Shown here: positions 1 through 64,000 of the stretch, in pieces
Numbering within the stretch: the stretch's first letter is position 1
Layout of the letters: every line of letters starts with the position of its first letter
Assembly (NCBI RefSeq): GCF_011927795.1
Contig: NZ_JAATJJ010000002.1
Span: 806,001 to 870,000, forward strand
Length of the DNA stretch: 64,000 bases
Direction: 5' to 3'
Origin: Saonia flava
GTDB taxonomy: Bacteria; Bacteroidota; Bacteroidia; Flavobacteriales; Flavobacteriaceae
Made by a program: the position numbers and the translations under genes
The notes under the pieces: generated by a model
Told to the model about the DNA's origin: nothing
The model's database searches: none
The model's input: only the letters and a program-made list of their open reading frames with translations

Positions 1-579
1 TGGACCTTTTATTATTGGGCTTTTTGGCTGGCATGGGCACCTTTTACAGGAATCTTCATTGCAAGAATCTCTAAAGGAAGAACTTTGCGCCAATTACTTT
101 TGGGAGTACTTATTATTCCCTCTTTAGGGACTTTCTTTTGGTTTTCGGTTTTTGGCACCTCAGCTTTTCAGTTGATTAATGATTGGGGAACCTACAACAA
201 CGAATTTGGAAATGTTTTCTCCTCTATTTTCGTCTTTTTTGAACACTACCCTATGGCCACCGTACTAAATAGTATTACGTTAGTATTACTAATCGGTTTT
301 TTAGTCACCTCAGTAGATTCTGCTGTATTTGTATTAAGTATGTTCACGGACAAAGGCAAAAAGAACCCTAAAAAGAAACACCGTTTAATCTGGTCGGTCT
401 TTATTCTTTTGGCTACTATTTCCCTACTGCTCTTGGGGAATGCCAAACCCGATATAGATATTCTTGTGGCTGTTCAAAAATTACTGATTATAACCTCACT
501 ACCCTTTGCGTTTTTTATGGTCGTAATGACTTTTGTTTTTTTTAAGAATATATTGAAAAATTATCGGAGCCTATCTTGA
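1..579 (+). CDS. BCCT family betaine/choline/carnitine transporter, C-terminal part
   Basis: The reading frame is open from base 1, so the start lies outside the window; 192 residues remain. The opening residues WTFYYWAFWLAWAPF followed by GIFIARISKGR match the highly conserved tryptophan-rich segment and following helix of BCCT transporters (betaine, choline or carnitine uptake at the inner membrane). Several hydrophobic segments follow, with a lysine-rich cytoplasmic loop (KGKKNPKKKH) before the last helices. Family members take up compatible solutes, usually coupled to sodium, which suits a marine bacterium. The substrate cannot be decided from this fragment. The gene converges on the ACT-domain gene with a 40-bp gap. 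Confidence 0.88.
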   Translation, partial: WTFYYWAFWLAWAPFTGIFIARISKGRTLRQLLLGVLIIPSLGTFFWFSVFGTSAFQLINDWGTYNNEFGNVFSSIFVFFEHYPMATVLNSITLVLLIGFLVTSVDSAVFVLSMFTDKGKKNPKKKHRLIWSVFILLATISLLLLGNAKPDIDILVAVQKLLIITSLPFAFFMVVMTFVFFKNILKNYRSLS

Positions 580-619
580 GCAAAGTTGAAAGTCTTGGCT
601 TTACATTGGTATGAGTTGG

Positions 620-1015
620 TTACTTCTTAGTTAATTCTAATAAAACATTTATTGCCTTTTGTCCATCTTTGTTATTTACAAAAATATGATCATGATAATA
701 ACCTGAAATTACATTACAGCTAATTTCATGTTTTGCCAATTCAGAAGAGAAGAGAGCCGTAAGTCCTACCGCATCTAACGAAGAGTGCACATTCAACCTA
801 ATCCAAGAGGCAACATAATCGTAGCTCAATTTATAGGTGTCAGCGTGTTTTTGTTCCAAAACAAGAGTAATTCCTTCCTTTTCATTGAATTGACATAGGA
901 TATACTTTCTTTCAATACCCACAGTGGTTGCTACAGAAACAAAAACATAGGTACCTGCATTTAGTTCAGGTTTCATTTCCTTAACCAATTTTTCAAGATT
1001 TTTCTCTCCACTCAT
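620..1015 (-). CDS. ACT domain-containing protein (DUF2241-like)
   Basis: A 131-residue soluble protein with no signal peptide. The C-terminal half (WIRLNVHSSLDAVGLTALFSSELA, then a GYYHDHIFV strand) has the beta-alpha-beta-beta-alpha pattern of small-molecule-binding ACT domains, and the whole resembles the DUF2241/ACT_7 family of about 130 residues. Such proteins are thought to bind amino acids; no enzymatic role is known to me. It is the last gene downstream of two amidinohydrolase-type genes on the same strand (12 bp after the stop of the nearest), so a link to arginine or citrulline metabolism is an inference from position only. Confidence 0.75.
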   Translation of the reverse strand: MSGEKNLEKLVKEMKPELNAGTYVFVSVATTVGIERKYILCQFNEKEGITLVLEQKHADTYKLSYDYVASWIRLNVHSSLDAVGLTALFSSELAKHEISCNVISGYYHDHIFVNNKDGQKAINVLLELTKK

Positions 1016-1027
1016 TATAGGTGCGCT

Positions 1028-1969
1028 TTATTCTTTAGGCAAGAAAACTTCGGCCATCATACATCGGGCACTTCCACCACCACAAGTTTCAATAGTATCC
1101 AAGGGGCTATGTATAATATCACAATACTTTTTAATAGTACTTAGCTGGATTGAGGTTAAACTTTTATATGCTGAAGAACTCATTACCAAAAATTTTTCAT
1201 CACCTTTTCCCAAAACCTGAAGCATATTTCCTGCAAATTGATGCATCTGTTCTTCCGTAATGGTAATAATTTCTTTTCCACTTTCTTTCAAATGACGGGA
1301 CACATTTTTCTTCTCTTTCTTATCATCAATTGTGTCCAAACAAATTACAGCAAAATCTTCGGCCAAACACATCATCACATTGGTATGGTATATTGGAACG
1401 CGTTTATTTTCCACTGATTGATAGGCGTTGAAAATTATTGGTGCGTAGTCAAAATCTTCACAGAACTCAATAAACAACTCTTCGTCTGCTCTTGGCGATA
1501 TGGCACAATAGGCTTTTTTGTTCACCCTATCCAATGCAATACTGCCTGTACCCTCCAAAAAAAACTCTTTTTTCTCGGCAGAAGTATAATCCACAACTTG
1601 CTCTATAATAAAGCCTTTTGTCTCCAATAAATTCAAAATATCCTCGCGTCTTTCCTTTCTTCTATTTTCGGCAAACATAGGATACAAACCTATCGTCCCA
1701 TCGGCATGAAAAGACACCCAATTGTTAGGAAAAATAGAGTCCGGGGTATCAGATTCCATGATATCCTCTACGACTATCACATTTACTCCCTTTCCCCTTA
1801 AAGTAGAAACAAAACCATCAAACTCGTCCTGGGCTTTCTTATTAATATCAACGTTTTTAAGATTAAGGTCTTCCTGAAAATAATTATTTACAGCTGTCTG
1901 TTCGTTCATTCTAAAACCGATAGGACGAATCATTAAAATCGTATTGGTGATTTGCTTCATTTTATTCAC
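1028..1969 (-). CDS. ctlX: CtlX-like amidinotransferase/citrulline hydrolase family protein
   Basis: A 313-residue cytoplasmic enzyme of the pentein (amidinotransferase/arginine deiminase) fold. Visible active-site elements are FPNNWVSFH and EGTGSIALDR near the middle, the histidine of VPIYHTNVMM, and the C-terminal nucleophile Cys303 in GGGSARCMMAEV. This pattern matches the arginine-deiminase-related family named CtlX for citrulline utilisation. Family members hydrolyse guanidino or ureido groups, so citrulline or a related compound is the likely substrate. The first ATG overlaps the upstream gene by 8 bp; a second ATG three codons later would abut it instead. Either way the two genes are probably translated from one message. 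Confidence 0.8.
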   Translation of the reverse strand: MNKMKQITNTILMIRPIGFRMNEQTAVNNYFQEDLNLKNVDINKKAQDEFDGFVSTLRGKGVNVIVVEDIMESDTPDSIFPNNWVSFHADGTIGLYPMFAENRRKERREDILNLLETKGFIIEQVVDYTSAEKKEFFLEGTGSIALDRVNKKAYCAISPRADEELFIEFCEDFDYAPIIFNAYQSVENKRVPIYHTNVMMCLAEDFAVICLDTIDDKKEKKNVSRHLKESGKEIITITEEQMHQFAGNMLQVLGKGDEKFLVMSSSAYKSLTSIQLSTIKKYCDIIHSPLDTIETCGGGSARCMMAEVFLPKE

Positions 1970-2876
1970 GAATTAATGGTAATGTACTGCAACGCAACAA
2001 TCCTTCCTGTTTTGCAATTTCTGCATAAGGAATTTCCTCCACAGTAAAACCTTGCGTTCGTAGCCATGAATTTAATCTGGTAAAATTCTGCTCAGAGACT
2101 ACCACCTCCGGAGAAATAGAGAAAATATTGCTGTTCATATTATACATCTCTTCTTTTGTGATTTCAAAAATGTTCTCTTTTCCAAAAAAATCAACCAACC
2201 ATTGATATTCTTCCTCAATTAAAAATCCATTTTTGTGTAGAATGGCCTTATTTCTTCCCACGGGCTGAAAACAACAATCCAAATGCAATGCATTTTCCAT
2301 TGCATTGGTGTTGGATTTTCTAAGTTCAAAAGATTTTACCTTCTTGTGTGGAAATTCAGCGGCCATAAACTCCACTGCTTCTTTATTGGTTCTTGCTGTA
2401 ATATAATCGGCATAGTCACTGCCTGTATATGTCCCAATAAAAATATAATCGTTCCATGGCATTACATCACCACCCTCAATATGCACCTCATCTGGTGGTC
2501 GTATATTTTTTTCAGGAGCAATTCTATCCAATACATGTAAGATTGCTTCAAACTCTGCTTCTCTATGGGGCAAAATATTGGCATGGATAATTTTGTCTTC
2601 GATCACAAAAGCAATATCGCGAGAAAATATTTGGTTGCAATCTTTAAGGATTTCTGGCCTAATTACCTGAACATTATATTTTTCCAAAACCGCTGCAAAA
2701 GCATCCATTTCTTTAATCATATCCTCTTCCTTTGGATAAGTGCCAGCTAAGATATGTTCAACCGATTTAGGATCGTAGGCCTCCTCTACCTTTGGTATTG
2801 GGCCGCAACTTTCCGCTATACCTAGGACTACTGCCTTAAGGGTTGATGTTTCATCATTTATTTTTAAATGGAGCAT
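1962..2876 (-). CDS. Arginine deiminase/dimethylarginine dimethylaminohydrolase family protein
   Basis: A 304-residue second pentein-fold protein. The likely catalytic residues are the acidic pair in IEGGDVMPW, the histidine in ENALHLDCC and Cys296 in GLLRCSTLPL. These match the DDAH/arginine deiminase superfamily, which attacks guanidino carbons through a covalent cysteine intermediate. The substrate is not determined by sequence: arginine, methylarginine or an agmatine-like compound are all possible. It overlaps the downstream ctlX-like gene, so two related but clearly distinct enzymes are made together, which suggests successive steps on one nitrogen-rich substrate. Confidence 0.78.
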   Translation of the reverse strand: MLHLKINDETSTLKAVVLGIAESCGPIPKVEEAYDPKSVEHILAGTYPKEEDMIKEMDAFAAVLEKYNVQVIRPEILKDCNQIFSRDIAFVIEDKIIHANILPHREAEFEAILHVLDRIAPEKNIRPPDEVHIEGGDVMPWNDYIFIGTYTGSDYADYITARTNKEAVEFMAAEFPHKKVKSFELRKSNTNAMENALHLDCCFQPVGRNKAILHKNGFLIEEEYQWLVDFFGKENIFEITKEEMYNMNSNIFSISPEVVVSEQNFTRLNSWLRTQGFTVEEIPYAEIAKQEGLLRCSTLPLIRE

Positions 2877-2902
2877 ATATTAATTTTGGTCAAATTTAGA
2901 AA

Positions 2903-2940
2903 TAAAATTGCCCTTTACCGTATAGAACAGAAAGGGCAAT
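2903..2940 (-). terminator. Rho-independent terminator after gltA
   Basis: An inverted repeat (ATTGCCCTTT and AAAGGGCAAT, about 14-base loop) lies 24 bp beyond the gltA stop and is followed, in the minus direction, by a T-rich run. Confidence 0.7.
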
Positions 2941-2963
2941 CTTAAAATTTTTATGTCTATGGT

Positions 2964-4247
2964 TTATCTTATATCCAATTCAACAAAAGGTCTAGCCTTT
3001 TCACCAATATAGATTTGTCTTGGACGACCTATTGGTTCTCCTCTCAAGCGCATTTCTCTCCATTGGGCAATCCACCCTGGCAATCTTCCCAAAGCAAACA
3101 TTACTGTAAACATTTCTGTAGGAATGCCCAAGGCCCTATAAATAATACCCGAATAGAAATCCACATTGGGATACAATTTGCGCTTTACAAAGTATTCATC
3201 TTCCAAAGCCTCTTTTTCCAATCCTTTTGCTATAGCAAGAATAGGGTCATCTATACCCAAATCAGCTAAAACCTCATCTGCAGCTTTCTTAATGATTTTT
3301 GCCCTTGGATCAAAGTTTTTATACACTCTATGTCCAAAACCCATTAATCTAAATGGATCACTTTTATCTTTTGCTTTGGCCATATACTTTTTAGTGTCAC
3401 CACCATCTGCTTCAATGGCTTCCAACATTTCCAGTACCGCTTGGTTGGCGCCACCATGAAGAGGGCCCCACAATGCAGAAATACCAGCCGAAATGGAAGC
3501 AAAAAGACCCGCATGGGAGGATCCAACTATACGAACTGTTGAAGTGGAACAATTCTGTTCGTGGTCTGCATGCAAAATTAATAACTGATCCAAGGCGTCA
3601 ATTACCACTTTATTGGTTTTGTATGCCTGGTTGGGTCTCTTGAACATCATTTTATGTATGTTCTCCACATAGCCCAATGTGTCATCTCCGTAATCTAATG
3701 GCAGTCCCTTTTTCTTTCTCAAGGCCCAAGCTACCAAAACAGGAAATTTTGCCAATAATCTAACAATAGCATGATACATATCGTTCTCCGATGAAACATC
3801 TACTGTTGACGGATTAAAAGCAATTAAAGCACTTGTCAATGAAGACAAAACACCCATAGGGTGTGCAGATTTTGGAAAACCATCCAAAATTTTCTTCATC
3901 TCTTCATCCACATGGGATTCGGCTTTAATATCGTTGTGGAATTTTTTAAGTTTTGCCTTATCTGGCAATTCTCCAAAAATTAACAAATAGGCCACTTCCA
4001 AAAAATCCGCTTTTTCTGCTAGTTCCTCGATGGAATACCCCCTATATCTCAATACTCCTTTCTCACCATCCAAAAAAGTAATGGCGCTTTCACATGACCC
4101 AGTATTTTTATAGCCGGGATCTATTGTTATAATATTGGCTGTGCCCCTTAATGTTTTGATATCAATTGCAACCTCATCTTCTGTTCCTTTAATAACTGGA
4201 AACTCATATTTTTTGCCTTGAAATTCTAATATAGCTTTATCTGACAT
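2964..4247 (-). CDS. gltA: Citrate synthase
   Basis: A 427-residue cytosolic enzyme that condenses acetyl-CoA and oxaloacetate to citrate at the entry of the TCA cycle. Length and motifs fit the type II (NADH-sensitive, hexameric) bacterial form: the first catalytic histidine in GSSHAGLFAS, the second in GFGHRVYKNFDPRAK, and the catalytic aspartate in YPNVDFYSGI. The N-terminal beta-rich domain (residues 1-50, beginning MSDKAILEFQGKKYEFP) typical of this form is present. It is flanked by its own terminator downstream and a 110-bp gap upstream, so it is probably transcribed alone. Confidence 0.97.
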   Translation of the reverse strand: MSDKAILEFQGKKYEFPVIKGTEDEVAIDIKTLRGTANIITIDPGYKNTGSCESAITFLDGEKGVLRYRGYSIEELAEKADFLEVAYLLIFGELPDKAKLKKFHNDIKAESHVDEEMKKILDGFPKSAHPMGVLSSLTSALIAFNPSTVDVSSENDMYHAIVRLLAKFPVLVAWALRKKKGLPLDYGDDTLGYVENIHKMMFKRPNQAYKTNKVVIDALDQLLILHADHEQNCSTSTVRIVGSSHAGLFASISAGISALWGPLHGGANQAVLEMLEAIEADGGDTKKYMAKAKDKSDPFRLMGFGHRVYKNFDPRAKIIKKAADEVLADLGIDDPILAIAKGLEKEALEDEYFVKRKLYPNVDFYSGIIYRALGIPTEMFTVMFALGRLPGWIAQWREMRLRGEPIGRPRQIYIGEKARPFVELDIR

Positions 4248-4357
4248 TGATGCTTTTTAGTGTTTTAAAAATAAGGAAGTAAATTTACGAAAAAGACACC
4301 ATCTTAACAATTTGATATCCCCTTAATGCAAATAATTTATTTGTTTTGGACAATCTT

Positions 4358-5899
4358 TTAATATTTTAACAAATAAAGCTTATCATAGTATAGATCTACT
4401 GACTTCTCCCAGGTAAACTTCATTTTTTTTGCATTGGATTTAATTTTTTTCCAAGTGGTTTTATCATTCTGAAAAACATCCAATGCAATATCAAAACTTT
4501 TGAGCATATTCCTAATCTTATCATCATATGTTTCACCGTCAAAACTAAAACCCGTTTTCATATGCTCAACCGTATCCTTCAATCCTCCCGTATGGTGCAC
4601 TAAACATGGATTACCATTTCTCATTGACAGCATTTGGCTTATTCCACATGGCTCAAAAAGACTGGGCATAAAATATAAATCTGATTCCAGGTAAATTGAA
4701 TCAATTAAATCTTCTGATTGTCCATTGGTGAAAATGAAATTTTTATAGTTATAACTAAAATCCCTAAAAAGCTCTTCATAGTCTGGAGCTCCAGTGCCCA
4801 GGAGCATAAAAATGCCATCTACTTTCTCCAATTTCTTTAATATTTCCACAAAAGCCTCTGGCGAACGTTTAAAAAAGTAAAATTTTTGCTCTGTTAACCT
4901 CGCCACACTCGATACGATAAATTTAGGGCGATTCCCAACGTATTCCATTACTTTTTCACCAGTATGCGCCAAGAAATCAGCCTTATATTTTTTAGACTCC
5001 TCTTGCAACCATCTAAAAAGCGCCTTTACCGTATTTCTATATATAAAACCACTGCCCGCCGCTCGTATATTTTTATAATTACATCCATTAAGAATACCAA
5101 AGAGCCGACCTTCATTATCTGCTTTTTTTAAATCCTCTTCTAAGCCTTCACCTCCAATAAACTCAGGAGGTCTACTCGGTAAAAGCACATCCTCTTTATA
5201 AGAAGGCGATACGGTATGTACGGCATCTGCCAACCGAATTCCTACGGCCATTAGATTAATACAGTCCTGATACCTATAATCCATAAGACCCTTATAATCT
5301 ATAGGAATATCTGGAAACCAATTTCTTAAGGATGAATAATTATTCTCAAAAGGGCGAATTCCCTGAATGGCCAAATTATGAATACTGTAAACAAACCGAG
5401 TTTTTTTTAAGGACGTGTACAAGCCATGATATTGTCTTAGATATAGCAATAAACTAGAGTGCCAATCATGTAAATGAACCACATCAAGTTTTCCAAAGGC
5501 CTCTTTTTTAATTGCTTCTGCAACAGCCGTGCAAAAAATGAAGTATTTAATTGCATCTGTAAAAAAAGGTTCTTTAGGGTCATTATGGTATATATGGGCA
5601 ATATCCCCTGCTTCAATCTCCGGATGATGAATAACATAATGATGAATATTTTTGAATTCCTTTTTTGGAACTACTTCATAAAGTTCAGCAATGTATGTTG
5701 TGTTTCTTAATTGAAAATTTAAGTTGGTTTTTAATATCCCATTTTTATGAAGCCTGCCATAAGACGGAACTACAACATGGACCTTATCTCCTTTTTCCGA
5801 AATTTTTCGGGGAACGTCACGTACTACATCCCCCATACCACCAGCTTTACAATTGGCAATGGCATCATTTTCTGCAGCAGCAAAAAGAAAGTTATTCAT
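4358..5899 (-). CDS. glgA: Glycogen/starch synthase (GT5 family), divergent
   Basis: A 513-residue glycosyltransferase. The N-terminal KAGGMGDVVRDVP loop corresponds to the ADP-glucose-binding KxGGLGDV motif of GT5 glycogen synthases, and the C-terminal PSLFEPCGISQM and HTGGLKDTV motifs carry the donor-binding glutamate region. The expected role is adding glucose from ADP-glucose to glycogen. Differences from textbook GlgA are visible: the motif usually read as QKG is QKF, and the NGID segment is NGCN. No other glycogen genes (glgB, glgC, glgP) are nearby. It lies between eno and gltA on the same strand but behind the eno terminator. Confidence 0.82.
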   Translation of the reverse strand: MNNFLFAAAENDAIANCKAGGMGDVVRDVPRKISEKGDKVHVVVPSYGRLHKNGILKTNLNFQLRNTTYIAELYEVVPKKEFKNIHHYVIHHPEIEAGDIAHIYHNDPKEPFFTDAIKYFIFCTAVAEAIKKEAFGKLDVVHLHDWHSSLLLYLRQYHGLYTSLKKTRFVYSIHNLAIQGIRPFENNYSSLRNWFPDIPIDYKGLMDYRYQDCINLMAVGIRLADAVHTVSPSYKEDVLLPSRPPEFIGGEGLEEDLKKADNEGRLFGILNGCNYKNIRAAGSGFIYRNTVKALFRWLQEESKKYKADFLAHTGEKVMEYVGNRPKFIVSSVARLTEQKFYFFKRSPEAFVEILKKLEKVDGIFMLLGTGAPDYEELFRDFSYNYKNFIFTNGQSEDLIDSIYLESDLYFMPSLFEPCGISQMLSMRNGNPCLVHHTGGLKDTVEHMKTGFSFDGETYDDKIRNMLKSFDIALDVFQNDKTTWKKIKSNAKKMKFTWEKSVDLYYDKLYLLKY

Positions 5900-5968
5900 G
5901 AAGATTTAGATACAAGGTTATATTGCCAATATATCAATAAATTAATATTAATTTGATGGAGTTTCAAA

Positions 5969-6004
5969 AAAAAAATCCTTTTTAGAATTAAAAAGGATTT
6001 TTTC
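5969..6004 (-). terminator. Rho-independent terminator after eno
   Basis: An inverted repeat of AAATCCTTTTT and AAAAAGGATTT with a 6-base loop lies directly after the eno stop. A T run follows on the minus strand. Confidence 0.8.
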
Positions 6005-6013
6005 AACAGTTTG

Positions 6014-7321
<1,308 letters not shown>

Positions 7322-7342
7322 TTAGTGTTGATTTTATTTTTG

Positions 7343-7350
7343 CAAAGATA
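7343..7350 (-). promoter_or_regulatory. Candidate -7 element for eno
   Basis: TATCTTTG read on the minus strand is an exact match to the Bacteroidetes -7 consensus TAnnTTTG, 37 bp before the eno ATG. No clear TTTG at -33 was found at the usual spacing. An inverted repeat at 7358-7385 (GCATTGT and ACAATGC, 14-base loop) lies just upstream and could end carA transcripts. Confidence 0.45.
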
Positions 7351-7426
7351 CAAAAGCGCATTGTCATTGCTTTTCTGCACAATGCAATATTGTGTTGAAA
7401 ATAACTATAATTTAACCTAAAACGTT

Positions 7427-8539
7427 TTAATTGGAACTAACCTTTATCATTTTGAAAAAGTCATCAAAAAGATAATCGGCATCATGTGGGCCAGGACTAG
7501 CTTCCGGGTGATATTGAACAGAAAAAACATTTTTGTTCTTCATTCTGATTCCCGCTACAGTGTTATCGTTTAAATGGGTATGCGTAATCTCCAATTCCTT
7601 GTGCGCCTCAGTCTCTTCTCGATTGATAGCAAATCCATGGTTTTGAGAAGTAATTTCCCCTTTTCCTGTTTCCAAATTTATTACTGGATGATTAATTCCC
7701 CTATGTCCATTATACATCTTATAGGTAGAAACCCCATTGGCCAATGCAATAACTTGATGCCCCAAACAAATGCCAAAAAGGGGTTTGCCATTTGCTATGA
7801 TATCTTTAGCTGTAGAAATAGAGTCATGTAATGGCTCTGGATCTCCTGGTCCATTTGATATAAAATACCCATCTGGATTCCATTCTTTCATTTCTTCATA
7901 GGAGGTATTGTATGGAAATACTTTTATATACGCATCCCTTTTGGCCAGATTTCTAAGGATATTTTTCTTAATCCCTATATCTAAAGCAGAAATCTTATAG
8001 GTCGCATTTTCGTTTCCATAAAAATAAGGTTTTGTTGTGGAAACCTTAGAAGCCAATTCAAGACCTTCCATACTTGGCACAACTGCCAATTTTTCCTTTA
8101 ATGAATCTACGTTATCAACATCGGTAGAAATTACTGCATTCATTGCTCCGTTATCTCTAATATAACTTACCAAAGCCCTTGTATCTACATCTGATATAGC
8201 AAAAAGATTGTTGTCATTTAAAAAATCCAATAAGCTTGCATCAGAATTAGGTCTAGAATATTCGTAACTAAAATTTTTACAGATTAAACCCGAAATCTTA
8301 ACAGAATCAGATTCTATTTCCTCCCCATTTGTTCCATAATTTCCAATATGGGCATTGGTTGTCACCATTAACTGGCCAAAATAAGATGGGTCTGTAAAAA
8401 TTTCCTGATAGCCTGTCATTCCAGTATTAAAACATACTTCTCCGTAGGCAGTACCCTCTTTTCCTCCGACAGCTTTTCCATAAAAAATAGTACCATCAGC
8501 TAATAATAACAGTGCCTTCTTTTTAGATTGATACTTCAT
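7427..8539 (-). CDS. carA: Carbamoyl-phosphate synthase small (glutaminase) subunit
   Basis: A 370-residue subunit that hydrolyses glutamine and passes ammonia to CarB for carbamoyl phosphate, the precursor of arginine and pyrimidines. The N-terminal CarA domain is followed by a class I glutamine amidotransferase domain with the nucleophile cysteine in FGICLGHQ and the His-Glu pair in YHPEASPGPHD. The large subunit carB is not in the window, as is usual in Bacteroidetes where carA sits after the ribosomal alpha operon. A terminator separates it from rplQ, so it has its own promoter. Confidence 0.97.
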   Translation of the reverse strand: MKYQSKKKALLLLADGTIFYGKAVGGKEGTAYGEVCFNTGMTGYQEIFTDPSYFGQLMVTTNAHIGNYGTNGEEIESDSVKISGLICKNFSYEYSRPNSDASLLDFLNDNNLFAISDVDTRALVSYIRDNGAMNAVISTDVDNVDSLKEKLAVVPSMEGLELASKVSTTKPYFYGNENATYKISALDIGIKKNILRNLAKRDAYIKVFPYNTSYEEMKEWNPDGYFISNGPGDPEPLHDSISTAKDIIANGKPLFGICLGHQVIALANGVSTYKMYNGHRGINHPVINLETGKGEITSQNHGFAINREETEAHKELEITHTHLNDNTVAGIRMKNKNVFSVQYHPEASPGPHDADYLFDDFFKMIKVSSN

Positions 8540-8580
8540 ATATTTTTTTCAAAATTTTCGTTTCACAAATAAACACAAAA

Positions 8581-8609
8581 AAAGGATAAGCTTTCAAGCC
8601 TATCCTTTT
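8581..8609 (-). terminator. Terminator of the ribosomal alpha operon (after rplQ)
   Basis: The inverted repeat AAAGGATAAGC/GCCTATCCTTT lies 27 bp after the rplQ stop, with a T run following on the minus strand. It marks the end of the long ribosomal cluster. Confidence 0.8.
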
Positions 8610-8635
8610 ACAATTATTAAGTTGTTATAAACATC

Positions 8636-9136
8636 TTATTCCTCAGAATCATCAGTTTTGTTTTCAGTAGTCACCGGTGCAACTTCCTTTTTGGCACCAC
8701 CACCTCTTCTGCTTCTCCTAGTTGTCTTCTTCTTAGGCTTTCCTGCATTATAGAGTTCATTAAAATCCACAAGCTCAATCATGGCCATATCGGCATTATC
8801 ACCCAAACGATTTCCTAACTTTATAATCCTTGTATAGCCTCCTGGTCTATCTCCAATTTTCTCAGCAACTTCACCGAATAATTCTGTAACAGCATATTTG
8901 TCTCTAAGACTCTTAAATACAATACGTCTGTTATGAGTTCCCTTTTCTACAGTTTGATTATTTTCTGCCTTGGACCTTGTAATTAGAGGCTCAACAAACT
9001 GTTTTAAAGCTTTAGCTTTTGCAACTGTAGTATTGATTCTCTTATGCTCTATTAAAGAACAGGCCATATTTGCAAGCATAGCTTTTCTATGCGCCGTCTT
9101 TCTTCCTAAATGATTAACTTTCTTACCGTGTCTCAT
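8636..9136 (-). CDS. rplQ: 50S ribosomal protein L17 with C-terminal extension
   Basis: A 166-residue large-subunit protein lining the peptide exit tunnel region. The N-terminal [17 protein letters not shown] signature is clear. It is about 40 residues longer than E. coli L17: the tail is a basic stretch ([16 protein letters not shown]) followed by an acidic end (DDSEE). Similar tails are known in Bacteroidetes; their function is unknown to me. Last gene of the cluster, before the terminator. Confidence 0.97.
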
Positions 9137-9195
9137 ATTTACTTATTATCATCTTGCTACCAAACCCGTAAGAACGAGGAGCAAAATATGATTAA

Positions 9196-10188
9196 TTAAT
9201 CCTTATCTAATTTATATTTTGATAAATCCATTCCAAAACTTAAGCCCTTGTTGATCACTAACTCTTCAAGTTCGGTCAATGACTTCTTTCCAAAGTTTCT
9301 GAATTTCATTAAATCGTTCTTATTAAAAGAAACTAAATCACCCAAAGTATCTACTTCGGCAGCCTTTAAACAGTTCAATGCCCGAACAGAAAGATCCATA
9401 TCAACCAACTTAGTTTTCAACAACTGCCTCATATGTAATGACTCCTCATCATAAGTCTCAGTTTGTGCAATCTCATCGGCCTCAAGCGTAATACGTTCAT
9501 CAGAGAACAACATAAAGTGATGTATCAAAACTTTTGCAGCTTCTGTTAAAGCATCTTTTGGATGAATAGAGCCATCGGTAACTATTTCAAAAACCAATTT
9601 TTCATAATCGGTTTTTTGCTCAACCCTAAAGTTTTCTATGCTATATTTTACATTCTTAACAGGCGTAAAAATAGAATCCACAGCAATGGTTCCCAATGCA
9701 GCATTGGATTTTTTATTTTCCTCTGCAGGAACATACCCTCTACCTTTGTCAATAACTATTTCCATGTTGATGGCCACCTTAGAATCCATGTTACAGATTA
9801 CTAAATCTGGATTCAATACTTGGTAACCAGAGATGAATTTTTGAAAATCACCCGCAGTCAATTGGTCTTTTCCGCTAACAGAAATAGAAACCACTTCTGC
9901 ATCAACATCGTCTATCTGTCTTTTAAAACGTACTTGTTTTAAGTTTAGGATAATCTCGGTAACATCTTCTACGACTCCTGGGATTACAGAAAACTCATGC
10001 TCAACTTTATCTATTCTAACTGAAGTAATAGCAAAACCTTCCAAAGCTGAAAGCAATACTCTTCTTAATGCGTTCCCAACAGTAAGTCCATAACCAGGTT
10101 CCAAAGGGCGAAATTCGAACTTCCCTTCGAAATCTGAGGAATCTATCATTATTACTTTATCGGGTTTCTGAAAATTAAATAATGCCAT
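9196..10188 (-). CDS. rpoA: DNA-directed RNA polymerase subunit alpha
   Basis: A 330-residue subunit that nucleates RNA polymerase assembly and contacts promoter DNA and regulators. The N-terminal dimerisation domain (about residues 1-235, with [20 protein letters not shown]) is linked to the C-terminal helix-hairpin-helix domain (from about residue 255, with [17 protein letters not shown] and [12 protein letters not shown]). It sits between rpsD and rplQ in the standard alpha-operon order, 15 bp after rpsD. Confidence 0.99.
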
Positions 10189-10203
10189 ATTGGATTAGGT
10201 TGT

Positions 10204-10809
10204 TTATTTAGAGTATAACTCGACGATTAATTGTTCCTTTATATTTTCTGGTATCTGAAGTCTTTCTGGCACAGAAACAAACGTTCCTTCCTTCTTCTCA
10301 GAGTTCCAAGTAATCCACTCATATACATTGCTACTAGAAGCAAGTGAATCTTGTATTGTTTGCAAAGATTTGGACTTCTCCCTAACACCTACGACATCTC
10401 CTGGCTTTAAGGAATATGATGGGATTCCAACAACCTCACCATTAACTGTAATGTGTCTATGGGAAACCAATTGTCTAGCTCCGCTTCTAGAAGGGGAAAC
10501 TCCCATTCTATAAACTACATTGTCCAATCTACATTCACACAATTGAAGCAAAATTTCACCGGTAACACCTTCTTTACGTTTTGCTTTGGCGAATATGTTT
10601 CTAAATTGTTTTTCCAAAATACCATAGGTATATTTGGCTTTTTGTTTTTCCATTAACTGTACAGAATATTCAGATTGTTTTCCTCTTCTTCTGTTTTGTC
10701 CGTGTTGTCCTGGAGGATAACTTTTCTTTTCAAAAGACTTATCGTCTCCAAAAATTGCCTCTCCAAACTTACGTGCAATTTTACTTTTTGGTCCTGTGTA
10801 TCTTGCCAT
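10204..10809 (-). CDS. rpsD: 30S ribosomal protein S4
   Basis: A 201-residue primary 16S rRNA-binding protein. The S4 RNA-binding domain is seen around residues 92-155 ([24 protein letters not shown]). In many bacteria S4 represses its own alpha operon. The 96-bp gap between rpsK and rpsD (10810-10905) is the longest inside this part of the cluster and could hold such a control site, though I see only weak inverted repeats in it. Confidence 0.98.
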
Positions 10810-10905
10810 TTCCTTCTTAAAAAAATTTGAAAGTGAGATTATGAATTAAGGCTTATCCTTCGATAATCGTAACTACACTTTCGTGAAAATTAATATATAA
10901 ATTGA

Positions 10906-11298
10906 TTAAACTCTTCTTCTTTTTGGAGGTCTACACCCGTTATGTGGCATTGGAGTAACATCAATAATTTCTGTTACTTCTATTCCAGCATTGTGTATGG
11001 AACGTATTGCAGATTCCCTACCATTACCTGGGCCTTTAACATAAACCTTTACTTTTCTTAAACCTGCTTCATGTGCTACTTTAGCACAGTCTTCAGATGC
11101 AACTTGGGCTGCATAAGGTGTGTTCTTTTTAGAACCTCTAAAACCCATTTTTCCAGCTGATGACCAAGAAATAACATCTCCCTTTTTATTGGTCAAAGAA
11201 ATAATAATGTTGTTGAAAGAGGCTGTTACATGGGCTTCCCCAACAGACTCTACAATAACTTTACGCTTCTTTGCTGCTTTTGCGCTTGTCTTTGCCAT
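10906..11298 (-). CDS. rpsK: 30S ribosomal protein S11
   Basis: A 130-residue platform protein of the small subunit near the mRNA exit. The conserved [22 protein letters not shown] stretch (quoted in part), [11 protein letters not shown] and the C-terminal [13 protein letters not shown] are present. It lies 12 bp after rpsM. Confidence 0.98.
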
Positions 11299-11310
11299 AA
11301 TCCTTACTTA

Positions 11311-11685
11311 TTACTTAGTTGCCTTTTTCTTGTTAGCAACAGTTTTTCTTTTTCCTTTACGAGTCCTGGAGTTGTTCTTAGTTCTTTGACCTCTAAGTGG
11401 CAAACCAGACCTATGACGAATTCCCCTGTAACATCCAATGTCCATAAGACGTTTGATGTTCAATTGGGTTTCAGAACGCAATTCTCCTTCAATTGTAAAG
11501 GAAGAAACAGCATCACGAATGCGACCTATTTCATCATCGTTCCAATCCGATACTTTGGTATCTTCACTCACTTGAGCTATTTCTAAAATCTCTTTAGCTC
11601 TACTTTTACCAATACCAAAGATATAGGTAAGGGCTATTACGCCTCTTTTCTGTTTTGGTATATCTACACCTGCAATTCTTGCCAT
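11311..11685 (-). CDS. rpsM: 30S ribosomal protein S13
   Basis: A 124-residue head protein of the small subunit that contacts the P-site tRNA and L5. [15 protein letters not shown] at the start and [18 protein letters not shown] with the basic tail are diagnostic. It follows rpmJ with a 2-bp gap. Confidence 0.98.
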
Positions 11686-11687
11686 AA

Positions 11688-11804
11688 TTACCCTTGTCTT
11701 TGTTTAAATCTAGGATTCTTTTTATTAATTACGTACAATCTGCCTTTTCTACGCACAATCTTGCACTCGGCACTTCTTTTCTTTATTGATGCTCTAACTT
11801 TCAT
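11688..11804 (-). CDS. rpmJ: 50S ribosomal protein L36 (zinc-free form)
   Basis: A 38-residue gene found by reading the gap between infA and rpsM. It begins [15 protein letters not shown] and ends NPRFKQRQG, the L36 signature. The zinc-binding form has three cysteines and a histidine; here only one cysteine (residue 14) remains and the histidine is phenylalanine, so it is a C-minus, zinc-free version. It is 1 bp from the infA stop and 2 bp from rpsM. Confidence 0.96.
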
Positions 11805-11805
11805 C

Positions 11806-12021
11806 TTAGTATCTATATGTAATTCTTGCTTTGGTCAAGTCATAAGGACTCATTTCCAGTTTAACCTTGTCACCTGGAAGTAATTTAATATAATGCATAC
11901 GCATCTTTCCAGATATATGGGCCGTTACTACGTGACCGTTCTCTAATTCTACCCTGAACATTGCATTGGACAATGCCTCTATTATGGTTCCGTCTTGCTC
12001 TATTGCTGCTTGCTTTGCCAT
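11806..12021 (-). CDS. infA: Translation initiation factor IF-1
   Basis: A 71-residue S1/OB-fold protein that blocks the ribosomal A site during initiation. [19 protein letters not shown] and the [17 protein letters not shown] core are diagnostic. It starts 3 bp after the secY stop; the adk and map genes often found between secY and infA are absent. Confidence 0.98.
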
Positions 12022-12024
12022 AAA

Positions 12025-13368
12025 TTAAGCTACTTTTCTGTTTTTACCAGATTTCATTAATCCATCATAATGTCTGTTCAACAAATAAGAATTTACTTGT
12101 TGTACAGTGTCTATTGCCACTCCCACCATAATCAATAGGGAGGTACCTCCATAAAATAATGCCCATCCCGCCTGCACATCCATCAACTTAACAACTATTG
12201 CAGGTAAAACAGCCAACAGTGCCAAGAAAATTGAACCTGGTAATGTAATCAATGACATAATCTTGTCTAGATAATCTCCTGTTTCTTTTCCTGGTCTAAT
12301 ACCTGGAATAAAACCACCACTTCTTTTTAAATCATCGGCCATTTTATTAGTGGGCACAGTAATAGCCGTATAGAAGTAGGTAAAGATGATAATTAATAAA
12401 GCAAATAAAATATTATATGCCAAACCAAATATATCAGCAAACTGAACTTCCATCCATTGACCAAAAGCAGTATCATTAAATGTTTTGCCTATCAATCCAG
12501 GAGCAAACATAATTGCCTGCGCAAAGATAATTGGCATTACACCCGAAGCGTTTAATTTTAATGGAATATATTGTCTAGACCCCATAACATTTTTTTCATA
12601 TCCTCCAGATGCAGTTCTACGCGCATATTGAACTGGTATCTGACGTGTTGCCATAACCAATAGAACACTTAATAGAATTACAACAAACCAGATAATCACT
12701 TCAATAAGGATAAACATTAACCCTCCATTATTGTTGGATGTTCTTGAAACAAATTCTTGAAGAAAGGATTGAGGCATGGTAGCTATAATACCTACCATAA
12801 TCAACAATGAAATACCATTTCCAATACCCTTGTCGGTAATTTTTTCTCCCAACCACATTGCAAATACACACCCCGTAACCAAAATGATTACCGAAGGAAC
12901 AATAAAGTTTAATCCTTTACCTAACAAGAAAGCACTCTCTGGAACACCCAAAGCACTTAAACTATACAAATAAGCTGGAGCCTGTACAATACAAATACCA
13001 ATAGTTAACCATCTTGTTATCTGGTTAATGGTCTTTCTACCACTTTCCCCTTCTTTTTGCAATTTTTGAAGATAAGGTATGGCAATACCCATTAATTGAA
13101 CCACAATGGATGCAGAGATATAAGGCATAATACCTAATGCAAAAACTGAAGCATTTGAAAAGGCTCCACCAGTGAAAGCATTAAGAATACCCAAGATACC
13201 CTGGTCCGTACTATCGGACAAACCTCCCAATTGAGCAGTGTCTATACCTGGAAGTACTACCTGTGCGCCAAAACGGTATACCAAAAGCAACCCAAGGGTA
13301 ACTAAAATTCTACCCTTAAGCTCATCTATCTTCCAAATATTGGATATTGTCTCAAAAAATTTCTTCAT
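12025..13368 (-). CDS. secY: Preprotein translocase subunit SecY
   Basis: A 447-residue inner-membrane channel protein with about ten hydrophobic segments. The opening ETISNIWKIDELKGRI, the plug and lateral-gate region (GIMPYISASIVVQL) and the ribosome-contacting loops are recognisable. It exports unfolded proteins, including the many secreted products encoded further along. It is the last gene of the spc segment, after rplO. Confidence 0.98.
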   Translation of the reverse strand: MKKFFETISNIWKIDELKGRILVTLGLLLVYRFGAQVVLPGIDTAQLGGLSDSTDQGILGILNAFTGGAFSNASVFALGIMPYISASIVVQLMGIAIPYLQKLQKEGESGRKTINQITRWLTIGICIVQAPAYLYSLSALGVPESAFLLGKGLNFIVPSVIILVTGCVFAMWLGEKITDKGIGNGISLLIMVGIIATMPQSFLQEFVSRTSNNNGGLMFILIEVIIWFVVILLSVLLVMATRQIPVQYARRTASGGYEKNVMGSRQYIPLKLNASGVMPIIFAQAIMFAPGLIGKTFNDTAFGQWMEVQFADIFGLAYNILFALLIIIFTYFYTAITVPTNKMADDLKRSGGFIPGIRPGKETGDYLDKIMSLITLPGSIFLALLAVLPAIVVKLMDVQAGWALFYGGTSLLIMVGVAIDTVQQVNSYLLNRHYDGLMKSGKNRKVA

Positions 13369-13382
13369 AATCTACGTTACGC

Positions 13383-13835
13383 TTATAAGCTTATTGCTTC
13401 TCCTCCTGCTGCCTCTATTGCTGATTTAGCAGTTGCAGTAAATTTATGTACAGATATTTTTAGAGAAGCTTTTAATTCTCCTCCTCCTAAAATCTTAACC
13501 AAATCATTTTTACCGGCCAATCTGTTCTCAACAAGAGTCTCTAATGTCACAGTATCTTTTACAGTTCCATTATCAACCAATTCTTGTAATTTATCTAAAT
13601 TGATACCTGTGTACTCTTTTCTATTAATGTTCGTAAATCCAAACTTAGGAACACGTCTCTGCAAAGGCATTTGACCACCTTCAAAACCAATTTTCTTAGA
13701 GTATCCAGATCTAGACTTAGCTCCTTTATGACCTCTGGTAGCTGTACCACCTTTTCCAGAACCTTGACCTCTTCCGATTGTCTTTCCCGCCTTTTTAACA
13801 GAACCTTCTGCTGGTTTTAAATTACTTAAATTCAT
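13383..13835 (-). CDS. rplO: 50S ribosomal protein L15
   Basis: A 150-residue large-subunit assembly protein. The glycine and basic-rich N terminus (GRGQGSGKGGTATRGHKGAKSR quoted only in part: GRGQGSGKGGTATRGHKG) and GFEGGQMPLQRRVPKFGF are diagnostic. It lies 14 bp after rpmD. Confidence 0.98.
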   Translation of the reverse strand: MNLSNLKPAEGSVKKAGKTIGRGQGSGKGGTATRGHKGAKSRSGYSKKIGFEGGQMPLQRRVPKFGFTNINRKEYTGINLDKLQELVDNGTVKDTVTLETLVENRLAGKNDLVKILGGGELKASLKISVHKFTATAKSAIEAAGGEAISL

Positions 13836-13849
13836 TACACTAAATTATT

Positions 13850-14029
13850 TTAAGCCTCTTCCGTAGAAACTAAGTGTTTTACTTTATCTATCATTCCAAG
13901 GATACTAGGTGTATTGTCATGCTCAACGACCTGACCAATCTTTTTTAAACCTAAAGCTTCCAATGTTCTCTTTTGGTTTTGAGGTCTTTTAATTCCACTC
14001 TTAACCTGTTTAACTTTAATCTTTGTCAT
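13850..14029 (-). CDS. rpmD: 50S ribosomal protein L30
   Basis: A 59-residue gene found by translating the gap between rpsE and rplO. It reads MTKIKVKQVKSGIKRP, then QKRTLEALGLKKIGQ and a helix ending KVKHLVSTEEA, the complete bacterial L30 fold. It lies 6 bp after rpsE in the standard spc order. Confidence 0.96.
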   Translation of the reverse strand: MTKIKVKQVKSGIKRPQNQKRTLEALGLKKIGQVVEHDNTPSILGMIDKVKHLVSTEEA

Positions 14030-14035
14030 AATCTC

Positions 14036-14560
14036 TTATCCTTTAAAAACTTTTTCCAAAGAAACACCTCTTTGATTTGCTACAGTTTTAGCATCTCTTA
14101 ATTGCAATAGAGCATCAAAAGTAGCCTTTACTACATTGTGAGGGTTAGATGAGCCTTGAGATTTAGACAATACATCATGAACTCCCACAGCCTCCAATAC
14201 TGCTCTCACAGCACCACCAGCTATTACTCCTGTACCATGTGATGCAGGTTGAACATATACCCTAGCTCCACCAAATTTTCCTTTTTGCTCATGAGGTAAA
14301 GTACCTTTGTTCAAAGGTATTCTTATTAAATGCTTTTTGGCATCTTCAATAGCTTTAGCAATAGCCGTTGCCACTTCTTTGGATTTACCCAATCCATGTC
14401 CTACAACCCCATTTTCATCACCTACAACAACTATGGCAGAAAAACCAAATGCTCTACCCCCTTTTGTTACTTTGGTAACACGTTGAACACCAACCAAACG
14501 GTCTTTCAAATCTAAACCTCCAGGTTTAACAGTTTCTACGTTTCTATATTTTTGGTACAT
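14036..14560 (-). CDS. rpsE: 30S ribosomal protein S5
   Basis: A 174-residue small-subunit protein that takes part in mRNA helicase activity and decoding accuracy. The double-stranded-RNA-binding domain ([19 protein letters not shown]) and the C-terminal domain with [15 protein letters not shown] are present. Confidence 0.98.
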
Positions 14561-14569
14561 ACTTTTATT

Positions 14570-14926
14570 TTAGAATTTAAGCCCTGCTTCCCTTGCTCCT
14601 TCAGCCAATGATTTTATTCTTCCATGGTAAAGATTACCGCCCCTATCAAAAGCAACCGTTTCAATACCCGCTTTGTTAGCCTTTTCAGCTATTGCCTTTC
14701 CAACAGCATTGGCAATCTCTATTTTCGTTCCTTTTAAAGAACTAAGTTCTTTATCCCTAGATGATGCTGATACCAATGTGGCTCCAGAATTATCATCTAT
14801 TAATTGAACATAAATCTCTTTATTACTTCTAAAAACAGATAGTCTTGGCCTATCAGCCGTTCCAAAGGAAACTTTTCTAATCCTATTTCTTATTCTCTGT
14901 CTTCTTTCTATCTTCGATAATGCCAT
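14570..14926 (-). CDS. rplR: 50S ribosomal protein L18
   Basis: A 118-residue 5S rRNA-binding protein. [29 protein letters not shown] and the C-terminal [24 protein letters not shown] (partial) match the family. Confidence 0.98.
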
Positions 14927-14936
14927 ACTACTAATA

Positions 14937-15479
14937 TTAAGCTGATTTACCTGCTTTTCTTCTTAATTGTTCACCTACAAACTTCACACCTTTTCCTTTA
15001 TAAGGTTCTGGCTTACGATAAGACCTAATCTTGGCAGCAACTTGTCCCACCAATTGCTTATCGTGTGATGTTAATTTAACTGTAGGATTCTTTCCTTTTT
15101 CAGAGGTAGTTTCCACTTTAACCTCTGGAGCAATATCAATTACAATGTTATGGGAAAAACCAAGTGCCAATTCTAATTTTTGACCTTGATTGCTGGCCCT
15201 ATATCCTACACCAACCAATTCTAATTCCTTTGTCCATCCTTTGGAAACTCCTTCAACCATATTGGTCACCAATGATCTATATAGACCATGCTTCGCTTTA
15301 TGTTCTTTGGAATCTGAAGGTCTCGCAACAGAAATCTGTCCATCTTCAACCTTTATTGCCACTCCAGAAAATTCTTGGGTTAACTCCCCTAATTTACCTT
15401 TAACGGTTACAACATTGTCTTTTACATCAACGTTTACACCCTCTGGGATTGCTACTGGATTATTACCTATTCTAGACAT
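14937..15479 (-). CDS. rplF: 50S ribosomal protein L6
   Basis: A 180-residue protein at the base of the L7/L12 stalk. [15 protein letters not shown] and the C-terminal [16 protein letters not shown] signature are present. Standard spc position between rpsH and rplR. Confidence 0.98.
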
Positions 15480-15499
15480 TTCTTAACTCTTTGCTCTTA

Positions 15500-15898
15500 T
15501 TAATAAACGTAACACAAAACTTCGCCACCAACATTGTCCTTTTTAGCTTGTTTACTGGTCATTACTCCATGTGAAGTGGACACAATAGCTATTCCCAAAC
15601 CATTAAGAACTCTTGGCAACTCATCAGAAGCAGCATACTTACGCAAACCTGGCTTACTAATTCGTTGTATTTTTCTAATCACAGGTTCTTTGGTAACTTT
15701 ATCATATTTTAAAGCTATCTTAATTGTTCCCTGTACTTCTGCTTCTTCAAATTTGTAACTTAAAATATATCCTTGATCAAATAATATTTTAGTAACTTCC
15801 TTTTTTAAATTAGAAGAAGGTATTTCTACTACTCTATGCCCCGCGCTGCTGGCATTTCTAACTCTTGTTAAGTAATCTGCTATAGGATCTGTAACCAT
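15500..15898 (-). CDS. rpsH: 30S ribosomal protein S8
   Basis: A 132-residue small-subunit assembly protein. DPIADYLTRVRNA and the C-terminal STSHGVMTSKQAKK signature are clear. In E. coli S8 represses the spc operon; no matching control site was identified here. Confidence 0.98.
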   Translation of the reverse strand: MVTDPIADYLTRVRNASSAGHRVVEIPSSNLKKEVTKILFDQGYILSYKFEEAEVQGTIKIALKYDKVTKEPVIRKIQRISKPGLRKYAASDELPRVLNGLGIAIVSTSHGVMTSKQAKKDNVGGEVLCYVY

Positions 15899-15918
15899 TT
15901 TTTTTACCTTTTAAAGTC

Positions 15919-16188
15919 TTACCAACTTGCTTTTTTAACTCCAGGAATCAAACCTTTATTCGCCATCTCTCTGAACATTACCCTAGAAATTCCAAAAGTT
16001 CTCATATAACCTTTTGGTCTACCCGTTAATTTACAACGATTGTGCATACGTATAGGTGATGCATTTTTTGGCAATTTCTGTAATGCTTCATAATCACCAG
16101 CTTCTTTCAAAGCCTTTCTTTTCTCAGCATATTTAGCTACAGTTTTAGCTCTTTTAACCTCGCGGGCTTTCATTGATTCTTTAGCCAT
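15919..16188 (-). CDS. rpsN: 30S ribosomal protein S14 (zinc-free form)
   Basis: An 89-residue S14 of the long C-minus type: it lacks the CxxC pairs of the short zinc-binding form. [19 protein letters not shown] is diagnostic. It is 1 bp from the rplE stop, which suggests coupled translation. Confidence 0.98.
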
Positions 16189-16189
16189 A

Positions 16190-16741
16190 CTAGTTCTTTT
16201 TAAAAGGTAATCCTAATTCTGTTAATAATGATTTTGCCTCCTTATCCGTTTCAGCGGAAGTTACAAACGTAATATCCATTCCATTGATACGGTTTATCTT
16301 GTCTATATTTATTTCAGGAAAGATAATCTGCTCTGTAACACCCAGACTATAATTACCCCTACCATCAAAACCTGTAGCCCTAATCCCTTGAAAATCTCTA
16401 ACCCTTGGTAAAGCAGAAGTTATTAATCTATCAAGAAATTCATACATTCTTTCTCCTCGCAAGGTCACTTTTGCACCAATTGGCATTCCCTTACGTAATT
16501 TAAATGCAGCAACATCCTTTTTAGACATAGTTGAAACCGCCTTTTGCCCTGTAATATTGGTCAACTCATCAACAGCATGGTCAATCAATTTTTTATCGGC
16601 AACGGCAGCACCAACACCTCTACTAACCACAATTTTTTGCAGTTTAGGAACTTGCATTACATTTTTGTAACCAAACTCATCCTTAAGAGCAGTCACTATG
16701 CGCTCTTTATATTCTTCTTTTAATCTTGGAACGTACCCCAT
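16190..16741 (-). CDS. rplE: 50S ribosomal protein L5
   Basis: A 183-residue 5S rRNA-binding protein of the central protuberance. [20 protein letters not shown] and [19 protein letters not shown] are family signatures. It lies 2 bp from rplX. Confidence 0.98.
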
Positions 16742-16743
16742 AA

Positions 16744-17055
16744 CTAAATTACTTCATTGGATTTTTTGGAAAATCTTACTTTTTTTCCATCTCTTGTCTC
16801 ATACCCAACCCTTGTTGTATCACCAGATTTGGAATCTATCAATGCCAAGTTGGAAATATGGATGGGAGCTTCTTTCTTAACGATACCTCCTTGAGGGTTC
16901 TTTGCACTTGGTTTCTCATGTTTAGAAACCATGTTAGCACCTTCTACTATCGCTTTGTTCTTTTCACGGTCAACAGTCATTACCTTACCTTCGGCACCTT
17001 TATGGTCACCTGCAACAATTCTTACCGTATCTCCTGTTTTTATTTTTAATTTCAT
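16744..17055 (-). CDS. rplX: 50S ribosomal protein L24
   Basis: A 103-residue assembly-initiating protein with an N-terminal KOW motif ([18 protein letters not shown]). Confidence 0.97.
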
Positions 17056-17073
17056 CTTCTTACCAAATAAATA

Positions 17074-17442
17074 TTAAAGTACTTCAGGCGCAAGAGATAC
17101 AATTTTCATAAATTGTTTATCCCTAAGTTCTCTAGCAACTGGTCCAAAAACCCTTGTTCCTCTCATTTCCCCTGTTGGGTTAAGAAGTACACATGCGTTA
17201 TCATCAAACCTGATGTAAGAACCATCTGGCCTCCTTACTTCCTTTTTTGTTCTAACGACAACTGCAGTTGATACAGCTCCTTTTTTAATGGCTCCATTAG
17301 GAGTAGCTTCTTTTACTGTAACTACTATTTTATCACCAATAGATGCGTATCTTCTTTTTGTACCTCCAAGCACACGGATAGTTAAAACTTCCTTTGCACC
17401 TGTATTGTCCGCTACCTTTAATCTAGATTCTTGCTGTAACAT
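17074..17442 (-). CDS. rplN: 50S ribosomal protein L14
   Basis: A 122-residue interface protein. [19 protein letters not shown] and [14 protein letters not shown] are diagnostic. Confidence 0.98.
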
Positions 17443-17444
17443 AA

Positions 17445-17702
17445 TTATTTAGCTCTTTCCAGGATTTCAACCAATCTCCAACATTTAGTCCTACTCAATG
17501 GTCTTGTTTCCATAATTTTAACGGTATCACCTTCGTTGCAATCATTCTTTTCATCGTGAGCAACGTATTTCTTTGTTTTTAAAACGAACTTACCATACAT
17601 AGGATGTTTAACTCGTTTTACTTCGGAAACCACAATTGATTTCTCCATTTTGTTGCTGGTGACAACGCCTATTCTTTCTTTTCTTAAATTTCTATTTTCC
17701 AT
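17445..17702 (-). CDS. rpsQ: 30S ribosomal protein S17
   Basis: An 85-residue OB-fold protein. [19 protein letters not shown] and [17 protein letters not shown] are family signatures. It is 2 bp from rplN. Confidence 0.98.
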
Positions 17703-17715
17703 AAGGCAGAATCAA

Positions 17716-17907
17716 TTATTGTAATTCCCTTTTTGTTAATTCTGTTGCCAATCTTGCCACAGTTCTTCTTACTTTTCTTACTTGAAGAGGATTCTCCAAT
17801 GGTGTAACTGAATGGGCAATCTTCAAATCCGCATGTTGCTTCTTAAATTCAGCTAATTTACTTTTAAGCTCCTCAATCGATAATTCTTTTACTTCTGTCT
17901 GTTTCAT
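17716..17907 (-). CDS. rpmC: 50S ribosomal protein L29
   Basis: A 63-residue helical protein near the exit tunnel that helps dock SRP and trigger factor. KELSIEELKSKLAEFK and the ENPLQVRKVRRTVARL motif are clear. Confidence 0.98.
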   Translation of the reverse strand: MKQTEVKELSIEELKSKLAEFKKQHADLKIAHSVTPLENPLQVRKVRRTVARLATELTKRELQ

Positions 17908-17926
17908 AATTTTAAAACCTTAAAAA

Positions 17927-18346
17927 TTAAGCCGAATAATCTCTTGCAACAATAAACTTAGTTTTCACTGGTAATTTTTGTGCAGCCAAACGCAATGCTT
18001 CTTTAGCCACATCCATTGGCACACCAGCAACCTCAAACATAATTCTTCCCGGCTTAACAACGGCCACAAAATATTCTGGAGCACCCTTACCTTTACCCAT
18101 ACGCACCTCAAGAGGTTTCTTTGTAATGGGCTTGTCCGGGAAAATTTTAATCCACATTTGTCCTTGCCTTTTCATATATCTGGTAGCAGCAATACGAGCT
18201 GCTTCTATTTGACGAGCAGTAATGAAGTGCGAATCCAATGATTTTATACCGAACATACCATTGGAAAGTTGGTGTCCTCTCTGGGAATTACCCTTCATAC
18301 GTCCCTTCTGGGCTTTACGAAATTTTGTTCTTTTCGGCTGTAACAT
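17927..18346 (-). CDS. rplP: 50S ribosomal protein L16
   Basis: A 139-residue protein near the A-site t[39 protein letters not shown] and [15 protein letters not shown] are diagnostic. Confidence 0.98.
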
Positions 18347-18365
18347 TTTTCTCTACTTTAACAAA

Positions 18366-19085
18366 TTACTTTCTACGACGTGGTTTTCTACCTCCATCTT
18401 GTTTTCCACCACCTTTTCCTTGACCTTTAGTCATTCCAACTAATGGGGAAAGCTCTCTCTTACCATAAACCTCGCCTTTCATGATCCACACTTTAATTCC
18501 TAATCTACCATAAGTGGTATGAGCCTCATGCAACGCATAATCTATATCCGCTCTAAAAGTTGACAATGGAATTCTACCATCTTTATAAGACTCAGAGCGC
18601 GCCATTTCAGCACCGTTCAAACGCCCAGAAATTTGAATTTTAATTCCTTCAGCATTCATTCTCATTGCTGCTGCGATAGCCATTTTAATAGCACGTCTAA
18701 AAGAAATTCTACTCTCTATTTGACGGGCAACACTAGCCGCTACAAGATTAGCATCCAACTCTGGCCTCTTAATTTCAAAGATGTTGATTTGAACTTCTTT
18801 ATCGGTTATCTTTTTAAGCTCCTCTTTTAACTTATCCACCTCTTGACCACCTTTACCAATAATAATACCTGGTCTTGCAGTGGTAATTGTGATAGTTATA
18901 AGCTTTAAGGTACGCTCAATAATTACTCTAGAAACACTGGCCTTAGCCAAACGAGCATGAACATATTTTCTTATCTTATCATCTTCAGCCAATTTATCAC
19001 CATAGTCATTTCCTCCATACCAGTTGGATTCCCACCCTCTGATAATACCTAGACGATTGCCGATTGGATTTGTTTTCTGTCCCAT
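18366..19085 (-). CDS. rpsC: 30S ribosomal protein S3
   Basis: A 239-residue protein at the mRNA entry site. The KH domain carries [12 protein letters not shown], and the C-terminal domain [14 protein letters not shown]. The tail is glycine- and lysine-rich ([19 protein letters not shown]). Confidence 0.98.
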
Positions 19086-19094
19086 ACTATTGCT

Positions 19095-19502
19095 CTAGCT
19101 TTCGATGTTATTGTTAGATCCCAAAACCAATGTAACATGGTTGGAACGTTTTCTTATTCTATGTGCTCTACCTTGAGGAGCTGGTCTTAGTCTTTTCAAC
19201 ATACTACCGCTATCTACCATTATCTCCTTTACAAAAAGATCTGCATCTTCTATATTAGCCTCCTCATTTTTAGACTGCCAGTTAGCTATTGCGGAAAGCA
19301 ATAATTTCTCCAGTCTACGAGAAGCTTCTTTAGGACTAAACTTTAAAATAGCCAACGCTTTTTCAATTTGCTCTCCTCTTACTTGATCTGCAACCAAACG
19401 CATTTTTCTTGGTGAGGTTGGGCAGTTATTCAACTTAGCAAAAGCAATTTGCTTCTTTTCAGCCTTAATCTTTTCGGCCATCTGTCTTTTTCGAACTCCC
19501 AT
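19095..19502 (-). CDS. rplV: 50S ribosomal protein L22
   Basis: A 135-residue protein with a loop that reaches the exit tunnel. The family core [14 protein letters not shown] and the tip [17 protein letters not shown] are present. The first ATG ([11 protein letters not shown]) gives a slightly long N terminus; a start at the eighth codon is also possible. Confidence 0.97.
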
Positions 19503-19505
19503 AGC

Positions 19506-19784
19506 TTACTTTTTACCTTTGTTTTTTGCACCAGCATGACCTCTAAAAGATCTGGTTGGTGAAAACTCACCCAATTTGTGACCTACCATATTTTCAGTTA
19601 CATACACAGGAACAAACTGTCTTCCATTATGAACTGCAATTGTAAGCCCTACAAAATCTGGAGTTATCATTGATGCTCTAGACCATGTTTTGATGACAGT
19701 TTTCTTTCCAGACTCAACATTTTGCTGAATTTTTTTATCTAAACTGTGATGAACAAAAGGTCCTTTTTTTAGTGAACGTGCCAT
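19506..19784 (-). CDS. rpsS: 30S ribosomal protein S19
   Basis: A 92-residue head protein. [32 protein letters not shown] and the basic tail are diagnostic. It is 3 bp from rplV. Confidence 0.98.
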
Positions 19785-19797
19785 TTCTTTCTACTTT

Positions 19798-20622
19798 TTA
19801 TTTCTTTCTACGTTCTATTATATATCTATTAGTGCTCTTAGTCTTAGAACGAGTTCTAAAGCCTTTAGCAGGTATACCATTTTTAGATCTTGGATGACCA
19901 CCAGAAGCTCTACCTTCTCCACCACCCATTGGGTGATCAACAGGGTTCATAGCTACCGGCCTAGTTCTTGGCCTTCTACCCAACCATCTACTTCTACCAG
20001 CTTTACCAGACACCAATAACTGATGATCAGAATTAGAAACTGCACCAATGGTAGCCAAACAGTTCACCAAAACCAACCTGGTCTCACCAGAAGGTAATTT
20101 TACCGTGGCAAATTTTCCTTCCCTAGCCATTAACTGAGCAAATGTACCAGCACTTCTTGCCATAACAGCTCCTTGACCTGGACGCAATTCTATACAGGAT
20201 ATAATTGTCCCTAAAGGAATGTTAGATAATGGAAGTGCATTTCCTATTTCCGGCGCTGCATTTTCCCCAGAAGATACTTTTTGCCCAACCTGCAATCCAT
20301 TTTGCGCAACAACATACCTCTTTTCACCATCGGCATATTCTACCATAGCAATGAAAGCTGTTCTATTTGGATCGTATTGTATAGATTTAACTTCGGCAGC
20401 AACATCTTGCTTCTCACGTTTAAAATCAACAATACGATACCTTCTTTTATGACCTCCACCTCTATGGCGCATGGTCATTTTTCCTTGACTGTTTCTACCT
20501 CCGGACTTTTTTAACGGAGCAAGCAAGCTTTTCTCCGGCTTATCAGTAGTAACCGAGTCAAATCCGTTTACTACTCTAAAACGCTGTCCAGGAGTGATTG
20601 GTTTTAATTTTCTAACTGACAT
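19798..20622 (-). CDS. rplB: 50S ribosomal protein L2
   Basis: A 274-residue protein close to the peptidyl transferase centre. The histidine-containing [17 protein letters not shown] loop needed for activity is intact. Confidence 0.98.
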
Positions 20623-20631
20623 TTTTTGTCT

Positions 20632-20922
20632 TTATAGATTACTGTAAAAATCAATAATATCTCCTTCTGCCACATCCACAATTGCCTTTTTAATAGCATT
20701 TGTCTTCCCATGTTGCACACCTGTTTTAGTGTATCGGGATTTACGACTTGGCCCATAATTCATGGTACGAACTTTCTCAACAGAAACACCATAAGCAGCC
20801 TCTACCGCTTCTTTAATCTGAAGCTTGTTTGCTTTTGGATCCACCATGAAGCCATAACGATTATAAAGTTCGCTATCCGCTGTCATTTTTTCTGTAATAA
20901 TTGGCTTTATCAACACACTCAT
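20632..20922 (-). CDS. rplW: 50S ribosomal protein L23
   Basis: A 96-residue exit-tunnel protein that docks trigger factor and SRP. LIKPIITEKMT and the VDPKANKLQIKEAVE helix match the family. Confidence 0.97.
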   Translation of the reverse strand: MSVLIKPIITEKMTADSELYNRYGFMVDPKANKLQIKEAVEAAYGVSVEKVRTMNYGPSRKSRYTKTGVQHGKTNAIKKAIVDVAEGDIIDFYSNL

Positions 20923-20929
20923 GATTTAC

Positions 20930-21559
20930 CTACTTTTTTAAGTTCGCTTCTATTCCTTCCAAAGACCCTTCTAAAAGCACAATATTATTTGCATTTAATA
21001 TTTTGTAAGTACTTAATTCTGAGTTGTTTACAACTTCGGAACGCTTTAAATTGCGTGACGACAAATATACATTATTATTTGAATCGCCCAACACAAATAA
21101 AGATTTTTTGTTTTCCAATCCCAAAGACTTCAAAACCTGGATAAAATCCTGTGTTTTTGGAGCTTCAAAATTGAAGTCTTCAACCACCAAAACTGCCTTC
21201 TCTTTTGTCTTAATGCTCAAAGCTGATTTTCTAGCCAAGCGCTTCACATTTTTGTTAAGCTTTTGCGTATAATCTTTAGGTCTTGGGCCAAAGATTCTAC
21301 CACCACCCCTAAAAACCGGAGATTTGATACTACCAGCACGAGCAGTACCCGTACCTTTTTGCTTTTTAATCTTTCTAGTACTCCCTACAATCTCAGCTCT
21401 TTCCTTCGACTTATGAGTACCTTGTCTCTGATGTGCCTGATACTGCTTTACGTCTAAATAAATAGCATGAGTATTTGGCTCTATTCCGAAAACATCGTCA
21501 GAAAGGTCTGCCTTTCTACCTGTTTCTTTTCCTTTAATATCTAAAACTGCTACTTTCAT
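20930..21559 (-). CDS. rplD: 50S ribosomal protein L4
   Basis: A 209-residue tunnel-wall protein. The extended loop with [19 protein letters not shown] is intact. In E. coli L4 represses the S10 operon; the long leader before rplC is a possible place for similar control here. Its ATG overlaps the rplC stop by one base (TAATG). Confidence 0.98.
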
Positions 21560-22176
21560 TACTTCTCAATAGTTATGTAAGCGTTTTTATGACCAGGAAC
21601 ACAACCTTTAACAACTAGAAGGTTCTTTTCTGGAACTACTTTTAAAACTCTTAGGTTTTGAACAGATACACGTTCACCGCCCATTCTACCGGCCATCCTC
21701 ATACCTTTGAATACTCTCGCAGGATAAGATGCGGCACCAATGGAACCTGGAGCTCTTAATCTATTGTGCTGACCGTGCGTTGACTGTCCTACACCTCCAA
21801 AGCCATGTCTTTTAACAACACCTTGAAAACCTTTTCCTTTAGATGTTCCAACAACATCTACAAATTCTCCTTCTACAAAAAGATCAACCCCTATGGAATC
21901 ACCTAATTTGTATTCACCTTCAAAACCTTGGAATTCTACGACTTTCTTTTTAGGAGAAGTACCTGCCTTTTTAAAATGACCCGATTCGGGTTTATTAGCA
22001 CGTTTTTCTGCCTTGTCATCGAAACCAAGTTGAAGGGCACTGTACCCGTCTACCTCTTCGGTTCTGACTTGGGTAACTACGCATGGTCCAGCTTCGATTA
22101 CTGTACATGGGACATTTTTCCCATTTTCATCGAAAATGCTGGTCATACCTACTTTTTTTCCTATTAACCCAGACAT
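21559..22176 (-). CDS. rplC: 50S ribosomal protein L3
   Basis: A 205-residue protein that reaches the peptidyl transferase centre. [17 protein letters not shown] and [19 protein letters not shown] are diagnostic. It starts after an unusually long 162-bp gap, the largest inside the cluster. Confidence 0.98.
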
Positions 22177-22338
22177 ATTTATATTTATTAATTACTAAAA
22201 CTTTTTTCTAAATTGTCAATTTTTAGACAAAAAAACAGGGCCAAAAATAATTCGACCCCGAATATATTTTTTTTCCATTTTTCCTTTGCGAAACGCTCCG
22301 GACATGTATTTGAAGGCTAAGCCCTCAACATTAAAGCA
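22177..22338 (-). promoter_or_regulatory. Possible structured leader between rpsJ and rplC
   Basis: All neighbouring gaps are short, but 162 bp separate rpsJ from rplC. On the minus strand the segment holds GGGTC...GGCCC (22238-22258, 5-bp stem) followed by a run of seven T, then a second inverted repeat TCTAAA/TTTAGA (22207-22227) about 30 bp before the rplC ATG. This could be an attenuator or ribosomal-protein binding site; I did not recognise a named leader family. Confidence 0.35.
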
Positions 22339-22644
22339 CTACACCTTAATCTCTACTTCTACTCCACTTGGCAATTCAAGCTTCATTAAAGCATCGATTG
22401 TTTTAGATGAAGAGCTATATATATCCAATAATCTCTTATACGAACTTAACTGGAATTGCTCTCTAGACTTTTTATTTACGTGCGGTGAACGCAATACTGT
22501 AAATATCTTTTTGTGTGTTGGTAAAGGAATTGGACCCGTAACCACCGCACCAGTAGTCTTTACTGTCTTTACAATCTTCTCAGCGGATTTATCCACCAAA
22601 TTGTGATCGTATGATTTTAGTTTTATTCTAATTTTTTGACTCAT
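22339..22644 (-). CDS. rpsJ: 30S ribosomal protein S10
   Basis: A 101-residue head protein, also the transcription factor NusE in antitermination. [18 protein letters not shown] and the [19 protein letters not shown] core are diagnostic. It directly follows fusA; the tuf gene usually found between them is missing. Confidence 0.98.
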
Positions 22645-22657
22645 CTTACTAATTAGT

Positions 22658-24784
22658 TTAAGCGGTTACACCTTTAGCTGCCTTAATAACTTCTTCCGCA
22701 ATATTGGAAGGAGTTTCAGCATAATGTGAAAATTCCATTGTAGAAGTTGCCCTACCTGAAGACAACGTTCTTAATGATGTAACATAACCGAACATTTCTG
22801 AAAGCGGCACTTCACCTTTAACAACTTTGGCTCCAGCTCTATCTGACATATCGTTAACTTGACCTCTTCTTCGGTTCAAATCACCTACAATATCACCCAT
22901 GTTTTCTTCTGGTGTTATAACCTCCAATTTCATGATAGGCTCCATAAGTACAGCACGTGCTGCTTTAGCCGCCGCCTTGTATCCCATTTTGGCAGCCAAT
23001 TCAAAAGACAATGAATCAGAATCCACCGCATGGAAAGAACCATCCTTTAAGGTAATCTTCATACTATCCATTTCAAATCCAGCCAAAGGACCATTTTTCA
23101 TAGCCTCTTTAAACCCTTTTTCCACAGAAGGAATATATTCTTTAGGGATATTACCCCCTTTAATTATATTCACAAACTCCAACCCAGACTTACCTTCCTC
23201 TGCAGGTTCCATAGTAAATACGATGTCAGCAAATTTACCACGACCACCAGATTGCTTCTTATAAGTCTCCCTATGATTAGCAGTTGCTGTAAGAGCTTCT
23301 TTATATTCAACCTGAGGTTGACCTTGGTTTACCTCCACCTTAAACTCACGTCTTAATCGGTCAACAATTATATCCAAGTGAAGCTCACCCATACCAGAGA
23401 TAATAGTCTGGCCAGACGCCTCATCCGTTTTAACCTGAAAAGTAGGATCTTCTTCAGCCAATTTAGCCAAAGACATACCTAATTTATCCACATCTGCCTT
23501 TGTTTTTGGCTCAACTGCAATACCTATTACTGGATCAGGAAAATCCATAGACTCCAGAACAATTGGATGTTTTTCATCAGACATGGTATCTCCAGTCTTA
23601 ATATCTTTAAACCCAACTGCTGCACCAATATCACCTGCCTCAATATAATCAATAGCATTTTGTTTATTGGAGTGCATTTGATAGATACGAGAAATACGTT
23701 CTTTTTTACCAGATCTGTTATTCAATATATATGACCCAGCATCCAACCTACCAGAATATGCACGGAAAAATGCCAAGCGACCAACAAAAGGATCCGTGGC
23801 AATCTTAAATGCCAAAGCAGCAAATGGCTCTTTTACATCTGGTTTTCTTGAAATTTCCTCCTCTGTATCAGGATTAATCCCAACAATTGCATCCTTATCA
23901 GTCGGAGAAGGTAAATATCTACAAACAGCATCCAATAAAAATTGAACACCTTTATTCTTAAATGAGGAACCACATATCATTGGTATGATACTCATATCCA
24001 TAACAGCAGCCCTTAGTGCAGCATGCACTTCATCTTCTGTTATAGAATCTTCATCCTCAAAGAATTTTTCCATCAAGTTTTCATCGTACTCCGCCACAGC
24101 TTCAATTAAAGCAGCCCTGTACTCCTTAACTTCATCCTTCATTTCCTCTGGAATATCAACCACATCAAAAGTTGCCCCAAAATTATCATCGTGCCAAACA
24201 ATGGCTCTATTCTTAACTAAATCTACAATACCTTTAAAATCAGCTTCATCACCAATAGGCAAAACAATTGGCACCGCATTAGACCCCAACATTTCCTTAA
24301 CCTGCTTATTTACCATAAGAAAGTTAGCTCCCTGTCTATCCATTTTGTTAACAAACCCAATTCTTGGCACTTTGTAGTTATCGGCCAATCTCCAGTTAGT
24401 TTCAGATTGAGGCTCAACACCATCAACCGCACTAAATAAGAAAACCAATCCATCAAGAACTCTTAAAGAACGGTTCACCTCGACTGTAAAATCAACGTGA
24501 CCGGGAGTATCAATAATATTAAAATGGTATCCTTTAGTTTCTGGAGTAGGCAGTGCATTTTTTAAAGGAAATTGCCATGTACAAGTTGTAGCAGCAGAAG
24601 TAATAGTAATACCACGCTCCTGTTCTTGCTCCATCCAGTCCATTGTTGCAGCACCATCATGCACCTCCCCAATTTTATGACTCACTCCTGTATAAAAAAG
24701 TATACGCTCTGTTGTTGTTGTCTTACCAGCATCAATATGCGCAGCAATACCTATATTTCTTGTGTACTTTAAATCTCTTCCCAT
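22658..24784 (-). CDS. fusA: Elongation factor G
   Basis: A 708-residue GTPase that moves tRNAs and mRNA during translocation. The G domain shows [13 protein letters not shown], the switch [10 protein letters not shown] and [10 protein letters not shown]; domain II begins near residue 320, and domain IV carries the tip loop with [17 protein letters not shown]. The length is normal. It lies between rpsG and rpsJ, 12-14 bp from each. Confidence 0.99.
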
Positions 24785-24796
24785 TTCTATATCTGA

Positions 24797-25273
24797 TTAA
24801 AATCTAAAGTGAGAGAATGCTTTATTTGCTTCGGCCATTTTGTGGGTATCCACTCTTTTCTTAACTGCAGCGCCTTCTTCTTTGGAAGCAGCCAATATTT
24901 CTGAAGCTAATTTTTGCGCCATAGACTTTTCATTTCTCTTTCTTGAAAAACTGATAAGCCATTTCATAGCAGTAGATATTTTTCTATCTGGTCTAATCTG
25001 CATTGGAATTTGAAATGTAGCTCCACCCACTCTTCTACTTCTTACTTCCACATGGGGCATTACATTCGACAATGCATCTTTCCATATTTCCAAAGCTGTT
25101 TTCTCGTCATCGGTCTTTTTCTCCTCAACAATATCTATTGCATCGTAGAATACTTTAAAAGCGATCGATTTCTTTCCATCCCACATCATCATGTTCACAA
25201 AACGAGTTACCAGCTGATCATTAAATCTTGGATCTGGTAAAAGCGGTCTTTTTTTCGCTTGTTTTTTTCTCAT
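24797..25273 (-). CDS. rpsG: 30S ribosomal protein S7
   Basis: A 158-residue 16S rRNA-binding head protein. [19 protein letters not shown] and the C-terminal [20 protein letters not shown] (partial) match the family. In E. coli S7 regulates the str operon. Confidence 0.98.
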
Positions 25274-25295
25274 GTCTTCTCTTTAAAAGTTTTAA

Positions 25296-25670
25296 TTACT
25301 TTTTAGGTCGTTTTGCTCCGTACTTAGATCTTCGCTGAGTTCTGCCTGCAACACCTGCTGTGTCCAAAGCCCCTCTAACAATATGATATCGCACTCCTGG
25401 CAAATCTTTTACCCTTCCGCCTCTTACTAATACTATCGAGTGCTCTTGCAAATTGTGTCCTTCACCAGGTATGTAAGCGTTCACTTCTTTTCCATTAGTT
25501 AACCTAACCCTTGCAACTTTACGCATTGCTGAGTTTGGTTTCTTTGGAGTAGTTGTGTAAACACGCGTACAAACACCTCTTCTTTGAGGACACGAATCCA
25601 AAGCAGCCGATTTACTCTTCTTAGTAATTGTGGCCCTTCCTTTTCGTACTAATTGTGAAATTGTTGGCAT
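25296..25670 (-). CDS. rpsL: 30S ribosomal protein S12
   Basis: A 124-residue decoding-centre protein and first gene of the cluster. The streptomycin-related lysines are wild type: one in [13 protein letters not shown], one in [14 protein letters not shown] consensus promoter lies 43 bp upstream of the ATG. Confidence 0.98.
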
Positions 25671-25712
25671 ACTATATATAAATGTATAAACTTACCCTCT
25701 TTTAAGGGCTGG

Positions 25713-25743
25713 CAAATGTAGTAATAATTCACAGTATTTCAAA
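25713..25743 (-). promoter_or_regulatory. Promoter of the rpsL-led ribosomal cluster
   Basis: On the minus strand TTTG (25743-25740), a 19-bp spacer and TACATTTG (25720-25713) match the Bacteroidetes housekeeping promoter TTTG-N19-TAnnTTTG exactly. The expected transcript start is about 35 bp before the rpsL ATG. Confidence 0.8.
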
Positions 25744-26046
25744 CACTAGGGGATTAATTTTTTACTTTTTTTTTAAGAATGGGAATACGACCCTGTTGAA
25801 CATCAATTATTTTGCAAGATTCCCATAATTGCACAATGCCCAAAGTTTGGATTATCTTTACCTATATACAACTTAATATTATGTTTCAATTTAAAATTTT
25901 CCCCCAATTTTAAAATGTTAAAAAACATCTAAAATTTGAGGATTCTTTAATATAAATATGGAAAACTGCGCATATTCGATTTTTTAACAAAGGCTAATGG
26001 GAAAGTTATATTATTTTACATACTCTTAAAGTTTTATTAAAATTCG

Positions 26047-26078
26047 TTTGGAATATTAAGGTGAAATTATCACTTTTG
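26047..26078 (+). promoter_or_regulatory. Promoter of the susCD locus
   Basis: TTTG (26047-26050), a 20-bp spacer and CACTTTTG (26071-26078) match the Bacteroidetes consensus with one mismatch in the -7 element. The ATG of susC is 28 bp beyond, so the leader would be only about 20 bases. Confidence 0.6.
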
Positions 26079-26106
26079 CCGATAGCTAATTCAAATAATT
26101 TAAAAA

Positions 26107-29100
26107 ATGAGAACAAAATCAAATGGAATCTTAACGCTGTTATTGGCGTTTATTGTGCATTTGTCTTTTGCACAAGAAAAAACGATTTCAGGTAACGTTA
26201 CAGACCAAGACGGTCTTCCCTTGCCTGGAGTTAACATCGTTGTAGAGGGTACTACTACAGGTACTCAAACCGATTTTGACGGAAACTACGCCATAAGTGC
26301 TAGTGAAGGTCAAACCCTACTTTTTTCTTACATAGGACAAAAAGACATTAGAAGTGTAGTTGGGGCTAGTAGCACCATGAATGTCCAAATGGAAGAAGAT
26401 GCCCAGGCTTTGGAAGAGGTTATTGTAACCGCCCAAGGTATTAAGCGTGAAAAGAAAGCCTTAGGGTATGCAGTATCTTCTGTTGGTGAAGAAGACCTGG
26501 AACAAAGAGCTGAAGGTGATATCGCCAGAGTCTTGTCCGGTAAAGCGTCTGGTGTAAATATTACTTCCGCAGGTGGTATGTCTGGTTCTGGTACCAATGT
26601 GGTAATCAGGGGTCTAAGTTCATTTAGTGGCAGTAACCAAGCTTTGTTTGTCGTAGATGGTGTGCCTTTTAGTAGTGATACCAATGCAGAATCCCAGAGT
26701 GGAAATGCTTCCAGCTTCTTGGATGGAAATACTGGTTCTTCACGTTTCTTGGATTTAGATCCAAACAATATTGCCAATGTAGAGGTGCTTAAAGGTTTGG
26801 CAGCTGCTACCTTATATGGTACGCAAGGTAAAAATGGTGTTATTTTAATCACTACGAAAGCTGCAGCAGGTACTGGTGGAGCTAAAAAGAGTGAAATTAC
26901 CGTTAACCAATCATACTTTGTCAATGCTTTTGCATCAATGCCAGACTACCAAAATCAATATGGTAACGGTTTTGACCAATCATTTGGTTGGTTCTTTAGT
27001 AACTGGGGTCCCAGTTTTGATCGTGGTGGAGTTTCTGGATGGGGCAATCAAGCTGCCATTGATGACCAAGGAACTTTGGAACACCCATATTCCACAACTG
27101 CCGTGGCAGCAACACGAGATGCTTTTCCTGAATTGCAAGGTGCCAGATATGATTGGAAGCCATACAATTCAGTTGGAGACTTTTTTAGACCAGCAGGTAT
27201 CAGCAATACATCCGTAAACATCAATGGAGGTACTGCCGATGGAAATACTTCTTACAATGTAAACTTTGGTTACTTGGATGAGGATAGTTTTGTTCCGGGC
27301 AACTCATTAAACAGAGCCACTGTTTCTGTTGGTGGTCGTTCTCGACTATCTAATAAGTTTACAGTTGCCGCAACTATGAACTATGCGAGAACCGATTACA
27401 GAACACCACCTATTGCAGCAAGTAGAGGTAACGGAACCTTAGGGCTTTCTCTTTTTGCAAACGTATTCTTTACGCCTCGTAGTGTTGATTTAATGGGACT
27501 TCCTTTTGAAAATCCTATCGATAAGTCCAGTGTATATTATAGAAATGGAAATGACATTATCAACCCTAGATGGATTGAAAAAAATGTTAAAAATTCGCAG
27601 TTGACCAACAGGTTCTTTTGGAATGCATCCATGACATATGAATTAAACGACAACATAGACCTTACCTACCGTGCAGGTATGGACTTTTATAATGAAAGAA
27701 ACGTTCAGTATTCCAATAAAGGTGGTGTAAACTTTAATGCCGCAATTTTTGGTTTCTTGAATACTTATGATAATACCAATACAATATGGGATCATTATTT
27801 AGCCTTGAATGGTAATTATGACCTATCAGAAAAATTGGGAATGTCCTTTAATGTTGGTGCTACAACAAGGTCAACAACTTTTGACCAACAAGGTGTGGCA
27901 AGTACAGGACAAATAGTTTATGGTGTTGCAAGACACTTTAACTATTCCAATCAATCACCTATTCAATATACGGAGAGAAGAAATATTGCAGGTGTATTGG
28001 GTCAAGCAACCTTTGATTATGACAACATGTTGTTTTTAACAGCATCAACAAGAACTGACTGGGTATCTAACCTTATTACAGAGAATAACAGTAAGACCTA
28101 TCCAAGTGCTAGTTTGTCATTTTTGCCAACTACCGCTTTCCGTGGATTGCAATCACAGAATGGACTTAATTTCTTAAAATTGAGAGCAGGTGTAGGACAA
28201 TCAGCTACATTCCCATCGGCATACCCAACTGTTAGTATTGTTGAACAAAGCACGCAGGTGAACGGAGAAGGTGGTGAGGTTACAACGAACCAAGTTGCTG
28301 GATTTAAAGCAAATCCAAACTTAAAGCCAGAATTGTTATCAGAATTTGAAGTTGGGTTTGAATCTAGGTTCTTGGACAATAGAGTTTCTCTTGACTTTAC
28401 CTATTTTGACCGTACAACCAAGGATTTGATTGTTCGTGAACCCCTTTCACCATCCACAGGTTTTACATTTACGCAAAGTAATGTAGGTAAAATTGAAGGA
28501 GATGGTATTGAAGTTGATGCAGCTATTGATTGGTTTAGAAGCAATGAATCGGATGGCTTTAATTGGAACACTAGGGTTAATTTCTCTACATACAATCCTG
28601 TTGTGACTGAGCAAGAGCAAGATATCATTATCTATGCAGGAAGTACAGCACTTTTTGTTGGTGGTAACGCTGCAATAGAAGGCAAGCCACTAGGTTCAAT
28701 TGTAGGTACTGCGTTCCAAAGAGATGAAGCAGGCAATCTATTAATAAATGATGCTGGTAACTATATAAGTACTGAGCAAGATATAGATGGAAATGTACCA
28801 GTTATTGGTGATCCAAATCCTGACTATACGATGAACTTAATTAATAGCATTTCATATAAAAACTGGAATTTAGGCTTTCAATTCAACCACATAAAAGGAG
28901 GGGATATTATGTCTAGTACAATTGCTACACTTCTAGGAAGAGGTTTGATCGTAGAAACTCAGGATAGGGAAAATACTTTTATCCTTCCAGGTGTTAGACA
29001 AAGTACTGGTGAGCCTAATAACATTCAGTTGAACAACTCTACGTACTTCTTCAGCAACTTATTGTTTGGTCCTGCTGAGGCAAAAATATATGATGCATCC

Positions 29101-29349
29101 GTAGTTCGTTTACAGGAAGTTTCTTTGGCATATTCTTTCCCATCTAAATTTTTGGACAAGACGCCTTTTGGTTCATTGACATTTACCTTACAAGGTAACA
29201 ACCTATGGTATAACGCTTACAATACGCCTGATGGAGCTAATTTTGATCCTAACGTTCAAGGTGTAGGTGTAGGAAATAGCCAAGGATTTGATTTCCTTAA
29301 TGGACCTAGTTCAAAAAGATATGGTTTAAGTGTTAAGGCTACATTTTAA
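26107..29349 (+). CDS. SusC/RagA family TonB-linked outer-membrane protein
   Basis: A 1080-residue outer-membrane transporter. A signal peptide ending SFAQ is followed by a carboxypeptidase-D-like regulatory domain (about residues 24-110: ISGNVTDQDGLPLPGVNIVV, DFDGNYAIS), a short LEEVIVTAQG segment, a plug domain (VVIRGLSSF, ALFVVDGVP, VEVLKGLAAATLYG) and a beta barrel to the terminal aromatic residue (VKATF). Such proteins form the gated pore of SusCD complexes and import glycans or peptides using TonB energy. The substrate is not readable: no carbohydrate-active enzyme gene is adjacent, so a peptide or other nutrient is as likely as a glycan. Confidence 0.95.
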   Translation: MRTKSNGILTLLLAFIVHLSFAQEKTISGNVTDQDGLPLPGVNIVVEGTTTGTQTDFDGNYAISASEGQTLLFSYIGQKDIRSVVGASSTMNVQMEEDAQALEEVIVTAQGIKREKKALGYAVSSVGEEDLEQRAEGDIARVLSGKASGVNITSAGGMSGSGTNVVIRGLSSFSGSNQALFVVDGVPFSSDTNAESQSGNASSFLDGNTGSSRFLDLDPNNIANVEVLKGLAAATLYGTQGKNGVILITTKAAAGTGGAKKSEITVNQSYFVNAFASMPDYQNQYGNGFDQSFGWFFSNWGPSFDRGGVSGWGNQAAIDDQGTLEHPYSTTAVAATRDAFPELQGARYDWKPYNSVGDFFRPAGISNTSVNINGGTADGNTSYNVNFGYLDEDSFVPGNSLNRATVSVGGRSRLSNKFTVAATMNYARTDYRTPPIAASRGNGTLGLSLFANVFFTPRSVDLMGLPFENPIDKSSVYYRNGNDIINPRWIEKNVKNSQLTNRFFWNASMTYELNDNIDLTYRAGMDFYNERNVQYSNKGGVNFNAAIFGFLNTYDNTNTIWDHYLALNGNYDLSEKLGMSFNVGATTRSTTFDQQGVASTGQIVYGVARHFNYSNQSPIQYTERRNIAGVLGQATFDYDNMLFLTASTRTDWVSNLITENNSKTYPSASLSFLPTTAFRGLQSQNGLNFLKLRAGVGQSATFPSAYPTVSIVEQSTQVNGEGGEVTTNQVAGFKANPNLKPELLSEFEVGFESRFLDNRVSLDFTYFDRTTKDLIVREPLSPSTGFTFTQSNVGKIEGDGIEVDAAIDWFRSNESDGFNWNTRVNFSTYNPVVTEQEQDIIIYAGSTALFVGGNAAIEGKPLGSIVGTAFQRDEAGNLLINDAGNYISTEQDIDGNVPVIGDPNPDYTMNLINSISYKNWNLGFQFNHIKGGDIMSSTIATLLGRGLIVETQDRENTFILPGVRQSTGEPNNIQLNNSTYFFSNLLFGPAEAKIYDASVVRLQEVSLAYSFPSKFLDKTPFGSLTFTLQGNNLWYNAYNTPDGANFDPNVQGVGVGNSQGFDFLNGPSSKRYGLSVKATF

Positions 29350-29375
29350 GATAAATAAATAATTGCATAGATATT

Positions 29376-31061
29376 ATGAAAAAAATAGTAAAATATTTAA
29401 CAGTTGTTTTTTTAGTGGGTGGTTTTTTCAACTCATGCGAAACAACGGACTTGGACTTACTTGTTAGTCCAAACGACCTTGCTTCTGATCAAGCAGATCC
29501 TAACTTGTTATTGAATTCAATACAATTGGCTTATTCAACCAATATGTCAGTAATAAGTGATAGAGGAGCAGAGTTGACTCGTATAGATTATATGAACGGT
29601 AGGGATTATTTCAACAATTATGCGGGTACAACATTCAATACCATATGGTCAAGAACCTATAGTAGTGGATTAAATGGTAATGGTGATGGCAATGTTAACG
29701 TAGGTATGTTTACCAATGTTGAAAACCTAAAACAAATCGATGCTGTTACCGATGTGGATTACTCTTTTCATATTGGTGTTGGGCAAACTTTAAAGGCACA
29801 TATGCTCTTATTGTTAGTGGATTATTTAGGTGAAGCAGCATTGACCCAAGCAGGAAATCCATCTGAGTTCCCTGCACCTTTATTAGATGATGGGGCAACG
29901 GTATATGCTGGTGCATTGGCATTGTTGGATGAAGCGCAAAGTTTGCTTGCTTCAGGACCTTCAACAAATGGCGCCGCTGATTTCTTCTATGGAGGTGACA
30001 CTTCTAAATGGATCAAATTAATCAATACCATTCGCTTAAAGGCCTATGTAACGACAGGAAACACCGCTGCATTCAACAATATTATTTCCGGTGGAAACTA
30101 CATAGCAGATAGTGCTGATGATTTTCAATGGCAGTATGGAACTAGAGAATTATCTCCAGATACCAGACATCCAGATTATGCCACTGATTATACAACAAGT
30201 GGTGCCAATATATACCAGTCAAACTGGTTAATGGAGCAAATGTTGCTTAATGGCGATCCTAGAATTAGATATTATTTCTACAGACAGGAAGATGCCACTC
30301 CAGGCGCAGATGCCGCTCCAGACGAGGAATTATTGGCTTGTTCTTTAGTAGTTCCTCCACAGCATTATATAGATGGTGGTTTTACATACTGTAGTGTTAC
30401 CAACGGTTACTGGGGTAGATCTCACGGAAATGATGAAGGTACTCCTCCAGATGGTTTCCAAAGAACAGCTAACGGTGTTTATCCTGCAGGTGGACGTTTT
30501 GATGATGACAGCTTTGATGTAGTTGGTCTTGGACTTGGTGGTGGTGGTGCTGGTATAGAGCCTATCCTATTGGCTTCCTATGTAGACTTTTGGGAAGCGG
30601 AAGTAGCTATGGCAACCGGAGCAGCTGATGCAGTAGTAAGCGGTCACATGGAAGATGGTTTGGTTAAATCAATAGCCAAAGTTCAAAGTTTTGGTGACTT
30701 GGATGGTTCAGCAGATTTATCAGTTGGAGCAACTGCAACAGAGGTAACAGCATTCATTGATGCGCAAGTTGCTGCATTTACATCATCAACTGGTGATGAT
30801 AAAATGAATGTTCTAGCCGAGCAATACTTTGTAACATTATTTGGTGGTGCAACGGAAGCCTATAATTTTTATAGAAGAACAGGGTTCCCAACGACTTTAA
30901 TGCCAAACTGGGAGCCTAATCCAGGAGCATTTCCAAGAACATTTTTGTATCCACAAAATGAGGTTATCACTAACCCAAATTTGGATCAAAAAACGGATTT
31001 GACACAGCAAGTATTTTGGGATACCAATCCTTCAAGTCCTACTTTTCCAGTAGCTAACTAA
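29376..31061 (+). CDS. SusD/RagB family nutrient-binding outer-membrane lipoprotein
   Basis: A 561-residue lipoprotein with a lipobox at GGFFNSC (Cys21). The N-terminal helices (DPNLLLNSIQLAY) and helical repeats resemble the SusD-like_2 group of substrate-binding lids. It starts 26 bp after the SusC-like gene and is expected to cover that barrel and capture substrate at the cell surface. The glycine-rich segment GLGGGGAGIEPILLASYVDFWEAE (partial) is typical of this subgroup near the C terminus. Confidence 0.92.
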   Translation: MKKIVKYLTVVFLVGGFFNSCETTDLDLLVSPNDLASDQADPNLLLNSIQLAYSTNMSVISDRGAELTRIDYMNGRDYFNNYAGTTFNTIWSRTYSSGLNGNGDGNVNVGMFTNVENLKQIDAVTDVDYSFHIGVGQTLKAHMLLLLVDYLGEAALTQAGNPSEFPAPLLDDGATVYAGALALLDEAQSLLASGPSTNGAADFFYGGDTSKWIKLINTIRLKAYVTTGNTAAFNNIISGGNYIADSADDFQWQYGTRELSPDTRHPDYATDYTTSGANIYQSNWLMEQMLLNGDPRIRYYFYRQEDATPGADAAPDEELLACSLVVPPQHYIDGGFTYCSVTNGYWGRSHGNDEGTPPDGFQRTANGVYPAGGRFDDDSFDVVGLGLGGGGAGIEPILLASYVDFWEAEVAMATGAADAVVSGHMEDGLVKSIAKVQSFGDLDGSADLSVGATATEVTAFIDAQVAAFTSSTGDDKMNVLAEQYFVTLFGGATEAYNFYRRTGFPTTLMPNWEPNPGAFPRTFLYPQNEVITNPNLDQKTDLTQQVFWDTNPSSPTFPVAN

Positions 31062-31070
31062 AAAAGTAAG

Positions 31071-32042
31071 ATGATGAAAAGTATTAATAATAAACTTATT
31101 CTAACAATGCTTGCCTTTGTTACCATGCTATTTAATGCATGTGATGAGGGGGATGCAGTAGTAGATGATGTGGTTGCCAATACAACAAGAGGAGCCATAT
31201 TGAGGACGGTAAACTTAATTTCCAATGAATTACCTATTGGAGTTGCAGATGCCGAATTTTCAGTTGAGCTTGAGGTTCAAGATGAAGAAAACGGTGCATT
31301 AGTTGACAATATCGAAGTTTACTTAGGGTTCAGGGATAATTCAGATGATGGAGGTCCTGATTTGGATAAAGATGAAATACTGGCAACAACATTGCCTAGT
31401 TCAAGTTTTACCATTGGTGAATTTGATCTACCAAGAACATCTTATTCAATACCGTTGACCGATATGCTGTCCTCTTTGGGATTAAGTGATACCGATATCG
31501 ATGGTGGAGATCAATTTACCGTAAGATTTGAATTGGTACTGACTGATGGTAGAAGGTTTTCTTTTGCTGACAATTCTGGTACCTTAACAGGTTCTTTCTT
31601 CAGCTCACCATTTTTATACACTCCAACAGTGGTTTGTTTGGTTCCTGAAGATAAATTTGTTGGGACCTACATCTTAAGCAATGTTACCGGTGGACCCTTT
31701 GGAACCACTTGGGGCCAAGGTACAGAAGTTACTTTGTCTGTTGGTGAAGTAAGTACACAGAGAGTTTTCTCTGCCACTTATTTACCACAATTTGCAATTG
31801 GAAATGGCCCTGCTGAGTTCGTAATGGATTTAGTTTGTGGTGAAATCATTATACCAACAGGGCAAAGTAGTGGATTACAGTGTGTTGCTGGCATTAGCTT
31901 TGGACCTCCAAAAGGTGAGCCCAATGGCACATATGATGTAGCTATCACTGATGATAGTGTTTTAACATTTGCTTTCTTTGAAGATGAAGCCGATGATTGT
32001 GGAGGCGGTGCAAATGTTATTGCCGAATTAGTTAAACAATAA
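31071..32042 (+). CDS. Unknown lipoprotein, paralogue 1 (shared N domain, unique C domain)
   Basis: A 323-residue predicted lipoprotein (lipobox MLFNAC, then an acidic DEGD stretch that resembles the export signal for surface-exposed Bacteroidetes lipoproteins). Residues of about 24-190 form a domain shared with the next gene: TTRGAILRTVN, SNELPIG, FTIGEFDLPR, DGRRFSFADNSGTLTGSFFSSPF. The C-terminal part (about 190-323), beginning FVGTYILSNVTGG, is different from the neighbour and resembles small beta-rich domains common in Bacteroidetes lipoproteins. It lies 9 bp after the SusD-like gene, so it probably belongs to the same transport complex. No enzymatic motif is seen; function unknown. Confidence 0.8.
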   Translation: MMKSINNKLILTMLAFVTMLFNACDEGDAVVDDVVANTTRGAILRTVNLISNELPIGVADAEFSVELEVQDEENGALVDNIEVYLGFRDNSDDGGPDLDKDEILATTLPSSSFTIGEFDLPRTSYSIPLTDMLSSLGLSDTDIDGGDQFTVRFELVLTDGRRFSFADNSGTLTGSFFSSPFLYTPTVVCLVPEDKFVGTYILSNVTGGPFGTTWGQGTEVTLSVGEVSTQRVFSATYLPQFAIGNGPAEFVMDLVCGEIIIPTGQSSGLQCVAGISFGPPKGEPNGTYDVAITDDSVLTFAFFEDEADDCGGGANVIAELVKQ

Positions 32043-32053
32043 GAAGGTTATTA

Positions 32054-32080
32054 TAAACCACCCGTTAAACGGGTGGTTTA
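32054..32080 (+). other. Perfect 12-bp hairpin between the two lipoprotein paralogues
   Basis: TAAACCACCCGT and ACGGGTGGTTTA pair perfectly around a 3-base loop, 12 bp after the first lipoprotein stop. It lacks a strong T run (TAAATACATTTC follows), so it may be an mRNA-stabilising or partial-terminator element that sets lower expression of the second paralogue. Confidence 0.6.
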
Positions 32081-32138
32081 AATACATTTCATTGAACTTT
32101 AATGCAGTTTAACATTACAATAACTTCTTATATAAAAT

Positions 32139-33044
32139 ATGATTAACATGAAATTAAATTTTAAATCTTATTTAATTATTCCTGTAATGCTTTTGTTAGC
32201 TTCAACTAGCTGTGATGAAGGTGATGCAATTGTGGACGATGTTGTGGACAATACAACAAGAGGTGCTATTTTAAGAACAGTAAATGTTGTTTCCAATGAA
32301 TTGCCTATTGGGGAGGCAGATGGATTTTTTGGAGTTGACTTAGAGGTACAAGATTCTGAAAATGGAGCGCTGGTTCAATCTATTGATGTATTCGCCAATT
32401 TTCAAGATAACACGCCGGACAATGGTGTTGGCGCAACCACTCCTGAATCTTTTGTTGAGAATATTGCCAGTTCAACATTTACTATTGGCGAATTTGATTT
32501 ACCTAGATTCACCTATCAAATAACCTTACCAGAACTTTTGGCTATCACCGGTGTTTCTGAAAGTGATATTGATGGTGGTGATGAGTTTCGAGTTCGTTTC
32601 GAATTAGTTCTTTCTGATGGTAGAAGATTTTCTTTTGCTGATAATTCTGGTACTTTAACGGGTTCTTTCTTTAGTTCTCCTTTCTTGTACGGGGCGACTA
32701 TTGTTTGCCCTCCTTCTCCTCCAGCAGCTGGTGATTGGATTTTTGACATGACTGATGCCTATGGCGATGGATGGAATGGAGCTTCATTGACGGTAACCTT
32801 GGATGGTGAGGAAATGGAATTCCTCGTAGATGGATCAGAAGGTGGTGCTTCTTTAGAAACGCTTACAGTACCGACTGATGCTGAGGTAATCTCTATTAGA
32901 TTTACTTCTGGTAATTGGGATGGGGAAATAGGCTATACTATTACTTCTGCCAATGGCAATGTAATACTTACACAAGAGGCCTATGCGGATACTACTCCCA
33001 CTCCTGGGGTGGAACTCATAAATTATTGCGTAAAGAACTATTAA
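32139..33044 (+). CDS. Unknown lipoprotein, paralogue 2 (shared N domain, DxYGDGWN C domain)
   Basis: A 301-residue predicted lipoprotein (lipobox ASTSC followed by DEGD). A start three codons later (MKLNF) is equally good. The N-terminal domain to about residue 190 is clearly homologous to the preceding gene (TTRGAILRTVN, SNELPIG, FTIGEFDLPR, DGRRFSFADNSGTLTGSFFSSPF). The C-terminal domain is different: DWIFDMTDAYGDGWNGASL, then a beta-sandwich-like stretch ending near ILTQEAY. The DAYGDGWN motif recurs in secreted Bacteroidetes proteins and looks like an adhesion or binding module. It is followed by a strong terminator that ends the locus. Confidence 0.8.
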   Translation: MINMKLNFKSYLIIPVMLLLASTSCDEGDAIVDDVVDNTTRGAILRTVNVVSNELPIGEADGFFGVDLEVQDSENGALVQSIDVFANFQDNTPDNGVGATTPESFVENIASSTFTIGEFDLPRFTYQITLPELLAITGVSESDIDGGDEFRVRFELVLSDGRRFSFADNSGTLTGSFFSSPFLYGATIVCPPSPPAAGDWIFDMTDAYGDGWNGASLTVTLDGEEMEFLVDGSEGGASLETLTVPTDAEVISIRFTSGNWDGEIGYTITSANGNVILTQEAYADTTPTPGVELINYCVKNY

Positions 33045-33061
33045 TAGTTTATAGATTTTTT

Positions 33062-33096
33062 AAAAAAAGGGCCCAATTTAAATTTGGGCCTTTTTT
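33062..33096 (+). terminator. Terminator of the susCD-lipoprotein locus
   Basis: GGCCCAA and TTGGGCC form a stem with a T/A-rich loop, preceded by an A run and followed by six T. It lies 18 bp after the last lipoprotein gene. Confidence 0.85.
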
Positions 33097-33371
33097 ATAT
33101 AATAATCTTTGCAACCCGTGGGCTTTCAAGAATTACATATCATAGTCCTCATATGACTGAATAAAGAAATCCAGGTTGGTTCCTTAAACAACCTAATACC
33201 ATCTAGCCCCAATTCCTTTATAATACCCAAAATACAATGTTAAATTTGTTTAATATTTTGAAAAAAAAAAGTATTTATAGACATTAGTAATTTTATTAAA
33301 AAAAGACATTGGATTATTAGAATAATAGTCCATTACTCAAATAACTAATGGGAATTCCAAAAAAATAATCA
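33097..33371 (+). other. AT-rich gap before the sulfotransferase-like gene
   Basis: The gap from 33045 to 33371 holds the terminator above and an exact -7 match TAAATTTG at 33241-33248 (no clear TTTG at -33). A long A tract follows at 33261-33270. No coding region or RNA gene is apparent. Confidence 0.4.
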
Positions 33372-34736
33372 ATGAAAAATAAATTAAGTTGGGCCATTTC
33401 TTTGATGACAATATTATGGACATTAACAATATTCTTGTCCTCTTGTACAAGTGACAATGTGGTTGCGGAGGAGACTCAAGTAATCATTGATGAATTAGTT
33501 CCAGAAGAAACTGAAGAAGAGCCTGAAATTGAAGAGACACCTGATTTTACTCCCGAAGGAATAGTTGAGGTATTTAATGCCGAAAAAATAGATGACAATT
33601 ACATACTAGTCAATGATGCAGGAGGAAACCGCGTTTATCTTATGGATAAAGAAGCCCGTTTACTGCATGAATGGAGTTTAACAAATAACATTGGCAATGA
33701 TGTATTATTATTACCAAATGGAAATTTATTAGCATCCCTAGAATCCGATGACCCCACAATTAAATTAGGAGGAAAAGGTGGAAGACTTCAAATAGTATCA
33801 CCAGATGAAACTGTTGAATGGGATTTTATTTATTCTACGTTGGAGGGAGAAACCCATCATGATGTTGAGTTGTTGCCCAACGGTAATATAATTGCCATGG
33901 TTTGGCAGAGAGTATCTGCTGCAGAGGCTGCCCAGGCTGGATTTATGTTGGATGAAGATATATTTCCCGAATCAATAATAGAGATAAACCCAACTACAAG
34001 TGAAATAGTATGGGAATGGCATTCATGGGATCATCTAATCCAAGATTATGACAATACCAAAGAAAATTATGGCCAAGTTGTAGACCATCCTGAGCTAATA
34101 GACATTAATTACCTTCCTATATCTGGGACCCTATCAGATGTTAAAGGAGATATTATGCATGCCAATGCAATCGCCTATGACGAAGAAAATGATGTTATGT
34201 TGTTAAGTGTAAACTTTTATTCAGAAGTATGGGTAATAGACCACAGTACAACAACACAAGAAGCTTCTTCCAATACTGGTGGAAATTATGGTAAAGGAGG
34301 AGATTTAATATATCGTTTTGGAAATCCTGAAACCTATAGGAACACTCAAGGAAACCGTATATTCCATAATAATCATTTTCCCAACTTACTCAAAGGTGAT
34401 AATCAAGGGAAATTACTTATTTTTTCCAATGGAAATGGTCTAAATCAATCAACCGTTTACGAGCTAGAGCTTCCAGAGGTATATGATTTAAAGCCCAATA
34501 CTAATAATGAACTGAAAGTGACATGGAGTTTTACTGATCCCGATCTCTATTCTCCTAAAGTCTCGGGCGCGGTAGAGCTTCCCAACGGTAATATTCTAAT
34601 AACCGAAGGAGATTTTGGATTTTGGGAAGTAACACGCGATAAGGAAGTGGTTTGGAAGTGTAATTCTCAAGGCTTTTTCTGGAGAGGATATCATCATAGT
34701 AAGGATTCTCCTGAGATAAAAACATTAGGGCTTTAA
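33372..34736 (+). CDS. Aryl-sulfate sulfotransferase-like lipoprotein
   Basis: A 454-residue predicted lipoprotein (lipobox IFLSSC, Cys25). A strongly acidic linker (residues about 33-62, rich in E, P and I) tethers a six-bladed beta-propeller-like domain with repeated LPNGN motifs (VLLLPNGNLLA, ELLPNGNIIAM, ELPNGNILITEGD). The histidine-bearing phrases ETHHDVELL, IMHANAIAYD and RIFHNNHFPN match the arylsulfotransferase (ASST) family, whose members move sulfate between phenolic compounds through a phosphohistidine-like sulfo-histidine. In marine Bacteroidetes the natural acceptor is unknown. The next gene, 85 bp on, is another surface lipoprotein; they may be co-transcribed. Confidence 0.82.
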   Translation: MKNKLSWAISLMTILWTLTIFLSSCTSDNVVAEETQVIIDELVPEETEEEPEIEETPDFTPEGIVEVFNAEKIDDNYILVNDAGGNRVYLMDKEARLLHEWSLTNNIGNDVLLLPNGNLLASLESDDPTIKLGGKGGRLQIVSPDETVEWDFIYSTLEGETHHDVELLPNGNIIAMVWQRVSAAEAAQAGFMLDEDIFPESIIEINPTTSEIVWEWHSWDHLIQDYDNTKENYGQVVDHPELIDINYLPISGTLSDVKGDIMHANAIAYDEENDVMLLSVNFYSEVWVIDHSTTTQEASSNTGGNYGKGGDLIYRFGNPETYRNTQGNRIFHNNHFPNLLKGDNQGKLLIFSNGNGLNQSTVYELELPEVYDLKPNTNNELKVTWSFTDPDLYSPKVSGAVELPNGNILITEGDFGFWEVTRDKEVVWKCNSQGFFWRGYHHSKDSPEIKTLGL

Positions 34737-34821
34737 TCCTAATATTTGATTTCAAAATACTTAAAGAACATTTTCAAACCTATATATGAAATCAGAAGTT
34801 GCCTTCTACATAATTAATTCA

Positions 34822-37800
34822 ATGAAAAAAAATATTTTTTTTCCATTAATAATTGCTTCTCTTACTTTTTCATGTATTAATAAAAATAAGCCTGATGACA
34901 AAAGTGCAGCTCAGCAAGACAATACCCTTCTATCATCATCTTCAAAAGTATTTGAAAAAGTAGGAATTGATAAGAGTAATCTGATTTTCTCAAATACTAT
35001 CACAGAGAATGTGGAAACGCTGGATAATTTATTCAACTTTGATTATTTCTATAATGGTGCTGGCGTAGGTGTAGAGGATATTAACAATGATGGGTTACTG
35101 GATATATTTTTTTGTGGAAACCAGGTCAACAACAAACTATATATAAATAAGGGAGATTTTGTATTTGAAGATATAAGCGAAACTGCCAATATCAATGATG
35201 GTAAAAACTGGTCCAATGGTATAACATTTGTAGATATTAACAATGATGGCTGGAAAGATATTTATATCTCACAAGGAGGTCCAAATCAAAGATTAAATAG
35301 AAAAAATCTACTTTTCATCAATAACAAAAATGGAACTTTTAGTGAAAAAGCAGAATCCTACGGTTTAGCAGATATGGGCATAAGTACACAATCTGCATTT
35401 TTTGATTATGACAATGATGGAGATTTGGATTGTATAGTTATGAACGAAAATGAATTATATGGTGTAGACCCTATTAGTCTTTACAAATTGGTTGAAGGCA
35501 ATCAGGAAACCATGCATTTTAACAGTTCTCACCTATATCGTAATGAAAATGGCATATTTAAAAATGTAACAAAACAAGCAGGTATAGAGCGGCCCATTTT
35601 TGGCCTTGGATTATCAATAACTGATATTAATGAAGATGGATTATTGGATTTTTATATTGCCAGTGACTATTATATTCCAGATGCCCTATTTATTAACAAT
35701 GGAAATGGAACCTTTTCAGACCAAATTAAAACGTTCACCAATCAAATATCATATTATGGCATGGGCCTGGATGTAGCTGATATAAACAATGATAACAAAC
35801 AAGATATTTTTGTTTTGGATATGGCCGCCAATGATCATGTTAGGTCCAAAACATTAATGGCCTCCATGAGCACATCAAGATTTGATTATTTGGTAAACAA
35901 AGCAAATTTTCACTATCAGTACATGTACAACTCGTTACAATTAAATATTGGTAACAATAAATTCAATAATGTTGCCCAATTAACAGAAACTGCAAATACC
36001 GATTGGAGTTGGTCCGTATTGATGTCTGACTATGATTTAGATGAAGATAAAGACATTTATATTACCAATGGCTATAGAAAATATGCATTGGATAATGATT
36101 TACAGAACAAAGTATTTGATGCCAAAACAAGCTATGGGGGCAACATTCCTTTAGAAGTAAAAAAACAGCTTTATGCAGAAATGCCATCGGAAAAGTTACC
36201 AAATATACTTTATGAAAATAAAAAAGGATTAGAATTTTCTAACACTGCATCTAATTGGGGCTTGGATGACTTTTCCTTTAGTAATGGTGCTGCGCAAGGG
36301 GATTTTGACAATGATGGTGATTTGGACTTAGTAGTCAACAACATGGACGAAAATTCATTTCTCTACAAAAATCTATCCGTAGAAAATAATTTGGGCAATT
36401 ATTTAAAAGTAAAAGGAATTGGAAATCTTTCTGAGTCCTACCCCAAAATTAAAATATCCTACAACGGTAAATCCCAGTTCGTGGAATGTAGAAGAGTACG
36501 TGGTTATAGGTCTTCACAAGATGATATTGCCTACTTCGGACTAGGAGATGAGAAAAAAGTGGATACAATTGCTATTGAATGGCCAAGTGGTAAAATTGAA
36601 GAAAAATATAATGTCCCTGCAAATTCATTTTTGACTTTTGAAGAAAAAAATGCCACAGCCCAGAAAAGAAAATCCAAAATAACGAAGGCTCTATTTTCCA
36701 AAATAAATCCATCAAATTATAACATCAGTTATTCACATAAAGAAAATTTCTATGATGATTTTGAAAAAGAAATTCTTTTGCCATATAAACAATCCACAAT
36801 AGGACCTTTTATATCAAAAGGTGATATAAATGGCGATATGTTGGAAGATATATATATAGGTGGCGCATCTGGACAGGCAGGTGAATTATATGTTCAGACC
36901 TCCTACGGATTCAAAAAAATGATTTCTCCCATTTTGGAAAATGATAAAGGCCATGAAGATATGGAATCAAAATTCTTTGATTTTGACGGTGACAATGATT
37001 TAGATCTTTATGTGGTCAGCGGAGGTAACGAATTTGATGAAAATTCATCCTATTATACTGACAGATTATACATTAATAATGGACACGGGGAGTTTACCAA
37101 ACTAAAAAGCCAGGCATTAGAGGAAAATCCAAAAAGTGGAAAATCAATAGCCATTCTAGATTTTGATAAAGATGGTGATAATGATATACTAATTGGGAAT
37201 CGCATTGTTCCAAAGAATTACCCCAAACCAACTACATCTACTTTATATGAAAACACAAATGGCATATTAAAAGATGTAACACAAGAAAAGGCAAAAGGAC
37301 TATTAGATTTTGGAATAATAAACAGTATAATCACAACAGACTTTAACAATGATGGTTGGGACGACTTCATAGCAGTGGGAGAATGGACTACCATTGGTTT
37401 TTATGAAAACAAAAAAGGAAGTTTTACCAACATATCTAATGATATTCCAGAATTAAATGAAAAGGGATGGTGGTACACAATTCGTGAAACTGACATAAAC
37501 AATGATGGCTTAAAAGATTATTTGGTTGGAAATGTAGGTTTGAACTTAAAATTTAAGGCTAGTGCTGACAAACCCCTTAAAATTTATGCAAACGATTTTG
37601 ATAATAATGGCACACCGGATATTGTTTTAACTAAAAAATACCATGGAGAATATGTACCTGTTAGGGGAAGAGAATGTTCCTCTCAACAAATGCCATTTAT
37701 ACAAGAAAAATTCCCAACATACAATGATTTTGCAAATGCAACTTTGACCGATGTCTATGGCGAAAAACTTAGTCAGTCATATCAAAACGAGGTAACGGAA

Positions 37801-38178
37801 TTTAGATCAATAATGCTGATCAATAGAGGAAATGGCAATTTTGAAAAAAAAATACTACCTATAGAAGCACAATATTCACCCATTATGGATTTAGTATTTT
37901 ATGATCTAAATGATGATGGGTATCAAGATTGCATTATTGCTGGCAATATATATGACACAGAAGTGGAAACACCTCGCTTGGATGCAATTTCTGGATTGGT
38001 TCTTATATCCAATGGCAAGGATGGTTATTATCCCAAAATGCATCAAGAAAGTGGATTATATCTAGATGGGAACGTTAAAGACATTGAAGTGCTGAAAACA
38101 AAAAATGAAATTTTAGTATTGAATACGGCAAATAATGAAAAAATAGTGGTTCATAAATTCACAGGTCGTAATAATTGA
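34822..38178 (+). CDS. FG-GAP/VCBS-repeat lipoprotein with ASPIC/UnbV domain
   Basis: A 1118-residue predicted lipoprotein. I chose the ATG at 34822 because it gives a clean signal (MKKNIFFPLIIASLTFSC); an in-frame ATG 12 codons earlier has no signal at its start. The protein consists of FG-GAP/VCBS repeats with calcium-binding loops of the type DxNxDGxxD (VEDINNDGLLDIF, FDYDNDGDLDCIV, GDFDNDGDLDLVV, FDFDGDNDLDLYV). An ASPIC/UnbV domain lies about residues 520-620 (GYRSSQDDIAYFGLG, IEWPSGK), and a second propeller follows. Architecture matches the CRTAC1-like family, which often accompanies SusCD loci. The role is probably extracellular binding; no catalytic site is seen. Confidence 0.88.
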   Translation: MKKNIFFPLIIASLTFSCINKNKPDDKSAAQQDNTLLSSSSKVFEKVGIDKSNLIFSNTITENVETLDNLFNFDYFYNGAGVGVEDINNDGLLDIFFCGNQVNNKLYINKGDFVFEDISETANINDGKNWSNGITFVDINNDGWKDIYISQGGPNQRLNRKNLLFINNKNGTFSEKAESYGLADMGISTQSAFFDYDNDGDLDCIVMNENELYGVDPISLYKLVEGNQETMHFNSSHLYRNENGIFKNVTKQAGIERPIFGLGLSITDINEDGLLDFYIASDYYIPDALFINNGNGTFSDQIKTFTNQISYYGMGLDVADINNDNKQDIFVLDMAANDHVRSKTLMASMSTSRFDYLVNKANFHYQYMYNSLQLNIGNNKFNNVAQLTETANTDWSWSVLMSDYDLDEDKDIYITNGYRKYALDNDLQNKVFDAKTSYGGNIPLEVKKQLYAEMPSEKLPNILYENKKGLEFSNTASNWGLDDFSFSNGAAQGDFDNDGDLDLVVNNMDENSFLYKNLSVENNLGNYLKVKGIGNLSESYPKIKISYNGKSQFVECRRVRGYRSSQDDIAYFGLGDEKKVDTIAIEWPSGKIEEKYNVPANSFLTFEEKNATAQKRKSKITKALFSKINPSNYNISYSHKENFYDDFEKEILLPYKQSTIGPFISKGDINGDMLEDIYIGGASGQAGELYVQTSYGFKKMISPILENDKGHEDMESKFFDFDGDNDLDLYVVSGGNEFDENSSYYTDRLYINNGHGEFTKLKSQALEENPKSGKSIAILDFDKDGDNDILIGNRIVPKNYPKPTTSTLYENTNGILKDVTQEKAKGLLDFGIINSIITTDFNNDGWDDFIAVGEWTTIGFYENKKGSFTNISNDIPELNEKGWWYTIRETDINNDGLKDYLVGNVGLNLKFKASADKPLKIYANDFDNNGTPDIVLTKKYHGEYVPVRGRECSSQQMPFIQEKFPTYNDFANATLTDVYGEKLSQSYQNEVTEFRSIMLINRGNGNFEKKILPIEAQYSPIMDLVFYDLNDDGYQDCIIAGNIYDTEVETPRLDAISGLVLISNGKDGYYPKMHQESGLYLDGNVKDIEVLKTKNEILVLNTANNEKIVVHKFTGRNN

Positions 38179-38246
38179 ATAGATTAACACAAAAATATTT
38201 GACAATGTTATATAATCAGTATCTTAGACTCTTATAAATTTTTACA

Positions 38247-38996
38247 ATGAAAAAAGTACTTTTATTTTTTACGCTAGGTTTATTTTTTAATTTTTCAATA
38301 GCTCAATATGCTGGTCAAGTTGCTAGCAATATGGCTGGTGCAGGAGCACAAACAGCCAGTGCAGGAGCTATTGCCACCTTAGATGGATCAATTAATGAAA
38401 TGGGTACAAGAAGAATGAACTCGAGTATAAAAGAGTTTCATGGATCTCCATATACTTCAAATGATTTTGCTCCAACCTCCATGTTTTATGGTGATGAATT
38501 CTTAGGCAAGGTATATTATCGGTACAATGCCTTTAATGAAGAAGTGGAAATCAAAAAAACCATTCTACCTGAAGAAAAAATTAAAAGTTTAGGAAGGGAC
38601 AAAGCTCTGAAAATTTTAGTTGATGGTAAAAAAATGGGATTCAAAACGTTTATAGATGTAAAAGGGCGGACACTTAACGGTTATCTTACCGAATTAGTCC
38701 AAGGAGAAACCTATGATTTATATAGAAGGATTAATGTAAAGTATACCGAAGGTCAAAAAGCCCAGAACTCTTTTATAAAAGCAATCCCAAATAGATTTTC
38801 ACATTTTACAGAATACTATTTTCAACAAAAGGGTGTTAACAGAATGGATGAAATATCATTAAAAAATGGAAAGCTTTTAAAATTGGTAAAGGAAGAGGAT
38901 AAGGAAAAGTTAAAAGTATTTTTAAAAGAAAATGATTTAAATATTAAGGATGAAAACGACTTGATAAAAGTTTTTGAGTTTTTGAACAAAGTGTAA
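38247..38996 (+). CDS. Unknown secreted protein, tandem paralogue 1
   Basis: A 249-residue exported protein: signal peptide ending FSIAQ, then YAGQVA and a small-residue segment (AGAGAQTASAGAIA). The rest is lysine-rich and conserved in the next gene: F.GSPYTSN.F.P, MFY.D...G.VYYRYNA.NEEVE, G.KMGFKTFID.KG.TLNGYL, YRRI.V.Y.EGQKAQNSF. The C terminus ends LIKVFEFLNKV. I do not recognise the family; in shape it resembles small periplasmic or surface beta proteins of Bacteroidetes. It has its own terminator. Confidence 0.8.
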   Translation: MKKVLLFFTLGLFFNFSIAQYAGQVASNMAGAGAQTASAGAIATLDGSINEMGTRRMNSSIKEFHGSPYTSNDFAPTSMFYGDEFLGKVYYRYNAFNEEVEIKKTILPEEKIKSLGRDKALKILVDGKKMGFKTFIDVKGRTLNGYLTELVQGETYDLYRRINVKYTEGQKAQNSFIKAIPNRFSHFTEYYFQQKGVNRMDEISLKNGKLLKLVKEEDKEKLKVFLKENDLNIKDENDLIKVFEFLNKV

Positions 38997-39020
38997 TTTT
39001 ATAATTTAATACTAAAAAAA

Positions 39021-39049
39021 GCCATCCTTTTGAAAGGGTGGCTTTTTTT
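39021..39049 (+). terminator. Terminator after the first secreted paralogue
   Basis: GCCATCCTTT and AAGGGTGGC pair around a short TGA loop, with A run before and seven T after. It lies 25 bp after the stop. Confidence 0.85.
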
Positions 39050-39137
39050 ATATAACTTTATGTCAATACATTACATTTTTATAAATAAAATTAACTGATG
39101 GTAAATGTATATGCTCTCAGTTTTAAATATAAACATT

Positions 39138-39890
39138 ATGAAAAAAATCCTATTATTTACAATTACCGCATTTTTGACAAATATATCTATGGCGCAGTAC
39201 GCTGGTCAAGTTGCAGTAGCCTCATCCAAAGGAGGTGGCGCAGGAGTCAGTCAAGCTTTTATAGATAAAGCTATAGGCAATATTGAAGGACATTATGCAA
39301 AACTATCTGATAAAGCCGTAGTTGATGATTTCCAAGGCTCCCCTTATACTTCAAATGAGTTTAAACCAGCCGTAATGTTTTATGAGAATGATAAAATTGG
39401 AGAAGTCTATTATAGATATAATGCTTATAATGAAGAAGTTGAAACAAAACAAACTACTATTCCAGGCGAAACCCTTAAAGGGCTAAGAAAAGACAAATCT
39501 ATAAGTATTCTTATAGATGGTTCAAAGATGGGGTTTAAGACTTTTATTGATCGTAAGGGAAAAACTCTCAACGGCTATCTTACCTCACTAGTGGAAAATG
39601 ACAAATACAACCTTTATCGCAGAATTAAGGTAACTTATAAAGAAGGTCAAAAAGCCCAAAATTCTTTTGTAAAAGCTGTACCAAATAAATTTACCCAGTT
39701 CACCGAATACTATTATCAGCCAAATGGTGCTAGTAGAATTGATGAAATAACCTTAAACAATGGAAAAATTATTAATCTTTTCAATGGTGATGAAAAAGTA
39801 AGGGTAAAGAACTTCATAAAAGAAAATAAATTGAACCTTAAGAAAGAGAAAGACTTAATAAAAGTTTTTGAATTTGTGAATAAGACTTAA
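39138..39890 (+). CDS. Unknown secreted protein, tandem paralogue 2
   Basis: A 250-residue exported protein from the ATG at 39138; the upstream in-frame ATG would put 11 residues before the signal peptide. The signal ends ISMAQ, followed by YAGQVA exactly as in the preceding paralogue. The lysine-rich body aligns throughout (GSPYTSNEF, VYYRYNAYNEEVE, KMGFKTFIDRKGKTLNGYL, EGQKAQNSF, FTEYYYQ). It is separated from paralogue 1 by a terminator, so each copy has its own transcript. Function unknown. Confidence 0.8.
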   Translation: MKKILLFTITAFLTNISMAQYAGQVAVASSKGGGAGVSQAFIDKAIGNIEGHYAKLSDKAVVDDFQGSPYTSNEFKPAVMFYENDKIGEVYYRYNAYNEEVETKQTTIPGETLKGLRKDKSISILIDGSKMGFKTFIDRKGKTLNGYLTSLVENDKYNLYRRIKVTYKEGQKAQNSFVKAVPNKFTQFTEYYYQPNGASRIDEITLNNGKIINLFNGDEKVRVKNFIKENKLNLKKEKDLIKVFEFVNKT

Positions 39891-39911
39891 AATAAAACTG
39901 ATACTTATATA

Positions 39912-39942
39912 AAAACCATCCACCAATTGTGGATGGTTTTTT
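39912..39942 (+). terminator. Terminator after the second secreted paralogue
   Basis: AAAACCATCCAC and GTGGATGGTTTT form a 12-bp stem with a 5-base loop and end in a T run, 22 bp after the stop and 15 bp before rlmB. Confidence 0.85.
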
Positions 39943-39957
39943 ATTTACCTTTGTCCG

Positions 39958-40695
39958 ATGGAAAAGAAAAATCAGGTTTATGGCATAAGGGCAATCATTG
40001 AAGCCATAAATTCCGATGAAACAGTCGATAAAGTATTCCTACAAAAAGGATTGCAGGGAAGTCTTTCCAAAGAGCTGGAAACCCTCATTCGCAAAAAAGG
40101 AATCTCATCATCCTATGTACCCATTGAAAAACTCAATAGGCTTACCAAAAATAATCACCAAGGTGCCATTGCAAGTATCTCTCCCATTAAATTTCACACA
40201 ATTGAGGAATTAGTGGAACCAATCATCCAAGAGAAAGAGAATCCCCTTTTTCTTTTATTAGATCAATTATCCGATGTTCGAAATTTTGGAGCTATTATAA
40301 GAACTGCTGAATGTACAGGTGTAGACGGTATTATTATACCAAAAAAAGGAGCAGCTCCGGTAACGGCAGACACGATAAAAACTTCAGCAGGCGCTGCATT
40401 TAAAATACCTATTGCAAAAGTAGACCATATTAAAGATGCCGTTTTTTATATGCAAGCTTGTGGTGTAAAAGTAATAGGAGCAACTGAAAAAACAGAAGAC
40501 ACAATATATCAGGTTCCACTACTAGGTCCTATTGCTATTGTTATGGGGTCCGAAGATATAGGAATATCCCCTTCGGTTCTTAAAGCAGTGGATTATAAAG
40601 CCAAGTTGCCTTTATTGGGAGAAATAAGTTCTCTAAACGTATCTGTTGCCTGTGGGGTCTTTTTATATGAAGTGGTAAGACAAAGGCTTAGTTAA
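39958..40695 (+). CDS. rlmB: 23S rRNA (guanosine-2'-O-)-methyltransferase RlmB
   Basis: A 245-residue SpoU/TrmH-family enzyme. The N-terminal substrate-binding domain starts VYGIRAIIEAI. The C-terminal knotted SAM-binding domain shows LDQLSDVRNFGAIIRTAEC (motif 1), IAIVMGSEDIGIS (motif 2) and EISSLNVSVACGVFLYE (motif 3). It methylates 23S rRNA near the peptidyl transferase centre. It starts just after the terminator of the secreted pair and its TAA overlaps the opposing rhomboid stop codon. Confidence 0.94.
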   Translation: MEKKNQVYGIRAIIEAINSDETVDKVFLQKGLQGSLSKELETLIRKKGISSSYVPIEKLNRLTKNNHQGAIASISPIKFHTIEELVEPIIQEKENPLFLLLDQLSDVRNFGAIIRTAECTGVDGIIIPKKGAAPVTADTIKTSAGAAFKIPIAKVDHIKDAVFYMQACGVKVIGATEKTEDTIYQVPLLGPIAIVMGSEDIGISPSVLKAVDYKAKLPLLGEISSLNVSVACGVFLYEVVRQRLS

Positions 40696-41444
40696 TCCAA
40701 AGAATTATCCCCCTTCTCTTTATTTGTATAATGATAGTTAATCTTAAAGGATATATTTTCCGGTTTCTCAATTGGGGTTTCTTTGTTTTCTATAAAATTC
40801 CCATTTTCATCAAAATGTTTTAAAAAATCATCTTCTTCCTCATTATAGTCTTCCCTTTCCCACTTGTATTTTTTAAGTATCGGTATTTTTGTTTGTATCA
40901 GAATTGCTAAAATTAATCCCGTTATCAAACCTGACAAATGTCCCTCCCAAGAAATACCGTCCTTAATAGGAAAAATATACCATAACAAACTACCATATAT
41001 AAAAACAACAAATAGAGATAGTGCTATGAGCCTGTAATGTTTAGTAAAAATACCTTTAAAAAAAATAAAGCTGGCAAGAACATAAATAAGACCGCTAATA
41101 CCTATGTGATATGATGGTCTACCAATAAACCAAGTAAACAATCCCGAAAGCAAAACACCCAATAACAATACTTTTAAAGCAATCTTGTTATAAAAATAAA
41201 ACAAGGAAGCGGTAAGGATGGCTATAGGGATGGTATTATTATACAAATGTTCCATTGACCCATGAATAAAAGGAGAAAACACAATGCCCTGTAGACCGGA
41301 AAATGTTCTAGGATATATACCGTGGTTATTAAAATTCAAACCTAATCTAACTTCAATTAAAAAAATAGTCCATATAAAAATTACCAAAAGCATAGGTGCT
41401 ACCAACACTTTATTGGAAAATTTAAAATAATTTGAATCCGACAT
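40692..41444 (-). CDS. Rhomboid-family intramembrane serine protease
   Basis: A 250-residue inner-membrane protein with about six hydrophobic segments. The catalytic serine is in HIGISGLIY and the partner histidine in WEGHLSGL; HGSMEHLYNN near residue 62 is the conserved L1/TM2 HxxxHxxxN-like element. The C-terminal 65 residues form a charged cytoplasmic tail. Rhomboids cleave membrane proteins within the bilayer. Its substrates are unknown. Convergent with rlmB, sharing a TTAA at the stops. Confidence 0.9.
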   Translation of the reverse strand: MSDSNYFKFSNKVLVAPMLLVIFIWTIFLIEVRLGLNFNNHGIYPRTFSGLQGIVFSPFIHGSMEHLYNNTIPIAILTASLFYFYNKIALKVLLLGVLLSGLFTWFIGRPSYHIGISGLIYVLASFIFFKGIFTKHYRLIALSLFVVFIYGSLLWYIFPIKDGISWEGHLSGLITGLILAILIQTKIPILKKYKWEREDYNEEEDDFLKHFDENGNFIENKETPIEKPENISFKINYHYTNKEKGDNSLD

Positions 41445-41535
41445 AAACTGAATTTAATCCTTTATCTACAAAATATTTACCACTTTTCTAAAATAGTACA
41501 AATTGTCATCCTAAATTTTGTTTTACTTTTATAAA

Positions 41536-42813
41536 ATGAATGAACCTTTGGCAGAAAGGGTGCGCCCAAAAACATTGGAAGATTATATTAGTCAGCACCA
41601 CTTGGTGGGTGAAAAAGGTTCATTGACACATCAAATAAAAAAAGGAATTATTCCTTCATTAATTTTATGGGGACCGCCTGGAACTGGAAAAACAACCTTG
41701 GCACATATCATTGCAAATGAAAGTGATAGACCATTCTATGTATTAAGTGCTATTAGCAGTGGTGTTAAAGAGGTAAGGGAAGTCATAGAAAAAGCAAAAC
41801 AAAGTGGGGGGTTGTTCACGGCTAAAAACCCCATTCTTTTTATTGATGAAATTCACCGTTTTAGCAAATCGCAGCAAGATTCCCTTTTGGGAGCAGTAGA
41901 AAAGGGTTGGGTAACACTTATTGGAGCTACTACAGAGAATCCCAGTTTTGAGGTAATTCCTGCTCTTTTATCTAGATGCCAAGTGTATATATTAAATCCT
42001 TTTGGAAAAGAGGATTTGGAAGCTTTATTGAAAAGGGCCATAAAAGAAGATTCTTTACTCCAAGCCAAAAAAATAAAATTAAAAGAAACTGAGGCGTTGT
42101 TGCACCTATCTGGCGGAGATGGAAGAAAACTGCTTAATATCTTTGAATTGGTCATATTTTCTGAAGAGAAAGATGTAATTACGGTTACCGATGAATTGGT
42201 AATGAGTAAAGTACAAAAAAATACGGTACTTTACGACAAGACCGGTGAACAGCATTATGATATTATTTCTGCCTTTATAAAATCGATTAGGGGAAGTGAT
42301 CCCAATGGAGCGGTCTATTGGTTAGCAAGAATGATAGAAGGTGGAGAAGATGTAAAGTTCATTGCCCGTAGAATGTTGATTTCTGCATCAGAGGATATTG
42401 GTTTAGCAAACCCAACGGCATTGGTCATTGCCAACACAACTTTCCAAGCCGTAACTACCATAGGTTATCCAGAGGCGAGGATTATCCTAAGTGAATGTGC
42501 CATTTATTTGGCAACCTCAGCCAAAAGCAATGCCAGCTATATGGCCATAAAAAATGCACAGCAAAAAGTGAGGGAAACAGGGGACTTGTCCATTCCGCTT
42601 CATTTACGAAATGCACCTACGAAATTAATGAAGGATTTAGGCTATGGAGAGGATTATAAATATGCCCATGATTATCAAAATAATTTTGTAAATCAGGAAT
42701 TTCTACCAGATGAGTTATCTGGAACTTCTTTTTATACCCCAGGAAAAAATCCAAGAGAAAAGTCCATAGAAGAATTCTTAAAGAATAGGTGGAAAAACAA
42801 GTATAGCACCTAG
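41536..42813 (+). CDS. rarA: Replication-associated recombination protein A (MgsA/WRNIP1 family)
   Basis: A 425-residue AAA+ ATPase; the start at [11 protein letters not shown] matches homologues, while an in-frame ATG six codons earlier is less likely. Walker A is [11 protein letters not shown], Walker B FIDEIHRF, sensor 1 [10 protein letters not shown]. The C-terminal domain holds [22 protein letters not shown] and the tetramerisation region. It acts at stalled replication forks. Its TAG overlaps the opposing gene's stop codon. Confidence 0.95.
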
Positions 42814-43664
42814 AATTTAATATTTAGTTCCTTAACTGTTAATTTGTTATCCTTGTAATACTCAAAAAACCATTTTCCATTTTTGTTTAAAACCAATCCA
42901 TTAATGCCATCATCATTGGCATGGTACACATTGGGCAAAGAGCTTTTATACATTTTTAACCTAATACTGGGTTTACTATTTACCAATTGATACCCCTCTG
43001 CTATTTCCTGAGCATACAAAATGTTCGGTGATTCCATTACAACAGGCTTAGTCTCTGCCAATTGTTCTTCCTTAACCTCAACAATTGGAGCTATTTCGTT
43101 AACAGTTTCACTCTTTTTTTCTTCAACTTCCAGTGCTTCTACCTTTTCTTTATCCTTTTCAATTTCAACAACCTCTTCCTCAAGTTTTTTTACATCATTC
43201 TTAAAACTTACTGTAATTGGCTCTTTACTTTCCGATTTGGGCATGTAATCATAATTCATCCCAGCAAAAGATTTAAATGAATTTGTGATTGCCTCGGCGT
43301 AAGCAGGTCTATACTGCTTTAGTCTACTCCTACCTTCCTGCGAAGTAAAAATTTCTTTAAAAGTACAGTCCCTTAAAACTATGACTGTTTTAGTTGTGAA
43401 CATGTTGGAATCATCCTTAATATCCGCCAGTAAACCCAGACACATGTTATTGGATAAATCTTTTGGCAAGTTGTCACTATAAACCACATTGAACCCCTTT
43501 TGGTCAAAAAGATGTTTCAACAAAGTACTGGTTTGATATTGATTGTTTTCTTTAAAGCTTTCAAACTTTACAGGTACAATAATATATTTATATTCATTTA
43601 GTTGATTCTGGCCATAAATTGAGGAACACATAATCAAAAGGAACAGGAAACTTAATTTTTTCAT
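42810..43664 (-). CDS. Unknown exported protein with acidic low-complexity linker
   Basis: A 284-residue exported protein from the ATG at 43664 (signal MKKLSFLFLLIMCSSIYGQ); an ATG three codons upstream is possible. The N-terminal half (YKYIIVPVKFESFKENNQY, RPAYAEAITNSFK) looks like a small globular domain. A glutamate- and lysine-rich linker follows (about residues 155-210), and a C-terminal beta domain (YHANDDGINGLVLNKNGKWFFEYY, partial). It is the last gene of a three-gene operon after the DUF5723 protein. I do not recognise the family beyond Bacteroidetes. Confidence 0.75.
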   Translation of the reverse strand: MKKLSFLFLLIMCSSIYGQNQLNEYKYIIVPVKFESFKENNQYQTSTLLKHLFDQKGFNVVYSDNLPKDLSNNMCLGLLADIKDDSNMFTTKTVIVLRDCTFKEIFTSQEGRSRLKQYRPAYAEAITNSFKSFAGMNYDYMPKSESKEPITVSFKNDVKKLEEEVVEIEKDKEKVEALEVEEKKSETVNEIAPIVEVKEEQLAETKPVVMESPNILYAQEIAEGYQLVNSKPSIRLKMYKSSLPNVYHANDDGINGLVLNKNGKWFFEYYKDNKLTVKELNIKF

Positions 43665-43674
43665 AGTAATCATA

Positions 43675-45102
43675 TCATTTCTTCTCCCAAGATATGATAT
43701 TTAATCCTAATTGAAAAGAAGCGTAATGTGTGTCCGCTATATTATTATATGCCAATAGATTATCTGCCATAATATAAAAATTGACTGGTCCAATCTGACT
43801 ATTAATCCCTACACCAATATTGGAAAAAGAAAACTTGTCTATTGTATAAGTGGTTTTTAATGCCAATGATTTTCCAAACCTTCTTTGATAGAAAGCAGTT
43901 AAAGCAGCCTGCGGACCTCGTGGTCTATTTATAACGAAAATCTGACCTCCAATACTGTTCACATACTTAATTCTTGAATCATTTAGGTAAGTATCTGGTC
44001 CACAATTACAATCCTCAGTAGATAAGGACGGCTCACCAAAATTATATCTTATAGATGCATTTAATTTGGTTGGCCTAAAAGTGACAAAACCATTTTCATT
44101 GTTGTCAAAGGGAACTATTTCTTCTATTTCATCAACTAAATCCTGCCAAAAGTCAGCATTGGGATTTGCCAATGCCTGTGGAAGAATAATCTCTATACCC
44201 TCAACAGTTGCCCTACCATTAAGTGTGTAGTTCTTAATATCTTTATTATGGTATACAAAACCAATATCCAAAATACTTCCGGTAAAAACGGTTTGATCCG
44301 TTAAGCTATAAGTAAAACCAATATCCAGTCCCAAACCTAAATTTCCTCCAAAAAGGGCTCGTTTGGTAAGTGTTCTTGAAAGGTCAAGGGAATCATCATC
44401 CAAAATTTCCTGTATTCCAGAGGACCTTAATTCCATATCGGCATCCAAGGTATTTGAATAAATATTATTCTGCCCCTCTGTGGTCACAAAATACCCTTTA
44501 TTTCTAGTTGAATTTAGGTTAAAAATACTGGAATACAATTTAGCCCTAGCTCCTATTGTTAAGTTTCGATCTATTTTTTTATTTATACCTATATGAAAGA
44601 CACTCAATAATTCCCCCCTCGTTTTTAAGTGTCCAAGATCAAATTCCCTATTTAGATTATCCGCATTCCCCTCAAAACCTAAAATAGCTAAATCCTTGGG
44701 CCAATAATTTATAAAATCGGATTCTACATACATACCAAATGAGTAATATTGGTCCGGTTTATTGGCAATTCTAAAACCACCACTGAATACTTCAATTTGA
44801 AAATTAGTGCTTATTTCATCTCTATGGCTCAAACCATCCAAAACTCTTTCTGTAAATTTTTGTGTAAAATCCAACCCATCATTCGCAAATAAGTCATTTA
44901 CAGACACTCCACTGGTTCCCGTATGAAAAGATAGTCCAGAAAGCATGGGAATCCCGGCATGCCATTGAAAACCCGTTTCCATTCCAGGGTTTACAATCAA
45001 TGCCTGTGGGATTTCTATGAAATCATAAAGCAATTGTTTATTTTGGGCATTCAACAGATTACCAAAAAAAAGAATAGCAAAAAATATTTTAACCATTCTC
45101 AT
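43675..45102 (-). CDS. DUF5723 family outer-membrane protein
   Basis: A 475-residue protein with signal peptide ending LNAQ and a beta-strand-rich body typical of outer-membrane barrels: FQWHAGIPMLSGLSFHTG, many alternating aromatic/polar strands, and a final strand SFQLGLNIISWEKK. It matches the DUF5723 group of Bacteroidetes, which resembles PorP/SprF-type proteins. Its start overlaps the stop of the upstream lipoprotein gene by four bases (ATGA), indicating coupled translation. Function unknown. Confidence 0.82.
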   Translation of the reverse strand: MRMVKIFFAILFFGNLLNAQNKQLLYDFIEIPQALIVNPGMETGFQWHAGIPMLSGLSFHTGTSGVSVNDLFANDGLDFTQKFTERVLDGLSHRDEISTNFQIEVFSGGFRIANKPDQYYSFGMYVESDFINYWPKDLAILGFEGNADNLNREFDLGHLKTRGELLSVFHIGINKKIDRNLTIGARAKLYSSIFNLNSTRNKGYFVTTEGQNNIYSNTLDADMELRSSGIQEILDDDSLDLSRTLTKRALFGGNLGLGLDIGFTYSLTDQTVFTGSILDIGFVYHNKDIKNYTLNGRATVEGIEIILPQALANPNADFWQDLVDEIEEIVPFDNNENGFVTFRPTKLNASIRYNFGEPSLSTEDCNCGPDTYLNDSRIKYVNSIGGQIFVINRPRGPQAALTAFYQRRFGKSLALKTTYTIDKFSFSNIGVGINSQIGPVNFYIMADNLLAYNNIADTHYASFQLGLNIISWEKK

Positions 45103-45644
45103 TTTAATCTAACCCTAAATTTAGCACTGGACCTTAAAACAATTTTAGGACTAGGAATGGAAGAAATTGAAGTGCTATTACCTAAGTTTCTAACACTTAC
45201 GCTTAAACTGGATGTATTCGCAATAATGTCCAAACTACGTCCAGTACCGCCGTAAAAAACCTCTCTTTGTAGAACAGCCGTAGATTCGGGTTCCAGAAAA
45301 AATTGTTCACTGTCCAAACTATTACCGCCTTCATCAAGAAACTCGAACAAAATTTCCATTTCCTTGCTGGTTGTATTTTCCAACTCATATGTAATGGAAC
45401 CGTCCAAAACTCTTTCAGCAAAATAAGCCTGACTAAAAGCATCAAAATTAAATGCAGCCGTATAAAAGCTTATTCCAGAAGCTAAGTTGATAAGTCTTTC
45501 TGGGGATTCAACATAAATAATACTGGACTCTATGGTTGGGGTAATACTTAAATCATCAATCTGATCAAAGTTCTGTTCTTCCATACAGGAAGTCATAAAC
45601 AAAAGAAAAACTCCTAAAAAAATATAAAATATATGCTTTTTCAT
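45099..45644 (-). CDS. Unknown lipoprotein partner of the DUF5723 protein
   Basis: A 181-residue lipoprotein (lipobox FMTSC, Cys20, then MEEQ, an acidic stretch suggestive of surface export). The body is beta-rich and ends in a series of strands (SLSVSVRNLGNSTSISS, VLRSSAKFRVRLK). It shares the phrases SGISFYT and ERVLDG, in the same order, with the DUF5723 protein encoded directly downstream. First gene of the three-gene operon. Confidence 0.8.
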   Translation of the reverse strand: MKKHIFYIFLGVFLLFMTSCMEEQNFDQIDDLSITPTIESSIIYVESPERLINLASGISFYTAAFNFDAFSQAYFAERVLDGSITYELENTTSKEMEILFEFLDEGGNSLDSEQFFLEPESTAVLQREVFYGGTGRSLDIIANTSSLSVSVRNLGNSTSISSIPSPKIVLRSSAKFRVRLK

Positions 45645-45700
45645 GTATACATTAACAACCCAAAGTAGTACAAACCCTACTCCACTTGCTTAATATAACT

Positions 45701-46390
45701 CTATAAAAAAGATTTTATTTCCCTTAATTCATGAATCATTTCACAATGTCCATGATTAGGTTCTTTATGGGCATTAAAATGTAAAGTATGGAAGCCCACC
45801 GCTCTAGCTCCAAGAATATCTGCTTCTAAATTATCCCCAATCATAAGTGATTTACTAACATTTGCACCTGATTTGTCCAAAGCTAGTTTGAAGATAATTG
45901 GGTTTGGTTTTTTAACTCCTGCCATTTCAGAATCTATAATTTGATCAAAATAGGCATGTATTTTGGAATTCTTCATCTTCTTTTCCTGAATCTCTTGAAA
46001 TCCATTCGTAATAATATGCAGGGAGTACTTTGGCTTTAAGTACTCCAATATTTCAAGTGTGCCATCAAATACATGATTATAGGACGATAAATGAATAATA
46101 TATTCTTCGGCCAATAAATTAATATCTCCGTCCGAAACTGAACAATTTAGAGAATCAAAAGTTATTTTAAGCCTTTGGTAACGAAGTTCTTCTTTGGTTA
46201 CTTTTTCTTCTCTGTACAATTTCCAATAAGCCAAATTGGTGGGGACATATACTTCTAAAAAAGAAGCTAAATCTACATTAATTCTATTCTCTGAAAGGAT
46301 TTTACCAAAAGTAAGGGCAGAGTTTTTTTCAAAATCCCACAAGGTATGGTCCAAATCAAAAAACACATCTGTTATAATATCCCTAAACAT
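45701..46390 (-). CDS. yjjG: YjjG-family HAD phosphatase (noncanonical pyrimidine nucleotidase)
   Basis: A 229-residue HAD hydrolase. Motif I is FFDLDHTLWDF, motif II HIITNGFQE, motif III lysine in MAGVKKPNPIIF and motif IV MIGDNLEADILGA. YjjG in E. coli dephosphorylates pyrimidine nucleotides including noncanonical ones, which would protect DNA. It overlaps the start of the preceding deacetylase-like gene's end by 8 bp, so both are in the radC operon. Confidence 0.9.
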   Translation of the reverse strand: MFRDIITDVFFDLDHTLWDFEKNSALTFGKILSENRINVDLASFLEVYVPTNLAYWKLYREEKVTKEELRYQRLKITFDSLNCSVSDGDINLLAEEYIIHLSSYNHVFDGTLEILEYLKPKYSLHIITNGFQEIQEKKMKNSKIHAYFDQIIDSEMAGVKKPNPIIFKLALDKSGANVSKSLMIGDNLEADILGARAVGFHTLHFNAHKEPNHGHCEMIHELREIKSFL

Positions 46391-47702
46391 AATATTTCTT
46401 AATAACTGTATTGTATAATTTCAACCAATTTAACCTGCTTTCACCACCCAGAAGCTCATTGGAAAAAATTATAGTTAAATCCCCATTTACTTTTTTTACT
46501 TCATTGTACAGTTTGTTCAATCTCTCCAATATTTCTTTTTTTGTCTTTAAGGAGATCAACGAATAATCGTGCACTGCAAATGGATGAACTTTAATAGGTT
46601 GCTGCACTTCCAAATTTATATCGTAAAAATAAAAAGGAATGCACGTACTTGCCCTAAAACCAATATCATGAGAATACCCCATTGTATAATCATCTGTGAA
46701 TTCTGCCTCTAGTAGATTACGATATGTTTCTGGAACATTGATACGATTGTATCTGGTTCGGGAATAGGTAATTGGTCGATTGATAACACCCGCAAGCCTT
46801 TCTTTCTCTTCTTTTAACAATTCCAGATCATTAAAAGAACTGTAAGAAGCACTCAATGAAACAATACTATAATCTGCTACTGATTTTATGAGATACTTAA
46901 ATTTATTATTGTTCGTGGATATATTCTTATCATAGTTTGAATATTCCGCAAACTGAAAAAAGAACATACTCCTATAATTGTACTTTTTATGTATTTCTAT
47001 AAGCTCAGAAAAATTATCATAGGGATCTTTTTTAAATTTTAAGCCCACTAAAATTCTTTGACCAAATCTCCTAAACTTTAAGGAACCAATATCCAACAGT
47101 AAACCTGACAGACTTCTTACCACTCCCCTATGTGAATAGCAATGGGATGTAGTAACATCTATTATTGAAGTAAATTTATAATTTCTTTTTTTTTCAATTA
47201 TTTCTGGAAACCTTTCTTTTAAACCTTCCAAGAGCTTAAAGGCCCAAATATCCACTACCGGCTTTTCCAGAAATTTGTTTTTATAGGCCAAGCTGTCTTT
47301 TGCTTGAAATCTTCCATGAGAATCTTTAACATGAGGTAAATATTCCTCATAACGGCTCAAAAGAAAAAAACTGGCAGAAAAAATATCAAAAGGAATATTG
47401 CTACGCTCACCGGCATCAAAAAAACAGGGGATATCATCCCAGTTAGAAACTTTAATTTGAAGGTCATTTATTCCCTGTTCAAACAAAAGGTCATTGCTTC
47501 TGATAAAAAATTCATTTTGCAGGGGCTGTTTGGTATATGTGATTTTTGGTCCAGAATGCTTAATAAAATCCTCTATTTTAATAGTAAAGGCAACTTCTAT
47601 CCCCAAAATTCGAATAAAAATATGCTTCATGATATATGTGAAGCGAGGGGTTATTTTATGGGTATAGACCAATAAGTTATGTTCATTTTCAATTGCCTCC
47701 AT
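46383..47702 (-). CDS. Polysaccharide deacetylase-like protein with degenerate catalytic residues
   Basis: A 439-residue protein. The N-terminal region (to about residue 150; LLVYTHKITPRFTYIMKHIF) matches the domain that precedes NodB-like deacetylases in Flavobacteriia. The C-terminal half follows a NodB fold by shape, but the usual catalytic phrases are altered: the first motif is IIDVTTSH (residues 181-188) with only one aspartate, and the expected histidine motif is VSLSAS (281-286) with no histidine. It may be a binding protein or act on an unknown substrate. Translation is coupled to radC by a TAATG overlap. Confidence 0.72.
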   Translation of the reverse strand: MEAIENEHNLLVYTHKITPRFTYIMKHIFIRILGIEVAFTIKIEDFIKHSGPKITYTKQPLQNEFFIRSNDLLFEQGINDLQIKVSNWDDIPCFFDAGERSNIPFDIFSASFFLLSRYEEYLPHVKDSHGRFQAKDSLAYKNKFLEKPVVDIWAFKLLEGLKERFPEIIEKKRNYKFTSIIDVTTSHCYSHRGVVRSLSGLLLDIGSLKFRRFGQRILVGLKFKKDPYDNFSELIEIHKKYNYRSMFFFQFAEYSNYDKNISTNNNKFKYLIKSVADYSIVSLSASYSSFNDLELLKEEKERLAGVINRPITYSRTRYNRINVPETYRNLLEAEFTDDYTMGYSHDIGFRASTCIPFYFYDINLEVQQPIKVHPFAVHDYSLISLKTKKEILERLNKLYNEVKKVNGDLTIIFSNELLGGESRLNWLKLYNTVIKKYYV

Positions 47703-48400
47703 TACAAAATGTTTTCGTCTGCAAAACTAAAGTAATTCATCTGTGTAATAATCAGATGATCTAAAACCCTAATATCCAAAGCCTCTGCAGCTTTCTTTAA
47801 TTTAGTAGTTATTTGCTTATCTGCAGAACTGGGGTTTAAGCCTCCAGAAGGGTGGTTGTGGGCTAAAATAAGACCAACAGCACCTAGTTCCAAGGCCTGT
47901 CTCAATACCAAACGCACATCTACCAAAGTTCCCGTAATACCCCCTTTACTCAATTGTGCCCTATGTATCACCTTGTTGGAATTATTTACATAAACTATCC
48001 AAAATTCCTCATGAGGTAATTCCCCAATAATGGGCTGCAATAGCTCAAAACCGTCCTTACTAGAAGAAATTTTAGTGATTTTGACTGCATTTTCACCTCT
48101 ACGCCTCCTTCCCACTTCCAGAGCAGCTGCAATGGTCACGGCTTTTGCCTCCCCTATACCCTTAAATTGCATTAATTGTTTTATTGAAAGCTTACCAAGT
48201 TCATTTAAATTATTGTTTACAGATGCCAAAATACGTTTAGAAAGTTCCACCGCACTTTCATTTCTATTACCGGAACCAATAAGAATGGCTATAAGCTCCG
48301 CATCGGACAAAACGGACTTCCCCTTATTGATTAATTTTTCTCTGGGCTTATCATCATCTGACCAGTTTTTAATAGAAAAAGAAGTGGAGTTTTCTTGCAT
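47702..48400 (-). CDS. radC: RadC family protein (JAB/MPN domain)
   Basis: A 232-residue protein. The N-terminal helix-hairpin-helix region (LSDAELIAILIGSG, LMQFKGIGEAKA) precedes a JAB1/MPN-like metalloprotease domain with the metal motif AHNHPSGGLNPSSAD. The family was named for radiation sensitivity but its biochemical role is still unclear. First gene of the minus-strand operon leading to the deacetylase-like and YjjG genes. Confidence 0.95.
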   Translation of the reverse strand: MQENSTSFSIKNWSDDDKPREKLINKGKSVLSDAELIAILIGSGNRNESAVELSKRILASVNNNLNELGKLSIKQLMQFKGIGEAKAVTIAAALEVGRRRRGENAVKITKISSSKDGFELLQPIIGELPHEEFWIVYVNNSNKVIHRAQLSKGGITGTLVDVRLVLRQALELGAVGLILAHNHPSGGLNPSSADKQITTKLKKAAEALDIRVLDHLIITQMNYFSFADENIL

Positions 48401-48463
48401 TTGCTAAAGATAACAAACAAAAAAATATTGTAAATTTCAATGTTTAACTTTTAGCACAACTCT

Positions 48464-48907
48464 ATGAAGTCAATTTTTGATGAATCTTCCTATAATGAAA
48501 TTACGGAACGCTTGGGAAAGCTAAATGAAAATTCTAAAAGAGGTTGGGGAAAAATGTCGGTAGGACAAATGGCATGGCACTGCCAATATCCACTAAAAAT
48601 TGCTGTTGAGAACAAATCAAAAAAGGTAAAGGGAAACCCCATTTTTAGATGGTTCTTTAAAAAATCCATGTACAATGACAAACATTGGAAAAAAAACCTG
48701 CCCACTGCACCACAATTAAAAACTTCAGAAGAAAAAAACTTTACCTATGAAGTACAAAAATTACAAGAATTGGTTAATAAGTGTCACGCTGTTAAAGAGA
48801 GAAAGGAATGGAACCCTCACCCTCTCTTTGGGCATCTTACTAGAGAACAATGGGGCCAAATGCAATACAAGCATTTAGACCATCATTTAAGACAATTTGG
48901 GGTTTAG
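48464..48907 (+). CDS. DUF1569 (DinB-like fold) protein
   Basis: A 147-residue cytoplasmic protein. WGKMSVGQMAWHCQYPLK, NPHPLFGHLTREQWGQ and the terminal KHLDHHLRQFGV carry the histidines that bind metal in the DinB-like four-helix bundle. DUF1569 members are thought to be metal-dependent, possibly thiol-linked enzymes; no specific reaction is known to me. It ends 5 bp before the opposing small ORF. Confidence 0.85.
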   Translation: MKSIFDESSYNEITERLGKLNENSKRGWGKMSVGQMAWHCQYPLKIAVENKSKKVKGNPIFRWFFKKSMYNDKHWKKNLPTAPQLKTSEEKNFTYEVQKLQELVNKCHAVKERKEWNPHPLFGHLTREQWGQMQYKHLDHHLRQFGV

Positions 48908-48912
48908 ACCAA

Positions 48913-49086
48913 CTATTCTGTTTCTTCTGATTGAATTTCTTGATGTTCAATTTTTGCCTTGGTATCATTTACCATTCTGGTTTCTTCCAAAATAACGTTG
49001 GAAATACCCAACATAAACGCTATCATAAGAATTGATGCTCTTCTTTTTAGAAATTTAAAAAATCTTTTCAGAAACATATTTTCCAT
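48913..49086 (-). CDS. Small hypothetical membrane protein (57 aa)
   Basis: A 57-residue frame found by translating the gap after mpl. It starts MENMFLKRFFKFLKRR, a basic stretch, then a hydrophobic helix (ILMIAFMLGISNVIL) and a polar tail ending QSEETE. A start at the fourth codon (MFLKR) is equally possible. The layout is that of a single-pass membrane protein with the N terminus inside. It lies 49 bp after mpl on the same strand and fills an otherwise empty gap; coding status is likely but not proven. Confidence 0.55.
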   Translation of the reverse strand: MENMFLKRFFKFLKRRASILMIAFMLGISNVILEETRMVNDTKAKIEHQEIQSEETE

Positions 49087-49135
49087 ATTTCAAATAGCAT
49101 TCCAATTATAAAATAACTGACAAATTTTCCTCTAA

Positions 49136-50494
49136 TTAATTACCAATCACTTCTTTAATACTATCAAAATTTAATCCCCCATAATTCCCAGAGCTCATAA
49201 GAAGCAACGCGGAGTTTGAAAAATTCTTGTTGAATAAATTTTCTTTGAAACTATCTGGATTGGTATAAATCTGTAAATCATCCCTGCCAAAGGCTTCCGC
49301 AATTTGCTTTTCGGAAACTTCCTCCAATTGTTTAATTTTTATAGCGTGTGGGGAATAAAAAACAACGGCTTCATCTGCCTTATTCAAGGCGCCTTTATAT
49401 TCTTTAAGAAAATCTGCGTTAAGACTGCTATATGTATGCAATTCCAAACAGGCAATTAATTTTCTATTGGGGTATTGCTCTTTAACAGCATTGGTGGTAG
49501 CCTCAACTTTACTTGGTGAATGCGCAAAATCTTTGTAAGCCACAGTTGTTTTTCCTTCAGCTATTTTTTCGAGCCTTTTTGATGCTCCTTTAAAAGTACC
49601 AATGGCCTCGTAAAAATCATCCTCATCCACACCCACATTTTGGCAAATCCATTTGGCTCCTGACAAATTACTTAGATTATGCTTTCCAAAAACCTCTATT
49701 GGCATGGGACCTTCTGGAGTTAACAACAATGTTTGCCCATCTTCAACTATATATTCTGGTGTTTTATAAGCTAATTTTCTAATGGGATTTTCGGATGCTT
49801 CCACTACCTTTTTGACCTCAATATCTTCCTCATTATAGCTAATACTCCCCCCTTTTATTATACTATCTACAAAAATTTGAAATTGCTCCAGATAATTGTC
49901 AAAAGTGGGAAATACATTAATATGGTCCCAAGCAATACCACTCAACAACGCAATATTGGGCTTGTATAGATGAAATTTAGGTCGTCTATCAATAGGTGAA
50001 GATAAATACTCATCCCCCTCCAAGACTATAAAATCATTTTCTTCTGTAAGATGAACCATGCGGTCAAAACCATCAAGCTGGGCCCCAACCATATAATCTA
50101 CCTGTATATTATGATAATTTAGCACGTGCAAAATCATGGAAGTAATGGTCGTTTTTCCATGGCTTCCCCCTATCACTACCCTAGTTTTATTTTTGGATTG
50201 CTCATATAGAAATTCTGGATAGGAATATATCTTTAATCCCAATTCCTGGGCTTTCAAAAGTTCAGGATTATCTGGTTTGGCATGCATACCCAAAATAACT
50301 GCATCTAAATCAAGAGTTATTTTTTCTTGAAACCAACCAAATTCTTTAGGTAAAAGTCCTTTTGCTAGCAATCTTCCTTTTGATGGTTCATAGATAACAT
50401 CATCACTTCCAGTAACTGCATACCCTTTATGTTCCAATGCCAAGGCTAAATTGTGCATAGCGCTACCACCAATGGCAATAAAGTGAATTTTCAT
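49136..50494 (-). CDS. mpl: UDP-N-acetylmuramate:tripeptide ligase-type peptidoglycan recycling enzyme (Mpl/MurC-like)
   Basis: A 452-residue Mur ligase. The N-terminal Rossmann domain starts HFIAIGGSAMHNLALALEHKG, the ATP loop is VIGGSHGKTTITSM, and the central domain shows LEGDEYLSSPIDRRPKF and SGIAWDHINVFPTF, typical of Mpl rather than MurC. Mpl reattaches recovered murein tripeptide to UDP-MurNAc. An exact -7 element TATCTTTG lies at 50545-50552 on the minus strand, about 50 bp upstream of the ATG. Confidence 0.9.
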   Translation of the reverse strand: MKIHFIAIGGSAMHNLALALEHKGYAVTGSDDVIYEPSKGRLLAKGLLPKEFGWFQEKITLDLDAVILGMHAKPDNPELLKAQELGLKIYSYPEFLYEQSKNKTRVVIGGSHGKTTITSMILHVLNYHNIQVDYMVGAQLDGFDRMVHLTEENDFIVLEGDEYLSSPIDRRPKFHLYKPNIALLSGIAWDHINVFPTFDNYLEQFQIFVDSIIKGGSISYNEEDIEVKKVVEASENPIRKLAYKTPEYIVEDGQTLLLTPEGPMPIEVFGKHNLSNLSGAKWICQNVGVDEDDFYEAIGTFKGASKRLEKIAEGKTTVAYKDFAHSPSKVEATTNAVKEQYPNRKLIACLELHTYSSLNADFLKEYKGALNKADEAVVFYSPHAIKIKQLEEVSEKQIAEAFGRDDLQIYTNPDSFKENLFNKNFSNSALLLMSSGNYGGLNFDSIKEVIGN

Positions 50495-50544
50495 GTAGTA
50501 TTAATTATAGGGTAAAGATAGGGATTGAAAAAAGCTTTCCCAAT

Positions 50545-50552
50545 CAAAGATA
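50545..50552 (-). promoter_or_regulatory. Candidate -7 element for mpl
   Basis: TATCTTTG on the minus strand matches TAnnTTTG exactly, 50 bp before the mpl ATG. No TTTG at the expected -33 distance was found. Confidence 0.4.
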
Positions 50553-50599
50553 TAACCCAAAGGATATTTATATATTTAAATAATTAAAAACATTTAACA

Positions 50600-50917
50600 A
50601 TGACCCTTAACTTATCCAATATTGACCCCAAGGAAATTATGCCAGGATATTTGGCCAAAATGGTTCATGGCAAAAATATGAGCTTAGCTTTCTGGGATGT
50701 AAAAAAAGGTGCTGAGGTACCAGTACATTCCCATATGCACGAACAAATAATGCATGTTGTGGAAGGTACGTTTGAATTTACTTTGGACGGAGAAACAAAA
50801 ATATATGAAGCTGGTGATTTAGTTATAATCCCCTCCTTTGCAACCCATAGCGGAAAGGCTTTGACTGCTTGCAAGTTATTGGACGTTTTTAGCCCTGTAA
50901 GGGAAGAATACAAATGA
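50600..50917 (+). CDS. Cupin-domain protein
   Basis: A 105-residue single-domain cupin. The metal-binding motif 1 is PVHSHMHEQIMHVVEG (His43, His45, with Gln49 in the usual glutamate place), and motif 2 is PSFATHSGKAL (a histidine near residue 86). Small cupins are often metal-dependent dioxygenases, isomerases or sensors; the reaction cannot be told here. It is 34 bp before the SDR gene and probably co-transcribed with it. Confidence 0.85.
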   Translation: MTLNLSNIDPKEIMPGYLAKMVHGKNMSLAFWDVKKGAEVPVHSHMHEQIMHVVEGTFEFTLDGETKIYEAGDLVIIPSFATHSGKALTACKLLDVFSPVREEYK

Positions 50918-50951
50918 TCTCTCAACTCCATTGGAGATAACAACTAAAAAA

Positions 50952-51737
50952 ATGAATATATCGCTCAAAGGAAAAAAAGCATTGGTTGGAGGCAGTAGTC
51001 GTGGCATTGGCAAAGCTATTGCCCAGCAATTGGCAAATAGTGGTGCCAGTGTTACCCTTATGGCTCGCAGTGAGGATAAATTAAAGAATGTCATAGATGA
51101 ACTTCCTGTTGAATCTGGACAAAAACACCAATATCTTTTAGTAGATTTTACTGATTTTAAAAAGTATAAAAGTACAATCTTGGACTACTTTAAAAAAAAC
51201 AGTGTTGATATTCTTGTTAATAATACCCAAGGTCCATCGGCAGGTGGAGCATTGGAAAAAAAAGTAGATGACTACCAGAATGCTTTTGACCTTCTATTTA
51301 AATCTGTTGTTTTCACAACTGAACTTGCTCTAGAGCAAATGATAAAAAATGAATGGGGTCGCATTATCAACATAGCCTCGGTATCTGTAAAAGAGCCTCT
51401 TTCCTATTTGGCATTGTCCAATACTATTAGAGCAGCTGTGGTTACATGGGCAAAATCATTGGCCACTGATGTAGCACAACATCAAATTACTGTCAACAGT
51501 ATTCTCACTGGTTATTTTGATACGGAACGCATACATGACCTTAATGAGACCAAGGCCAAAAAACTGGGTATTCCTATTGAAGAAGTAAAATCAAACATGG
51601 AAGAACAAGTTCCTGCAAAGCGGATTGGAAAACCTGAGGAATATGGTTACCTAGTTGCTTTTTTAGCTTCGGACAGGGCAGCATACATTACTGGAACCAA
51701 TATCCCAATTGATGGTGGTTTGCTAAAATCATTATAA
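50952..51737 (+). CDS. SDR-family oxidoreductase lacking the YxxxK catalytic pair
   Basis: A 261-residue Rossmann-fold protein from the ATG at 50952 (a TTG seven codons upstream is in frame but unlikely). The dinucleotide loop is GGSSRGIG (13-20) and the structural motif NNTQGP replaces NNAG. Ser143 matches the catalytic serine, but at the tyrosine-lysine positions the protein has Ser156 and Arg160 (SNTIR). A known divergent SDR subgroup has this feature, so it may bind NAD(P) without the usual redox chemistry. C-terminal ITGTNIPIDGG is standard. Confidence 0.88.
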   Translation: MNISLKGKKALVGGSSRGIGKAIAQQLANSGASVTLMARSEDKLKNVIDELPVESGQKHQYLLVDFTDFKKYKSTILDYFKKNSVDILVNNTQGPSAGGALEKKVDDYQNAFDLLFKSVVFTTELALEQMIKNEWGRIINIASVSVKEPLSYLALSNTIRAAVVTWAKSLATDVAQHQITVNSILTGYFDTERIHDLNETKAKKLGIPIEEVKSNMEEQVPAKRIGKPEEYGYLVAFLASDRAAYITGTNIPIDGGLLKSL

Positions 51738-51833
51738 AAAATATTACCCTTAAGTTATCTTTTGATTATTAATTTTTAAGTTGTCTATCCATGTTTTGAA
51801 GATTTGGTACTTTAGTAATGCAAATTCTTGAAC

Positions 51834-52670
51834 ATGAAAATTTATCATAAATTTCCTTTTCTATTGATGATGTTGGTTTCCTTTTTTTCATTTGGACAAA
51901 CCACTTCTGTAATGTCTTACAATATTAGATATGACAATCCAAAGGATGGTGCCAATTGGTGGGAAAATCGAAAGGAATCGGTCGAAGATTTAATAAATAC
52001 CTACCAACCAGAAATTTTTGGAATTCAGGAAGGTCTACACCATCAGGTGGAATACCTAGATGATTCTTTGTCCCAATACCAATATATTGGTGTTGGCAGG
52101 GACAATGGCAAAACAAAAGGAGAGTACAGTGCTATTTTTTATAATGTAACCAAATACACATTGTTGGATCAATCCACTTTTTGGCTATCAGAGAAAAGTA
52201 ACAAGCCCTCTGTAGGGTGGGATGCATCTATGGAACGAATATGCACTTACGGATTGTTTGAACATAAAGAGTTGGGAAACAAAATATGGGTGTTCAATGC
52301 CCACTATGATCATATTGGTCCAATGGCAAGAATAATGTCTTCAAAGCTTATTCTTTCTAAAATAAAGGAATTAAACGAAGAAGGATTTCCCGTTGTCTTG
52401 ATGGGTGATTTAAATAGTACTCCCAATAGCGAACCTATACAGACTATTTTACCTGAATTGGAAGATACTTTTGCTATTCTTGAAAAAGTACATGAAGGGC
52501 CCATTGGAACATTTAATGGATTTGACCCTGAAAGGGAGCTGGATAACCGAATTGATTATGTTTTTGTTAAGGATATAAAGGTTACTTCCCATACACACGT
52601 AAATGATAGAAGAAAGGATGGTTTTTTTATTTCTGATCATCTACCCGTATTTGCTAAATTGGAGTTTTAA
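51834..52670 (+). CDS. Secreted endonuclease/exonuclease/phosphatase family protein
   Basis: A 278-residue exported protein; the ATG at 51834 gives a signal peptide ending FSFGQ. The EEP-fold catalytic residues are visible: SYNIRYD, FGIQEG, HYDHIGPMAR, VVLMGDLNSTP, DNRIDYVFVK and the terminal SDHLPV. Members hydrolyse phosphodiesters or sphingomyelin-type lipids outside the cytoplasm; the substrate is not determined. 96 bp after the SDR gene. Confidence 0.9.
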   Translation: MKIYHKFPFLLMMLVSFFSFGQTTSVMSYNIRYDNPKDGANWWENRKESVEDLINTYQPEIFGIQEGLHHQVEYLDDSLSQYQYIGVGRDNGKTKGEYSAIFYNVTKYTLLDQSTFWLSEKSNKPSVGWDASMERICTYGLFEHKELGNKIWVFNAHYDHIGPMARIMSSKLILSKIKELNEEGFPVVLMGDLNSTPNSEPIQTILPELEDTFAILEKVHEGPIGTFNGFDPERELDNRIDYVFVKDIKVTSHTHVNDRRKDGFFISDHLPVFAKLEF

Positions 52671-52683
52671 ATACGTATATCTA

Positions 52684-53208
52684 TTATTTATTCCTTGGCG
52701 GATATTTAGAAAAAACCTTCTCCACAACTTGCCGTAATATAGCTTCCCTATCATTTGGCGAGGCATTATCTCTATAGGCACTTTCACTGACGGCTTGCCA
52801 AAAAAGGAAGTCCTTTTGGCTATCTATAAAATCGAACTGAATTTGACGCTCTATACCAGAACGACCAATAGGCAATCCTATGGAAACCCCACCACCGATA
52901 TTACCCCCTGTACCACCAACTCCTACCCCAACAGCATTTCCACTTGGGTTTCTATACGCATCACTCAAAATATTGATGTAAAATTCTGGTTCTTCAGAAA
53001 GTAAAAACCCTTTTCCCAATAGTTTAGAATCAATTGCTTTAATCAAACGTTTGGCATCCAATTCACTTAATCCAGTTTCTATATCAGGATAATAGTTATA
53101 GGTAGTGTAGTTAGAGAAATTTGTTTCCCTATCATAGTCATAATTAACATGTACTGCACCACATGCAGTTAAAAATAAAACGAATACAAAAATTACTAAC
53201 CTATTCAT
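52684..53208 (-). CDS. DUF4136 lipoprotein
   Basis: A 174-residue lipoprotein (lipobox FLTACG, Cys16). The HVNYDYDRETNFSNYTTYNYY opening (partial) and DSQKDFLFWQAVSE are DUF4136 features. A glycine-rich stretch (GVGVGGTGGNIGGGVSIG) lies in the middle. These small outer-membrane lipoproteins are widespread and uncharacterised. Ends 13 bp from the opposing phosphatase gene. Confidence 0.88.
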   Translation of the reverse strand: MNRLVIFVFVLFLTACGAVHVNYDYDRETNFSNYTTYNYYPDIETGLSELDAKRLIKAIDSKLLGKGFLLSEEPEFYINILSDAYRNPSGNAVGVGVGGTGGNIGGGVSIGLPIGRSGIERQIQFDFIDSQKDFLFWQAVSESAYRDNASPNDREAILRQVVEKVFSKYPPRNK

Positions 53209-53266
53209 TGTTATCTATTTAAATAAAAATAACAAATTTTGAGGTATGCTAGTGGGAAAGAAAGAT

Positions 53267-54268
53267 TTATTCGTTCAACATCGCCCAAAGCCTATCTTTT
53301 AGCTCTTGTAATCCTAGTTGTGCTACTGAGGACACAAACATATATGGGGTGCCCTTAAAATCCTTGTCAAGTTCAATTCTCATTTCGTCCATCAATTCAT
53401 CATCCAACATATCAGCCTTGGAAATAAGGATTAATCGCTCTTTGTCCAAAAGTTCAGCATTATACCTGCGCAGTTCATTCAATAAAATCTCATATTCCTG
53501 ACTGATATCCTTACTATCCGCCGGAATCAAGAATAAAAGAGTTGCATTGCGCTCAATATGCCTTAAAAAATAATGTCCCAGACCCTTGCCTTCAGCAGCT
53601 CCTTCAATAATTCCAGGAATATCTGCCATTACAAAGCTCTTAAAATCGCGATATTCCACAATCCCTAAATTAGGTTTCATGGTCGTGAATTCATAATCCG
53701 CAATTTTTGGTTTAGCAGATGTCATCACAGACAATAGAGTAGATTTTCCTGCATTGGGAAAGCCAACTAGGCCAACATCGGCCAAAACTTTTAACTCCAA
53801 TGTAATATGAAGCTCTTCACCTGGAATCCCCGGCTGTGCATATCTTGGCGTTTGGTTGGTAGAGCTTTTAAAATGCCAATTACCCCGGCCACCCATTCCA
53901 CCCTTGGCTACAATTTTTTCTTCGCCATCCTCTGTAATTTCAAATAGAATGTTATTGGTTTCCGTATCCCTGACCACGGTACCCAAAGGAACTTCCATAT
54001 AAACATCCGCACCATCTGCACCCGTACTGCGACTCTTACTACCGTGTGCGCCATGCTCTGCCTTAAAATGTCTTCTATGTTTAAAGGTGACTAGTGTCCA
54101 AAGATTTTTGTTCCCTTTTACAATAACGTGGCCGCCACGACCACCATCACCCCCGTCTGGCCCTCCTTTGGTAATATATTTTTCACGATGTAAATGCACA
54201 GAACCCTTGCCCCCATTTCCTGAAGAAACATGCATTTTTACATAATCTACAAAGTTGCCTTCGGTCAT
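53267..54268 (-). CDS. obgE: GTPase Obg/CgtA
   Basis: A 333-residue ribosome-assembly GTPase. The glycine-rich Obg domain ([21 protein letters not shown], partial; [14 protein letters not shown]) covers residues 1-158. The G domain has [25 protein letters not shown], the G3 DIPGIIEGA and SKAD. The C-terminal OCT domain is absent, as in many Bacteroidetes. It follows the HPRT-adenylate kinase gene by 47 bp. Confidence 0.97.
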
Positions 54269-54315
54269 TTTTAAGTTTTGGGTTAAACGTATTTGGGCTA
54301 AAGATTAGATTTATT

Positions 54316-55425
54316 TTAATCTAACTCTTCTATCACCTTCTTTAAACGCTCTGTAATTTCTTCTATAGTTCCAATTCCATTTACACTATGGAATTTGCCC
54401 ATGTCTTCATAAAAATCTTTTAAAGGAGCGGTTTTTTCATTGTACTCATCAAAACGATTTCGAATTTTTGCTTCGTCTTGGTCATCAGACCGTCCACTGA
54501 CTTTACCCCTCTCTAAAAGACGTTCAATCAACACCTCATCATTGGCCTCCAAGGCTATGGTTGCATTGATCTCCATATCCCTAGATTCCAAAAATGTGTC
54601 CAAAGCCTCTGCCTGAGCTGTAGTCCTAGGAAAACCATCAAAAATAAAACCACTTGCTTCTGGGTTTTTTTCAACTTCCTCCTGTAACATTTTAATGGTA
54701 ACCTCATCGGGAACCAATTCCCCTCTATCAATATAAGATTTTGCTAAAGTTCCAAGCTCCGTTCCATTTTTAATGTTATAACGAAATACATCTCCGGTAG
54801 AAATATGCTTTAAATTATATTTTTCTTTTAAAAATGAAGCTTGGGTACCTTTTCCGGCACCTGGTTTTCCAAAAAGGACAAGGTTGATCATATGGCGTTG
54901 GTTTAATTGGTATACCTCTTTTAAATTTCTACCCAGTTCTTTGTAATCTAGGCCATAACCCACAATAAATTTATTTGGGATTTCCATTCCTACATAGTCA
55001 ATGGTATATTCCCCATTATAAATATCCGGTTTGTAAAATAAAGAAGCTATTTTAAATTCTTTTACATTGGTGTTGGAAAATAAATGCACCAGTTCCTGCA
55101 AAGTGCGACCAGTATCAATGATATCCTCCAAAATAATTACACTTTTCCCATCAATATTTTCTGGCACATCCAACAAGGTCTCAACAATGCCTGTAGAAGT
55201 TAACCCCCGATATGAGCTTAGTTTTACAAAAGATACCTCACATGGATGTTGATAGGCTTTCAAAAAATCCGAAACAAACATAAAAGCACCATTTAACACC
55301 CCCACAAAAACAGGAGTTTCATCCTTATAATCGATAGCAATTTTATCTGCAATATTTTGTACTGCAGACAGAATTTCTTCCTCACTAAGAAATGGTTTAA
55401 AGTATGTATCGTGAAGCTTTATCAA
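54316..55425 (-). CDS. Fused hypoxanthine phosphoribosyltransferase-adenylate kinase
   Basis: A single 369-residue frame joins two purine-salvage enzymes. Residues 1-178 are a type I phosphoribosyltransferase (VGVLNGAFMF, PRPP loop VIILEDIIDTGRTL at 96-109, KPDIYNGEYTIDYVG). Residues 179-369 are a complete adenylate kinase (GKPGAGKGTQ at 186-195, FIFDGFPRTT, short LID without a zinc finger, RLLERGKVSGRSDD). Methionine 179 (codon at 54889-54891) is exactly where a separate adk would start, so the kinase could also be made alone. HPRT yields IMP/GMP and adenylate kinase balances AMP. An exact -7 match TATCTTTG lies at 55449-55456 on the minus strand. Confidence 0.93.
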   Translation of the reverse strand: MIKLHDTYFKPFLSEEEILSAVQNIADKIAIDYKDETPVFVGVLNGAFMFVSDFLKAYQHPCEVSFVKLSSYRGLTSTGIVETLLDVPENIDGKSVIILEDIIDTGRTLQELVHLFSNTNVKEFKIASLFYKPDIYNGEYTIDYVGMEIPNKFIVGYGLDYKELGRNLKEVYQLNQRHMINLVLFGKPGAGKGTQASFLKEKYNLKHISTGDVFRYNIKNGTELGTLAKSYIDRGELVPDEVTIKMLQEEVEKNPEASGFIFDGFPRTTAQAEALDTFLESRDMEINATIALEANDEVLIERLLERGKVSGRSDDQDEAKIRNRFDEYNEKTAPLKDFYEDMGKFHSVNGIGTIEEITERLKKVIEELD

Positions 55426-55448
55426 GTCTCAAAAGATTAATAGGTTGG

Positions 55449-55456
55449 CAAAGATA
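55449..55456 (-). promoter_or_regulatory. Candidate -7 element for the HPRT-adenylate kinase gene
   Basis: TATCTTTG on the minus strand matches TAnnTTTG exactly, about 25 bp before the ATG. No clear -33 TTTG. Confidence 0.42.
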
Positions 55457-55512
55457 ACATTTTGAACGCTGTTTTTGTATTTAAGACATTGGTTTTGAGA
55501 TTTAGCTGTATT

Positions 55513-55542
55513 TTTGTTGTAAAATCAAGGTATTTTACTTTG
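55513..55542 (+). promoter_or_regulatory. Candidate promoter of purK-purE
   Basis: TTTG (55513-55516), an 18-bp spacer and TTACTTTG (55535-55542) match the Bacteroidetes consensus with one mismatch. The purK ATG is only 14 bp further, so the leader would be very short. Confidence 0.45.
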
Positions 55543-55556
55543 AAATAAATTTTTAT

Positions 55557-56711
55557 ATGAACTACTTTTCTTCTGATTTCATACTAGGAATCCTTGGTGG
55601 CGGACAATTGGGAAAAATGCTGTTATACGAAACTCGGAAATTAGACATCTACACACATGTTCTAGACCCATCAAATGAAGCTCCCTGTAAGATTGCATGT
55701 AATAAATTTTTCAAAGGTGATTTATTGGATTTTGATACGGTATATAAATTTGGAAAAAATGTTGATATTTTAACTATAGAAATCGAAAATGTAAACATTG
55801 AAGCCCTAGAAAAGTTGGAAGATGAGGGCGTACAGGTTTATCCACCTACCAAGGCCTTAAGAACTATACAAAACAAAGCCACGCAAAAATTATTCTATAC
55901 AGACCATAATATTCCAACGGCTCCTTTTTCTCGTTTTGCCTACAAAAGTGAAATTGAGGATAGCATTGCCAATGGCGGGCTACAATTCCCTTTTGTTTGG
56001 AAAGCCGCCCAATTTGGCTATGATGGACAAGGCGTAAAAGTAGTACGCTCCGTTAAAGATTTAGATGATTTACCTAACGGCGAATGTATTGCAGAGGATA
56101 TGATTCCTTTTAAAAACGAATTGGCTGTTATTGTCGCAAGAAATCTAAATGGCGATGTGGTTACATATCCTGTGGTAGAAATGGAATTTCATCCAGAAGC
56201 CAACCAAGTGGAATATGTCATCTGCCCAGCTCGCATAGATGAGGCCGTAGCCAAAAAGGCAACGGAAATTGCCTTAAAAGTATCCAATGAAATGAAACAT
56301 GTGGGACTTTTGGCCGTAGAAATGTTCCAAACCAAGGAGGATAAAATTTTGGTGAACGAAGTGGCTCCAAGACCACACAATAGTGGACACCATACTATAG
56401 AATCTAGTTATACCAATCAATTTGAGCAGCATATTAGAGCTATTCTTAACCTCCCATTGGGAAATACAGAAAGTAAAGTTGCGGGAATTATGGTAAATTT
56501 GGTAGGTGCGGAAGGCCATACAGGCGATGTAGTCTATGAAAACATAGAAGATATCTTGAAATTGAATGGAGTTACACCACATGTTTATGGTAAAAAACAA
56601 ACCCGCCCTTTCAGGAAAATGGGCCATGTAACCATAGTCAACAAGGATATTGATACGGCAAGAAAAATTGCACAACGAGTAAAAGAAACAATAAAGGTAA
56701 TAAGTAAATAA
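55557..56711 (+). CDS. purK: 5-(carboxyamino)imidazole ribonucleotide synthase
   Basis: A 384-residue ATP-grasp enzyme that makes N5-CAIR from AIR, bicarbonate and ATP in purine synthesis. LGILGGGQLGKML is the N-terminal signature; the ATP-grasp core shows FVWKAAQFGYDGQGVKVV and VNEVAPRPHNSGHHTIES. It is 4 bp before purE, and both are in a four-gene operon. Confidence 0.96.
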   Translation: MNYFSSDFILGILGGGQLGKMLLYETRKLDIYTHVLDPSNEAPCKIACNKFFKGDLLDFDTVYKFGKNVDILTIEIENVNIEALEKLEDEGVQVYPPTKALRTIQNKATQKLFYTDHNIPTAPFSRFAYKSEIEDSIANGGLQFPFVWKAAQFGYDGQGVKVVRSVKDLDDLPNGECIAEDMIPFKNELAVIVARNLNGDVVTYPVVEMEFHPEANQVEYVICPARIDEAVAKKATEIALKVSNEMKHVGLLAVEMFQTKEDKILVNEVAPRPHNSGHHTIESSYTNQFEQHIRAILNLPLGNTESKVAGIMVNLVGAEGHTGDVVYENIEDILKLNGVTPHVYGKKQTRPFRKMGHVTIVNKDIDTARKIAQRVKETIKVISK

Positions 56712-56715
56712 AACT

Positions 56716-57204
56716 ATGAGCAAAGTAGCAGTAGTTATGGGCAGCACAAGCGACCTCCCAGTAATGCAGGAAGCCATTGATATTCTAAAGGGTTTTGATA
56801 TTGAGGTAGATGTGGACATTGTTTCTGCACACCGTACCCCGGAAAAATTATTCGATTTTAGTAAAAATGCCCATACAAATGGCTACTCGGTTATTATTGC
56901 TGGTGCGGGTGGTGCAGCACACTTACCGGGAATGGTGGCATCCTTATCTCCATTGCCCGTAATTGGGGTACCCGTAAAGAGCAGCAATTCCATAGATGGC
57001 TGGGATTCTATCCTTTCCATTCTTCAAATGCCTGGAGGAGTACCTGTTGCAACGGTAGCTTTAAATGGCGCCAAAAATGCAGGGATTCTTGCTGCCCAAA
57101 TTATTGGAAGCTCGGATAAATGTGTTTTGGATAAAATTATATTCTACAAAGAAGGACTTAAAGAAAAAGTGATTAAAGGAGCAGAGAAAATGAAAAATAA
57201 ATAA
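56716..57204 (+). CDS. purE: N5-CAIR mutase
   Basis: A 162-residue class I PurE that turns N5-CAIR into CAIR, the step after PurK. VVMGSTSDLPVMQEA, VSAHRTPEK and AGAGGAAHLPGMVASL are active-site motifs. Standard length. Confidence 0.97.
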   Translation: MSKVAVVMGSTSDLPVMQEAIDILKGFDIEVDVDIVSAHRTPEKLFDFSKNAHTNGYSVIIAGAGGAAHLPGMVASLSPLPVIGVPVKSSNSIDGWDSILSILQMPGGVPVATVALNGAKNAGILAAQIIGSSDKCVLDKIIFYKEGLKEKVIKGAEKMKNK

Positions 57205-57227
57205 CCTCCTATTTCTAAATAATTAAA

Positions 57228-57629
57228 ATGAATTACCCTTCAATCATTGGTTGCATTTTAAGCGTTCTTGGAATAGTACTCTTATTAATATTTAAAACTA
57301 AGATTCATAATCCGTACTTAAAATGTCTTTGGAGAAGTTCCCTCACCTTCTTTGTACTATATATTTTGATTTTAACCACTGTTGCGCTTCGATGGAACTA
57401 TCTTGAAAATCAAATTCTTGCCTATGATTTAAATAGCAATGGCAATATGGAATGGAATGAATACACCGAAGAATATAAAATTGCAAGTCAAAGATTCATT
57501 AGTGATACAGCAAGAAATTTTGCATTTCTTACAGGAGCCGTTTTTTCTTTGATTATTTCTAGTTTGATTCTACTAGTTGATTTAATTCAAACACGTTTAA
57601 AACTAAAAAAAATACTGTTTAAAAAATGA
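57228..57629 (+). CDS. Small membrane protein with EF-hand-like loop
   Basis: A 133-residue protein with three hydrophobic segments (about 4-22, 37-54 and 95-120). Between the second and third lies DLNSNGNMEWNE (residues 67-78), which fits the 12-residue EF-hand calcium loop (D1, N3, N5, G6, hydrophobic 8, E12). The loop would be on the same side of the membrane as the short tail. I do not recognise the family. Its stop overlaps the M3 peptidase ATG by four bases, so the two are translated together. Confidence 0.72.
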   Translation: MNYPSIIGCILSVLGIVLLLIFKTKIHNPYLKCLWRSSLTFFVLYILILTTVALRWNYLENQILAYDLNSNGNMEWNEYTEEYKIASQRFISDTARNFAFLTGAVFSLIISSLILLVDLIQTRLKLKKILFKK

Positions 57630-59656
57630 ACAACCCACTTCTTTCTCCTTTTGATATCGCTCCTTTTTCTAAAATTAGAAACGAGCATTTTAAACCTGCT
57701 TTTTTTAAGGCCATTGAAATGGCCCGTGCAGAAATTGATGCCATTACCAGCAACATTGAGGCACCTACTTTTGAAAATACCATTGAAGCTTTGGATTTTT
57801 CCGGCCAACAATTGGATAGGATTTCCAGTGTGTTTTTTAATTTAAATTCTGCTGAGACCAATGAAGAAATCCAAAAAATAGCCCAGGAAGTTTCTCCCCT
57901 TCTTTCTGAATTTGGAAATGATATTACCTTAAATGAGGAACTGTTCAAAAGAATAAAATTGGTTTATGATGGTAAAGATTCATTAGACCTAACTGTTGAA
58001 CAAGAAACACTTTTAGATAAAAAATACAAGAGTTTTAGTCGTAATGGTGCCAATTTAGATGAAGGCAAAAAGAAACGCTTAAGGGAGATTGATGCAGAGT
58101 CAGCCAAGCTAAAACTCACTTTTGGTGAAAACATATTGGCTGAGACCAATAAATACCAAATGCATTTAACCAATGAAGCAGACTTGGATGGATTGCCTGA
58201 CGGGGCAAAAGAAGCTGCTGCCCAATTGGCAAAATCAAAGGAATTAAAGGGTTGGCTAATTACTTTGGACTACCCTAGTTACATTCCCTTTATGAAATAT
58301 GCCACAAACAGAGAACTGCGCAAAGAGTTGTCTCTAGCTTTTGGAAGTAAGGGTTTTAAGGGAGATGAACTGGACAATCAAGAAAATGTAATAAAGATTG
58401 CCAACTTAAGGCATGAAAGGGCAAATTTACTGGGATATAAAACCCACGCCCATTTTGTTTTGGAAGAGCGAATGGCAAAAACCCCTGAAAAAGTATATGA
58501 TTTTCTAAATGAATTGTTGGAAAAAGCAAAACCAGCCGCTGAAAGAGAATTTAAACAATTGCAAGATTATGCAAAAGAGTTAGATGGAATTGACCAATTA
58601 CAAAAATGGGATGGAAGTTTTTATTCAGAAAAATTAAAGCAAAAACTCTTTGACCTGGATGATGAAAAACTAAAGCCCTATTTTAAATTAGAGAATGTTA
58701 TTACAGGTGTTTTCAAGGTAGCAGAAAAATTATATGGGTTAAACTTTAAAGAGGTTTTTGATATTGACAAGTACCATGAAGATGTAAAAACATATAGGAT
58801 TTATGACAAAAAAGGCGATTTTATCTCTCTTTTTTATGCGGATTTTCATCCTAGGCCCGGAAAACGTGGTGGAGCATGGATGACTTCTTACAAAACACAG
58901 TATGTGCAAAATGGAAATAATATACGCCCACATATTTCCAATGTTTGCAATTTTACCAAACCCACAGAAAGCAAACCTTCCTTATTAACTTTTAATGAAG
59001 TTACTACTCTATTCCATGAATTTGGACATGGATTGCATGGTATGTTGGCCAACACAATCTATCCAAGCTTGTCTGGAACTTCTGTTTATTGGGATTTTGT
59101 GGAGTTACCAAGTCAAATATTGGAAAACTGGTGTTATGAAAAAGAGGCCTTGGAGCTGTTTGCAACCCATTATAAAACGGGAGAGGTAATTCCTATGGAA
59201 CTGGTACAAAAAATAAAGGAGTCCTCTACCTTTCAGGAAGGAATGGCTACCCTAAGACAACTGAGTTTTGGTTTATTGGATATGTCATGGCATGGTGCAG
59301 ACCCGTCCAACATTAAAGATGTGAAAGCTCATGAAACGAAAGCTTTTAAAGGTACCAACTTATATCCAGATACTCCTGAGACTTGTATGAGCACTGCGTT
59401 TGCACATATTTTCCAAGGCGGGTATTCTTCTGGTTATTATAGCTATAAATGGGCCGAGGTTTTGGATGCGGACGCTTTTGCCTATTTTAAGGAAAAAGGG
59501 GTTTTTAACAAAGAGGTAGCCACAAAGTTTAAAGAAAATATACTTTCTAAAGGAGGTACCGAGGACCCAATGGAACTCTACAAACGCTTTAGAGGTGCAG
59601 AACCCAAAATTGAGCCCTTATTGGAAAGGGCGGGACTGATTAAGAAAGTAGTCTAG
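57626..59656 (+). CDS. M3-family oligopeptidase (Dcp/PrlC type)
   Basis: A 676-residue zinc peptidase. The catalytic motif is TTLFHEFGHGLHGM (HEFGH near residue 461), followed by the third ligand glutamate in FVELPSQILENW. No signal peptide, so it is likely cytosolic and degrades short peptides. Dcp releases dipeptides and PrlC is an oligopeptidase; sequence alone does not decide between them. It ends the purK operon, and its TAG abuts the opposing rhodanese stop. Confidence 0.93.
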   Translation: MNNPLLSPFDIAPFSKIRNEHFKPAFFKAIEMARAEIDAITSNIEAPTFENTIEALDFSGQQLDRISSVFFNLNSAETNEEIQKIAQEVSPLLSEFGNDITLNEELFKRIKLVYDGKDSLDLTVEQETLLDKKYKSFSRNGANLDEGKKKRLREIDAESAKLKLTFGENILAETNKYQMHLTNEADLDGLPDGAKEAAAQLAKSKELKGWLITLDYPSYIPFMKYATNRELRKELSLAFGSKGFKGDELDNQENVIKIANLRHERANLLGYKTHAHFVLEERMAKTPEKVYDFLNELLEKAKPAAEREFKQLQDYAKELDGIDQLQKWDGSFYSEKLKQKLFDLDDEKLKPYFKLENVITGVFKVAEKLYGLNFKEVFDIDKYHEDVKTYRIYDKKGDFISLFYADFHPRPGKRGGAWMTSYKTQYVQNGNNIRPHISNVCNFTKPTESKPSLLTFNEVTTLFHEFGHGLHGMLANTIYPSLSGTSVYWDFVELPSQILENWCYEKEALELFATHYKTGEVIPMELVQKIKESSTFQEGMATLRQLSFGLLDMSWHGADPSNIKDVKAHETKAFKGTNLYPDTPETCMSTAFAHIFQGGYSSGYYSYKWAEVLDADAFAYFKEKGVFNKEVATKFKENILSKGGTEDPMELYKRFRGAEPKIEPLLERAGLIKKVV

Positions 59657-60004
59657 CTAGTTTTCCTTCCAGGCATCGTAACCTCCGAGAAGATTTACTG
59701 TTTTATAACCTTTGGATTCCAGTAATTCACTGGCTTTAGCGCTCCTGCCCCCCATTTTACAATAGAGGTAAAGCGTCTTGTTTTTATCAATGGATTCAAA
59801 TTGCTTTGCAAAATCTTCGTCAAACCAATTAATGTTCATAGCACTGTCCAAATGCCCCATGTTATATTCCTCGGGCGTTCTAACATCAACCAAAATACCT
59901 TTGTCGATATCCTTTTGTGATAGTTCTGTGATAGGAATTTCCTTTTTTTGTGAACACCCCACCTGACCAATAATCAATAAAAAAAGAAGAAGAAACCGTT
60001 TCAT
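59657..60004 (-). CDS. Rhodanese-like lipoprotein
   Basis: A 115-residue lipoprotein (lipobox GQVGCS, Cys17). The rhodanese domain shows LVDVRTPEEYNMGHLDSAMNI and the active-site cysteine in YLYCKMGGRSAKAS. Single rhodanese domains carry sulfur as a persulfide; anchored in the envelope, it may work in periplasmic sulfur or thiol handling. An exact -7 match TAGCTTTG lies at 60021-60028 on the minus strand. Confidence 0.92.
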   Translation of the reverse strand: MKRFLLLFLLIIGQVGCSQKKEIPITELSQKDIDKGILVDVRTPEEYNMGHLDSAMNINWFDEDFAKQFESIDKNKTLYLYCKMGGRSAKASELLESKGYKTVNLLGGYDAWKEN

Positions 60005-60020
60005 AAATACTTGTTTTTAC

Positions 60021-60028
60021 CAAAGCTA
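60021..60028 (-). promoter_or_regulatory. Candidate -7 element for the rhodanese gene
   Basis: TAGCTTTG on the minus strand matches TAnnTTTG exactly, 16 bp before the ATG; no clear -33. Confidence 0.4.
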
Positions 60029-60054
60029 ATCATATTTAATGATAAAAATTCCAT

Positions 60055-60062
60055 TACTTTTG
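60055..60062 (+). promoter_or_regulatory. Candidate -7 element for the ECF sigma gene
   Basis: TACTTTTG matches TAnnTTTG exactly, 13 bp before the ATG, implying an almost leaderless message. No TTTG at -33. Confidence 0.42.
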
Positions 60063-60075
60063 ATATCGAAGAAAA

Positions 60076-60630
60076 ATGACAACAAATCTATTACATCCAG
60101 ATAAATGGGTAGATCTTTATGCTGACTACCTTTTTAATTATGCAGTAGCTCGAGTGAGCGATGCAGAAACTGCCAAGGATTTGGTACAAGAAACCTTTTT
60201 TGCAGGGTTAAAATCTGCCAAAAACTATAAAGGCGACGCCACAGAGCGTACATGGCTCATTGCTATTTTAAAAAGGAAGGTGATTGACCATTATAGAAAA
60301 ATAAATTCTAAAAAGGGAAAGGCAGAAGTTCGTATCAATTATAGCTCCAATTCCGATTCGGATGGGGATTGGCTAGAGGAGCAGGTAGCCGATCCATTTA
60401 GCACTTTAGAAAATGATTTTATAGAAAATGAGGAACTGGGACTTGCGATACAAGAATGTATATCCAAACTTCCTAAAAAGCAATCGTTGGTCTTTAACAT
60501 GAAAACTATCCAAGGTGTAAGTACAGAAGATATTTGTAAAGAGCTTGGAATTAATCCGTCTAACCTTTGGGTAATGGTCCATAGAGCTAGAACTGCTCTT
60601 ATGGGTTGCCTTAATGAAAATTGGTTTTAA
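60076..60630 (+). CDS. ECF-type sigma-70 factor
   Basis: A 184-residue sigma factor with two domains. Region 2 (DLYADYLFNYAVARVSD, AKDLVQETFF, TERTWLIAILKRKVIDHYRK) covers about residues 10-80; region 4 (SKLPKKQSLVFNMKTIQGVSTEDICKELGI, partial; LWVMVHRARTALMGCL) the last 65. Region 3 is absent, as in ECF sigmas. The next gene, 2 bp on, encodes a small zinc-motif protein, most likely its partner. The regulon is unknown. Confidence 0.92.
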   Translation: MTTNLLHPDKWVDLYADYLFNYAVARVSDAETAKDLVQETFFAGLKSAKNYKGDATERTWLIAILKRKVIDHYRKINSKKGKAEVRINYSSNSDSDGDWLEEQVADPFSTLENDFIENEELGLAIQECISKLPKKQSLVFNMKTIQGVSTEDICKELGINPSNLWVMVHRARTALMGCLNENWF

Positions 60631-60632
60631 AT

Positions 60633-60860
60633 ATGATTTCTTGCGAAGAAGCGGCAAAAATATGTAACAAAGCGCAGTACAACGAAGCTCCCTTGCTGGA
60701 GAAGTTGAGACTTAAACTTCACATTTTATTTTGTAACACATGTTCTAAGTTTAGTAAAAAGAATACACAACTCACATCACTTTGTGACAAAGCAGATCTT
60801 CGTTGTCTATCTGAGTCTGAAAAAGTGGAAATGAAAGAAAAAATAAAGCCTGAGCTTTAA
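60633..60860 (+). CDS. Small zinc-binding anti-sigma-like protein
   Basis: A 75-residue protein from the ATG at 60633; an in-frame TTG at 60621 overlapping the sigma gene is unlikely as start. It has the anti-sigma zinc motif HILFCNTC (HxxxCxxC) with Cys4 and Cys11 as possible further ligands (MISCEEAAKIC). It has no membrane segment, so a soluble form. In ZAS anti-sigmas this motif clamps the sigma until a signal frees it. Its stop overlaps the stop of the opposing membrane gene. Confidence 0.82.
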   Translation: MISCEEAAKICNKAQYNEAPLLEKLRLKLHILFCNTCSKFSKKNTQLTSLCDKADLRCLSESEKVEMKEKIKPEL

Positions 60861-61687
60861 ATCCAGTTATTCAATCCCCAAATTATCCCCCACCAAAATA
60901 TGGGGACGGCTTCTAACCAAAATGAAGCAAAATATTTTTTTTGAATTCTTTTAGTGGTATACATCATTATTCCCAAGGTCAGAAACAATATTCCTTTAGC
61001 AATTGTTTCCAAAATGGAAAGACTATCAATAAAGAAAGTAAGAGCAAAAAAAAGCACTGTTGCAAATGAGCCCAAAATTTTAGTTTTTGCAACTCCAAAA
61101 CGTTGGGGCAACGTTTTTAAATTAGGAGAATCATATTGTAAATCCCTAATTTCAAAGGGCAACAATAATATAAGCACCAAAACAAACCGCTGAATTGTTT
61201 CTATCCACACATCCCAATTCAGAGCAGTCTTCTGAGCAGCCACAACTGGCAAAATTACGGTTGTACCTGCCCATACAAGAGCAACCAAAAATACCTTTAG
61301 CACACCTAAACTTCTAAGATTTTTTGCCTTCGGAAAAACTGGTAATGCATAAAGCCCAGTTAATATAGCCATGATTCCCAGAACCTTCCATATTTCGATA
61401 GGTAAAAAATATGCATGATATAAAGCTAACAAAACAGCGATAAAACTGGCAAACTGAATATTCTTGTGATACCTATTTGCCACCAATATATATTTCTCCG
61501 CCTCTACCCCATATTTGATAAAATTATAACATGCTATTGTGCTAAAAAAAACAAAAAAAGAAAGATGGATATGTAACGGTAGCTCCAAAAAATAATGAGT
61601 GATGTGAAAAAGGGCCAATACAGAAAAAGCTACATGGATACTGGCATCCAGATAAAAGTCAAAAAGTATTTTTGGCCATTTCATCAA
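60857..61687 (-). CDS. UbiA prenyltransferase-like membrane protein
   Basis: A 276-residue protein with about eight membrane helices. A UbiA second aspartate motif is visible as FEIRDLQYDSPNLKTLPQRF (residues 178-197: Glu179, Asp182, Asp186 and the KTLP that usually follows). The first motif, normally NDxxDxxxD, is replaced by NFIKYGVEAEK (55-65) and lacks the aspartates. It may bind a prenyl lipid without transferring it. Function unknown. Confidence 0.72.
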   Translation of the reverse strand: MMKWPKILFDFYLDASIHVAFSVLALFHITHYFLELPLHIHLSFFVFFSTIACYNFIKYGVEAEKYILVANRYHKNIQFASFIAVLLALYHAYFLPIEIWKVLGIMAILTGLYALPVFPKAKNLRSLGVLKVFLVALVWAGTTVILPVVAAQKTALNWDVWIETIQRFVLVLILLLPFEIRDLQYDSPNLKTLPQRFGVAKTKILGSFATVLFFALTFFIDSLSILETIAKGILFLTLGIMMYTTKRIQKKYFASFWLEAVPIFWWGIIWGLNNWI

Positions 61688-61782
61688 GCAAAAATAGCCA
61701 AACTGTTAATAAGGTAACGTTTTGGTTAAAAACTTTAGTCCATAGAGACTTGTTCTGGATGAAATTTGACATAATAATTGGC

Positions 61783-61790
61783 TATTTTTG
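61783..61790 (+). promoter_or_regulatory. Candidate -7 element for gcvP
   Basis: TATTTTTG matches TAnnTTTG exactly, 23 bp before the first gcvP ATG. The nearest TTTG upstream (61765-61768) is only 14 bp away, too close for consensus. Confidence 0.4.
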
Positions 61791-61813
61791 ATGCACTTTT
61801 TTATACGATATTT

Positions 61814-64000
61814 ATGATGACAGATGTATTTGCACTACGCCATATAGGTGTTTGGGAAGATAAAGAACACATGCTTAAAACCATTGGTGCCGAGAATTTG
61901 GAGCAGTTAATACAGGAGACCATTCCCAATGATATTCGGTTAAAAGAACCCTTAAAACTTTCTAAAGCGCTAAGTGAGCATGAGTTCCTCACCCATATTC
62001 AAAATCTATCCGAAAAAAATAAAGTCTTTAAATCCTATATTGGATTGGGATACCATGAGGCCATAGTTCCATCTGTTATACAAAGAAATATTTTGGAAAA
62101 TCCAGGTTGGTATACTGCCTACACACCCTACCAAGCGGAAATCGCACAAGGTCGCCTAGAGGCCCTCTTGAACTTCCAAACAATGGTAACCGATCTCACA
62201 GGAATGGAACTTGCAAATGCCTCGCTTTTAGATGAAAGTACGGCAGCGGCTGAAGCTATGACCATGCTTTTTAATGTTAGAAGTAGAGAACAAAAGAAAA
62301 ATGACGTAGTAAAGTTCTTTGTTTCGGAAGAAGTCTTACCTCAAACATTATCGTTGTTACAAACCCGTTCCATCCCTTTGGGAATTGTATTGGTCGTGGG
62401 CAACCATGAAGAATTTGGTTTTAATGATGACTTCTATGGTGCCCTTATACAATACCCAGGGAAACATGGTCAGGTTTATGACTATTCAGGTTTTGTTGCC
62501 AATGCAAAAGAAAATGGTATTAAAGTAGCAGTTGCAGCCGATATTCTTAGCCTAGTGCTATTAAAAGCTCCCGGTGAATTTGGGGTTGATGTTGTAGTAG
62601 GCACCACGCAGCGTTTTGGAATTCCATTGGGATATGGTGGGCCACATGCTGCTTTTTTCGCCACCAAAGAAGAATATAAAAGAAACATTCCGGGAAGAAT
62701 TATTGGTGTCACCAAAGACATGGACGGTAAAAGTGCCCTACGTATGGCATTACAGACAAGGGAACAACATATAAAAAGGGATAAAGCCACTTCCAACATT
62801 TGCACAGCACAAGTCTTATTGGCAGTTATGGCTGGCATGTATACCGTTTATCATGGGCCGAAAGGGTTAAAGTATGTGGCGGAAAAAATACATGATTCTG
62901 CTAGATTAATAGCCGAAGTTGCAAAAGAATATGGAATTAAGCAATTAAATTCATGTTACTTTGATACAATTAGACTTTCCATCGATAATATTGATTTTTT
63001 AAAAAAAATAGCTGCTTCTTTAAAAATAAACCTTAACTATATTGATGAAACTACTGTTTCAATTTCTTTAAACGAAGCAGTAACCTCAAAAGACATCTGC
63101 GACCTTTCAAGATGTTTTCATTCATTGAGCAATTATAATGAAGATGGTCTGCCCATCAGAAAGCATTCTGATTCCGATACCGATACCGATACCGATACCG
63201 ATAAATCAATGGTTAAAGATTCTGAAGGATTTACTCAAATTTTAAAAGAATCTTTCATTAAAATCCCTGATGAAAAATTGATCCCCAATTCCCTCCAAAG
63301 AAACACTCCTTTTTTAGAAGCTGAAGTTTTCAATTCCTATCATTCTGAAACTGAGTTGATGCGTTATATCAAAAAATTGGAGCGTAAAGATTTGGCACTC
63401 AATCATTCCATGATTTCATTAGGTTCCTGTACCATGAAATTGAATGCCGCAACCGAAATGTTGCCTTTAAGCTCCCCTAAATGGGGAAATATTCATCCTT
63501 TTGCTCCAATTGAGCAAGCTGAAGGCTACCAAACAATCCTCAAAGAGCTCGAAAAAGACCTAAATACAATCACTGGGTTTGCCGGCACTTCTTTACAGCC
63601 CAATTCGGGTGCGCAAGGAGAATTTGCAGGATTAATGGTAATACGGGCTTATCATGAGTCAAGAGGAGAAGGTTATAGAAATATCTGTTTGATTCCCGCT
63701 TCCGCACATGGCACCAACCCCGCCTCAGCTGTTATGGCCGGAATGAAGGTAGTTGTTACAAAAACAGATGAAAAAGGAAATATTGATGTGGCCGATTTAG
63801 AAGAAAAAGCACTTCTACATAAAGAAAATTTATCCGCGTTAATGGTCACTTATCCATCAACACATGGGGTTTTTGAATCATCCATTAAGCAAATAACAAA
63901 AATCATCCATGACAATGGTGGACAAGTATATATGGACGGTGCTAATATGAATGCGCAAGTTGGCCTTACCAATCCTGCCACTATTGGAGCTGATGTTTGT
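61814..64000 (+). CDS. gcvP: Glycine dehydrogenase (decarboxylating), P protein, C terminus outside the window
   Basis: The frame starts MMTDVFALRHIG (a start one codon later is equal) and stays open to the last base, giving 729 of an expected 950 or so residues. N-terminal half: YIGLGYHEAIVPSVIQRN, YTPYQAEIAQGRLEALLNFQ (partial), STAAAEAM. C-terminal half: GSCTMKLNAATEM, NSGAQGEFAGLMVIRAYH, ASAHGTNPASAVMAGM, YMDGANMNAQVG. The PLP-binding lysine would lie just past the edge. It decarboxylates glycine and passes the aminomethyl group to GcvH in the glycine cleavage system. The linker between halves carries a DSDTDTDTDTD insertion (residues 453-463). Confidence 0.95.
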   Translation, partial: MMTDVFALRHIGVWEDKEHMLKTIGAENLEQLIQETIPNDIRLKEPLKLSKALSEHEFLTHIQNLSEKNKVFKSYIGLGYHEAIVPSVIQRNILENPGWYTAYTPYQAEIAQGRLEALLNFQTMVTDLTGMELANASLLDESTAAAEAMTMLFNVRSREQKKNDVVKFFVSEEVLPQTLSLLQTRSIPLGIVLVVGNHEEFGFNDDFYGALIQYPGKHGQVYDYSGFVANAKENGIKVAVAADILSLVLLKAPGEFGVDVVVGTTQRFGIPLGYGGPHAAFFATKEEYKRNIPGRIIGVTKDMDGKSALRMALQTREQHIKRDKATSNICTAQVLLAVMAGMYTVYHGPKGLKYVAEKIHDSARLIAEVAKEYGIKQLNSCYFDTIRLSIDNIDFLKKIAASLKINLNYIDETTVSISLNEAVTSKDICDLSRCFHSLSNYNEDGLPIRKHSDSDTDTDTDTDKSMVKDSEGFTQILKESFIKIPDEKLIPNSLQRNTPFLEAEVFNSYHSETELMRYIKKLERKDLALNHSMISLGSCTMKLNAATEMLPLSSPKWGNIHPFAPIEQAEGYQTILKELEKDLNTITGFAGTSLQPNSGAQGEFAGLMVIRAYHESRGEGYRNICLIPASAHGTNPASAVMAGMKVVVTKTDEKGNIDVADLEEKALLHKENLSALMVTYPSTHGVFESSIKQITKIIHDNGGQVYMDGANMNAQVGLTNPATIGADVC
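63170..63202 (+). repeat. In-frame GATACC hexanucleotide repeat in gcvP
   Basis: GATTCC followed by four GATACC units and a final GAT encodes alternating Asp and Ser/Thr. The units are perfect copies, so the array is prone to slippage; every gain or loss keeps the frame. It lies in the surface linker between the two halves of GcvP. Confidence 0.9.

Follow-up and report, generated by a model that had tools for sequence, protein, structure and literature searches.

Two lipoproteins with a common, putatively SusC-docking domain and exchanged C-terminal heads behind a SusCD importer of Saonia flava

The window analysed here, a stretch of 64,000 nt from Saonia flava (contig NZ_JAATJJ010000002.1, positions 806,001 to 870,000), holds a SusCD locus in which the genes for the transporter and its SusD lid are followed by two lipoprotein genes, referred to as A and B (Table 1). 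The hairpin between A and B is absent from the list of terminator-like structures for the window, and might lead to different expression levels of the two proteins. A scan for sigma-70 promoters returned 34 promoter-like sites versus 25.7 expected and is uninformative here. Downstream of B are encoded an arylsulfotransferase-like protein (PF05935; 33372-34736) and then a large FG-GAP/ASPIC protein (34786-38178). They are followed by two similar neighboring proteins of 249 and 261 aa, apparently secreted (38247-38996 and 39105-39890), for which no convincing Pfam family was found. No carbohydrate enzyme was detected among the eight proteins of the window that were scanned.

Table 1. Features of the SusCD-lipoprotein locus (positions in the window)
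Feature	Position	Strand	Remarks
SusC, TonB-dependent transporter, 1080 aa	26107..29349	+	TIGR04056 536 bits (cut-off 368), SusC trees; clade with N-domain lipoproteins
SusD lipoprotein lid, 561 aa	29376..31061	+	PF12771, E 3.5e-31
Lipoprotein A, 323 aa	31071..32042	+	Lipobox Cys at 31140-31142
N domain of A	31188..31640	+	Predicted Ig/macroglobulin-like sandwich (AlphaFold2 model)
C domain of A, class A	31641..32039	+	Predicted small beta barrel
Hairpin between genes A and B, 12-bp stem	32054..32080	+	61 nt fold, -21.3 kcal/mol, z -4.6
Lipoprotein B, 301 aa	32139..33044	+	Lipobox Cys at 32211-32213
N domain of B	32259..32708	+	68% identical to N domain of A; model
C domain of B, class B, YGDGWNG type	32709..33041	+	Predicted all-beta, strands in model
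Terminator-like hairpin 3' of B	33064..33096	+	In terminator-like list on - strand

A and B were originally predicted to share about 165 residues and to diverge completely thereafter, and the open reading frames agree with this description, including all the motifs that the prediction quoted. The two proteins align from the signal to around residue 185; of the 220 residues aligned in total, 126 are identical, and the identity of the N parts alone is 68% over 167 residues. Their C parts align with a score of 30, which is within the range of 200 shuffles (mean 31.6, maximum 59), so that in a pairwise comparison they show no similarity above chance. Synonymous divergence between the two genes is saturated (dS around 2), and the split of A and B is therefore old.

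Both proteins start with a lipoprotein-like signal whose cysteine is followed by DEGDA.VDDVV. A cysteine near the start of the N domain is present in 136 of 136 family N copies (one truncated copy excluded), and the acidic residues that the original prediction placed right after it are seen in A and B and recur across these copies (D+E minus K+R in the ten residues after the cysteine: mean 3.2, range 0 to 5). Acidic residues in this place fit the surface-export signal described in PMC5080379, suggesting that A and B are exposed on the cell surface.

Neither protein belongs to a family represented in the databases searched. In Pfam and NCBIfam scans, no family was found for A, and B showed only a sub-threshold match to DUF1508 (E up to 1). 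PF16404 and PF16403, the profiles of SusE/SusF-type and BT_2262-like proteins, matched neither A nor B, and Pfam scans of ten more members, with E values up to 5 allowed, did not bring them up either. No credible match came from sequence searches of the PDB with the profiles of N, A, B and class C. In the literature covered, outside which most subscription papers lie, neither a description of the N-domain family nor a mention of the motif YGDGWNG or three variants of it was found.

AlphaFold2 models were built from 14-row alignments, with a mean pLDDT of 80 for A and 77.5 for B. The best solved matches of the N domain of A are complement C3-type domains (VIA Z 9.3, 3.2-3.4 Å, 115-118 residues), and the N domain of B finds the same type of match (VIA Z up to 8.8). 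The N domain is thus predicted to be an Ig/macroglobulin-like sandwich, a fold that is common and says nothing on function. The C domain of A-type proteins matches the C-terminal domain of BT_2262 (5fq8_G 90-212; VIA Z 8.2, 3.3 Å, 111 residues), with designed barrels scoring 8.6-8.9. For the B-type C domain, VIA on the model of B gave no clean solved match, because the N domain filled the list. Foldseek searches with the whole models returned partial, low-TM matches only.

The N domain occurs in the Flavobacteriaceae and beyond them. A single-sequence search (E up to 0.01) with the N part was positive for 115 of the 397 family genomes, and a profile made from 76 N domains found it (E up to 0.001) in 27 of 345 genomes across the phylum, nine of them from the same family, 12 from the same class and six from the same phylum only. 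The loci studied comprise 120 regions fetched among the matches listed, ten named loci and the window; the weakest matches and some others (e.g., G136, G358, G105, G233, and G179) lie outside the fetched set. Four regions duplicating named records (L045, L046, L048, and L055) were removed from the linkage, N-tree and anchor counts and are still included among the 138 C regions described below. The final set contains 127 loci with 137 N-domain ORFs, of which 134 are readable, the other three being located at contig edges; the contig-edge fragments L040, L094, and L151 were excluded from the trees.

In 124 of the 134 readable copies, SusD is encoded directly upstream or is reached via another N lipoprotein. 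Of these linked copies, 117 follow a complete SusC-SusD pair, with a median gap of 12 nt to the N lipoprotein, five have their SusD at a contig edge, and two have an interrupted upstream gene. In a wider draw of 20 loci, the N domain was re-detected in 19, all of them preceded by SusC-SusD (19/19) and 18 of them from outside the family. The co-occurrence with SusCD that the original prediction proposed to score was therefore found both inside the family and beyond it. The ten unlinked copies include one that shares its gene cluster with a linked copy (L071) and nine orphans in four genomes (G012, G118, G205, and G312), each of which also holds a linked copy. Among the neighbors of the orphans are found pnp, pgm or a PKD/CHU_C protein. 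The orphans (L065, L066, L067, L068, L103, L104, L105, L107, and L121) are N-domain lipoproteins with an A-type head away from SusCD, and one of them, L068, agrees with the linked copy L069 completely in its N domain and almost completely in its head.

The C parts of these proteins are diverse, so that the homologues neither lack a link to SusCD nor keep a constant C part, two outcomes that would have spoken against the original prediction. An all-against-all comparison of 138 C regions (E < 1e-5, 50% coverage) yielded four classes of heads, B with 90 members, A with 41, C with six, and D with one. Class B is characterized by the residues G8, D16, G19, D20, W22, E73, and C107, invariant in 39 rows. 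In addition, there is a headless form, consisting of N-only proteins of around 195 aa in the same gene position (L122, L136, L138, and L145). Three proteins of 442-455 aa (L085, L091, and L159) carry two tandem N-type domains before a B-type head. The heads of the wider draw are A-type, C-like, or in some cases outside these classes, with one short form. Ten loci hold two N-domain ORFs, arranged as A then B in six cases, two of which are in one genome. In four genomes searched for the heads, four of the five B-type occurrences lay behind N domains, the fifth being in a 1009-aa open frame of G190, and so did both occurrences of the A type.

On the tree of the 134 N domains, the head class requires 18 changes, where the least possible number is four and the mean of shuffled labels is 43.5. 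Well-supported branches alone demand at least six changes for B and at least five for A. The trees thus support a recurrent exchange of heads in this family. Without any exchange, the C parts of A and B could be one single domain that diverged past recognition after a duplication. At E < 1e-3, nine directed comparisons between A and B heads do match (phmmer; best 6.5e-6 at 42% coverage; via L140, L118, and a few others), which leaves room for a remote kinship of both. Nevertheless, this explanation is very improbable given the way in which the classes are intermixed on the N tree. Moreover, holding all A heads as one clade in a 40-row quick tree lowers the log-likelihood by 162, class C heads have no profile similarity to those of class A, and the N-only and two-N forms exist.

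The transporters accompanied by the N domain belong to a single SusC clade. In a FastTree phylogeny of 57 of the 125 N-linked SusCs and six others, all 57, coming from six family codes, are placed on one side of a branch with a support of 100. Four of the six others fall outside this clade and two inside, namely L109, which has a split SusD followed by an N lipoprotein, and L214, whose genome contains only a weak N match (1.7e-7) that was not re-detected in the wider draw. A control FastTree combined 34 N-linked SusCs with 43 SusCs collected from five genomes regardless of the N domain, the latter taken from the 49 loci obtained for 97 matched places (47 of the places, and few of the loci, in G316). 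The clade, with a support of 99, contains the 34 and four of the 43 control SusCs, all four N-linked (those of the window, of a second locus in the same genome at C2:595-601 kb, and of G190 and G468), and the other 39 are outside. A profile search of the own genome (E up to 1) detected only three N domains, at these two loci, so that 13 of its 15 full-length SusCs are devoid of the N domain. Absence elsewhere was determined by a single-sequence search in G190 and by a profile search in G468 and G537. At the five SusCs of the sister clade, the genes after SusD encode phosphodiesterase/sulfatase-like, enolase-like, FG-GAP and NlpC/P60 proteins and one 444-aa ORF. The second own locus (L044, 2193-11447) carries a B-type head, and a GH16 gene starts there around 2.4 kb behind the lipoprotein, past two genes on the opposite strand.

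The evolutionary coupling between these proteins was analyzed through the pairwise distances of N, C, SusC and SusD, using family loci only, excluding near-copies, and taking from each locus the lipoprotein that adjoins SusD. In class B (66 loci), N correlates with SusC (rho 0.76) and SusD (0.62), and C does so with 0.15 and 0.24, respectively. Since the correlation between N and C is only 0.18, the N half is coupled more to the gene located two positions upstream than to its own C half. The partial correlation of N with SusC given SusD is 0.57 (0 of 299 permutations as high), and that of N with SusD given SusC is -0.02; C follows SusD weakly given SusC (0.20; 0 of 299 permutations) and does not follow SusC given SusD (-0.08). 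In class A (24 loci), the partial of N with SusC given SusD is 0.47 (0/299) and that of N with SusD given SusC is -0.18. The C domain has here a correlation of 0.11 with SusC, and follows neither SusC nor SusD (partials 0.01 and 0.04). Partial Mantel tests are known to err towards significance. Earlier runs gave partials of N with SusD given SusC from -0.22 to 0.14.

The difference between rho(N,SusC) and rho(C,SusC) has a bootstrap range of 0.48 to 0.71 in class B and 0.33 to 0.72 in class A, and earlier runs with other alignments and subsets had the same direction and wider ranges. In the subsets defined by the control gene rlmB, this range is 0.04 to 0.48 for B and -0.06 to 0.59 for A (17 loci), and in those defined by S7 it is 0.46 to 0.84 and 0.02 to 0.71. 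When N is thinned to its fastest columns, becoming more divergent than C, its rho with SusC is still 0.38 to 0.61; in the rlmB subset of class B, however, thinned N reaches 0.38-0.49 versus 0.34 for C, and the gap is small. These results divide the docking proposed in the original prediction. Docking on SusC is favored by evolutionary evidence, namely the covariation and the single clade, and docking on SusD finds no signal once SusC is allowed for.

Coupling of this kind can also arise without contact. The N domain could be a mere spacer on a surface anchor that follows SusC through shared operon travel, with recombination readily replacing the last gene at its 3' end, so that docking would be unnecessary. 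The adjacency of the SusC, SusD and N lipoprotein genes is compatible with this, as are the orphan N copies and the little that N and SusC follow the species controls, which suggests that they move as a unit (rho of rlmB and S7 with N -0.06 to 0.08, with SusC -0.16 to 0.19). However, the SusD gene is nearer to N than that of SusC, and yet it is SusC that N follows after partialling. This preference is also seen at equal column numbers (150-540 random columns, 102 loci), where rho is 0.64-0.72 for N-SusC and 0.42-0.55 for N-SusD. Together with the single SusC clade that carries N in the genomes examined, this makes the spacer an unlikely explanation.

Among 40-residue stretches along SusC, the closest followers of N beyond the whole protein are found at 281-340 and 941-1000, as well as at 111-150 and 201-250, whereas those following SusD best lie within 681-800 and 521-570. 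The stretch 281-340 comes directly after the first barrel strand, as placed by hand from the sequence, and by position would be the first extracellular loop. The stretches 111-150 and 201-250 are in or near the plug, out of reach of an extracellular protein, and a signal there also speaks for the spacer. The loop signal for N is 0.20, and the best of 60 random column sets reaches 0.18. Because contacts are impossible in the plug stretches and random sets come this close, the mapping is only suggestive.

The plan of a dock with an outward head is already known in kind from the levan utilisome (PMC7618045). There, the N-terminal Ig-like domains of the surface lipoprotein SGBP are described on the lip of SusC, with a contact at loop 1, and levan binding resides in its C-terminal domain; the SGBP of the dextran utilisome is located at loop 9 of SusC (PMC7618045). 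As far as these proteins (Bt1761 / Bt3088) are described in that source, they share with A and B the lipid anchor, an N part that in A and B is predicted to be Ig-like, a differing C domain that in A and B would point outward, and a gene in a SusCD locus. They also differ in several respects: the levan SGBP has two Ig-like domains instead of one from a family of its own, its C domain consists of a beta sheet with helices and not of a small, exchanged head predicted to be all-beta, and its locus includes a glycan-cleaving enzyme, unlike the scanned part of the window. Another comparable system is BT2261-2264 (5fq7, 5fq8), whose SusCD complex contains the extra lipoproteins BT_2262 and BT_2261. 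The SusD of the window matches BT_2263 (5fq6_A, 1.2e-6), and the predicted fold of the A-type C domain is similar to that of the C-terminal domain in BT_2262, a similarity that designed barrels equal, whereas the sequences of A and B match neither the BT_2262 chains nor PF16404. The ligands in the BT2261-64 structure are oligopeptides (PMC7782687), and thus the ligand of an A/B-type system need not be a glycan.

A and B are proposed to be surface lipoproteins that join the neighboring SusCD importer as additional subunits, with the N domain as dock and the C domain as exchangeable head, a reading to which a probability of around 0.6 is assigned. As in the levan utilisome, the lipid-tethered, Ig-like N domain would probably dock on the rim that SusC exposes to the outside, away from the seat of SusD, with the first extracellular loop as the favored site. 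The C domain would point outward as a head by which a ligand is captured or handled for the transporter. With two lipoproteins that differ in their heads, one importer would have two tools, either both at a single SusC or distributed over the halves of a SusC dimer, and A and B may in this way be used simultaneously. Throughout the phylum, the N domain would keep to its SusC clade while heads are exchanged, lost or doubled. The proposal builds on the observed sequences, linkage, SusC clade and covariation, and on the head exchange derived from the trees. Against docking stand the ten of 134 copies that are not directly behind SusCD and the SusC of L214, which belongs to the clade without a re-detected N copy.

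The C domains may recognize ligands; the B type follows SusD weakly (partial 0.20) and the A type does not. Also compatible with docking on SusC, A and B could be third subunits required for the assembly or stability of the transporter, or could bind another surface partner, in which case the C domains would not be ligand receptors. The N-only forms in the same gene position agree with such a role, as does the A-type C domain, which follows neither SusC nor SusD. Furthermore, there is a precedent in the SusCDE complex of Flavobacterium johnsoniae, to which no function is as yet assigned (PMC12611786). Even so, this explanation seems doubtful, since the repeated exchange of heads fits a change of ligands better than it fits a constant role in assembly, and the weak coupling of the B-type head to SusD argues in the same direction.

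In F. johnsoniae, SusC, SusD and SusE (Fjoh_0403-0405) co-purify, and tagged SusE is surface exposed (PMC12611786), which resembles the combination of SusC, SusD and a third surface lipoprotein found here. Both systems perhaps occupy the same chromosomal slot. Fjoh_0402 has been described as a TamA homologue (PMC12045153), and the gene order from Fjoh_0402 to Fjoh_0405 would fit this slot. In the window, the SusCD locus lies between the genes for EF-G, S7 and S12 and an RlmB-like gene (24797-26107 and 39958-40695). This slot recurs in many relatives, in which the types of SusCD and third lipoprotein can differ, and a match to S12 and/or RlmB is present within the fetched stretch of 88 of the 127 loci. 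Upstream of SusC, an Omp85-like gene was found in the two relatives scanned, and ORFs of that length recur there; behind many N-domain loci recur ORFs of around 440-460 and 1100-1130 aa, close in size to the arylsulfotransferase-like and FG-GAP/ASPIC proteins of the window and compared mostly by length.

Orthology of A and B with F. johnsoniae SusE (Fjoh_0405) was considered and dropped. The uL3 protein of genome G316, taken here as a near relative, is 97% identical to chain C of 7jil. From S7/EF-G to rlmB, the slot of G316 encodes a 568-aa ORF whose sole match, to POTRA, stays below threshold, a SusC that is 32% identical to that of the window and outside the N-linked clade, a SusD, and BT_2262-like and BT_2261-like lipoproteins. 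A blastp search of A and B against this BT_2262-like protein gave nothing of note, and the N domain was not found in the G316 genome, a 2243-aa frame with a single doubtful match (E 0.054) being the exception. Because this slot holds a BT_2262-like protein in a genome with no credible N domain, Fjoh_0405 is probably not a member of the N-domain family, as judged from this relative and not from the sequence of Fjoh_0405. Within the genus code of G316 (g127, close to F. johnsoniae), only G602 has the N domain, in a lipoprotein that is seemingly in the same slot, judging by ORF lengths, and at least 13 genomes are negative. The SusCDE complex is therefore a precedent for a third subunit, but not an orthologue of A and B.

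The Bacteroidota possess many SusCD importers of unassigned substrate, and the reason why given lipoproteins belong to a given SusC is mostly unexplained. What appears to be new here is an N-domain family that lacks a model in the Pfam and NCBIfam copies used and that keeps, across the genomes examined, to one SusC clade, together with the recurrent exchange of heads that are uncoupled from their dock. More tentatively, and with somewhat less than even odds, the N domain may be an ancient adaptor of a single SusC clade, dedicated to it across at least two classes of the phylum. One importer backbone would thereby be re-tooled through the exchange of heads within the gene, through two different heads in tandem, through N-only caps, and perhaps through orphans acting in trans. 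If the proposal is correct, a docking domain that marks one SusC clade would offer a testable rule for assigning lipoproteins to transporters, and for the mapping of substrates the family would offer a naturally varied collection of heads carried by an unchanging dock.
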